Shown in pieces: positions 1 to 36,307 of a DNA stretch of 36,307 bases. The notes beneath the pieces were generated by a model that saw only the letters and a program-made list of their open reading frames with translations, searched no databases and had not been told where the DNA came from. Made by a program: the position numbers and the translations under genes. The DNA is from Cyclobacteriaceae bacterium (GTDB taxonomy: Bacteria; Bacteroidota; Bacteroidia; Cytophagales; Cyclobacteriaceae), in the NCBI GenBank assembly GCA_028278585.1, contig JANQEC010000303.1, positions 1-36,307 on the forward strand, in the 5' to 3' direction. The first letter of the stretch is position 1, and every line of letters begins with the position of its first letter.

Positions 1-2
1 CA

Positions 3-77
3 TTCAGACGTTCTGCCGGAAACCCGTTTAATTCTAAAGTCAGTGTTTTGCGTGGGAAACTGAGAGACGATAAGTAA
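3..77 (+). CDS. Possible C-terminal tail of a CDS starting before the window (FRRSAGNPFNSKVSVLRGKLRDDK*)
   Basis: Open frame from the window edge to TAA at 75-77; only 24 codons, so weak. Confidence 0.3.
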   Translation, partial: FRRSAGNPFNSKVSVLRGKLRDDK

Positions 78-98
78 TCATCTTTCATTGAAATATAA

Positions 99-128
99 AA
101 ACCACCACTACTTTGGTAGTGGTGGTTT
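99..128 (-). terminator. Strong hairpin terminator, possibly bidirectional
   Basis: Perfect 13-bp inverted repeat AAACCACCACTAC-TTTG-GTAGTGGTGGTTT; on the minus strand it is followed by TTTTATATTT. Confidence 0.75.
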
Positions 129-155
129 AACTCATTTAGGGTGAAGAGTTTTTGA

Positions 156-332
156 TTAATTCCTATCTTCTTCAAAGGATTCTTCTTCACTAAATACTTC
201 TTCTGCGTATACTACGCCATCCAGATCTTCAATTGGTGGTGAAGGAACCGGCGAAATACTTTGAGTGTCGTCCTCACAAGCAAAAAACGCCATGAGAACC
301 ATGATTCCGATAATCTGTTTTAACGATTTCAT
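156..332 (-). CDS. Small acidic putative lipoprotein (58 aa), absent from the supplied ORF track
   Basis: Translated by hand: MKSLKQIIGIMVLMAFFACEDDTQSISPVPSPPIEDLDGVVYAEEVFSEEESFEEDRN*. Type II signal-like N-terminus with Cys19 followed by EDD; terminator just downstream. Confidence 0.65.
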   Translation of the reverse strand: MKSLKQIIGIMVLMAFFACEDDTQSISPVPSPPIEDLDGVVYAEEVFSEEESFEEDRN

Positions 333-421
333 AATTTCAACATTTAAAAATTAACTTGCTTTGGTACCATGTACACATCTGATTTTCAGTGTGCAATCCT
401 TAATGAACTTTTAAGGAATAA

Positions 422-547
422 GTAACCCATCCAGGTAAGTTCAGGTTTATAATTAATTTAATACCAGTATTTGTAACTTTATTTTATTGCACGGATAGCG
501 TACCTTTTTTGAATGCCACAACCAAAAATTGCTATGGGTTGGGTTAC
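422..547. promoter_or_regulatory. Inverted pair of TGGGTTAC motifs in the divergent intergenic region
   Basis: GTAACCCA at 422-429 and TGGGTTAC at 540-547; extended similarity TGGGTTACTTATTC (minus) versus TGGGTTACCTTTTATATTC (plus). Confidence 0.45.
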
Positions 548-581
548 CTTTTATATTCATGATCATTAACTCCAGAATCTA

Positions 582-1154
582 ATGGACGACAAGGTGATCC
601 TTGAGAACATAAGAAATGGTGACCAAAAACAGCTAGCGCTGGTATATCGATCCTACCAATCAGAATTTATAGCCTGGTTGGTAAAGGAACACAATTGCAA
701 TCGCGATGAAGCAAAAGACATATACCAGGTTTCCATTATTGCTTTGTATGAGAATATCATAAGTGGGAAGTTGACAACACTGACCAGCAATTTAAAGACG
801 TACTTGTATTCCATTGCCAAGCACAAAGTCTTTGAATTCAGAAGAAAGGAAAATAAAATAGATCGAAGTGTAGGTGTTCAAACGATCGAACTTGAGGAGC
901 TTGTCAATTGGGATGCTATTGATAAAGAGAAGAACCTTGTTGTAATGGAAAAGAGTCTCGAGAAGCTTGGAGATCCATGCAAAACGCTCTTGGAATTATA
1001 TTATTTCCACGGACTCTCAATGGAAGAAATTGCAGAAAAAATCGGCTATAAGAACAGTGCAACAGCCAAAAACCTAAAATGTAAATGTATAGTGAGATTG
1101 AGAAAAATCTTTGAAAATGAAATTCAAAAATTAAGTGATGATTTGATCAATTGA
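582..1154 (+). CDS. RNA polymerase sigma factor, sigma-70/ECF family
   Basis: Region 2-like DEAKDIYQVSIIALYENI...YLYSIAKHKVFEFRRK and region 4-like LLELYYFHGLSMEEIAEKIGYKNSATAKNLKCKCIVRLRK. Confidence 0.88.
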   Translation: MDDKVILENIRNGDQKQLALVYRSYQSEFIAWLVKEHNCNRDEAKDIYQVSIIALYENIISGKLTTLTSNLKTYLYSIAKHKVFEFRRKENKIDRSVGVQTIELEELVNWDAIDKEKNLVVMEKSLEKLGDPCKTLLELYYFHGLSMEEIAEKIGYKNSATAKNLKCKCIVRLRKIFENEIQKLSDDLIN

Positions 1155-1179
1155 GCGCCAGCAAAATAGTAATTTGAAA

Positions 1180-1947
1180 ATGAAGAATGAATACGAGGAT
1201 ATTGAACAATTAGAACGCTATCAAAAAGGTGAGTGTACAAGTGAGGAGAAAAAGGAAGTAGAAGATCGACTCGCAAATGATGAAGCATTTCGTGGGCTTT
1301 ATGATGACATGGAGTTGATGGTGTTAGGTTTGAAAAGAACTTCAGGAGGCTCGAGTATCGAAGATAAGATAGAACTTCTTAGAAAAACCGTAGAACTTAA
1401 TGAAGAAAGAGAGGTTATCAATCTTAAATCCTGGTTCACCAAAACACGGATAAATCTTTCCATCGCTGCTGTCATTTCCCTTTTGATTGCTTCCATGTTT
1501 CTTTTCAACAACGTAGGAAACAATAGCCCGGAAAGCCTTTTCCAGGATTATTTTCAACCCTATGAAAATCTCAATAGTGCCTTACGGGGCAACGAGCAAG
1601 AAATTGATAATATAACCAGGGCTTATTTGGCCTACGAAAGAGGCGAATTTGAAAACGCAATCCTCTTGTTTGGAAACATTGATTCGATTACCGAAAACAG
1701 GACTACCCATCAATTTTATCTTGGAAATGCCTATTTAGGTATTGGTGAAGGGAAAAATGCAATTCCATTGTTCCTGGAGGTTTCCCGTTCAACATCCATT
1801 CTTGCGGATACGGCTAAATGGTATTTGGCTCTGAGCCACTTACAAAATCGTGACACTGAAAAAGCAAAAAAAATATTAATCGAGATTCAAAATTCAAGAA
1901 ATGATTATTCAAGTCAATCAAAAGAACTTTTAGAGAAACTAAACTAA
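1180..1947 (+). CDS. Single-pass membrane protein with anti-sigma-like N-terminus and TPR-like C-terminus
   Basis: IEQLERYQKGECTSEEKKEVEDRLANDEAFR resembles Bacteroidota anti-sigma N-termini; TM INLSIAAVISLLIASMFLF; TPR-like GEFENAILLFGNI...FYLGNAYLGIGEGKNAIPLFLEV. Track start 1174 is TTG; ATG at 1180 preferred. Confidence 0.7.
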   Translation: MKNEYEDIEQLERYQKGECTSEEKKEVEDRLANDEAFRGLYDDMELMVLGLKRTSGGSSIEDKIELLRKTVELNEEREVINLKSWFTKTRINLSIAAVISLLIASMFLFNNVGNNSPESLFQDYFQPYENLNSALRGNEQEIDNITRAYLAYERGEFENAILLFGNIDSITENRTTHQFYLGNAYLGIGEGKNAIPLFLEVSRSTSILADTAKWYLALSHLQNRDTEKAKKILIEIQNSRNDYSSQSKELLEKLN

Positions 1948-1953
1948 CCAACC

Positions 1954-3504
1954 ATGCCAAGTAAAACGGAACTCGCGGAGCTTCTAAGAAAAGCCTCCGA
2001 ATTCAAAAACTATGTGACGAATGAATTACAATACTTCATTCAGTACTATGACAAGGCCATTTATGAGCTCAGCTTTGATTTTGATAGAAATGGTAAAGTC
2101 GAGGGTAAACCCCTAAAAGATCAAAAAGAAAAAGAAAGGTTCTTTCAACCAATCGTCTCTTTGCTTGAGGGGTATAGCAAAAAGTTTCATACGTCTTATG
2201 AAAATTGGGAAAGACAAATAAAAGACTATGGAAAGATTTATTTTAACAACGACGAGGACCGACTTCACTTGTCGATGAGCCGCTCTACATTCACAAATGA
2301 TGACTATGGAAATCTTACTCCTTTTGGTCCCTGGTTGGTAAGAAATGGTGAATTAATGGGACATCATCAAATCGGGGTTCTTGATGCGATGATCTCTCAA
2401 CTACCTCAGCCGCAGTTGCAAAATGGTAAACTGATTGTAGATGATCCCGGCAAAAATGGATTGATAAAAATTCAAATGATCCTCATTTTGGTCCAAAAAC
2501 AATTCATAAGTCTTTTAGGAAGAGTTTTAGCTAAGAAGATGGGCACGAATGATCTCAGAGAAGGATGGAACGATCCCCCGCTCGTACAGCTTTCTGACGG
2601 AAATACAGGTGCATGGGCCGCTGATAGGGAGATCCCCGTAATCATTCATGTTAACAAAACGCTAGCCACATCGGATGTTCATGATACCCGTGTTTCAGCA
2701 TATGCCGCTGTTGCCCACGAATTTGGTCACAAGATTTCAGACAGCTTTACTAAAGACCGACTTATCCAGGATTTGATAGAAAACATAGAAAGAAGGAAGC
2801 ATAAACATGGATTTATATGGGGATCCTGGATGCATGAAATCTTTGCTGATGCAGTTGGAATCCGGTTATTAGGTAAAGTGGCAATCGATGGACTTAAAAA
2901 AGTGCTAGAAAACAGGCTTATAGAAGGAGTTGAACCACCAGATCTGATCATCCAAAATTTCAGATTTGATAGCGAGACAATCCCCTATGAACCTCATCCC
3001 AATACTTTCCTAAGATTCTTCATTGGATTGGAGCTTGCCGATCAATTGGGGAGAATACGCAAGAAAAACGAGAAAGATGAAAACGAGAAGGAGGGCAAGT
3101 ACAAGGAAGATTATTGGGACGAATGGAAAGAGATTTACAAGGAAAATTTTCCAAACCTTTATGAAGCTCATAAAGATGATTTTGACAAAAATATATTTCA
3201 CTTTAAAGATCAGATAAATGAGGAAGCAGTTATAATAGATACCGACGAGATTAATCGAATAGTTGATGCCATATTAAATACACGATTACGCTCTTTGCCG
3301 TGTCAAGGCTTCCGTTTACTTCTACCTGGCTTCAAAATAACAAGGCCTCAAATATTTGGGATTACAGTAATTGGGTTTCGTCTGTATTGGATCCCATGGA
3401 TCGGATATAGAAAAGCAAAAACACTTATTCAGCATCTGGATGAGGATGAAGATGGGACAATAAAAAAGTTGCTAAAAGCTTTTGAAGCTTTGCAAGCGGC
3501 TTAA
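1954..3504 (+). CDS. Gluzincin-like putative metalloprotease, family not recognised
   Basis: AHEFGHKISD (HExxH at 2716-2730) and WMHEIFADAVG (ExxAD at 2836-2850); no signal peptide. Confidence 0.6.
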   Translation: MPSKTELAELLRKASEFKNYVTNELQYFIQYYDKAIYELSFDFDRNGKVEGKPLKDQKEKERFFQPIVSLLEGYSKKFHTSYENWERQIKDYGKIYFNNDEDRLHLSMSRSTFTNDDYGNLTPFGPWLVRNGELMGHHQIGVLDAMISQLPQPQLQNGKLIVDDPGKNGLIKIQMILILVQKQFISLLGRVLAKKMGTNDLREGWNDPPLVQLSDGNTGAWAADREIPVIIHVNKTLATSDVHDTRVSAYAAVAHEFGHKISDSFTKDRLIQDLIENIERRKHKHGFIWGSWMHEIFADAVGIRLLGKVAIDGLKKVLENRLIEGVEPPDLIIQNFRFDSETIPYEPHPNTFLRFFIGLELADQLGRIRKKNEKDENEKEGKYKEDYWDEWKEIYKENFPNLYEAHKDDFDKNIFHFKDQINEEAVIIDTDEINRIVDAILNTRLRSLPCQGFRLLLPGFKITRPQIFGITVIGFRLYWIPWIGYRKAKTLIQHLDEDEDGTIKKLLKAFEALQAA

Positions 3505-3549
3505 CCCCCAATGATTTATAAAAAAATCCAACCTTAAAATTCCAAAATC

Positions 3550-4650
3550 ATGAAAAAAATTAGAAAAAATCCAAGAATCCGACCTCTAAGAGCAAGGTAC
3601 CACGAAGCTGACTCGCACATTCACGATACCAGACATGAAGCCGGCTCCATTTTACATGACACAAGACATGAAGCTGATTCACACATCCATGACACAAGAC
3701 ACGAGGCTGACTCACACGTTCATGATACCGGGCATGAAGCTGACTCACACGTTCATGACACAAGACATGAAGCTGACTCACATGTTCATGACACTCGCTA
3801 TAATTCCGGCCCGGATCTACATGATACACAACATTTTTTACGTGGGAAAGAACATGGGAATACTCATTTGGTTGAGGGTGAAATTAAATTTGAAAATGAC
3901 GAGATCAAAAGCCCGGGTGCTGCTGAGCACAAGCAACATCATACGAATTACTCTATTGTTTTAAACAACGAAGAGGGAAAGATCATTGATAAAAACAGTA
4001 GTTATTTCTATCGAGGTTATGAGCAATACACGCAAAGAGGATATTTGACGATGAAACCAATAAAAGATCCTGAAGGAAATGAAGTTTCCAAAGATGAAGT
4101 CTATTTATTGTTTCATAATGACAAACGTCATCAAACATACAAAGGTGAAGAAAACAGAAGGGTATACTTCCAGGTGAGAAATGCTTCTCTGATTCTCAAC
4201 TCACACATTTTAAAGATACCTCTGGCATGTAACTTCGATGTAGTTCCACATCAACCAGTTTTTCCTGGCATTCATAACTTTGTTTGCCATAATGGTGGCG
4301 AACTCCAAGTCGATGAAAATAGCTTTAAAGTAGACCCGTCCACAAAGGGTGATGTCAAAATCAATAACAAACATTTGATTAATCCTGTAAACATCGTCAC
4401 AGCAGATATTGCTTCTATGAACACGGTGACTGTGAAAATTGAGAATTTCAATATCCAATCAAAAAATTCAGAACCACATTGGGGCTACATAAGACTTAAC
4501 AGGGACATAGAGCCAAAAAGGGACATTATTTTATTTGTCAGCAATCAACCTATTGGCGAGTTAAACGATGTTAAGGAATTTGAAATCAGGACCGTTCCCA
4601 TTCTCCTGGCTGGTAATGTTATGGAACTGGACATTGCCTATTTCAAGTAG
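3550..4650 (+). CDS. Hypothetical protein with N-terminal 11-aa His/Asp-rich tandem repeats
   Basis: 366-aa ORF with repeats HDTRHEADSH[IV], then a C-terminal region with no recognised family; co-directional with upstream genes. Confidence 0.75.
   Translation: MKKIRKNPRIRPLRARYHEADSHIHDTRHEAGSILHDTRHEADSHIHDTRHEADSHVHDTGHEADSHVHDTRHEADSHVHDTRYNSGPDLHDTQHFLRGKEHGNTHLVEGEIKFENDEIKSPGAAEHKQHHTNYSIVLNNEEGKIIDKNSSYFYRGYEQYTQRGYLTMKPIKDPEGNEVSKDEVYLLFHNDKRHQTYKGEENRRVYFQVRNASLILNSHILKIPLACNFDVVPHQPVFPGIHNFVCHNGGELQVDENSFKVDPSTKGDVKINNKHLINPVNIVTADIASMNTVTVKIENFNIQSKNSEPHWGYIRLNRDIEPKRDIILFVSNQPIGELNDVKEFEIRTVPILLAGNVMELDIAYFK
3601..3834. repeat. 33-bp in-frame tandem repeat, about 7 copies
   Basis: HDT recurs at residues 25, 36, 47, 58, 69, 80 and 91 of the 3550 ORF, exactly 11 aa apart. 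Confidence 0.9.
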
Positions 4651-4656
4651 TGGTGA

Positions 4657-7377
4657 CTAATTAGTTGACCGTTTTCTCCTATAAATGTAGATGATGATGG
4701 AGAGAGAAATCAAAATTATCACTGTCCAGTAAATGGATTTTTGGCTTTCGAATAAAATTGAGGAACCATCTCCTAAGACGATAAATGAGGACCAGAAATG
4801 CGGGTGTGTATTAACAAAGTTTCCATTTGCCAGGTATTCAAGTTGGCTACTTCTCAAAGAATTGGATATGGACGAGCCTTGATTTAATTCACTATAAAAG
4901 TTTGTCATTAACTCGACAGTTTGCAGATCCCGAACCTTCCACAAGCTGGTCACAATGGCTGAACTACCTGCCAGAGCAAACCCTCTTGCAATACTAAAAA
5001 CACCCTCTCCGTCATAGAAAGTACCCAATCCCGTTTCACACGCACTTAACACAGTAAGTTTATTATTGAGTTTCATAGGATAAATCTCATACGCATGAAG
5101 CCTTCCATCATTAGAAGCGTCCTCTCCTTTTGCAAAGGCTATGTTTGGCTCAAAGACATCATCTCCGGATGACGCATGGCTCGCGATATGGATTATATTG
5201 TAATCGGGAGCGTGACGTTTAAAATTATCTTCTGTACTCACCTCGGAATTGAAAATGTCCATTTTTTTCCAAACGGATTCTATTCGTGACAACTCGTTTT
5301 GAGTCCCCGCCAACTCCATAGATGAGAAGCCCAATACTCTATTGAATTTGTAATCGATGTTTGATTTCAATGCCAAAATGCTTGCCGAAAAAGCATAACT
5401 AATGGTATAATCCCGAATCAAATAGGAAAGGTTTTTGTAATTTATTTCTTCAATGGTATCGGGAATTTCCGAAATAAGAGAAGCAAATGGCAGCATGTTT
5501 AGTCTCCCATCTGGCACAATTATAAGCTCCTGGATATCCGAATTACTTTCCCCTTCAATTGTAGATAAGAATGGCTCTAAAATGGCATTATATATTGTAC
5601 TGGAACTTTCTACAAACTGTTGAAAACTTTGTTCTCCAGAATCAAAATCTACGGTACTAACTGTACGAATATACGTGTCTAAATAATCATCTAGCCCTTC
5701 CGTATTTAGCTCCAAAAAGTAAGATCCCGCCTTAGAAATTGCCAATCCATATAAGGACTCACTTCCCCAGAAATAGTTTATCATTAATTGGTGATCTTCA
5801 AGATAATCCTGGAGTTCTCCAACAGATTTGACATTATTCTCTATCGTGTTTTCAATTCTTGCATCTTCTTCGATAAGATCCTTTTCGCTTCTAAGCAGTA
5901 TTACTTTACTTATTAATGCTTCAATATTTTGATACCCACTGGATTCTTCAATTTTGGCCAGTTGAATCTGCTGTCTAACATCATCTATATCCTTTTGAAG
6001 AAGCATGACTTCCTTTTGAAACTCCTTTAGCTTACCAACCTGATTGTCTATCATCCTATTCCTTAGCAGAATCGATTGCTTGATTCCTTCTATGTATTTC
6101 AAAGCAGATTCAATGAAACCAGGATCTTGATCCCTTTCATGCATTAAGAGTGTGGCTCTGAGCGCATTGCTGTAAATCTCTTTTGCGTGTTCAGCCAAAT
6201 GAAGTGAGGGACTATTGTCCTCAAGCCCAAAACGTAGATCTGCGATTACACTTGCTGCTAATTCATATACCTCATAAGAACTTATGAGGTATTTTTCCTC
6301 ACCACTTTCACTATATAAGTCTAGCAAAACATCTCCCTTTTCATTTAAAACAAGATAGATCTGAGGATTTAAAGTTTGGTCAGAAGTGGGTATTTCCGGA
6401 TTTTGTAATTCAGATGTAGGATTGAAATTTCTTAATCCTGTTTTTAGGGATTTTTGAAGAAAAAAAAGCGAGCTGTCTTTTTGATCAAACTTCCTGTACA
6501 TCTGCCCCAAGAGCATATTTCTACGTGATACCGAATAACCCTTTCCCGAAATACTCACATCCCCACCAGAAGCTAAATTGTAATAGTGTTTAGCCAAGGT
6601 CATCTCACCAAGGTCAACATGGTTAGCTGCCATATTTTGGTGGTTATCACGAATCATTGCAGAATCATAGGGATCTAGACTCTCAAACCACTTAATTGAT
6701 TTCAGGTAAGCTTGGTTACTTCTTGAAGGATCGTTCGCCCTTTTGTATGTCAATCCAAGATTAGAATACCAGAAGGCAAGATCTCGATCACTAGTAGGCT
6801 TCTCACTTAAACGTATTGTAATTGCATTTTTTATGAACCTGATCGCATCATCGTAATTCCGTTCATCAGAATGAATATTGCCCATCATGCTATTGCACTT
6901 TGCAATAAGTCTTTTGTCTCCAAGCCTGGAAGCCATAATTATCGCAAGCTCCCCATACTCCTTCGCCTGATCATAATTAAGTCTTTCTCTTTCAGTAATA
7001 GCAAGTCCGTAGTAGATTCTCTGCTTTTGCTCCATCGAAATCAAATCATTGTTTCTGGATAAGCTCAAAGCCTCAAACAAATACTGAAAGGCTCCATCAT
7101 AATTTGGGTTGTCAAAGTCAAAACGTAAAGCATATCCCTTTCCAATGAGGGTTCTTACGTAATTTGGGATATCCAAATTCTTAATTGCCAGTTGAGATGC
7201 TGAATCATAATAGACATAAGATTTAGCATCTTCAAAAATCGCCTGAAGCGAATCTCCTTTACTCAGATAATAATTCAGGCTATCTTGCCCAATACATAGA
7301 AAGTATGCTTGAAGGAAGATGGTGAGTGTGATAAGTCTTCTCATCAAAAGGTTGGTTGAATGGCTAATCAAATTCAA
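4657..7377 (-). CDS. CHAT domain protein with signal peptide, TPR region, coiled coil and C-terminal TM
   Basis: IIHIASHASSGDD (candidate catalytic His codon 5176-5178) and LTVLSACETGLGTFYDGEGVFSIARGFALAGSSAIVTSLW (candidate Cys codon 5038-5040); TPR-like N-terminal half; C-terminal YWTVIILISLSIIIYIYRRKR. M12 at 7344 is a likely alternative start. Confidence 0.9.
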   Translation of the reverse strand: MNLISHSTNLLMRRLITLTIFLQAYFLCIGQDSLNYYLSKGDSLQAIFEDAKSYVYYDSASQLAIKNLDIPNYVRTLIGKGYALRFDFDNPNYDGAFQYLFEALSLSRNNDLISMEQKQRIYYGLAITERERLNYDQAKEYGELAIIMASRLGDKRLIAKCNSMMGNIHSDERNYDDAIRFIKNAITIRLSEKPTSDRDLAFWYSNLGLTYKRANDPSRSNQAYLKSIKWFESLDPYDSAMIRDNHQNMAANHVDLGEMTLAKHYYNLASGGDVSISGKGYSVSRRNMLLGQMYRKFDQKDSSLFFLQKSLKTGLRNFNPTSELQNPEIPTSDQTLNPQIYLVLNEKGDVLLDLYSESGEEKYLISSYEVYELAASVIADLRFGLEDNSPSLHLAEHAKEIYSNALRATLLMHERDQDPGFIESALKYIEGIKQSILLRNRMIDNQVGKLKEFQKEVMLLQKDIDDVRQQIQLAKIEESSGYQNIEALISKVILLRSEKDLIEEDARIENTIENNVKSVGELQDYLEDHQLMINYFWGSESLYGLAISKAGSYFLELNTEGLDDYLDTYIRTVSTVDFDSGEQSFQQFVESSSTIYNAILEPFLSTIEGESNSDIQELIIVPDGRLNMLPFASLISEIPDTIEEINYKNLSYLIRDYTISYAFSASILALKSNIDYKFNRVLGFSSMELAGTQNELSRIESVWKKMDIFNSEVSTEDNFKRHAPDYNIIHIASHASSGDDVFEPNIAFAKGEDASNDGRLHAYEIYPMKLNNKLTVLSACETGLGTFYDGEGVFSIARGFALAGSSAIVTSLWKVRDLQTVELMTNFYSELNQGSSISNSLRSSQLEYLANGNFVNTHPHFWSSFIVLGDGSSILFESQKSIYWTVIILISLSIIIYIYRRKRSTN

Positions 7378-7585
7378 GTTATCGCTTGAATCTCTTCATA
7401 CCCAGCATGAAATTACTTTGTACATAACTTAATTCAAAGAATTATCATTAGATAATAACTCAAATGCAATTACGATTACCTTCCGAGCAAATCACACTTA
7501 AATAGAATTCACTCCCTCCTTAATAAGGTGAATCCCACATTGCCGTGTTAATTCAACAAGGAAATTCGATCTAACAAACACTTAA

Positions 7586-8686
7586 ATGCTGAGCCTGGCA
7601 AACCTATCAGATATAGTCTGGACAAGTATAGTAGCTTATTCGATGGTACAGGGCTATTTGTTGTTTATCCTATTCCCAACCAATCGGCAAGGCTCAAAAC
7701 AGGCCAAATGGTTACTTGCCACAACCTCCCTTTTGTGTGCACTCCTTCTAACTGAAGAACTGCTAAGTCATGCAATTGGATATGAGAAACTGCCACATTT
7801 AATCTTCTCTACAGGTCCGCTTTGGTATTTGTTAAGCCCAATCATCTTTTTTTATGTCAGGCACCAAACAGCTCGAATAAAAGTTACCCGAAAAGATTTC
7901 TGGCACCTACTACCTATGGTTTGGGTGCTTCTTAGCTCACTTGATTTCTATTCCTTTTCCAGTGAAACAAAACTCTACTACCTTAAAATGTCTGCAAAAG
8001 GAAGTTCGGCACCTATTCACACCATCAATTTCATTCTCTTCTTTTCTCAATCGGTGTTTTATCTTGCTGCCAGTTGGTCTTTGATTAAGCAAGAAGCGGC
8101 CTATAAACAAAGAAGAAACGAATATTCATGGGTTGTTCAATTGGTTATTGGGTTAGGCATAATTGCAATTTTGAGTTTGTTTTCAATTCTTATTTTAAAT
8201 GTGGAGATTAAGAATTTATGGTGGATTAGCTCAACCTATTTCATTTTAGTTTCCGTGTTTTTGTTAGTTCTTTTTGTCCAGAGCATAAGATCTCCAAACA
8301 AGCTCTACCTTATCAGGCGAACTACAAAACTGAAATCCGCCCATACAAATGCAGAATCACATGAATCCTTTTCGGAGCTTCTCCAATTCCTGGATGATCA
8401 AAAACCATATAGAAATCCGGAATTTGATCTCCCAATGCTATCACGAGAATTTGGACATTCCAGGCACTATTTGTCACTGCTGATAAAAGAAGCAACAGGC
8501 CTGAACTTCAGAGATTTCATCAACCAATACCGACTTGAAGAAGCAAAGAAAAAACTGGCTAGCGCCCATAGTAAGCAATTCACCATCCAGTCGATCGCTA
8601 GCGATTCTGGCTTTACGAGTCTCGCCACTTTCTACAGAGCCTTTAAGAAATTAGAAGGTAGAACACCCAAGTCGTTCATCAACTAA
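7586..8686 (+). CDS. AraC family transcriptional regulator with N-terminal membrane domain
   Basis: Several hydrophobic helices, then HTH_18-like SREFGHSRHYLSLLIKEATGLNFRDFINQYRLEEAKKKL...IASDSGFTSLATFYRAFKKLEGRTPKSF. Confidence 0.88.
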   Translation: MLSLANLSDIVWTSIVAYSMVQGYLLFILFPTNRQGSKQAKWLLATTSLLCALLLTEELLSHAIGYEKLPHLIFSTGPLWYLLSPIIFFYVRHQTARIKVTRKDFWHLLPMVWVLLSSLDFYSFSSETKLYYLKMSAKGSSAPIHTINFILFFSQSVFYLAASWSLIKQEAAYKQRRNEYSWVVQLVIGLGIIAILSLFSILILNVEIKNLWWISSTYFILVSVFLLVLFVQSIRSPNKLYLIRRTTKLKSAHTNAESHESFSELLQFLDDQKPYRNPEFDLPMLSREFGHSRHYLSLLIKEATGLNFRDFINQYRLEEAKKKLASAHSKQFTIQSIASDSGFTSLATFYRAFKKLEGRTPKSFIN

Positions 8687-9649
8687 TCATTTCAATTCGA
8701 TTACTCTAACGACCACAGGATTTAACGGGCTGCCCTGACCAACCAGCCTTGATACCACGTAAATCTTACTCTCATCAGGACTAATACCGATTCCATTTGG
8801 AATAAAGAAACTTGCTACATCCCCATCCCCGTCATCATTCCCGGCGTCACCCGTCCCTGCTATAATTGAAACTTCTCCATCAAGCGTCACCTCGTACAAC
8901 TTGTTTCCGCCACGACTCAATGCATAGAGTACTCCATTACCATAAACCAAGTGCGAGTTGCTGTTCGCTGGAAGCTTTGTCAAAATTGCCGGAGTTCCAT
9001 CTGGCGTAACTTTTACTATGCTGCTATTGCTGAAATTTGCAACATACAAATTACCTTCATCATCGATTGTCAGTCCGTTTGGACATCTAAAAATGGTGCG
9101 ATCAGAGGAAAAAACAGTAGAAGTTCCATCTGGTTCAATCTTCTGTATCGAAGACCCAGCACAGTTACATACAAATATGTTTTCATTTTCATCCAGCGTC
9201 ACCCCCACTGGCGAAAAAAGTCCAGTGTTGGAAAGGGTACTCACTTGACCATCAGATGTGATTTCACTTATGAAGTTTCCCTTAATATTGGCTTGAATCA
9301 AATTTCCATTGGCAGCAAAAGCATTACCAGAAGGGCCAACCAACCCATCTGCAAAGAGAGATACAGCTCCCGTTTCTGGATTGATCTTTGATACAATCGT
9401 ACCATTTGCATCATCAATTTTGTTTCCAAAATCAGCCACATAGATAAAACCATCTGCATCAACCGTCAAGCCTCCGCTTCCATCAAAGCTAGACGTCAAA
9501 GTAGACACGGTATATAGACATCTTTTGTCATTCACCGTTTCGGTTGTAGGATTCCCGCATACGTCAAACAACGAGGGTGAATCATCTCCTCCGCATGATG
9601 TTGTTACTAGTAATACAATACTTAGACTTGTAATTTTTAAATGCGTCAT
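8687..9649 (-). CDS. NHL/SMP-30-like beta-propeller lipoprotein
   Basis: Lipoprotein-like N-terminus SIVLLVTTSCGGDDSPS; recurring GLTVDADGFIYVADFGN / GLTIDDEGNLYVANFSNSSIVKVTPDG units. Confidence 0.8.
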   Translation of the reverse strand: MTHLKITSLSIVLLVTTSCGGDDSPSLFDVCGNPTTETVNDKRCLYTVSTLTSSFDGSGGLTVDADGFIYVADFGNKIDDANGTIVSKINPETGAVSLFADGLVGPSGNAFAANGNLIQANIKGNFISEITSDGQVSTLSNTGLFSPVGVTLDENENIFVCNCAGSSIQKIEPDGTSTVFSSDRTIFRCPNGLTIDDEGNLYVANFSNSSIVKVTPDGTPAILTKLPANSNSHLVYGNGVLYALSRGGNKLYEVTLDGEVSIIAGTGDAGNDDGDGDVASFFIPNGIGISPDESKIYVVSRLVGQGSPLNPVVVRVIELK

Positions 9650-9830
9650 AATTTTAAGTTTTGGAGAAATTTAGGAGCAGAATTCTTTGTGCAAATCTTT
9701 CTGCTGCTCTGATGTCTCTCATTTATAGGAAATGAGATAAACTAAGACTCCTTCCAGACGGTGACCGTACAAAAGCAGTCTATATCCCAGGAGGGATCTG
9801 CTTCTTATAACTTTTTCCTAGCTACATTCG

Positions 9831-9847
9831 TATTTGTTTTACAAATA
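9831..9847. promoter_or_regulatory. Candidate PadR operator
   Basis: Perfect palindrome TATTTGT-TTT-ACAAATA ending 10 bp before the padR start. Confidence 0.6.
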
Positions 9848-9857
9848 GGTAAATTCT

Positions 9858-10187
9858 ATGCGTTTTAACCTTGGAGAATTCGAAGAAATAGTTCTTTTAG
9901 TAGTAGCAGCTCAAAATGAAGAGGCCTATGGCCTCTCCGTTACAACCTCAATCGAAGAAGAATTAAAGAGACCTGTCACCATGAGTAGTGTTCATACGGC
10001 TTTATACCGATTAGAAGAGAAGGGACTGGTAAAGTCCGAAATTGGTGGAACAACCAAAAGTCGGGGAGGCAGAAGAAAACGGATCTTTATGATCACTAGT
10101 GCAGGGAAAGAAGCATTGCTTGACGCTAAGAACGCAAGGAATCATTTATGGTCGATGATACCAAAAGTTGTATTTGAAAATCGATGA
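9858..10187 (+). CDS. PadR family transcriptional regulator
   Basis: MRFNLGEFEEIVLLVVAAQNEEAYGLSVTTSIEEEL...VHTALYRLEEKGLVKSEIGGTTKSRGGRRKRIFMITSAGKEAL. Confidence 0.92.
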   Translation: MRFNLGEFEEIVLLVVAAQNEEAYGLSVTTSIEEELKRPVTMSSVHTALYRLEEKGLVKSEIGGTTKSRGGRRKRIFMITSAGKEALLDAKNARNHLWSMIPKVVFENR

Positions 10188-12799
10188 GTTCACAAAAGAA
10201 CATATCTCCGCCGGCCTGGGCTGATCGCTTTTTCAACTGGTATTGCAAGAATGAGCTGGGAGAATCCATTCAGGGTGATTTACACGAACGATATGAATTG
10301 TATCGCAATTCACATTCACGAATAAGATCCAATCTGCTTTACTGGATGGACGTCATCCGATTTATTAATCGATTCACATTAAGAAAAAAATCAACGAGAA
10401 GAACTTTTATACCTACGATTATGCTGAAAAATTATACACTCGTCGCTTTACGAAACATCAAAAGAAACGTGGCCTTTACTACGATAAATGTGGTCGGCCT
10501 TGCAATATCCATGGCGGTATGTTTGCTAATAATTGCTACCATTGATGACCAGACCAGCTATGACGAGTTTCATTCCAAAGGAGATCAAATCTACCGTGTC
10601 ACCCACAGGAGATTAAATGATGTCAATTTACCGATCGCCACTACTCCTTTGCCTCTGGCAGAAAAACTGAAAAATGAATACACAGGCCTTGAACATATCG
10701 TACAGTTCAGGAGAGGATTTTCCGGAGAAATCCTGGATAATGGAAAAGCGATCAATATTAGCGGACTCTACACCAACCCTGAGTTGTTTGATCTATTTGA
10801 TTTCGAGCTTGAATCTGGAAATGTTGGAACAGCATTGAAGGAACCGAATTCGGTAGTTCTAAGAAATGATATTGCTACAAAATTTTTCAAAGACAAAGAC
10901 CCCATGGGAGAGGATTTGATCATTGAAGGTTTGGGTTCATTTAAAATCACAGGTGTCCTGAAGGAAATACCCGGAAAAACACACATCAATTTCGAGGCGT
11001 TTGCTTCATTCTCCACTGTCGCTTCATTGGAAAAACAAGGAAAACTATCTGAATCACTTTCAGATTGGGATAAACTCTCCGGTGGATGGGTTTACTTCAA
11101 TTTCAAAGAAGGCCGGCACCTGTCCGATCTGCAAGCCACCCTGAATAGGATCTCTGACGAGAATTACAACGAAGAATCCGAATACGATGTGGTGTTCAGT
11201 ATTCAGAAAATGACCAACATCACTCCGGGCCCTTTGATGGGAAACCAGATTGGTCAATCCATGCCCAACTTTTTTATCTACGGGCTAGTGATCCTGGCTG
11301 TTTTAATCATGACCTGTGCTGCCTTCAATTATGCCAATCTTACTACAGCCAGGGCACTAACGAGATTCAAGGAAGTTGGAGTGAGAAAGGTGATGGGATC
11401 TACAAAAGGACAAGTGGTTATGCAGTTTGTAATAGAAGCTGTTTTGGTTTCATTGTTTTCCCTTGTAATAGCTATTGGTCTTCTTCGGTTACTCATCCCT
11501 GCATTTGAAGGTCTGAACATGAGCTCACTCCTTGAATGGAAACTCAACCCCGGCACGAAAGTGTATGTACAGTTTTTGATTTTCAGCCTTCTTACCGGGC
11601 TTTTCACAGGGTTTTTCCCGTCACTGTACATGTCGTCGGTAAAGCCGATCAATGCTCTCAAAGGAATGGATGGACCAAAAATGTCAAAAATTGGCTTGAG
11701 AAAATCATTGATAGTGACTCAATTGGTTATTTCCATTGTGCTCATCATTTCAGCAACTCTTGTCCATCGCCAGATCAAATACATGATCAATAAAGACTAT
11801 GGTTTCAATCGAAGTAACATCGTAAATGTTGATCTTCAAGGTCAGGACTTTGATCTGATTAAACCTGAACTTGAAAAGTTGTCCTTTGTTGAGCGAGTAT
11901 CTGGGGCGAACAACATACCAAGTATTGGCCGTCATGATGACATTGAGCTTAGAAAAAATGTGACCGATGAAGAAGTGAAATACAACTATTTCTCTGTCGA
12001 TGAAAATTACATTGACAACCTCAGTCTCAATTTAATTGCCGGGACGAATTTTACACCTAAGCAAACGGAAGAAAGAGAAGTTATCATCAATGAAGAGGCA
12101 GTTGACGCTCTTGGATACGAAAGTCCGGAAAAGGCAATTGGAGGTAATGTCATTCTCGGTGATAGCACCAATGTCAATATTGTTGGTGTAGTGAAAAACT
12201 ACAACTTCATGATCCTGTACATGGACATCAAGCCACTATTGCTTCGGTACAACCCTGAAGAGTTTGAATGGGCGCAGGTGAAAGTATCCGGTGCAAATAG
12301 AATCGATGAGTTAAAGCAAATGGAAAGTACCTGGGCCGGTTTTGATCCTAATCATGATTTCGAATACAACTACTTTGACGAACAAATTGAGGAATTCTAT
12401 TCCATGTTTTATGATATCGTGTACATCGTGGGCCTCATTTCCATCCTTAGCATTGTTATCGCCGGGATGGGTCTGCTGGGTATTGCTACGTACTCCATAC
12501 AAACCAGGCTCAAAGAAGTAGGAATTAGAAAGATCCTCGGTGCTGATGGAAAGAACCTAATCCTCATTCTAGGCAAGAGCTTTTTCATCATGATCATCAT
12601 CTCCACGTTGATTGGTGGCCTCATCTCATTCTTTGGGAATAAAGCATGGCTTGAACTGTTTGCCTACCGAGTAAGTTTTGGTTTCGATATTGTTGGAATT
12701 GCTTTTTTATTCATCATTGTGATTGGTGGTCTCACCATAGGAACACAAACCTGGAAGGCGATGCGAACGAACCCCGCTGACATTCTGAGAAATGAATAA
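10184..12799 (+). CDS. FtsX/MacB-like ABC transporter permease with N-terminal permease-prefix region
   Basis: ATGA overlap with padR; prefix WYCKNELGESIQGDLHERY; FtsX-like ALTRFKEVGVRKVMGSTKGQVVMQF and RLKEVGIRKILGADGKNLI. Confidence 0.9.
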   Translation: MSSQKNISPPAWADRFFNWYCKNELGESIQGDLHERYELYRNSHSRIRSNLLYWMDVIRFINRFTLRKKSTRRTFIPTIMLKNYTLVALRNIKRNVAFTTINVVGLAISMAVCLLIIATIDDQTSYDEFHSKGDQIYRVTHRRLNDVNLPIATTPLPLAEKLKNEYTGLEHIVQFRRGFSGEILDNGKAINISGLYTNPELFDLFDFELESGNVGTALKEPNSVVLRNDIATKFFKDKDPMGEDLIIEGLGSFKITGVLKEIPGKTHINFEAFASFSTVASLEKQGKLSESLSDWDKLSGGWVYFNFKEGRHLSDLQATLNRISDENYNEESEYDVVFSIQKMTNITPGPLMGNQIGQSMPNFFIYGLVILAVLIMTCAAFNYANLTTARALTRFKEVGVRKVMGSTKGQVVMQFVIEAVLVSLFSLVIAIGLLRLLIPAFEGLNMSSLLEWKLNPGTKVYVQFLIFSLLTGLFTGFFPSLYMSSVKPINALKGMDGPKMSKIGLRKSLIVTQLVISIVLIISATLVHRQIKYMINKDYGFNRSNIVNVDLQGQDFDLIKPELEKLSFVERVSGANNIPSIGRHDDIELRKNVTDEEVKYNYFSVDENYIDNLSLNLIAGTNFTPKQTEEREVIINEEAVDALGYESPEKAIGGNVILGDSTNVNIVGVVKNYNFMILYMDIKPLLLRYNPEEFEWAQVKVSGANRIDELKQMESTWAGFDPNHDFEYNYFDEQIEEFYSMFYDIVYIVGLISILSIVIAGMGLLGIATYSIQTRLKEVGIRKILGADGKNLILILGKSFFIMIIISTLIGGLISFFGNKAWLELFAYRVSFGFDIVGIAFLFIIVIGGLTIGTQTWKAMRTNPADILRNE

Positions 12800-12935
12800 A
12801 GAATTTCCATTCAAAATGGATCGAATTACTCACTATTGTGAATGATTCTGTCGGCCATTGTCATTTAGGAAAAAAAGAATGAGGTAAATAATTACACTTT
12901 CTTTATCTTAAGAGATCAACATAAAACCTTTCCGT

Positions 12936-13442
12936 ATGTTTGATCTAAAACCCCTCTCAAAAGAAGCCATTCCAAAGGCCATAGATAGAGCCAAGCAATA
13001 TCGCCAACTCAATCAGCCATGGCATGCAGAGAGCATATGCAGGGATGTTTACGCAGTTGATCCTGATCATCAACAAAACCTGATCATTTTATTCCTGGCA
13101 ATCACCGATCAGTTCGTGAATGACAAACACGGGAAAAGCATGCAAGATGCGGAAGAGATTATCGACAAACTGCGTGATGAATATCAAAGGGATTATGCAC
13201 GTGGAATAGTGTTCGAACGACAGGCATCTGCCGCAATAAAGCGCGGTGGTCCAAGAGCGAGTTATATCGCTTACTATCACATTTTACGGGCTCTTGAGTT
13301 TTATGAAAAATCAGCCAAGTCGCATCCGGATAAGAACGAAGAATCTATTCTGCGTTACAACACTTGTGTAAGAATGGTTGAAGAATTCGACCTTAAACCT
13401 GCGCCTGATGACGATGGAAGTCATGGCACATTGGGTGAGTGA
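12936..13442 (+). CDS. Hypothetical helical, TPR-like protein
   Basis: 168-aa ORF with intergenic space on both sides; HAESICRDVYAVDPDHQQNLIILFLAI is TPR-like. Confidence 0.6.
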   Translation: MFDLKPLSKEAIPKAIDRAKQYRQLNQPWHAESICRDVYAVDPDHQQNLIILFLAITDQFVNDKHGKSMQDAEEIIDKLRDEYQRDYARGIVFERQASAAIKRGGPRASYIAYYHILRALEFYEKSAKSHPDKNEESILRYNTCVRMVEEFDLKPAPDDDGSHGTLGE

Positions 13443-13460
13443 ATGGCTAATTGATTAGTT

Positions 13461-13610
13461 GACATTTAGATCCTTCGCTATGCTCAGGATGACATTTCAC
13501 TGATAGATTATATGCTAATTGTTCTGTCATACTGACGCAGGAGCATCTCTTGTTCAATAGTTGATAACCTGTCACAGAAGAAGACCCTGAAACAAGTTCA
13601 GGGTGACTGT
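13461..13610. repeat. Cluster of short palindromic dispersed-repeat-like units
   Basis: ATCCT-TCGCTATGCTC-AGGAT, TGTCATACTGACGCAGGAGCATCT and CCCTGAA-ACAAG-TTCAGGG, resembling repeats whose spurious translations read CHPExSEGS / HPELVSGS. Confidence 0.7.
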
Positions 13611-13636
13611 TGGGAATGAGAACGCGCGGATATTGC

Positions 13637-14377
13637 TCAGGCAGATTTCTTACCAAAAAGCTTCCGCCAGAGCCATTTCAAAGGATCGTAATATTTATCA
13701 ACCATCCGTTCCTTGAGCGGAATGATTGCATTATCTGTAATGGTGATCTCCTCCGGGCACACTTCCGTACAGCACTTTGTAATGTTGCAAAGTCCAACTC
13801 CTTGCTCTTTCACCAATTGTTCACTTCGGTCCGCTACGTCCAATGGGTGCATTTCCAGGCTTGCTGCTCTAACAAGAAAGCGAGGGCCGATGAATTCATT
13901 TTTGAGTTCATGCTCTCGTAATACATGACATACATTCTGACATAAAAAGCATTCTATGCATTTTCTGAATTCCTGAACCCTGTCTGCCTCGTATTGATAA
14001 AATATTCGCTCACCTTCTTTAGGTGTGAACGGAATGATCTTTTTGTTCACTTCAAAATTCCAGGATACATCACAAACAAGATCTTTGATAACAGGAAACG
14101 TCTTCATTGGACGAATAGAGATGGTCACATCTTCCGGATATTTATCCATCCGTTCCATGCACATCAATTTCGGCTTACCATTCACCTCTGCACTACATGA
14201 GCCACATTTGCCCGCTTTGCAATTCCATCGAACTCCAAGGTCAGTTGCCTGTTGCTTTTGCACGGAGTGCACAGCATCCAACACAACCATTCCAGGGATT
14301 CTTGGGACGCTATAATCGACCATTTTCCCACCATCCTTATCCCCTCTGAATATTTGAAGTTTTACTTCCTGTTCCAT
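13637..14377 (-). CDS. sdhB: Succinate dehydrogenase/fumarate reductase iron-sulfur subunit
   Basis: 2Fe-2S motif NCKAGKCGSCSAEVNGKPKLMC; CIECFLCQNVCH; CNITKCCTEVCPE. Confidence 0.93.
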   Translation of the reverse strand: MEQEVKLQIFRGDKDGGKMVDYSVPRIPGMVVLDAVHSVQKQQATDLGVRWNCKAGKCGSCSAEVNGKPKLMCMERMDKYPEDVTISIRPMKTFPVIKDLVCDVSWNFEVNKKIIPFTPKEGERIFYQYEADRVQEFRKCIECFLCQNVCHVLREHELKNEFIGPRFLVRAASLEMHPLDVADRSEQLVKEQGVGLCNITKCCTEVCPEEITITDNAIIPLKERMVDKYYDPLKWLWRKLFGKKSA

Positions 14378-14378
14378 A

Positions 14379-16193
14379 TCACTTGATCTGTTTGTCTAAC
14401 AATTCCTGAAGTTCAGGTGGTGGTGATTCCAGTGGAACCTTAACCACTTCATTCCCACTTTCAGTTTGCTTCGCGATTGAATTGACTTTGCCCCACTCGT
14501 CTTCGGAGTTAGGAAAATCTTCACGCGTATGCGCACCTCTGCTTTCTTCCCTTTGAAGTGCTGCTTTGGCAACTACTTCACTAATGTCAAGCATATTTTC
14601 AAGGTCAAGTGCAAGATGCCAGCCTGGGTTGAATTGAACGTTTCCTCCTACTTTGACCGTCTTTGCTCTTTCCCGCAACGCACTTATGTCATCAATGGCT
14701 TCTTTTAAATCTGATTCCGAACGCACAATTCCCACCTTCAACTGCATCATCTTTTGAAGATCTTCTGAGATCGAATATGGGTTCTCACCATCAGATTCAT
14801 TAAAAGGCTTCAGGCAGTTATCAATAACTTCATCAACATCCGATTTGTTAATGGTCGGATTGTCAGAAATTCCTTTCGCATATTTTGAGGCGAATTCACC
14901 AGCTCGCTTACCAAAAACCAATAGATCGGACAAGGAATTTCCTCCAAGCCGGTTAGCACCGTGCAATCCGGCTGCTACCTCGCCAGCAGCGTATAGTCCA
15001 GAAACCGTAGACGCTTGAGTTTCCGGGTCCACTTTTACTCCTCCCATTGTATAATGGCAGGTAGGACCAACCTCCATAGGTTCTTTTGTTATATCCACAT
15101 CTGCCAGTTGCTTGAATTGATGATACATGCTTGGCAGTTTCTTCTTGATCTCTTCACCTGGTCTCCTCGATGCAATATCAAGGTATACTCCTCCGTGTGG
15201 TGCTCCCCTTCCAGCCAATACTTCTTTTCTGATAGCTCTTGCAACAACGTCCCGCGTAAGTAGCTCTGGTGGCCTGCGTTCCTTCGGAATCTTCCCGGCA
15301 ACTACGGCTTTTACCCATCCATTCGCCTCTTCCTCGGTTTCCGCATAGTCACCCTGGAACATCTCCGGGATATTTTCGAACATGAACCGTTTGCCTTCAC
15401 TGTTTTTAAGCACCCCGCCTTCTCCCCGGACTCCTTCCGTAATGAGCGTTCCTTTTACACTGGGTGGCCAAACCATCCCGGTTGGGTGAAATTGTATGAA
15501 CTCCATATCCAGGAGATCTGCTCCGGCCCACAATGCAAGTGCATGACCGTCAGCCGTATATTCCCAGGAGTTAGAAGTTACCTCCCAGCATCGACCTGTA
15601 CCCCCTGTAGCCAGGACAACTGATTTAGCACTAAATACTGTGAATCGTCCTGTCTCCCGCTCATAAGCTACACAACCTGATACGGCACCATCACTTTTTA
15701 ACAATTTACGAACTGTGTATTCCATGTACACATCAATGCCAGTATGTACCCCCTTATCCTGAAGTGTTCGCAAAAGTTCTAGTCCTGTTCTATCCCCTAC
15801 GTGAGCCAGTCGCGGATATGTATGACCTCCAAAATTTCGCTGTAGAATCTTTCCATTTTTTGTACGGTCAAATACTGCCCCCCATTCTTCCAATTCATTG
15901 ACTCTGTCCGGCGCTTCCTGGGCGTGCAATTGTGCCATCCTCCACTGATTGAGGTATTTTCCTCCTTTCATTGTATCTCTGAAATGAGTCTGCCAATTGT
16001 CCCGCTCATCCAAATTAGCCAACGATGCTGCCACTCCACCTTCAGCCATCACGGTATGCGCTTTCCCCAGAAGAGACTTGCACACAATTGCAGTGTTGGC
16101 TCCACTAGCTGATGCTTCAATTGCTGCGCGCAATCCAGCACCACCGGCACCAATAATTACAACATCGTAATTCAGCGTTGTATATCTATCCAT
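14379..16193 (-). CDS. sdhA: Succinate dehydrogenase/fumarate reductase flavoprotein subunit
   Basis: FAD motif DVVIIGAGGAGLRAAIEA; HTVMAEGG; EFIQFHPTGM; HYTMGGVKVD; HGANRLGGNSLSDLLVFG. Confidence 0.95.
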   Translation of the reverse strand: MDRYTTLNYDVVIIGAGGAGLRAAIEASASGANTAIVCKSLLGKAHTVMAEGGVAASLANLDERDNWQTHFRDTMKGGKYLNQWRMAQLHAQEAPDRVNELEEWGAVFDRTKNGKILQRNFGGHTYPRLAHVGDRTGLELLRTLQDKGVHTGIDVYMEYTVRKLLKSDGAVSGCVAYERETGRFTVFSAKSVVLATGGTGRCWEVTSNSWEYTADGHALALWAGADLLDMEFIQFHPTGMVWPPSVKGTLITEGVRGEGGVLKNSEGKRFMFENIPEMFQGDYAETEEEANGWVKAVVAGKIPKERRPPELLTRDVVARAIRKEVLAGRGAPHGGVYLDIASRRPGEEIKKKLPSMYHQFKQLADVDITKEPMEVGPTCHYTMGGVKVDPETQASTVSGLYAAGEVAAGLHGANRLGGNSLSDLLVFGKRAGEFASKYAKGISDNPTINKSDVDEVIDNCLKPFNESDGENPYSISEDLQKMMQLKVGIVRSESDLKEAIDDISALRERAKTVKVGGNVQFNPGWHLALDLENMLDISEVVAKAALQREESRGAHTREDFPNSEDEWGKVNSIAKQTESGNEVVKVPLESPPPELQELLDKQIK

Positions 16194-16195
16194 AA

Positions 16196-16963
16196 TTAAA
16201 AGATTCGAAAATCAATAATTGTTCCGCTGCTTACCAACCAAATATAAAGGTCAGCAAAGGCAACCATAAAGAGACTTGTCCAGGCCCAGTACATGTGGCT
16301 CTTATTCAACCTGGTAACTCCTTTCCAGGCCGAATGTCTTGCTTTCCCAAAAGCCACACACGAGTAACAATCTATTTTACCACCAACAAGGTGCCTGAGT
16401 GAATGGCAAGAAAATGTATATAAGCCCAAAAGGACAACCGTCCCTAAAATCACTAAGGACCCTACACTCATCCCAAAACCTTCTGGCCACATGACCGAGT
16501 GAATGAAGTCAATGGAAAGAATGACAATGAATACAAGTGCCAGGTATAAGAAGTACCGATGAATATTTTGAATAAGGAGCAATCGGGTTTCTCCGGCATA
16601 ATTTTTTTTTCGTTCGGAAACCGCACATGCTGCCGGGTCCAGGGCAAATGATCGATAATAGGCTTTTCTGTAATAGTAGCAGGTTAATCTGAATCCTCCG
16701 GGAGCCCACAGCACCAGCATAGCTGGCGATATCCAGGCAGGAAGCCATGGGATTATTATAAGTGGCGAATAAAGTGGAGAAAGCAGGTAGGCAGAAGTTT
16801 CATTGTCTACCACATAGTCGGCATTGTAGAATACGCGAAAGGTAGCATAAACAATAAATGTACTTAGGCCGAGAAATATTGAAAGAGGAGGGAGCCACCA
16901 CAGATCTCTCCTGTCTGTGTCTCCGAAGCGGGTAGATCCGCTACTTATTGTAATATCACTCAT
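16196..16963 (-). CDS. Putative membrane-anchor/cytochrome b subunit of the Sdh complex
   Basis: Directly upstream of sdhA on the same strand; multiple TM segments with His residues. Confidence 0.75.
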   Translation of the reverse strand: MSDITISSGSTRFGDTDRRDLWWLPPLSIFLGLSTFIVYATFRVFYNADYVVDNETSAYLLSPLYSPLIIIPWLPAWISPAMLVLWAPGGFRLTCYYYRKAYYRSFALDPAACAVSERKKNYAGETRLLLIQNIHRYFLYLALVFIVILSIDFIHSVMWPEGFGMSVGSLVILGTVVLLGLYTFSCHSLRHLVGGKIDCYSCVAFGKARHSAWKGVTRLNKSHMYWAWTSLFMVAFADLYIWLVSSGTIIDFRIF

Positions 16964-17039
16964 CTACTGTATTTGAGTTGAAAAGGCGTACAATATACTA
17001 CTCAAACGCTAGTAAGGCAATACATTCTCTTTTAGTGAT

Positions 17040-20000
17040 TCAATTGTTCAGTGGTTCAGTCTTCTTCGGTACAGTTAAAATTGGAGCGTCTTTACTTTTG
17101 AACAACTCATTAAACTCTTTGATATCCTTTTGGACCAGTTCTTCAAAAGACTGTTTCATTCCACCCCATGACTCCTCCAGGTCACTCATCCTTTCTTTGT
17201 AGCTCTCCGGCACCTGGGGATCATAGGTATCAAGGTTGTTTCTCAGAAAGAAAAATTCGGAATTGATCCCTGCGGGCCAATTCAACACATCCTGGAATCC
17301 TTTTTGACGAAGTTCTATAACAGGGGCTCTCCAGTCCTCCATTTTTTCCTGAAGTTTATCAATTGCATTTTGGACGTCTTCCATTCCTTCCTCTTCCCCG
17401 TATTGTTCCTCAATGGATTCAAGTTGTTTGGAAATTTTCATTGCATCATTCACCGAGTTATGAATTTCATTGATACGATCTTCGATTCGCTCCATCAAGT
17501 CTTGTTGCTCGGCCCACTGCTGCTCAGAGATATTGATGTCAGGGGGATCCATGATCACTATTTCGACTTCAGAAACAAGGTCTCCAAGTGTCATCCTCGC
17601 TTTATATGTCCCTGGAGCTACGCGATGACCTCTATAGTCGCCTTCGAAAATAAAAACACCAGGGACCTCCTGAAGTTTGTTAGTTCGATAGTTCCATGTG
17701 AAACGATTTAATCCTTTGTTCACGGGTAGATCTTCTGTATTTGGAGCGGGGATGTTTCCCCTTCCGCCCTGCATTTTCACTTCGATCTCTTCATTCCCTT
17801 TGAACGAACGAATAACTTCATCCTCACTATTAAATATTTCTAAAGTCAAACTTTCAGCGCTATCAGGAATATTTTGCAAATTGTAATGAAGCGTAACGCC
17901 CTCAGGTGGGTTTTCTCCATATCCATGTTCTGTTATTAAATAGAAAGGTGGTGAGCCAAAGGATCGATAGACAGGCTTCGGTTCATAAAGTTTCACGGCA
18001 TCTCTAAATTGTCCTTTAGATTGCTGAATGGATGAAAGATCATCAAGGATCCAAAATCCACGTCCTGCAGTGGATGCTGCCAGATCGTTATCTCGAATCA
18101 CAAGATCTGTAATCGAAACAACAGGCATATTTAGTTGCATTTGCTGAAAGCTGGTGCCTGCATCAAACGAAATGTAGAATCCGCGTTCACCTCCCGCATA
18201 TAATAGTCCCGGGGTTTTTGTGTCTTCACGAACAACCCTGAAAAAATCATCCTTTTGAATGTCATCACCAATTTTTCTCCAGCTGGAACCATAGTCTGTT
18301 GATTTGTAGCTGTAGTTTTTATAATCATTGAATTTGTACCGGGTTGAAGTGAAATACACTGTCGCTTTGTCATGGGGTGAAACTTCAATGGAGTGAATCA
18401 TCGTTTCAGGGAGACCGGATGGTGTAATGTCTGTCCAGCTAGATCCTCCATCTCGAGTCACCTGGATCATACCTCCATCTGTTCCTGTGTAAATAACACC
18501 TTCTTCCAATGCAGATTCAGCGATATAATAGATTGTATTGTAGTTTTCACCTCCGGCTCCCTCATTCGTAAATGGACCGCCACCTTGCCCTTGTTTCTCT
18601 TTATCATTTTTAGTCAGGTCAGGACTTATTGGTGTCCACTCTAAACCTCCATTAGTCGTTTTGAAGAGCACATTTCCTCCATAATACATGGTTTGTGGAT
18701 CATGTTGTGAATTGATCAGCGGTGCATTCCAATTGAACCTGTACTTCATATTCTTAGGTTCATATCCCAGGGTGGTTTCCGGGTAAACCATGATGTTCTT
18801 TGCCTCCCTGGTTTTAACATCCAGAAGACTGATCCGGCCATTGAAGCATCCTCCATACAACACTCGCGGATTTGCTGGATCATCCATGGCTACCATGGCG
18901 CTTTCGCAGCCCGGTCCATTGAACCAGTCAGTGCTTAGTATTCCATAATTCTTACTCCTGGAAGGAATGACAACTGAAAAATTATCTTGCTGCCCGCCGT
19001 AAATCCAAAAGGGAATTTGTCTGTCCGCCGTGATCCGATAGATCTGGGCTGTAGATTGATTGTTAAAACTCGACCAGGTTTTTCCCTTGTTGAAAGAAAT
19101 GGTTGCTCCACCATCTTCAGCTAATGCAATATTGTTACTGTTTTCTGGATTAATAAAAAGTTCATGACAATCACCATGGATCATTCGCATACTTTCAAAG
19201 GTCTTTCCTCCATCAACGGATCTCATCAATGGAGCATTCAACACATAAACTAAATCCGGGTTGGTCGGATCTGCGGTTACTTCCATGTAGTACCAGGATC
19301 GTGATGTTATTGTCTTGTCGTTGGACATCAATTTCCATGAAGACCCTGCATCATCCGACCGGTACAGTCCAGCTACTTCCTTATCAGATTCTATGATGGC
19401 GAAAATACGTTGAGGATTTGCTGGCGAGACCGCAATTCCAATTTTCCCCATCATCTCAGGAAGTCCTTTTGCGATCTTTGTCCATGTTTCCCCACCGTCA
19501 ACAGATTTATAAATAGAGGAACCAGGACCGCCACTCTCTACTTTCCAAGGGTATCTTCGGTGCTCCCAGGTCGAAGCATACAATATTCTTGGGTTAGATG
19601 GGTCCATGCTAAGTCCTGAGACTCCCGTACCTTCATTTACATACAGGGTTTTCTTCCAGGTTTTACCTCCATCTACAGATTTATAGATCCCGCGATCTGC
19701 GGACGGACCATGAACTGGACCCTGGGCACCAATGAATACAATATCAGGGTTAGTTGGATGAACAATGACATCAGAAATGTGCCGTGTTCCGGTGAGGCCA
19801 ATGTTCTTCCATGTCTTTCCTGCGTCTTCAGATTTATAAACGCCATCTCCGTAGGAAGTCATTACTCCTCGGACGGCGTGTTCCCCACTCCCAACATACA
19901 CTACATTTGGATCAGACTTACTTACAGCAATATCACCGATTGAACCTACTTTAAAGTATCCATCTGAAACATTGTACCAATTGTATCCTGCATCTTCAGT

Positions 20001-20231
20001 TTTCCAAACGCCTCCACCAGTATAACCAGCATAATACACCTGGTCATTTCCTGAAATACCTGTGATAGAATTAGCACGACCACCACGATACGGACCAAGG
20101 TTTCTCCACTTTAGTCCTTCATATTCAGTTGTCGAGAATAAAGGAGGTGTAGTACGCTTCCGCCGTTGAGCATCAGAATCATAAATTGTTAGAATAGAAA
20201 GAACAAGTAAAACGGATAATGGCCTCTTCAT
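17040..20231 (-). CDS. Secreted Vps10/sortilin-like BNR-repeat protein
   Basis: Signal peptide; many Asp-box/BNR motifs (YKSEDAGKTWKNIG, YKSVDGGKTWKKT, YRSDDAGSSWKLM, TRDGGSSWTDI). Confidence 0.88.
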   Translation of the reverse strand: MKRPLSVLLVLSILTIYDSDAQRRKRTTPPLFSTTEYEGLKWRNLGPYRGGRANSITGISGNDQVYYAGYTGGGVWKTEDAGYNWYNVSDGYFKVGSIGDIAVSKSDPNVVYVGSGEHAVRGVMTSYGDGVYKSEDAGKTWKNIGLTGTRHISDVIVHPTNPDIVFIGAQGPVHGPSADRGIYKSVDGGKTWKKTLYVNEGTGVSGLSMDPSNPRILYASTWEHRRYPWKVESGGPGSSIYKSVDGGETWTKIAKGLPEMMGKIGIAVSPANPQRIFAIIESDKEVAGLYRSDDAGSSWKLMSNDKTITSRSWYYMEVTADPTNPDLVYVLNAPLMRSVDGGKTFESMRMIHGDCHELFINPENSNNIALAEDGGATISFNKGKTWSSFNNQSTAQIYRITADRQIPFWIYGGQQDNFSVVIPSRSKNYGILSTDWFNGPGCESAMVAMDDPANPRVLYGGCFNGRISLLDVKTREAKNIMVYPETTLGYEPKNMKYRFNWNAPLINSQHDPQTMYYGGNVLFKTTNGGLEWTPISPDLTKNDKEKQGQGGGPFTNEGAGGENYNTIYYIAESALEEGVIYTGTDGGMIQVTRDGGSSWTDITPSGLPETMIHSIEVSPHDKATVYFTSTRYKFNDYKNYSYKSTDYGSSWRKIGDDIQKDDFFRVVREDTKTPGLLYAGGERGFYISFDAGTSFQQMQLNMPVVSITDLVIRDNDLAASTAGRGFWILDDLSSIQQSKGQFRDAVKLYEPKPVYRSFGSPPFYLITEHGYGENPPEGVTLHYNLQNIPDSAESLTLEIFNSEDEVIRSFKGNEEIEVKMQGGRGNIPAPNTEDLPVNKGLNRFTWNYRTNKLQEVPGVFIFEGDYRGHRVAPGTYKARMTLGDLVSEVEIVIMDPPDINISEQQWAEQQDLMERIEDRINEIHNSVNDAMKISKQLESIEEQYGEEEGMEDVQNAIDKLQEKMEDWRAPVIELRQKGFQDVLNWPAGINSEFFFLRNNLDTYDPQVPESYKERMSDLEESWGGMKQSFEELVQKDIKEFNELFKSKDAPILTVPKKTEPLNN

Positions 20232-20322
20232 TGGTTTTAGGTTTGGTTATATCCTCAAGCTAACCAAAAGCGAATTATTATCCAATGAATGGTTTATCAA
20301 GGAGAGATTCAATTAGGTCTTC

Positions 20323-20337
20323 ATTTGTGAAACAAAT
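20323..20337. promoter_or_regulatory. Candidate PadR operator, second copy
   Basis: ATTTGT-GAA-ACAAAT, same half-sites and spacing as 9832-9846; overlaps TAATTTTG at 20337-20344, which fits TAnnTTTG. Confidence 0.6.
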
Positions 20338-20382
20338 AATTTTGCCTTACGTTTGGTCTTCAATTAAGAAACTAATAAGGTC

Positions 20383-20709
20383 ATGAAAGAAACTGGTCTG
20401 GGAGAATTTCAGGAAATCGTTCTATTGGCCATTCTTATTTTGGATGAGAATGCCTATGGAGCCAGAATACAAAATGAAATGAGTCATCGACTCGGCAGAA
20501 TAGTCAGCCGTGGCGCCTTACATGCTGCATTAACAAGACTGACTGAAAAGAATTTCATTGAATCAACATTTGGTGGTGCCACAACTGAGCGGGGAGGAAG
20601 GAGAAAACGTTTCTATTCTGTAACAAATCTTGGAAAATCAGCACTCAATGATGCCAAAACCATCCGGGATGAAATGTGGACGTTGGTCCCGAAAATCCAT
20701 TTTCAATGA
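20383..20709 (+). CDS. PadR family transcriptional regulator
   Basis: GLGEFQEIVLLAILILDENAYGARIQNEM...LHAALTRLTEKNFIESTFGGATTERGGRRKRFYSVTNLGKSAL. Confidence 0.92.
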   Translation: MKETGLGEFQEIVLLAILILDENAYGARIQNEMSHRLGRIVSRGALHAALTRLTEKNFIESTFGGATTERGGRRKRFYSVTNLGKSALNDAKTIRDEMWTLVPKIHFQ

Positions 20710-23276
20710 GGCATCCTGACATACCTAAATGGCCTTACAACTTATTCAAGGGATTTTGTCATAGAGATTTCTTTGAAGAATTACAGGGAGACCTGGAAGA
20801 GAATTTTCTTCTAAATATTGATGAAAAAGGAATAAAGGCAGCTCGCAAAACTTATAGACTCGAAATACTAAAACTAATACGCCCTTCGGTTATGAAAAAA
20901 ACAAAATTTGCTCCAAAAACCATTGGCCGACTTGCCAGAAATTATATGCTTACTTCGATTCGCTCAGTTAAATACAATCCTGGATACATTCTCTCAAACA
21001 TCTTTGGGTTGGCTCTGGCCTTATCAATCAGTACGATCGGTTATTTCTATTATCGGTTCAACGATACGTTCAACGAACACTATGATCAGGCTGAATATTT
21101 GTACAAAATCCATGGTCTGAGAGCCAGTGAAGCAACACTGGGTTCGAGCTCAATTGCTTTAGGACCTGCATTGGAAACTGCAGGAATTGATGCCATGCGC
21201 TATCATCATGAGACGATTGCAATCAGGCAGGAGAATAGACTTTTCCAGGAGAGCACTGTTTTTGCAGATCCCAATTATTTAGAATCTTTCGAACTTGAAA
21301 GTGTCAGTGGGCAAAAAATAAAAATGAGTAACGCAGATGAGATCTTCATCTCACAAGACATGGCTACCAAGCTTTTTGGAGATGTATATCCGGTTGGAGA
21401 ATTGGTTGAAGTTGTGTTTCCAAATGAAAAAGAGCGTTCGTTTGTAGTAAAGGACGTATTCAAAGATCCACCACAAAACGTGAGTTTTCATTTCCCGATG
21501 ATTACTTCTTTTGATAATTACCTTGAGTTTTATAAGGTTGAAGAAAATGATTGGTCTTCCTATATAGATGGGACATTTGTGAATATAAAAAACATGACTC
21601 CAGATCAGGTAGAAGCTCAATTAAACACCTTTGTCGAACCGCATAACATATACAATTCAGAACGAATCATCGAAAAATTTCGATTGGACAATGTTCTGGT
21701 TTGGCCGACATTTGAGCACACCCTTGCGGGAAGAAGTTTCTGGAATACCTTACACCCTGCCTCAGTTATTGGTACCGTATCCACTTCTCTTGCTATTTTA
21801 TTACTTGCTTGTTTCAATTTCATCAATACCAGTATCGCTTTGTCAGGAAAAAGGCTAAAGGAAATTGCAGTGCGAAAAGTAATGGGTGGCAATAGAAAGA
21901 GTACGATTACCCAATTCATGATTGAAAATTCCCTAATGGTTTTCGCAGCAGTTATCGTCTCCTTCGGTATATCGTATTTTCTAATTCCGGCATACAATAG
22001 TCTAATGACCCAGGAAATTGTTCAGCTGAACAAAGTACCTATTGAAACAATCGTTTACTTCAGCATAAGCCTGATTGTCTTTGTGGCACTACTATCAGGT
22101 GCTTACCCTTCATTCTATGTTTCCCGTTTTTCATCATTGGAAATTTTCAGAGATAAACTTGTTCTTTCCGGGAAAAACCGGTTGATGGTGGTCTTGCTTA
22201 CCTTCCAGTTCTTCCTGTGTTTTTACAATTTCGTCAGCTTATACATAAATGTTGACAACTCCTACTACCAGGAAACTCTGGATCGTGGATATGACGTTGA
22301 AAACGTGATCAATGTACCATTATATAGTCCCGAGCAAATATCAGAACTAGAAAACAGGCTAAATCAGCATCCTGACATTTTGAATGTAGCTGGTACTACC
22401 AACACGATCGGATTCAACTTCAGGGACAATACTGCAACAATAGAAGGAATTGAATATGAAGTGGCAGACCTTGCCGTTGGAACGAATTATTTACAAATGA
22501 TGGGCATCCGGTTGATAAAGGGGTCTTTTTTTTCTGATCAATATGAGGTAGCAAGCAAATATGTTGTCATCAATGAAATGCTGGAAGATCATATTGGTCA
22601 GGATCTGTTAAACAAAACAATAAAATATGAAGATCAACTTTTCACAGTTATAGGCGTTGTTGAAGACTTTAACTTGAAGCCTATGATGTTCGATAACCGA
22701 ATAAAGCCAACGATCATTAGGGCTAGTCCTGAAAACGCATTCAAATACGCATCATTACAAGTTCAAGGCGAAACCAACAGCATTAATTCAAAAGTCGAGA
22801 TCATATGGTATGAACTATTCCCTCAACAACTGTATAAAGGATTTTTACAGGAAAGGGTGATGCGTGGTATCAGGGAGACAAATAACATCATGGTAAATAT
22901 CAACCTATTCAGTACTGCTATTACCATACTGATCTCTGCACTCGGTTTATATACGTTGATTGCACTTAAGGTTCAACGCAGAAGTAAGGAATTTGGAATA
23001 CGTAAGGTACTTGGAGCAAGTAAAAAAGTTATCGTGGGGCTCTTGGGCAAAGACCTGTACTGGATCCTTGGGATAGCGATTGTTCCCGGATTAGCAGCGG
23101 CTTACCTTGTAAATGATACCGTATTTGACATCATATACGCATATCGTATCACCATCGAGCTAAAGCATCTCCTTTGGCCATCGATAGGGTTGTTTGCAAT
23201 CGTTGTTATGACCATCGGATACAAGGTACTTCAAACAGGCAAGTTGAATCCTGTCGAACAACTCAGAATGGAATAA
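20706..23276 (+). CDS. FtsX/MacB-like ABC transporter permease, paralogue of 10184-12799
   Basis: ATG at 20706 overlaps the padR stop (ATGA), preferred over track start 20676; FFEELQGDLEENF prefix; KRLKEIAVRKVMGGNRKSTITQF and RRSKEFGIRKVLGASKKVIVG. Confidence 0.9.
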   Translation: MRHPDIPKWPYNLFKGFCHRDFFEELQGDLEENFLLNIDEKGIKAARKTYRLEILKLIRPSVMKKTKFAPKTIGRLARNYMLTSIRSVKYNPGYILSNIFGLALALSISTIGYFYYRFNDTFNEHYDQAEYLYKIHGLRASEATLGSSSIALGPALETAGIDAMRYHHETIAIRQENRLFQESTVFADPNYLESFELESVSGQKIKMSNADEIFISQDMATKLFGDVYPVGELVEVVFPNEKERSFVVKDVFKDPPQNVSFHFPMITSFDNYLEFYKVEENDWSSYIDGTFVNIKNMTPDQVEAQLNTFVEPHNIYNSERIIEKFRLDNVLVWPTFEHTLAGRSFWNTLHPASVIGTVSTSLAILLLACFNFINTSIALSGKRLKEIAVRKVMGGNRKSTITQFMIENSLMVFAAVIVSFGISYFLIPAYNSLMTQEIVQLNKVPIETIVYFSISLIVFVALLSGAYPSFYVSRFSSLEIFRDKLVLSGKNRLMVVLLTFQFFLCFYNFVSLYINVDNSYYQETLDRGYDVENVINVPLYSPEQISELENRLNQHPDILNVAGTTNTIGFNFRDNTATIEGIEYEVADLAVGTNYLQMMGIRLIKGSFFSDQYEVASKYVVINEMLEDHIGQDLLNKTIKYEDQLFTVIGVVEDFNLKPMMFDNRIKPTIIRASPENAFKYASLQVQGETNSINSKVEIIWYELFPQQLYKGFLQERVMRGIRETNNIMVNINLFSTAITILISALGLYTLIALKVQRRSKEFGIRKVLGASKKVIVGLLGKDLYWILGIAIVPGLAAAYLVNDTVFDIIYAYRITIELKHLLWPSIGLFAIVVMTIGYKVLQTGKLNPVEQLRME

Positions 23277-23292
23277 CTTACAAATCAAACCA

Positions 23293-23700
23293 ATGAAATC
23301 ACTTCTCATATTTTTTATCACTATTTTTTCGTTTCAGCTATTCGCCCAACATACACTGAAAGTGGAGGTTTCCGGGATCAAGAAAATTGAAGGTTCGATT
23401 GAGGTCTGCCTATTTGATAGCCCTGACAATTACATGAAAGAAGCAGTTAAATGCTTTTGGATTGATGTTGAAAAAGAAATGATGGAATGTCGTTTTGATT
23501 CGCTGAGTTCAGTAGAATACGCTGTGGTGATCATACAAGATTTGAATGGGAACAAGGACCTGGATACGAATTTCATGGGCATCCCAAAAGAACCCTATGG
23601 TTTTTCCAATAATCCATCAACTACATTCGGACCACCCTCATTTGAAGGAGCTAGTTTTAGTGTTGATGGTAATAAAACGATTGCGATCAGGCTTAAGTAA
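23293..23700 (+). CDS. DUF2141-like secreted protein
   Basis: Signal peptide; VEVSGIKKIEGSIEVCLFDSPDNYM...AVVIIQDLNGNKDLDTNFMGIPKEPYGFSNNPSTTFGPPSFEGASF. Confidence 0.8.
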   Translation: MKSLLIFFITIFSFQLFAQHTLKVEVSGIKKIEGSIEVCLFDSPDNYMKEAVKCFWIDVEKEMMECRFDSLSSVEYAVVIIQDLNGNKDLDTNFMGIPKEPYGFSNNPSTTFGPPSFEGASFSVDGNKTIAIRLK

Positions 23701-23928
23701 CACTATTTGATTTCTTTCCAGCCGATAGATACAAGTTCTACATTTTCTATTCCTTAATTCTAACTTTAGTTGTGGATTTGGGATGAAACGGTATTAGTTT
23801 GTTTTTCAGGATTCTGCATAATGACTGACTAAGTATCCCAAATAAATCCAATTGATCCCTAAACGGACTAATTCACAGACTTCAGGCATCCATCATCGTA
23901 TTTTAGTGGATAAGTAATAAAGGGAATT

Positions 23929-24168
23929 ATGGAATCGAACGCTAAAAATTCTGATCAACAACTGCCCATCTATTTTTTCAGCTTCCTTGGTCTTTCTTGC
24001 GTTGCTTGTTGCGCCTTGTTTTCACTCGTCATAGGTATTGGTTGGCTCACCACAAGTGCTGATTTTGTATTTCATTTTGGCTGGGAGAATATTCTTCCAA
24101 TTTTTCTGATTGTATGGGGGCTATTACCTATTGTTGGGTATTACCTCTATCAAAAGAGAAAGAAATAG
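23929..24168 (+). CDS. Small two-TM membrane protein
   Basis: 79 aa; SCVACCALFSLVIGIGWL and ILPIFLIVWGLLPIVGYYLY segments with basic C-terminus. Confidence 0.6.
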   Translation: MESNAKNSDQQLPIYFFSFLGLSCVACCALFSLVIGIGWLTTSADFVFHFGWENILPIFLIVWGLLPIVGYYLYQKRKK

Positions 24169-25060
24169 CGGAACCTGTTTTTGGTCGAAATTCAGCAAAA
24201 AGGGAAGTAATATTCTTGTACGCCTCACGCGAAATCGGTATCCATTCAGGGTAATTCTTAAGTTTCACCTTAAAGTCTCTTGCATTGCCGGAGACTTCCT
24301 CCACTTTGGCCAGGTTGACAATAAAGCTTCGATGACATCTGACGATAAATGGATAGTCAATCTGATCTTCTAGTTGTTTCAGGCTAGAACGAATAAGTTT
24401 ACTGTCATTTTTACCGTCATTATCAAACATCACCTTTGAGTAGTTATCCTGAGATTGAATCATAAGTAAACTATCCGTAGATAAACTGATCGTTTCAATA
24501 TTGTTCTCCCCAATGAGGTTTAGCTTACCATGTTCATAATAGGAAACCTTCGCCTTGAGATCCGAATTTAGTCGCTCAGCTTTTTTCAACTTTCTTTTCA
24601 AGGCACGACTATAATTAAAATAGATACAGATAATTCCAGGAATTAGTCCAATCAAAAAAGCTCTCAACAATTGCTCAGCCCATTCTATGGAAGAGGAGAC
24701 ACAGACAGGTACTAAAATCCAATAGACAGAAGTTACGAACGTAATCGTGAAAAAATTCCAGAGTGACCACACAGCTTCTTTTCCAATACTCCAACTTTGT
24801 TCATTGAAAAATGTAGGAAACAACCTGGCAACTCCATAAAAATTAATGGCCAGCGTGATAAAAATGGGAACCGACATCCCAGCCAATACCATTGTCAGCC
24901 ATTCGCAATTGGATTTGCTGATTCCAAAGGGTTGAAAAACAATCAGGAAAACGGGTACGATAGCGCTAAAAATAATGAGTAACCGTATGCTCCTCGAAAA
25001 TGGTATGTAAAACGGATATGGTTTTTTTAATACTTTGAGAAACCAATTCATCACCAACAA
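24128..25060 (-). CDS. LytTR-domain transcriptional regulator with N-terminal TM segments
   Basis: C-terminal LMIQSQDNYSKVMF...RSSLKQLEDQIDYPFIVRCHRSFIVNLAKVEEVSGNARDFKVKLKNYPEWIPISREAYKNI. Confidence 0.88.
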   Translation of the reverse strand: MLVMNWFLKVLKKPYPFYIPFSRSIRLLIIFSAIVPVFLIVFQPFGISKSNCEWLTMVLAGMSVPIFITLAINFYGVARLFPTFFNEQSWSIGKEAVWSLWNFFTITFVTSVYWILVPVCVSSSIEWAEQLLRAFLIGLIPGIICIYFNYSRALKRKLKKAERLNSDLKAKVSYYEHGKLNLIGENNIETISLSTDSLLMIQSQDNYSKVMFDNDGKNDSKLIRSSLKQLEDQIDYPFIVRCHRSFIVNLAKVEEVSGNARDFKVKLKNYPEWIPISREAYKNITSLFAEFRPKTGSAISFSFDRGNTQQ

Positions 25061-25109
25061 GTTAATCCATTTCGATTGAGGATTCCGATCCCATTTTGGG
25101 TGGAAAATT

Positions 25110-25772
25110 CTATTGGTTGAAAAAGTTAATACTTAAGACCACCGTATCAACCAAGGCATGAGCAACAACCAGTGGCCAAATTCCATGCTTACTTTTCTTC
25201 AACAAATAGATGCCAAGGAAAAAACCAATAAGTCCTGTTATAATCACTCCAGAAAGGCCCTGGCTTTGGTGACCTAGGCCAAACCAAATCGCCTGGCTTC
25301 CCGACAGAAGAAAGACATTCGAGATCCCAATACTCTTAAAAAATTCCTTAAGCCGATGAAGTATGATCCCTCTGAATATAAATTCCTCTCCAAGTCCTGT
25401 TACGATCCATGTCATCAACACAATATCAATGATAAAACCAAGGACTGTTTGGGGCTGATTAGTAATGGCAGTTCCGGGATCAGGGCTTCCAAACAAGGCC
25501 CCTACCAGTAGAATACCAATCATTTGTACCAAAAAAATCAGAAGGGCTACAAGACCAACTTCATTGAAGAATTTTGAGCCAATCGAGAATTTAATCAGCC
25601 CCATTTCTTGATAGGTTAACTTCCTTATCCTGATAATAATTACCCCCATCAGGGAAGTGGATAGAACAACAAAAGAGCCTCGAAACTCAATGGGAAGGAA
25701 TGTTTTAAGAAACCATGTGCCGCTAAACACAATGGCCATAACAAGCAAATCAATTGTTGCTTTCCCATTCAT
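25110..25772 (-). CDS. CPBP/CAAX-type intramembrane metalloprotease
   Basis: GLGEEFIFRGIILHRLKE, GLGHQSQG and VVAHALVDTV motifs in a multi-TM protein. Confidence 0.88.
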   Translation of the reverse strand: MNGKATIDLLVMAIVFSGTWFLKTFLPIEFRGSFVVLSTSLMGVIIIRIRKLTYQEMGLIKFSIGSKFFNEVGLVALLIFLVQMIGILLVGALFGSPDPGTAITNQPQTVLGFIIDIVLMTWIVTGLGEEFIFRGIILHRLKEFFKSIGISNVFLLSGSQAIWFGLGHQSQGLSGVIITGLIGFFLGIYLLKKSKHGIWPLVVAHALVDTVVLSINFFNQ

Positions 25773-25898
25773 TTTATTATAATCCTAAGAATACAATCAA
25801 TGGTAAACGTAAACTCAGAGTAAAGTTGAACGATTACATGATTGAGGTATTTTCAGGACGCATCAGGGATCTTTGGGATTGATGAAGCAAGATTTAAC

Positions 25899-26114
25899 CT
25901 AACCACAACAAGCACCTCCCATTTGAATTGGTGGGCACTTGACGGTTCCATAAGAACAGTAAACGCAACAATCACCTGCTTTTGGTTTCAGGACTTCATG
26001 ACACTTCTCACACTTATAAAAGAATTGACAGGCGTCCGTAGGCATGATTTCCCATTTTTTAAAACCACAAATTGGACAGGTCAAAATGGAGTTTAATTCT
26101 ACTTTTTCTCCCAT
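25899..26114 (-). CDS. GDCCVxC domain small Cys-rich protein
   Basis: TCPICGFKKWEIMPTDACQFFYKCEKCHEVLKPKAGDCCVYCSYGTVKCPPIQ; start MGEKVELNS (26114) preferred over 26153. Confidence 0.8.
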   Translation of the reverse strand: MGEKVELNSILTCPICGFKKWEIMPTDACQFFYKCEKCHEVLKPKAGDCCVYCSYGTVKCPPIQMGGACCG

Positions 26115-26260
26115 GGATTTAGGCCTATTCTCTTTTCTGTAGTACATCACCAACCGGATCAGTCACGACTCCAAATACATGTATTTGGCTAGTACTAAAA
26201 TACTAAAGCATTTGAACCATTTTAAAGCATGACCCGAAAGTATATTTATCGGATTGCAGA

Positions 26261-27799
26261 CTACCCTGCCCAACCTTCACGATCCAAACTCCTATATTGA
26301 ATGGCTTCTGCTAAATGCTCAATCGAGATGGATTCTGCTCCGGCAAGGTCAGCGATCGTCCTTGAAACTTTCAGGATCCTATCATAGGCTCTAGCAGAAA
26401 GCCCCAATTTTTCCATGGCCGTTTTTAGCAAAGTCTTCCCCGCAGGATTGATGGCGCAAATGTCCTTGACCATGTTAGAACTCATCATGGCGTTATTGAA
26501 GATTTCATCATTTTCTTCGAAGCGCTTGTCCTGTATCGACCGGGCATTGATCACCCTGGCTCTTATTTCCCTACTAAGTTCAGCTTTTCTGTCAGCCGTC
26601 ATTTGATCAAAGGATACTGGCGTAACCTCTACATGCAGATCAATACGATCCAACAAAGGACCACTTATTTTGTTGAGGTACCGCTGCACAACCCCTGGTG
26701 CACAAACGCATTCCTTTTCCGGATGATTGTAATAACCACATGGACACGGATTCATACTCGCAATCAACATGAAGTTCGATGGATAATCAATGGAGACTTT
26801 CGCTCTCGAAATAGTGACCTTCCGCTCTTCCAATGGTTGGCGCATGACTTCCAGGACGGAACGTTGAAATTCGGGAAGTTCATCAAGGAACAGAACTCCA
26901 TTGTTGGCCAGTGATATTTCGCCTGGCTGAGGAATTCCACCTCCACCAACAAGTGCAGCATCGGAAATGGTGTGGTGCGGTTGCCTGAAGGGTCGTTGAG
27001 CAATGAGTTTACCATTTGCTCCCAGCTTACCAGCTACTGAATGGATCTTGGTTGTTTCCAACGCCTCGTGAAGTGACAAAGGAGGTAAAATCGAAGGAAG
27101 GCGTTTTGCCAGCATTGTCTTTCCTGCTCCAGGAGGTCCTATCATAATTACGTTGTGCCCACCAGCAGCAGCAATTTCCATCGCTCGTTTGATGTTCTCC
27201 TGGCCTTGAACATCTGAAAAGTCGGAAGCATAGTTGTCCTGTTCATACGAGAAAACATCTCGTGTATCATAGTTTACAGGCTGTATCACCTCTGTGCCTT
27301 CCAAATGTTGAATGGCCTGCCCCATGTTCTCAACACCAATGACATCCAGCTCATCCACAATTGCAGCTTCTGAAGCATTTTCTTTCGGAAGAATGAACCC
27401 CTTAAACCCATTCCTTCTCGCTTCAATCGCAATTGGCAGAGCCCCTTTTATTGGCCGAAGACCCCCGTCCAGCGCCAACTCCCCCATGATCATATATTTA
27501 TCCAGTGCTTCAGCAGCTAGTTGTTCAGAGGCTTTTAAAATTCCCAATGCAATTGGTAAATCATAAGCCGACCCTTCCTTCTTAACATCGGCTGGAGCAA
27601 GATTTACTACCACCTTTTGTCGTGGCATTTTATATCCATGATTTTTAATGGCAGATTCAACCCGTTGTTCACTTTCTTTTACTGCCGAATCCGGCAGCCC
27701 TACCATAAAGAATTTGGTTCCCTGACCAATGTTTACCTCAATTGTAATCGTTGAGGCCTCAACGCCATAAACGGCGCTCCCATACGTTTTCGCAAGCAT
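26261..27799 (-). CDS. YifB/ComM family Mg-chelatase-like AAA ATPase
   Basis: FMVGLPDSAVKESEQRVESAIKNHGYKMPRQKVVVNLAPADVKKEGSAYDLPIALGIL; GPPGAGKTMLAKRLPSILPPL; MNPCPCGYY. Confidence 0.95.
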   Translation of the reverse strand: MLAKTYGSAVYGVEASTITIEVNIGQGTKFFMVGLPDSAVKESEQRVESAIKNHGYKMPRQKVVVNLAPADVKKEGSAYDLPIALGILKASEQLAAEALDKYMIMGELALDGGLRPIKGALPIAIEARRNGFKGFILPKENASEAAIVDELDVIGVENMGQAIQHLEGTEVIQPVNYDTRDVFSYEQDNYASDFSDVQGQENIKRAMEIAAAGGHNVIMIGPPGAGKTMLAKRLPSILPPLSLHEALETTKIHSVAGKLGANGKLIAQRPFRQPHHTISDAALVGGGGIPQPGEISLANNGVLFLDELPEFQRSVLEVMRQPLEERKVTISRAKVSIDYPSNFMLIASMNPCPCGYYNHPEKECVCAPGVVQRYLNKISGPLLDRIDLHVEVTPVSFDQMTADRKAELSREIRARVINARSIQDKRFEENDEIFNNAMMSSNMVKDICAINPAGKTLLKTAMEKLGLSARAYDRILKVSRTIADLAGAESISIEHLAEAIQYRSLDREGWAG

Positions 27800-28375
27800 T
27801 TATTTTATCGTCAATTCTTCTATTAACAGTATTAATATGTGGATGACTTTAATGTGGATCTCTTGTATGCGATCCGCGTATCCGTGGTGGGGGACACGAA
27901 TTTCTATATCTGAAATACCAGCCAGTTGACCACCGTCTTTCCCGGTCAGGCTGACAGTTTTCATTCCAAGTTTTTTTGCTTCACCAAATGCTTTTATGAC
28001 ATTCTCTGAATTCCCGCCTGTACTAACGCCGAGAAGCACATCGCCAGGCTTTCCCAAACCTTCAATGTATCGGGAAAAAACCTGATCATACCCAAAATCA
28101 TTGGAAACACAAGATAAATGAGCTGGATCAGTGATTGCAATTGCGGGAAGTGGTTTCCTGTTCTCCCTGAAGCGATCAGTTAATTCTTCTGCAAAATGCA
28201 TGGCATCACAGTGTGACCCACCATTGCCACAGGAAAATATCTTGCCTCCATCATTGATCGATTTTGCCATGATGGCAGCAGCCGCATTAATTCTTTCGTG
28301 ATTATCTGTGTCTTGAAGAAAGGATGACAAAACTTCCTGAGCTTCATTAAGTTCTTTGATGATCAATTCTGTCAT
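27800..28375 (-). CDS. gmhA: Sedoheptulose 7-phosphate isomerase (SIS domain)
   Basis: [37 protein letters not shown]...[34 protein letters not shown]. Confidence 0.9.
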
Positions 28376-28387
28376 ACGCAGAAAGGA

Positions 28388-28753
28388 TTAATCATCGTCT
28401 TCTTCATTCTCATCTTCCACTTCAATTTCTATTTCTTTATCGTCTCCCTCATCATTCTCTTCTTGAGATTGATCGTACAGTTTTGCTTTGAGTTTAACAA
28501 TCTCATGCTCCATGTCTTCAATCCCCTCCTTGATCCGGTAGACATTAAATCGCTCCAGAATAAATTCTGTTATCATGATAATCGATAAGGCCAAAAAGGC
28601 AATCATCACATAGCGAGGAAATTCGATGTATTGAGATAACTTAATTTTGGACAAATACTCGTTTGTATTCACCAATACGTCAATTGAGAAGTAGAGAATG
28701 AATAGCGCTATGATGACATAGCTAATATGGAAAATCAGTTTAAATCTTTTCAT
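28388..28753 (-). CDS. Small membrane protein with acidic C-terminus
   Basis: Two TM segments, coiled coil, Asp/Glu tail; start MKRFKLIFH (28753) preferred over 28789. Confidence 0.6.
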   Translation of the reverse strand: MKRFKLIFHISYVIIALFILYFSIDVLVNTNEYLSKIKLSQYIEFPRYVMIAFLALSIIMITEFILERFNVYRIKEGIEDMEHEIVKLKAKLYDQSQEENDEGDDKEIEIEVEDENEEDDD

Positions 28754-28869
28754 TTTGGTTTTGCCGGTCGGGAAAGTTAGGAAAATCATTCGGAAAGTTC
28801 CGTTCCAGCATCACTTTGATTTCTTTTCTGCAAAATTTTTAGACGGAAGTACGCATTTCCGGCATTTAA

Positions 28870-30513
28870 CTAGAAAAGATATCGCCGAGCAGGAACATTC
28901 CACCGAAATGAAAGTCCAAAAATGGCAGCAGAAGTATCCATCAGCCCTTGACTATCTTTTTCGTTTCTGATTGTGGCTTCCAGGTCAATGAAGAGATTAT
29001 GTTTCCACATATAGGATGCTCGCACAAAAGCCATGGTCAGATCTGTTTCATTTCCTTGCAGTTGATCATTCCCCAACTCGAGTGATCCTCCATTTCCGTC
29101 AGGAATACGAATGGTATAGTCTTTCAAAATATCCCGCCCGAAATTCACATTACCAAGATCATTCCCATATTTGGCCAATAGCAGGATACTTTCAAAATTC
29201 CATCTGTCTGATAATTGGAAGGTAGCCCGGCCCAAATATTCCGTGAAATTTGCTCCTAAGGGGTGTGCCAATGCCAGGTTATAGTGACCATAGTTTGTAA
29301 ACCCATCTTCATGCGCATAGGTATACGGTCGTGCCTTATTCACTTCGGCCTGGATCATCAAATTATCGATTTCAAAAACATCGATGTATTTAATCCCTAG
29401 CTGAATTCCCTGCTTATTTCTCCAGGAACCTGTGCCCGAAAAAGCTTCGTCAATCAAAAGTTCATCAATCACTAGCTGACCATACAAAGACAATCGATTT
29501 TTGATGTTCCATTTGAAATCTAAGCCCACAATAGCATTGTCTTCACTTCCGTTTTGTTGTTCTATTGCCCGGTAAAAAATGATCGGATTCATGTATTCCA
29601 ACTTCAACCCTTCAGTGGAATCTCCATACATAACAGATTCAAACAGACCAATGGTCAGGTTTGGCCTGAGTTTGACATTTAAATGATGGAAGGCCATGTA
29701 TTTTTTGGAAAATCCACCAGTTCCTAAAATTCCAAATGTCCCTCCTTGAACATCGGCGATCAGCTCGGCAAAAATGTTCGTGTATTCAAAGATGTTGGTT
29801 TTGGTATTTATTCGTAGGTACGGATAATTATTGGAGTAGTCAGATAATATCATTGATCTCACTCCATTCCCAACAAAATGTTTCCCATAGCCCAGTTGAG
29901 CGGAAATGCTTTTGGAAAATCCAAAATCGATGTATCCCTGTGCCCGAAAGAAGTCCACTCCTGTGTCGTTGAATTGCTTCCAGAACCCTTCGTAGGGAAC
30001 CACGATCGTACTGTCTCGAACAGCATTTACATACTGCGGATATCGTGCCTGGTTTTCAGATAAATAGGTGTAAAAAGCAACTTTTTCATCAATGGTTCCT
30101 CTTATTTCGATACCTCTGGAGTTCACAAACAAATTGTCAGCGCCTGCTTCATTGGATGTTCCAAAAGAAAATTGAAGTGCAGGGTTCACATGCAAGTCCA
30201 GGTTTTTGTCATTATAAAAGTAAAGGTCCTCAGGAAATACATAAAGTTTTTTCAAAAAAGGTCGTGAAGATCTCACCGAATCTTTTGAGAATTCCTTCAT
30301 CTCCTTTTTGTAATACCCATTGATATCTCGACCTAGAAAATCGTAAGCTCCTTTTCTTGAAAAGGGCTTTACAGTCGTAAAGAAGTTGTCTTCTCTCGCT
30401 ATATCTTCCCGTTCCATAAAAGAATAGATCGAATGACCTATTGGGAAATCCGCGGATTGAGCAATGGTACTCCCTCCAGCCAAAAGGAAAATAAGAATGA
30501 AAGGTATTCTCAT
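28870..30513 (-). CDS. Outer-membrane beta-barrel protein, Wzi/RemB-like
   Basis: Signal peptide; GFSKSISAQLGYGKHFVGNGVRSMILSDYSNNYPYLRINTKTNIFEYTNIFAEL; amphipathic strands; C-terminal aromatic. Confidence 0.65.
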   Translation of the reverse strand: MRIPFILIFLLAGGSTIAQSADFPIGHSIYSFMEREDIAREDNFFTTVKPFSRKGAYDFLGRDINGYYKKEMKEFSKDSVRSSRPFLKKLYVFPEDLYFYNDKNLDLHVNPALQFSFGTSNEAGADNLFVNSRGIEIRGTIDEKVAFYTYLSENQARYPQYVNAVRDSTIVVPYEGFWKQFNDTGVDFFRAQGYIDFGFSKSISAQLGYGKHFVGNGVRSMILSDYSNNYPYLRINTKTNIFEYTNIFAELIADVQGGTFGILGTGGFSKKYMAFHHLNVKLRPNLTIGLFESVMYGDSTEGLKLEYMNPIIFYRAIEQQNGSEDNAIVGLDFKWNIKNRLSLYGQLVIDELLIDEAFSGTGSWRNKQGIQLGIKYIDVFEIDNLMIQAEVNKARPYTYAHEDGFTNYGHYNLALAHPLGANFTEYLGRATFQLSDRWNFESILLLAKYGNDLGNVNFGRDILKDYTIRIPDGNGGSLELGNDQLQGNETDLTMAFVRASYMWKHNLFIDLEATIRNEKDSQGLMDTSAAIFGLSFRWNVPARRYLF

Positions 30514-30549
30514 GAACCAAACATATCAGATTTTGATTGAATCTTATGG

Positions 30550-30580
30550 TTTGATCATGACAAAATAATAGCTATCTTTG
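30550..30580 (+). promoter_or_regulatory. Bacteroidota-type sigma(ABfr)-like promoter for rpmE2
   Basis: TTTG (30550-30553), exactly 19 bp, TATCTTTG (30573-30580); matches TTTG-N19-TAnnTTTG. Confidence 0.75.
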
Positions 30581-30609
30581 CCATCCTTTTTGAAAAACAG
30601 GACTAGAAA

Positions 30610-30852
30610 ATGAAAAAAGACATACATCCGGAGTACAAAGAAGTCGTTTTTCTTGACACCTCAAGTGATTTCAAATTCTTAACGAAATCAACAATGACTT
30701 CTAAGGAGACCATCAAATGGGAAGATGGTAACGAATATCCGCTTGTTAAAGTGGAGGTAAGCTCTGCGTCACACCCATTCTACACTGGCAAGAAGCTTTT
30801 TGTAGACACTGCTGGACGAGTAGAGAAATTCAACAAGAAATACAAAAAATAA
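30610..30852 (+). CDS. rpmE2: 50S ribosomal protein L31 type B
   Basis: [28 protein letters not shown]...[42 protein letters not shown]; no zinc-ribbon cysteines. Confidence 0.95.
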
Positions 30853-30872
30853 GATCTTCCATGATCTTATGG

Positions 30873-30906
30873 AAAGTCTTTGGGTGGGCACTCAAAGACT
30901 TTTTTT
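30873..30906 (+). terminator. Rho-independent terminator after rpmE2
   Basis: AAAGTCTTTG-GGTGGGCACT-CAAAGACTTT followed by TTTT. Confidence 0.88.
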
Positions 30907-30925
30907 ATGTCAAATTCAATGTCAA

Positions 30926-31471
30926 TTGAAAGATTACCTATTCACATCGGAAAGAATCGGCTTCAGAACCTGGGAAGATTCTGACCAAATTCCATTTGGT
31001 GAAATGAATCGTGATCCTGAGGTAATGGAATTCATGCCTTCATTGCTGACCCAGAAAGAATCGGATAAAATGGTTGAGAGGATTCAAACTCATTTCGAAA
31101 CATTCGGTTTTGGCCTCTTTGCGGTAGAGCTTTTAGCAGCGGAAGAATTCATTGGTTTTGTAGGATTTCAACAGACAAGGTTTGAAGCTGCCTTTGCCCC
31201 CTGCTTTGAAATTGGTTGGAGGTTAACCCCAAAAGTTTGGGGAAAAGGTATTGCGACAGAAGCTGGTTTGCGATGTGTAACATATGGATTCGGGGAATTG
31301 GAATTAGAGAAAATCTGTTCATTCACGGCGCTTGCAAACAAAAGAGCGCAGCGTGTCATTGAGAAGGTTGGGCTAATGAAAATTGGAGAATTCGATCACC
31401 CAAAACTGGAAGAAGGAAATTGGCTAAGAAAACATGTGCTCTACAACATTGAGCGCCCAACTTTTAATTAA
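30926..31471 (+). CDS. GNAT family N-acetyltransferase (RimJ/RimL-like); TTG start preferred
   Basis: LFTSERIGFRTWEDSDQIPFGEMNRDPEVMEFMP...IGWRLTPKVWGKGIATEAGLRCVTYGF; track start 30869 lies before the terminator. Confidence 0.8.
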   Translation: MKDYLFTSERIGFRTWEDSDQIPFGEMNRDPEVMEFMPSLLTQKESDKMVERIQTHFETFGFGLFAVELLAAEEFIGFVGFQQTRFEAAFAPCFEIGWRLTPKVWGKGIATEAGLRCVTYGFGELELEKICSFTALANKRAQRVIEKVGLMKIGEFDHPKLEEGNWLRKHVLYNIERPTFN

Positions 31472-31480
31472 GTTTGATCC

Positions 31481-32662
31481 ATGCAACTCACTTTCATAGA
31501 TCAGAAGGAATCCTGGTACCGAATGTTGCCGCTAACCTACACCCGGCCCGTCTCAGAATTGAGAGTGGGTATTCTGAAGATCCGTGAAAAATGGGAGAAA
31601 TTGCTGGGCGTTAAAGAGTCTTTCTTTCTTTCAAAAGATTACCTGGAAATACAATTTCAAAAACCCACAAATAAGATGTTGTATGTAAGAGGTGGTTTGC
31701 TCCCGACCTCCGAGTTAGTTGAAGCGATTAAAAACCTACACGATAACCAGGTTTTGATCCAGGGCGAAACCATCCTGGCCGGCTATTTTGCTCCAGAAGA
31801 ACCTTTCGAAATTGGTTCTCATGAATCCGTTCAAATGGCCAATGCTACATCCATTGATTTCCCGTGGGATATCTTTCGGTTGAATAGCCAGGAAATACAA
31901 AAAGATTTTGAACTGCTTACGCAGGGGAGAGAGTCGCAACCGCTTCCTGATCTACATACGAAAGTCTACGGAGATCAACTCTTCATAGAAGAAGGTGCGG
32001 TCATTAAATCTGCTGTACTCAACTCAGAAAATGGTCCTATTTATATTGGGAAAAATGCTGAAGTTCAAGAAGGATCTCTTATTCGCGGCTCGTTCGCTTT
32101 GTGTGATCATTCCACCGTGAGTATGGGAGCCAAGATGAGAGGAGATTCCACGATTGGGCCGCATTCCAAAGTTGGAGGTGAGGTTTCAAATTCGGTCATC
32201 CAAGGATATTCCAACAAAGCACATGATGGATTCCTCGGAAACTCTGTATTGGGTGAATGGTGTAATCTTGGGGCGGACACGAACAACTCTAATATGAAAA
32301 ACAACTATGCCAATGTGAAAATGTGGGATTTCGACAGTAGCCGATTCAAAGACACTGGGTTGCAATTCTGTGGGCTGATCATGGGAGATCACTCAAAATG
32401 TGGCATCAATACGATGTTTAATACCGGGACTACCATTGGTGTATCCGCAAATATTTTCGGTGATGGTTTTCCTAGAAATTTCATTCCATCATTCGCCTGG
32501 GGCGGAGCTTCGGGGTTTTCTACTTATCCGACAAAAAAGGTTTTGGAGACAGCTCGACTCGTTTTGTCAAGAAGAGGCAAAGAGTTGACAAAAAATGATG
32601 AAGAAATCCTGACTTCAATCTTTGAGTTTACATCTGAATTTAGGGTCTGGGAGAAAAAATAA
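31481..32662 (+). CDS. GlmU-like putative sugar nucleotidyltransferase with left-handed beta-helix
   Basis: Hexapeptide-repeat-like segments (GPIYIGKNAEVQEGSLIRGSFALCDHSTVSMGAKMRGDSTIGPHSKVGGEV) and TYTRPVSELRVGILKIREKW. Confidence 0.85.
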   Translation: MQLTFIDQKESWYRMLPLTYTRPVSELRVGILKIREKWEKLLGVKESFFLSKDYLEIQFQKPTNKMLYVRGGLLPTSELVEAIKNLHDNQVLIQGETILAGYFAPEEPFEIGSHESVQMANATSIDFPWDIFRLNSQEIQKDFELLTQGRESQPLPDLHTKVYGDQLFIEEGAVIKSAVLNSENGPIYIGKNAEVQEGSLIRGSFALCDHSTVSMGAKMRGDSTIGPHSKVGGEVSNSVIQGYSNKAHDGFLGNSVLGEWCNLGADTNNSNMKNNYANVKMWDFDSSRFKDTGLQFCGLIMGDHSKCGINTMFNTGTTIGVSANIFGDGFPRNFIPSFAWGGASGFSTYPTKKVLETARLVLSRRGKELTKNDEEILTSIFEFTSEFRVWEKK

Positions 32663-32665
32663 CGT

Positions 32666-33784
32666 ATGCAGTTCGCAGATATACCGGGACTTACTGATCT
32701 AAAAGAGCAACTTATTGGAGCTTTCAAAAAAGGGAAAGTAGCCCATGCGCAATTGTTTTCGGGAATCTCAGGAACAGCTACATTTCCAATGGCTTTAGCA
32801 TACGCCAGCTACCTGATGTGTCAAAACAGAAATGACCAGGACTCATGCGGAAGTTGCACCAACTGCACTAGAATTCAAAAATCCATACATCCAGATGTTC
32901 ATTGGTATTTCCCGAAAATATCAGCTTCTGATAGTGGAAAATATGAAAAAGTACTAGCAGAAGCTCTCCCGCTTTGGAGGACTTTTATTGCGGAATCCCC
33001 TTACGGTTCGTTTGATGATTGGGCTTTGAGCTATGGTCAGGAAAATAAAAATTTACAAATAAGTAGAGAGGACAGCCGTCAGATACTTAAGAATGTAAGT
33101 ATGCGATCAGTTGAGGGAGGCTATAAAATCATTTTCATTTGGGGAGTAGAGTTTATGCACCCCTCTGGGGCCAACGCACTACTGAAAGTGCTCGAAGAAC
33201 CCCCGGAGAAAACCATCTACCTGATGGTAACTTTTGGGTACGATTCTCTCTTACAAACCATTACCTCAAGAAGTCAATTAATCAATGTTCCGCCAAATCA
33301 AATGGAGGAAATTCGGGATCATTTGATTGAGAAAAACATCAACGAACAACAGGCAATGCAGCTTGCCAAAATATCTCAGGGCAGAATTGGAGTTGGACTC
33401 AGGCTACTTCAAAGTGAGGACGAAATGGCCTATCACCAGTTTAGAGATTGGATGTTGGCTTGCTGGAACCGAGACCTGACCTCATTGGTACGTGGCAGTG
33501 AAGATTTTTCTAAAAGTGGGAAAGCAAACCAGCGCGGATTTCTAACCTATTCCATGTCATTAATTCGGAATTCACTCCTGAAATTTGCAGGAAGTCAACC
33601 GACAATTATCAATGAAGAAGAAGACACCTTTATTGGCAAATACACAGAAAAATTAGGCTTTGAAAAACTTCAGTTCATGTACAAACTCATAAACCAGGCG
33701 CTTTTGCACCTTGAAAGAAACTCAAACCCCAGGATCACGCATCTAAATTTGTCACTTGCAATAGTCAAAAGAATCAACAGCTAA
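32666..33784 (+). CDS. holB: DNA polymerase III delta-prime subunit
   Basis: HAQLFSGISG; DSCGSCTNCTRIQKSIHPDVHWYFP; GANALLKVLEEPPEKTIYLMVT; ITSRSQLI. Confidence 0.88.
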   Translation: MQFADIPGLTDLKEQLIGAFKKGKVAHAQLFSGISGTATFPMALAYASYLMCQNRNDQDSCGSCTNCTRIQKSIHPDVHWYFPKISASDSGKYEKVLAEALPLWRTFIAESPYGSFDDWALSYGQENKNLQISREDSRQILKNVSMRSVEGGYKIIFIWGVEFMHPSGANALLKVLEEPPEKTIYLMVTFGYDSLLQTITSRSQLINVPPNQMEEIRDHLIEKNINEQQAMQLAKISQGRIGVGLRLLQSEDEMAYHQFRDWMLACWNRDLTSLVRGSEDFSKSGKANQRGFLTYSMSLIRNSLLKFAGSQPTIINEEEDTFIGKYTEKLGFEKLQFMYKLINQALLHLERNSNPRITHLNLSLAIVKRINS

Positions 33785-33801
33785 AAAGGAGACCATCTGC
33801 T

Positions 33802-34722
33802 TTGGAAAGAAGAAGAATAAAAATTGGTACGAGGAACAGCAAACTAGCTTTATGGCAAGCCAACCATGTGGCAGATCTGTTAGATGCCGGAGGGTTTCAG
33901 CCTGAACTTGTTCCCATTGAAACTAAAGGTGACAAAATTCAACATGTAACACTTTCGAAAATTGGCAGTAAAGGTGTCTTTACTGAAGAATTAGAAATGG
34001 CGCTCATGCGCGGACGAATTGATATCGCAGTGCATAGCGCAAAGGATTTGCCTTCAACATTACCTGATGGTTTTAGTATTCTTTCTTTCTGCGAAAGGGA
34101 ATCCCCTGATGATGTGATTATCTCTGATCGGGAAATTGACCTGAACAGCACAAATCTCGTGCTTGGCACATCCTCGACACGAAGAATCGCATTGCTGAAA
34201 CATTTCTATCCTCACATCAAAACGATTGATGCCCGTGGAAATCTTCAGACCCGCGTAGAGAAACTGAAGACTGGCCTTATGGGCGGTCTGATTTTAGCCT
34301 ACGCAGGTGTATTACGAATGAACCTGGATCATATGATTCGATATTGGTTCGATATTGAGCGGTTTACTCCTCCGGTAGGACAAGGATCAGTTGCAATTGA
34401 AATACACGAACGACTTGACGCTGAACTTGCTGAAAAAATTAAAACACTAACCAACCATAAGATCACAGAATTATTAATTTCGGTAGAACGTGCTTTTCTT
34501 CGAAAAATGGATGGAGGTTGTAGCATCCCGGTTTTCGGATTGGCACAAATGGAACAGGATGGACAAGTAGAGCTGACAGGGGGAATCGCCAGTCTGGATG
34601 GAAAACAGCTTGTGAAAAGAACAATGTATGGGTCAGGAGAACAGCTTGGAATTTCGCTTGCGGAGGAAATACTTGAAAGCGGAGGAAAAAAAGTTCTGGA
34701 CGATATCAAATCTGCTATTTAA
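33802..34722 (+). CDS. hemC: Hydroxymethylbilane synthase (porphobilinogen deaminase), TTG start
   Basis: RIKIGTRNSKLALWQA; HSAKDLPS; LGTSSTRRIALL; GNLQTRVEKL; GGCSIPV; AAGGAG upstream of TTG at 33802. Confidence 0.96.
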   Translation: MERRRIKIGTRNSKLALWQANHVADLLDAGGFQPELVPIETKGDKIQHVTLSKIGSKGVFTEELEMALMRGRIDIAVHSAKDLPSTLPDGFSILSFCERESPDDVIISDREIDLNSTNLVLGTSSTRRIALLKHFYPHIKTIDARGNLQTRVEKLKTGLMGGLILAYAGVLRMNLDHMIRYWFDIERFTPPVGQGSVAIEIHERLDAELAEKIKTLTNHKITELLISVERAFLRKMDGGCSIPVFGLAQMEQDGQVELTGGIASLDGKQLVKRTMYGSGEQLGISLAEEILESGGKKVLDDIKSAI

Positions 34723-34845
34723 ATTGCTTTCTTTAACACTTATAATAAAATATGAAATGACCATAATGGCCAACTAGTCATTTGAGCAGCATCAACCGAA
34801 AATGATTATAGCAAACCAAATGATTCATTTCGCAAACTTTAACAC

Positions 34846-35688
34846 ATGAAATCATTTCTTTTTTTACTTGCCAATCTCCTGATTTTAACTGCTTGTGGAG
34901 ATAAAAACAAAGACTACATCGTAACGATAAAAACTTCTTATGGCGATATGAAGGTCCTGTTGTATGATGAGACTCCTTTACACAAGCAAAATTTTCTTGA
35001 ACTAGCCAGATCGGGACGATTCGATAGCACCATTTTTCATCGAGTGATCAATGAATTCATGATACAAGGAGGGAATGTTTATGAAAAAGAAGGTACACAA
35101 GAGCCTCAGGAAGCTCGGATACCTGCAGAAATTGTAGATGGTCTCTTTCATAAAAAAGGTGAGTTGGCCGCAGCTCGTCAGGGCGACAGAATAAATCCTG
35201 AACGAATGTCCTCTTCTTGTCAGTTCTATATTGTACATGGAAAAGTGTACAAAGAGGAAGAATTGACTGTGGACCAGGTTAAACTTAACCAGGCAATAAG
35301 CTCTATGCTCCAAAGGGAAGGATACGATGATCTTAGGAATCAATTTATTGAACTCCAGCAGGCTAGAGAATTTGACAAAATGAGCCAGCTAGCTCTCGAA
35401 TACAAAGACGAGTGCGAACGAGTAATGAACATTGAATTGGACAAGGAGTTCGATCAGTCAAGGTTGGAGGCCTATACCACAGTTGGAGGCACTCCTCACC
35501 TGGATGATCAATACACTGTTTTCGGTCGTGTAGTAGAAGGATTGGATGTTGTAGACAAAATTGCAGCAGTAGAAACACAACGAGGGGATCGTCCTACACA
35601 ACCTATACATATGACCATTGAAGTTGAAGCGGTCAGGAAAAAAGTTATTACTAAAAAATACGGATACATTTACGCTGACTCGAAATGA
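34846..35688 (+). CDS. Cyclophilin-type peptidyl-prolyl isomerase, putative lipoprotein
   Basis: FLLANLLILTACGDKNKDY lipobox; FDSTIFHRVINEFMIQGGN; SCQFYIV; YTVFGRVVEGLDVVDKIA. Confidence 0.93.
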   Translation: MKSFLFLLANLLILTACGDKNKDYIVTIKTSYGDMKVLLYDETPLHKQNFLELARSGRFDSTIFHRVINEFMIQGGNVYEKEGTQEPQEARIPAEIVDGLFHKKGELAAARQGDRINPERMSSSCQFYIVHGKVYKEEELTVDQVKLNQAISSMLQREGYDDLRNQFIELQQAREFDKMSQLALEYKDECERVMNIELDKEFDQSRLEAYTTVGGTPHLDDQYTVFGRVVEGLDVVDKIAAVETQRGDRPTQPIHMTIEVEAVRKKVITKKYGYIYADSK

Positions 35689-36307
35689 AACTCCTGATCA
35701 CTGGTGCAAACGGCTTACTCGGACAAAAACTGATCGAATTCTACGAAAACGATCCTTCCGTTGAAGTTATAGCCACCGGGAAAGGAGTCAACAGAAACCC
35801 ACCTGGCAGTTACAAATACCTTACGATGGATGTGACCTCAGAAGCAGAGGTAAATTCCATGGTAGGAATGTCTATGCCAGATGTGGTTATTAACACAGCG
35901 GCCATGACGGACGTGGACAAATGTGAGATGGAAAAGGAACAATGTTGGGACTTGAATGTAACCGCTGTTGAACACCTGATCAAAGCCTGTGAGAATAGTG
36001 GAAGTCGTCTCATTCATCTCTCGACCGACTTCATATTTGACGGTGAAAACGGACCTTACGAAGAAGATGACTGGCCTAACCCACAAAGTCACTACGCTCA
36101 AAGCAAATTGGCCTCTGAGGAGTTGTTCAAAAAAACATACATCAAATGGGCGATTGTCAGAACCATGCTTGTCTATGGTATTGTGCAGGATATGAACCGT
36201 TCCAATATTATTCTATGGGTTAAGAAGAACCTGGAAGAAGGCAAGTCTATTAAAGTAGTGAACGACCAGTGGCGAACGCCTACTCTTGCTGAAGACCTTG
36301 CCAAAGG
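35685..36307 (+). CDS. SDR sugar-nucleotide reductase (RfbD-like), truncated at window end; absent from ORF track
   Basis: Translated by hand: MKLLITGANGLLGQKLIEFYENDPSVEVIATG...VVINTAAMTDVDKCE...LIHLSTDFIFDGENGPYEEDDWPNPQSHYAQSKLASEE; ATGA overlap with upstream stop. Confidence 0.9.
   Translation, partial: MKLLITGANGLLGQKLIEFYENDPSVEVIATGKGVNRNPPGSYKYLTMDVTSEAEVNSMVGMSMPDVVINTAAMTDVDKCEMEKEQCWDLNVTAVEHLIKACENSGSRLIHLSTDFIFDGENGPYEEDDWPNPQSHYAQSKLASEELFKKTYIKWAIVRTMLVYGIVQDMNRSNIILWVKKNLEEGKSIKVVNDQWRTPTLAEDLAK

Follow-up and report, generated by a model that had tools for sequence, protein, structure and literature searches.

A candidate ECF sigma/anti-sigma switch with a convergent TPR-CHAT protease and a gluzincin/OB-like cassette in a Cyclobacteriaceae bacterium

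Introduction

ECF sigma factors are often freed by proteolysis of a membrane anti-sigma factor, and CHAT is a caspase-like peptidase fold with a His/Cys dyad. TPR-CHAT proteins are abundant in Bacteroidota, and most of them have no known job. The locus described here, in which a TPR-CHAT gene converges on an ECF sigma operon, raises the question of whether such a protease could control a sigma factor at the cell envelope. The locus lies in a 36,307-nucleotide stretch of contig JANQEC010000303.1 from a Cyclobacteriaceae bacterium (assembly GCA_028278585.1, 73.8% complete), which is referred to below as the window.

Results

Layout of the locus

The following features were identified in the window.

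156..332, minus strand: gene for a small lipoprotein of 58 aa, oriented divergently to the sigma operon (from its translation, with lipobox ..AFFAC)
400..428, minus strand: promoter-like element GGGTTAC-N16-CATTAA before the lipoprotein gene, exact match
541..569, plus strand: promoter-like element GGGTTAC-N16-CATTAA before the sigma operon, exact match
582..1154, plus strand: ECF sigma factor, 190 aa (Pfam PF07638, NCBIfam TIGR02937, orthologue in genome G002)
1180 (ATG)..1947, alternative TTG start at 1174, plus strand: anti-sigma candidate, TM/TPR (from its topology and from homologues that follow sigma genes)
1954..3504, plus strand: candidate gluzincin-type HExxH metalloprotease, 516 aa, orphan sequence (HEFGH...HEIFAD)
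3550..4650, plus strand: His-repeat protein, 366 aa, corresponding to the third-slot gene in relatives
3601..3828, plus strand: seven 11-residue repeats R/GHEADSHVHDT within the His-repeat protein
3997..4194, plus strand: possible OB-like copy, residues 150-215 of the His-repeat protein (weak HMM stretch)
4429..4650, plus strand: OB-like domain at the C-terminus of the His-repeat protein (structure model, Foldseek, HMM)
4657..7377, minus strand: TPR-CHAT protease (Pfam CHAT; convergent layout in relatives)

The coordinates, gaps and strands of the six genes given by an earlier, sequence-only reading were all verified from the window sequence. The co-directional gaps in the 582-4650 operon were 19, 6 and 45 bp, and the convergent CHAT gene lay 6 bp from the 4650 end of the His-repeat gene, both as that reading had reported. 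The gene arrangement is more than chance, because it recurs, with other inner genes, in dozens of relatives.

The sigma/anti-sigma pair and its promoter

The window sigma factor scored 41.9 bits against PF07638 (Sigma70_ECF, cut-off 21.1) in the Pfam search and was also above the cut-off for TIGR02937 in NCBIfam; this short protein contains sigma-70 regions 2 and 4. The product of the next gene was predicted to have a cytoplasmic N-terminus, a single TM and a periplasmic, TPR-like C-terminus, the TPR match being sub-threshold in Pfam. Its homologues were found directly after a sigma gene in 116 loci. From this order and topology we infer that the TM/TPR protein binds and inhibits the sigma factor.

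The element GGGTTAC-N16-CATTAA was located 29-44 bp ahead of the sigma start in 29 of the 116 sigma loci, not in all of them; 29 sites fell in the -50 to -25 bin and at most three in every other bin. The window contained two exact sites (0.07 expected), a number reached by none of 100 shuffles. Two genomes of the genus that carry this sigma factor contained six and five exact sites, while eight genus genomes that lack it contained none or one each (two in total), and the reversed element, used as a control, gave no site in nine relatives. The element, more generally GGGTTAC-N16-CATWAA, thus combined a fixed -35/-10 spacing and a fixed position with co-distribution with the sigma factor. The signal above control was limited to exact bipartite sites: neither the -35-like element alone with two mismatches allowed nor the bipartite element with one mismatch rose above the control in the genome. 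The sigma operon accordingly has its own predicted promoter and is apparently autoregulated.

Genes downstream of the element coded largely for secreted proteins, outer-membrane proteins or lipoproteins, in support of an envelope-directed output for the envelope signalling system proposed by the sequence-only reading. Predicted regulon members related in both sigma-bearing genomes were SnoaL-like secreted proteins and lipoproteins with a common N-terminus. At the syntenic G002 locus, the window lipoprotein has a 60% identical orthologue, also of 58 aa.

The CHAT protease and its link to sigma loci

The window CHAT protein matched Pfam CHAT (PF12770) with an E-value of 1.4e-50, and its His (ASHA) and Cys (SACETG) motifs were intact. 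Its N-terminus carries a signal peptide (the likely start is the ATG at 7344) and its C-terminus a TM with a basic tail. CHAT appears periplasmic, on the predicted membrane side where the anti-sigma candidate has its TPR part. Among 72 CHAT proteins, the dyad His was kept in 72 and the Cys in 71; an N-terminal hydrophobic stretch was found in 60 and a C-terminal TM in 66.

A TPR-CHAT gene was present at most 6 kb downstream in 78 of 116 related sigma/anti-sigma pairs, and it was convergent, as in the window, in 74 of them, across many genera. This recurrence among relatives supports a conserved signalling unit made up of sigma factor, TM/TPR anti-sigma candidate and convergent TPR-CHAT. Among cultivable relatives, Roseivirga thermotolerans and Chryseolinea sp. 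H1M3-3 are examples that have sigma, anti-sigma and third-slot genes in this order with a convergent CHAT gene. When either side was considered, 88/116 pairs had CHAT within about 7 kb. The remaining 28, some at contig ends, had none nearby, and the Chitinophaga/Pontibacter sigma homologues were also without CHAT; CHAT is therefore not required for every such sigma factor. Within the genus, up to 19 TPR-CHAT matches occurred per genome.

The gluzincin candidate and the third slot

The 1954 product contains HExxH with a downstream glutamate (ExxxD), as HEFGH...HEIFAD, which is the gluzincin pattern. It matched no Pfam peptidase family at E-values up to 1 and had no credible homologue in 396 genomes of the phylum, GTDB contigs, plasmids, viral contigs or the PDB. 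A second HExxH protease family had all seven of its strong matches directly beside CHAT. The 1954 product matched this CHAT-linked family at the active site only, with the same motif aligned. The sequence-only reading had allowed either protease to cut the anti-sigma candidate; the gluzincin lacks a signal peptide, which makes it ill suited to a cut in the periplasm.

The third slot, the gene position between anti-sigma and CHAT, has a fast-changing content, often a small OB/cold-shock-like protein. In the window this position includes the His-repeat protein, whose 33-bp tandem repeat (5.8 copies) encodes about three His per 11 residues. No Pfam family and, in 98 relatives, no credible homologue was found for it. 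Its residues 105-366 scored 14.0 bits against the third-slot profile, above all 3000 of 3000 shuffles, with an E-value of 0.012 that is weak alone; the seven background ORFs that outscored it were themselves third-slot-type genes. The C-terminus was modelled as five-stranded (pLDDT 79), and its top Foldseek matches were mainly OB folds, none of them significant (E 0.24 or worse). Taken by sequence and model, the C-terminus fits the OB/cold-shock-like third-slot family. The structure modelled for the third-slot family of L144 was of low confidence (pLDDT 53).

All 12 matches of the OB-like profile in 297 genomes lay at CHAT or sigma/anti-sigma loci. The profile also matched two stretches of UNR/CSDE1 (PDB 6y6m; E 0.0011 for the whole chain). 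The third-slot family differs from cold-shock/OB-fold proteins in that it has no Pfam cold-shock match and that some of its members are lipoproteins or membrane-anchored. A GxVxDP motif was found in 9 of 28 independent third-slot clusters (1.0 expected); its reading as a cleavage or docking motif was dropped for a better explanation, namely that it marks the first strand of an OB/cold-shock-like domain. The motif is also present in short lipoproteins without that domain.

Loci of the CHAT-linked HExxH family had a convergent OB-like gene in 6/6 cases with a readable flank, and CHAT, HExxH and OB-like genes often occurred together without sigma, as at L232, L296, L297 and L298. CHAT, gluzincin and OB-like protein thus form a recurrent trio, which in the window is coupled to the predicted autoregulated sigma switch. 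The neighbourhood test proposed with the sequence-only reading therefore had a divided outcome: at BLAST level, no homologue of the 1954 or 3550 protein was found in any of the sets searched, but in other loci their positions next to CHAT are taken by equivalents, the HExxH family and OB-like proteins.

A signal peptide is absent from several third-slot proteins and from both HExxH families while CHAT is apparently periplasmic, which leaves direct contact unexplained for these proteins.

Discussion

We propose that the locus is an autoregulated ECF sigma/membrane anti-sigma switch, triggered by CHAT on an envelope signal and carrying an exchangeable gluzincin/OB cassette, and we give this reading an even chance of being correct. 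At rest, the sigma factor would be held at the membrane by the anti-sigma. An envelope signal would activate the membrane-anchored, periplasm-facing TPR-CHAT protease, which would remove or open the periplasmic, TPR-bearing portion of the anti-sigma; such a cut is consistent with the predicted topology and with the Csx29/Csx30/CASP-sigma precedent. From GGGTTAC-N16-CATTAA sites, the freed sigma factor would then transcribe its own operon, the divergent lipoprotein gene and a few further genes for secreted proteins, outer-membrane proteins and lipoproteins. An exchangeable cassette linked to CHAT would comprise the gluzincin and the His-repeat/OB-like protein; the gluzincin may act downstream as a second protease. 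For the OB-like protein, a role as substrate or regulator of CHAT is most likely, since OB-like genes remain beside CHAT at loci that lack the sigma factor. A bolder version, about which we are doubtful, has the gluzincin restrained by the OB-like protein, itself a substrate of CHAT, in an undescribed two-protease module, wired here to the ECF switch as a CRISPR-free envelope counterpart of the Csx29/Csx30/CASP-sigma logic.

The strongest competitor, unlikely in our judgement, is that CHAT is an effector or sensor apart from anti-sigma cleavage; the sigma factor would be freed by site-1/site-2 proteases encoded elsewhere, and CHAT and the cassette would be neighbourhood cargo or a sigma target. 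The sigma-free trio loci and the sigma homologues without CHAT fit this explanation, as does the fact that the CHAT proteins of the window and of the syntenic G002 locus are not sisters although the two sigma factors are 81% identical. However, the 74 convergent pairs in many genera and the matching topology of the TPR parts favour a functional link, and no promoter element was found ahead of the CHAT gene, which argues against CHAT as a sigma output.

It is improbable that the locus is a conflict or self-recognition island, where a conserved switch would carry fast-changing proteases and cargo against rivals or phage and the OB-like protein would be a protease inhibitor. The syntenic comparison with G002 lends this some weight, since identity drops from the 81% of the sigma factors to 44% for the anti-sigma, 30% for CHAT and unrelated cargo, while the flanking genes are 67-76% identical; yet no PADLOC defence model matched any locus protein at a meaningful score, and the predicted regulon is of the envelope type, not the toxin type. 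A further alternative takes the His-repeat protein as a metal buffer and the gluzincin as a housekeeping peptidase, with their co-localisation with CHAT being incidental. It would suit the His-rich repeat and the lack of Pfam families in both proteins, but is very improbable given that HExxH proteins and OB-like genes recur next to CHAT and that the intergenic gaps are only 6 and 45 bp.

The proposed CHAT-triggered switch resembles the type III-E CASP/Craspase system (Cas7-11, Csx29, Csx30, CASP-sigma), where a TPR-CHAT protease also stands beside an ECF sigma factor and its inhibitor, and where the TPR-CHAT protein Csx29 cuts Csx30 and thereby lifts the inhibition of CASP-sigma (PMC10028731); by analogy, proteolysis would lift sigma inhibition in the window locus. 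It differs in that the window CHAT has a signal peptide and a membrane anchor and that the inhibitor is a TM/TPR protein, not Csx30. The window CHAT scored 13.7 bits with the Csx29 model NF041237, whose cut-off is 300, so it is not Csx29-type, and no Cas7-11-like protein was found among the window ORFs. Like the systems of RseA/RsiW-type regulated proteolysis, the locus encodes a sigma factor and a single-pass anti-sigma candidate in the same operon, behind an apparently autoregulated promoter, but its candidate protease is a convergently encoded, caspase-like CHAT and the sensor part of its anti-sigma is TPR-like. Bacteroidales dual-membrane-spanning anti-sigma systems are likewise Bacteroidota ECF/anti-sigma pairs with envelope-stress regulons; their anti-sigmas extend to an outer-membrane barrel, and the portions of the reports available mention no CHAT partner (PMC9308784, PMC13088901). 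In the open-access literature, CHAT with an ECF/anti-sigma pair in Bacteroidota was not found described outside type III-E CRISPR.

The predicted promoter, small regulon, candidate substrate family and fixed gene order make TPR-CHAT function directly testable at this locus. If the proposed switch is true, control of sigma factors by caspase-like proteases could be a general bacterial envelope mechanism and not a CRISPR peculiarity.

Genes of the locus

The six genes of the locus were checked on the sequence, and their positions and gaps agreed with the sequence-only reading. The lipoprotein gene is as follows.

332-156, minus strand, lipoprotein gene, 58 aa, product reading MKSLKQIIGIMVLMAFFACEDDTQ...

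Pfam backed the assignment of the sigma factor and that of the CHAT domain, the TPR of the candidate anti-sigma fell below the Pfam threshold, and no Pfam family was found for the products of the 1954-3504 or 3550-4650 genes. HEFGH is present in the 1954 product and is followed some 40 residues later by HEIFAD, together the gluzincin pattern. In the 3550 product (His-repeat protein) an 11-residue unit occurs seven times, the coding DNA being a 33-bp tandem repeat. At 17040-20231 the window also encodes a big secreted protein with sortilin-type beta-propeller repeats, usual in this group.

Recurrence of the sigma/anti-sigma/CHAT module

The sequence-only reading had made its proposal depend on co-occurrence of 1954, 3550 and CHAT homologues across genomes. 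No BLAST-level homologue of the 3550 product was found in 98 relatives; 396 genomes of the phylum gave only weak partial matches to the 1954 product and no BLAST-level homologue, and GTDB contigs, plasmids, viral contigs and the PDB gave no match to it. Taken literally, this would refute the proposal, so gene position was compared instead. Co-occurrence failed by sequence and held by position, with HExxH and OB-like genes lying beside CHAT elsewhere.

TPR-CHAT genes occur in several copies in the genus. CHAT surroundings were annotated with the window proteins and then with HMMs made from the resulting matches, which showed that sigma and anti-sigma genes adjoin many of these copies. Sigma homologues (E 1e-30) were present in 95 of 297 family genomes. 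From these and the genus TPR-CHAT loci, 116 sigma/anti-sigma pairs were gathered, about a dozen from CHAT-fetched loci and the others on sigma similarity alone. CHAT lay within 6 kb downstream in 78 of the 116, convergent as in the window in 74 of these 78, and upstream in 10 more; 28 had no CHAT. Carriers include Roseivirga, Chryseolinea, Agaribacillus and Lewinellaceae, and the sigma homologues of Chitinophaga and Pontibacter were without CHAT. The window observation stands, more firmly than could be seen from the window. The window's own genome has one more locus with sigma, anti-sigma and convergent CHAT (L234, G000:C170), where no gene lies between anti-sigma and CHAT.

In a genus relative (G002), the same locus has the same flanks and a well conserved 250-bp intergenic region. 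Identity to the window was 81% for sigma, 44% for anti-sigma, 67% and 76% for the flanking AraC-like and NHL-like proteins, 60% for the lipoprotein and 30% for CHAT; the genes between anti-sigma and CHAT were unrelated. In the CHAT tree the two proteins did not group together, with low support around the window branch. Judged from these comparisons, the switch stayed, and CHAT with its neighboring cargo was either replaced by exchange or changed very rapidly.

Genes between anti-sigma and CHAT

The genes at this position (third slot) change fast: 42 proteins fell into 28 clusters without similarity between them. The motif G.[VI]..P occurred in 9 of the 28 clusters against 1.0 expected (enumeration; z 8.0, best shuffle 6.0), and a small beta domain follows it in many of the proteins. 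A profile of eight of them matched the cold-shock-domain protein UNR in the PDB over two stretches (E 0.0011), and its 12 matches in the 297 genomes all lay at CHAT or sigma/anti-sigma loci.

Outside its repeats, the His-repeat protein reached 14.0 bits with the family HMM, more than any of 3000 shuffles, and the seven background ORFs that outscored it were themselves third-slot-kind genes. Its C-terminal 73 residues were modelled with five strands (pLDDT 79), and the top Foldseek matches of this model were mainly OB folds, none significant; an OB fold is likely from this model. On score and model together, we read the protein as an OB-like family member or close analogue with an added His-rich repeat.

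In Roseivirga and relatives (L061, L063, L074, L077, L080, L084, L088, L092) the third slot encodes short proteins of 46-69 aa. Their N-terminus is acidic, an xxDPKPxxP-like stretch is often present, and most have one C-terminal TM that ends in CGCG. At L056:6643-7003 the gene is seemingly interrupted: a short lipoprotein ending GHVHDPPPGENFN, a stop, and a stretch that resembles the following strands of the OB-like domain.

In G002 and locus L043, the OB-like gene and CHAT flank a gene for an HExxH protein. Searched with a profile of this family, the 297 genomes gave seven strong matches, all directly adjoining CHAT. The OB-like gene was convergent on the HExxH gene in all six loci with readable flanks (that of L296 being called on motif, not HMM threshold), and the sigma pair was absent from four of the loci. 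By hhalign, the window gluzincin aligned to this family over the active-site stretch only (probability 17%), from which membership is not demonstrable; we claim functional equivalence in the same slot, not common descent. Longer proteins related to this CHAT-linked family, about 630-660 aa (L299, G042:C7; L300, G033:C14), belong to a separate common gene group with a patatin-like and a metallo-beta-lactamase-like protein, and similar long forms also occur in other Bacteroidota.

Promoter-like element and predicted regulon

GGGTTAC lay 29-44 bp before the sigma start in 29 loci, every other 25-bp bin holding at most 3, and in most of these CATTAA or a near variant followed 16 nt later. The window has two exact copies, before the sigma operon and the lipoprotein gene (expected 0.07; at least two in 0 of 100 shuffles). 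Six exact sites were found in its own genome and five in G002, versus 0, 0, 0, 0, 0, 1, 0 and 1 in eight genus genomes without this sigma; the reversed element gave 0 in all nine relatives. One-mismatch sites in the own genome showed no excess over the control (25 versus 33), so exact sites alone were used. Behind them, both genomes have mutually related SnoaL-like secreted proteins (E 1.5e-6, three-sequence search) and lipoproteins sharing an N-terminus, each gene adjoining outer-membrane-type proteins. Two own-genome sites, near TPR-type genes at contig ends, were little informative. No element was found upstream of CHAT. At other loci it precedes LuxR-type regulators (L019, L048, L059) and adenylate cyclases, of class III type and divergent from the sigma locus in L097, L101 and L102.

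Proposed mechanism

From the signal peptide of CHAT, and from its C-terminal TM followed by a basic tail, a periplasmic position is expected for its TPR and protease parts; the TPR repeats of the anti-sigma should lie on that side too. This shared side would allow CHAT to act as site-1 protease on the anti-sigma. Such cleavage is plausible and would resemble the action of Csx29 on Csx30 in type III-E CRISPR (PMC10028731). Because OB-like proteins remain with CHAT where sigma or gluzincin is absent, their most probable partner is CHAT. Location is where the mechanism is weakest, as gluzincins and many OB-like proteins lack an export signal. The CHAT-linked trio of CHAT, HExxH and OB-like genes, together with the predicted promoter, makes the sigma/CHAT system testable.
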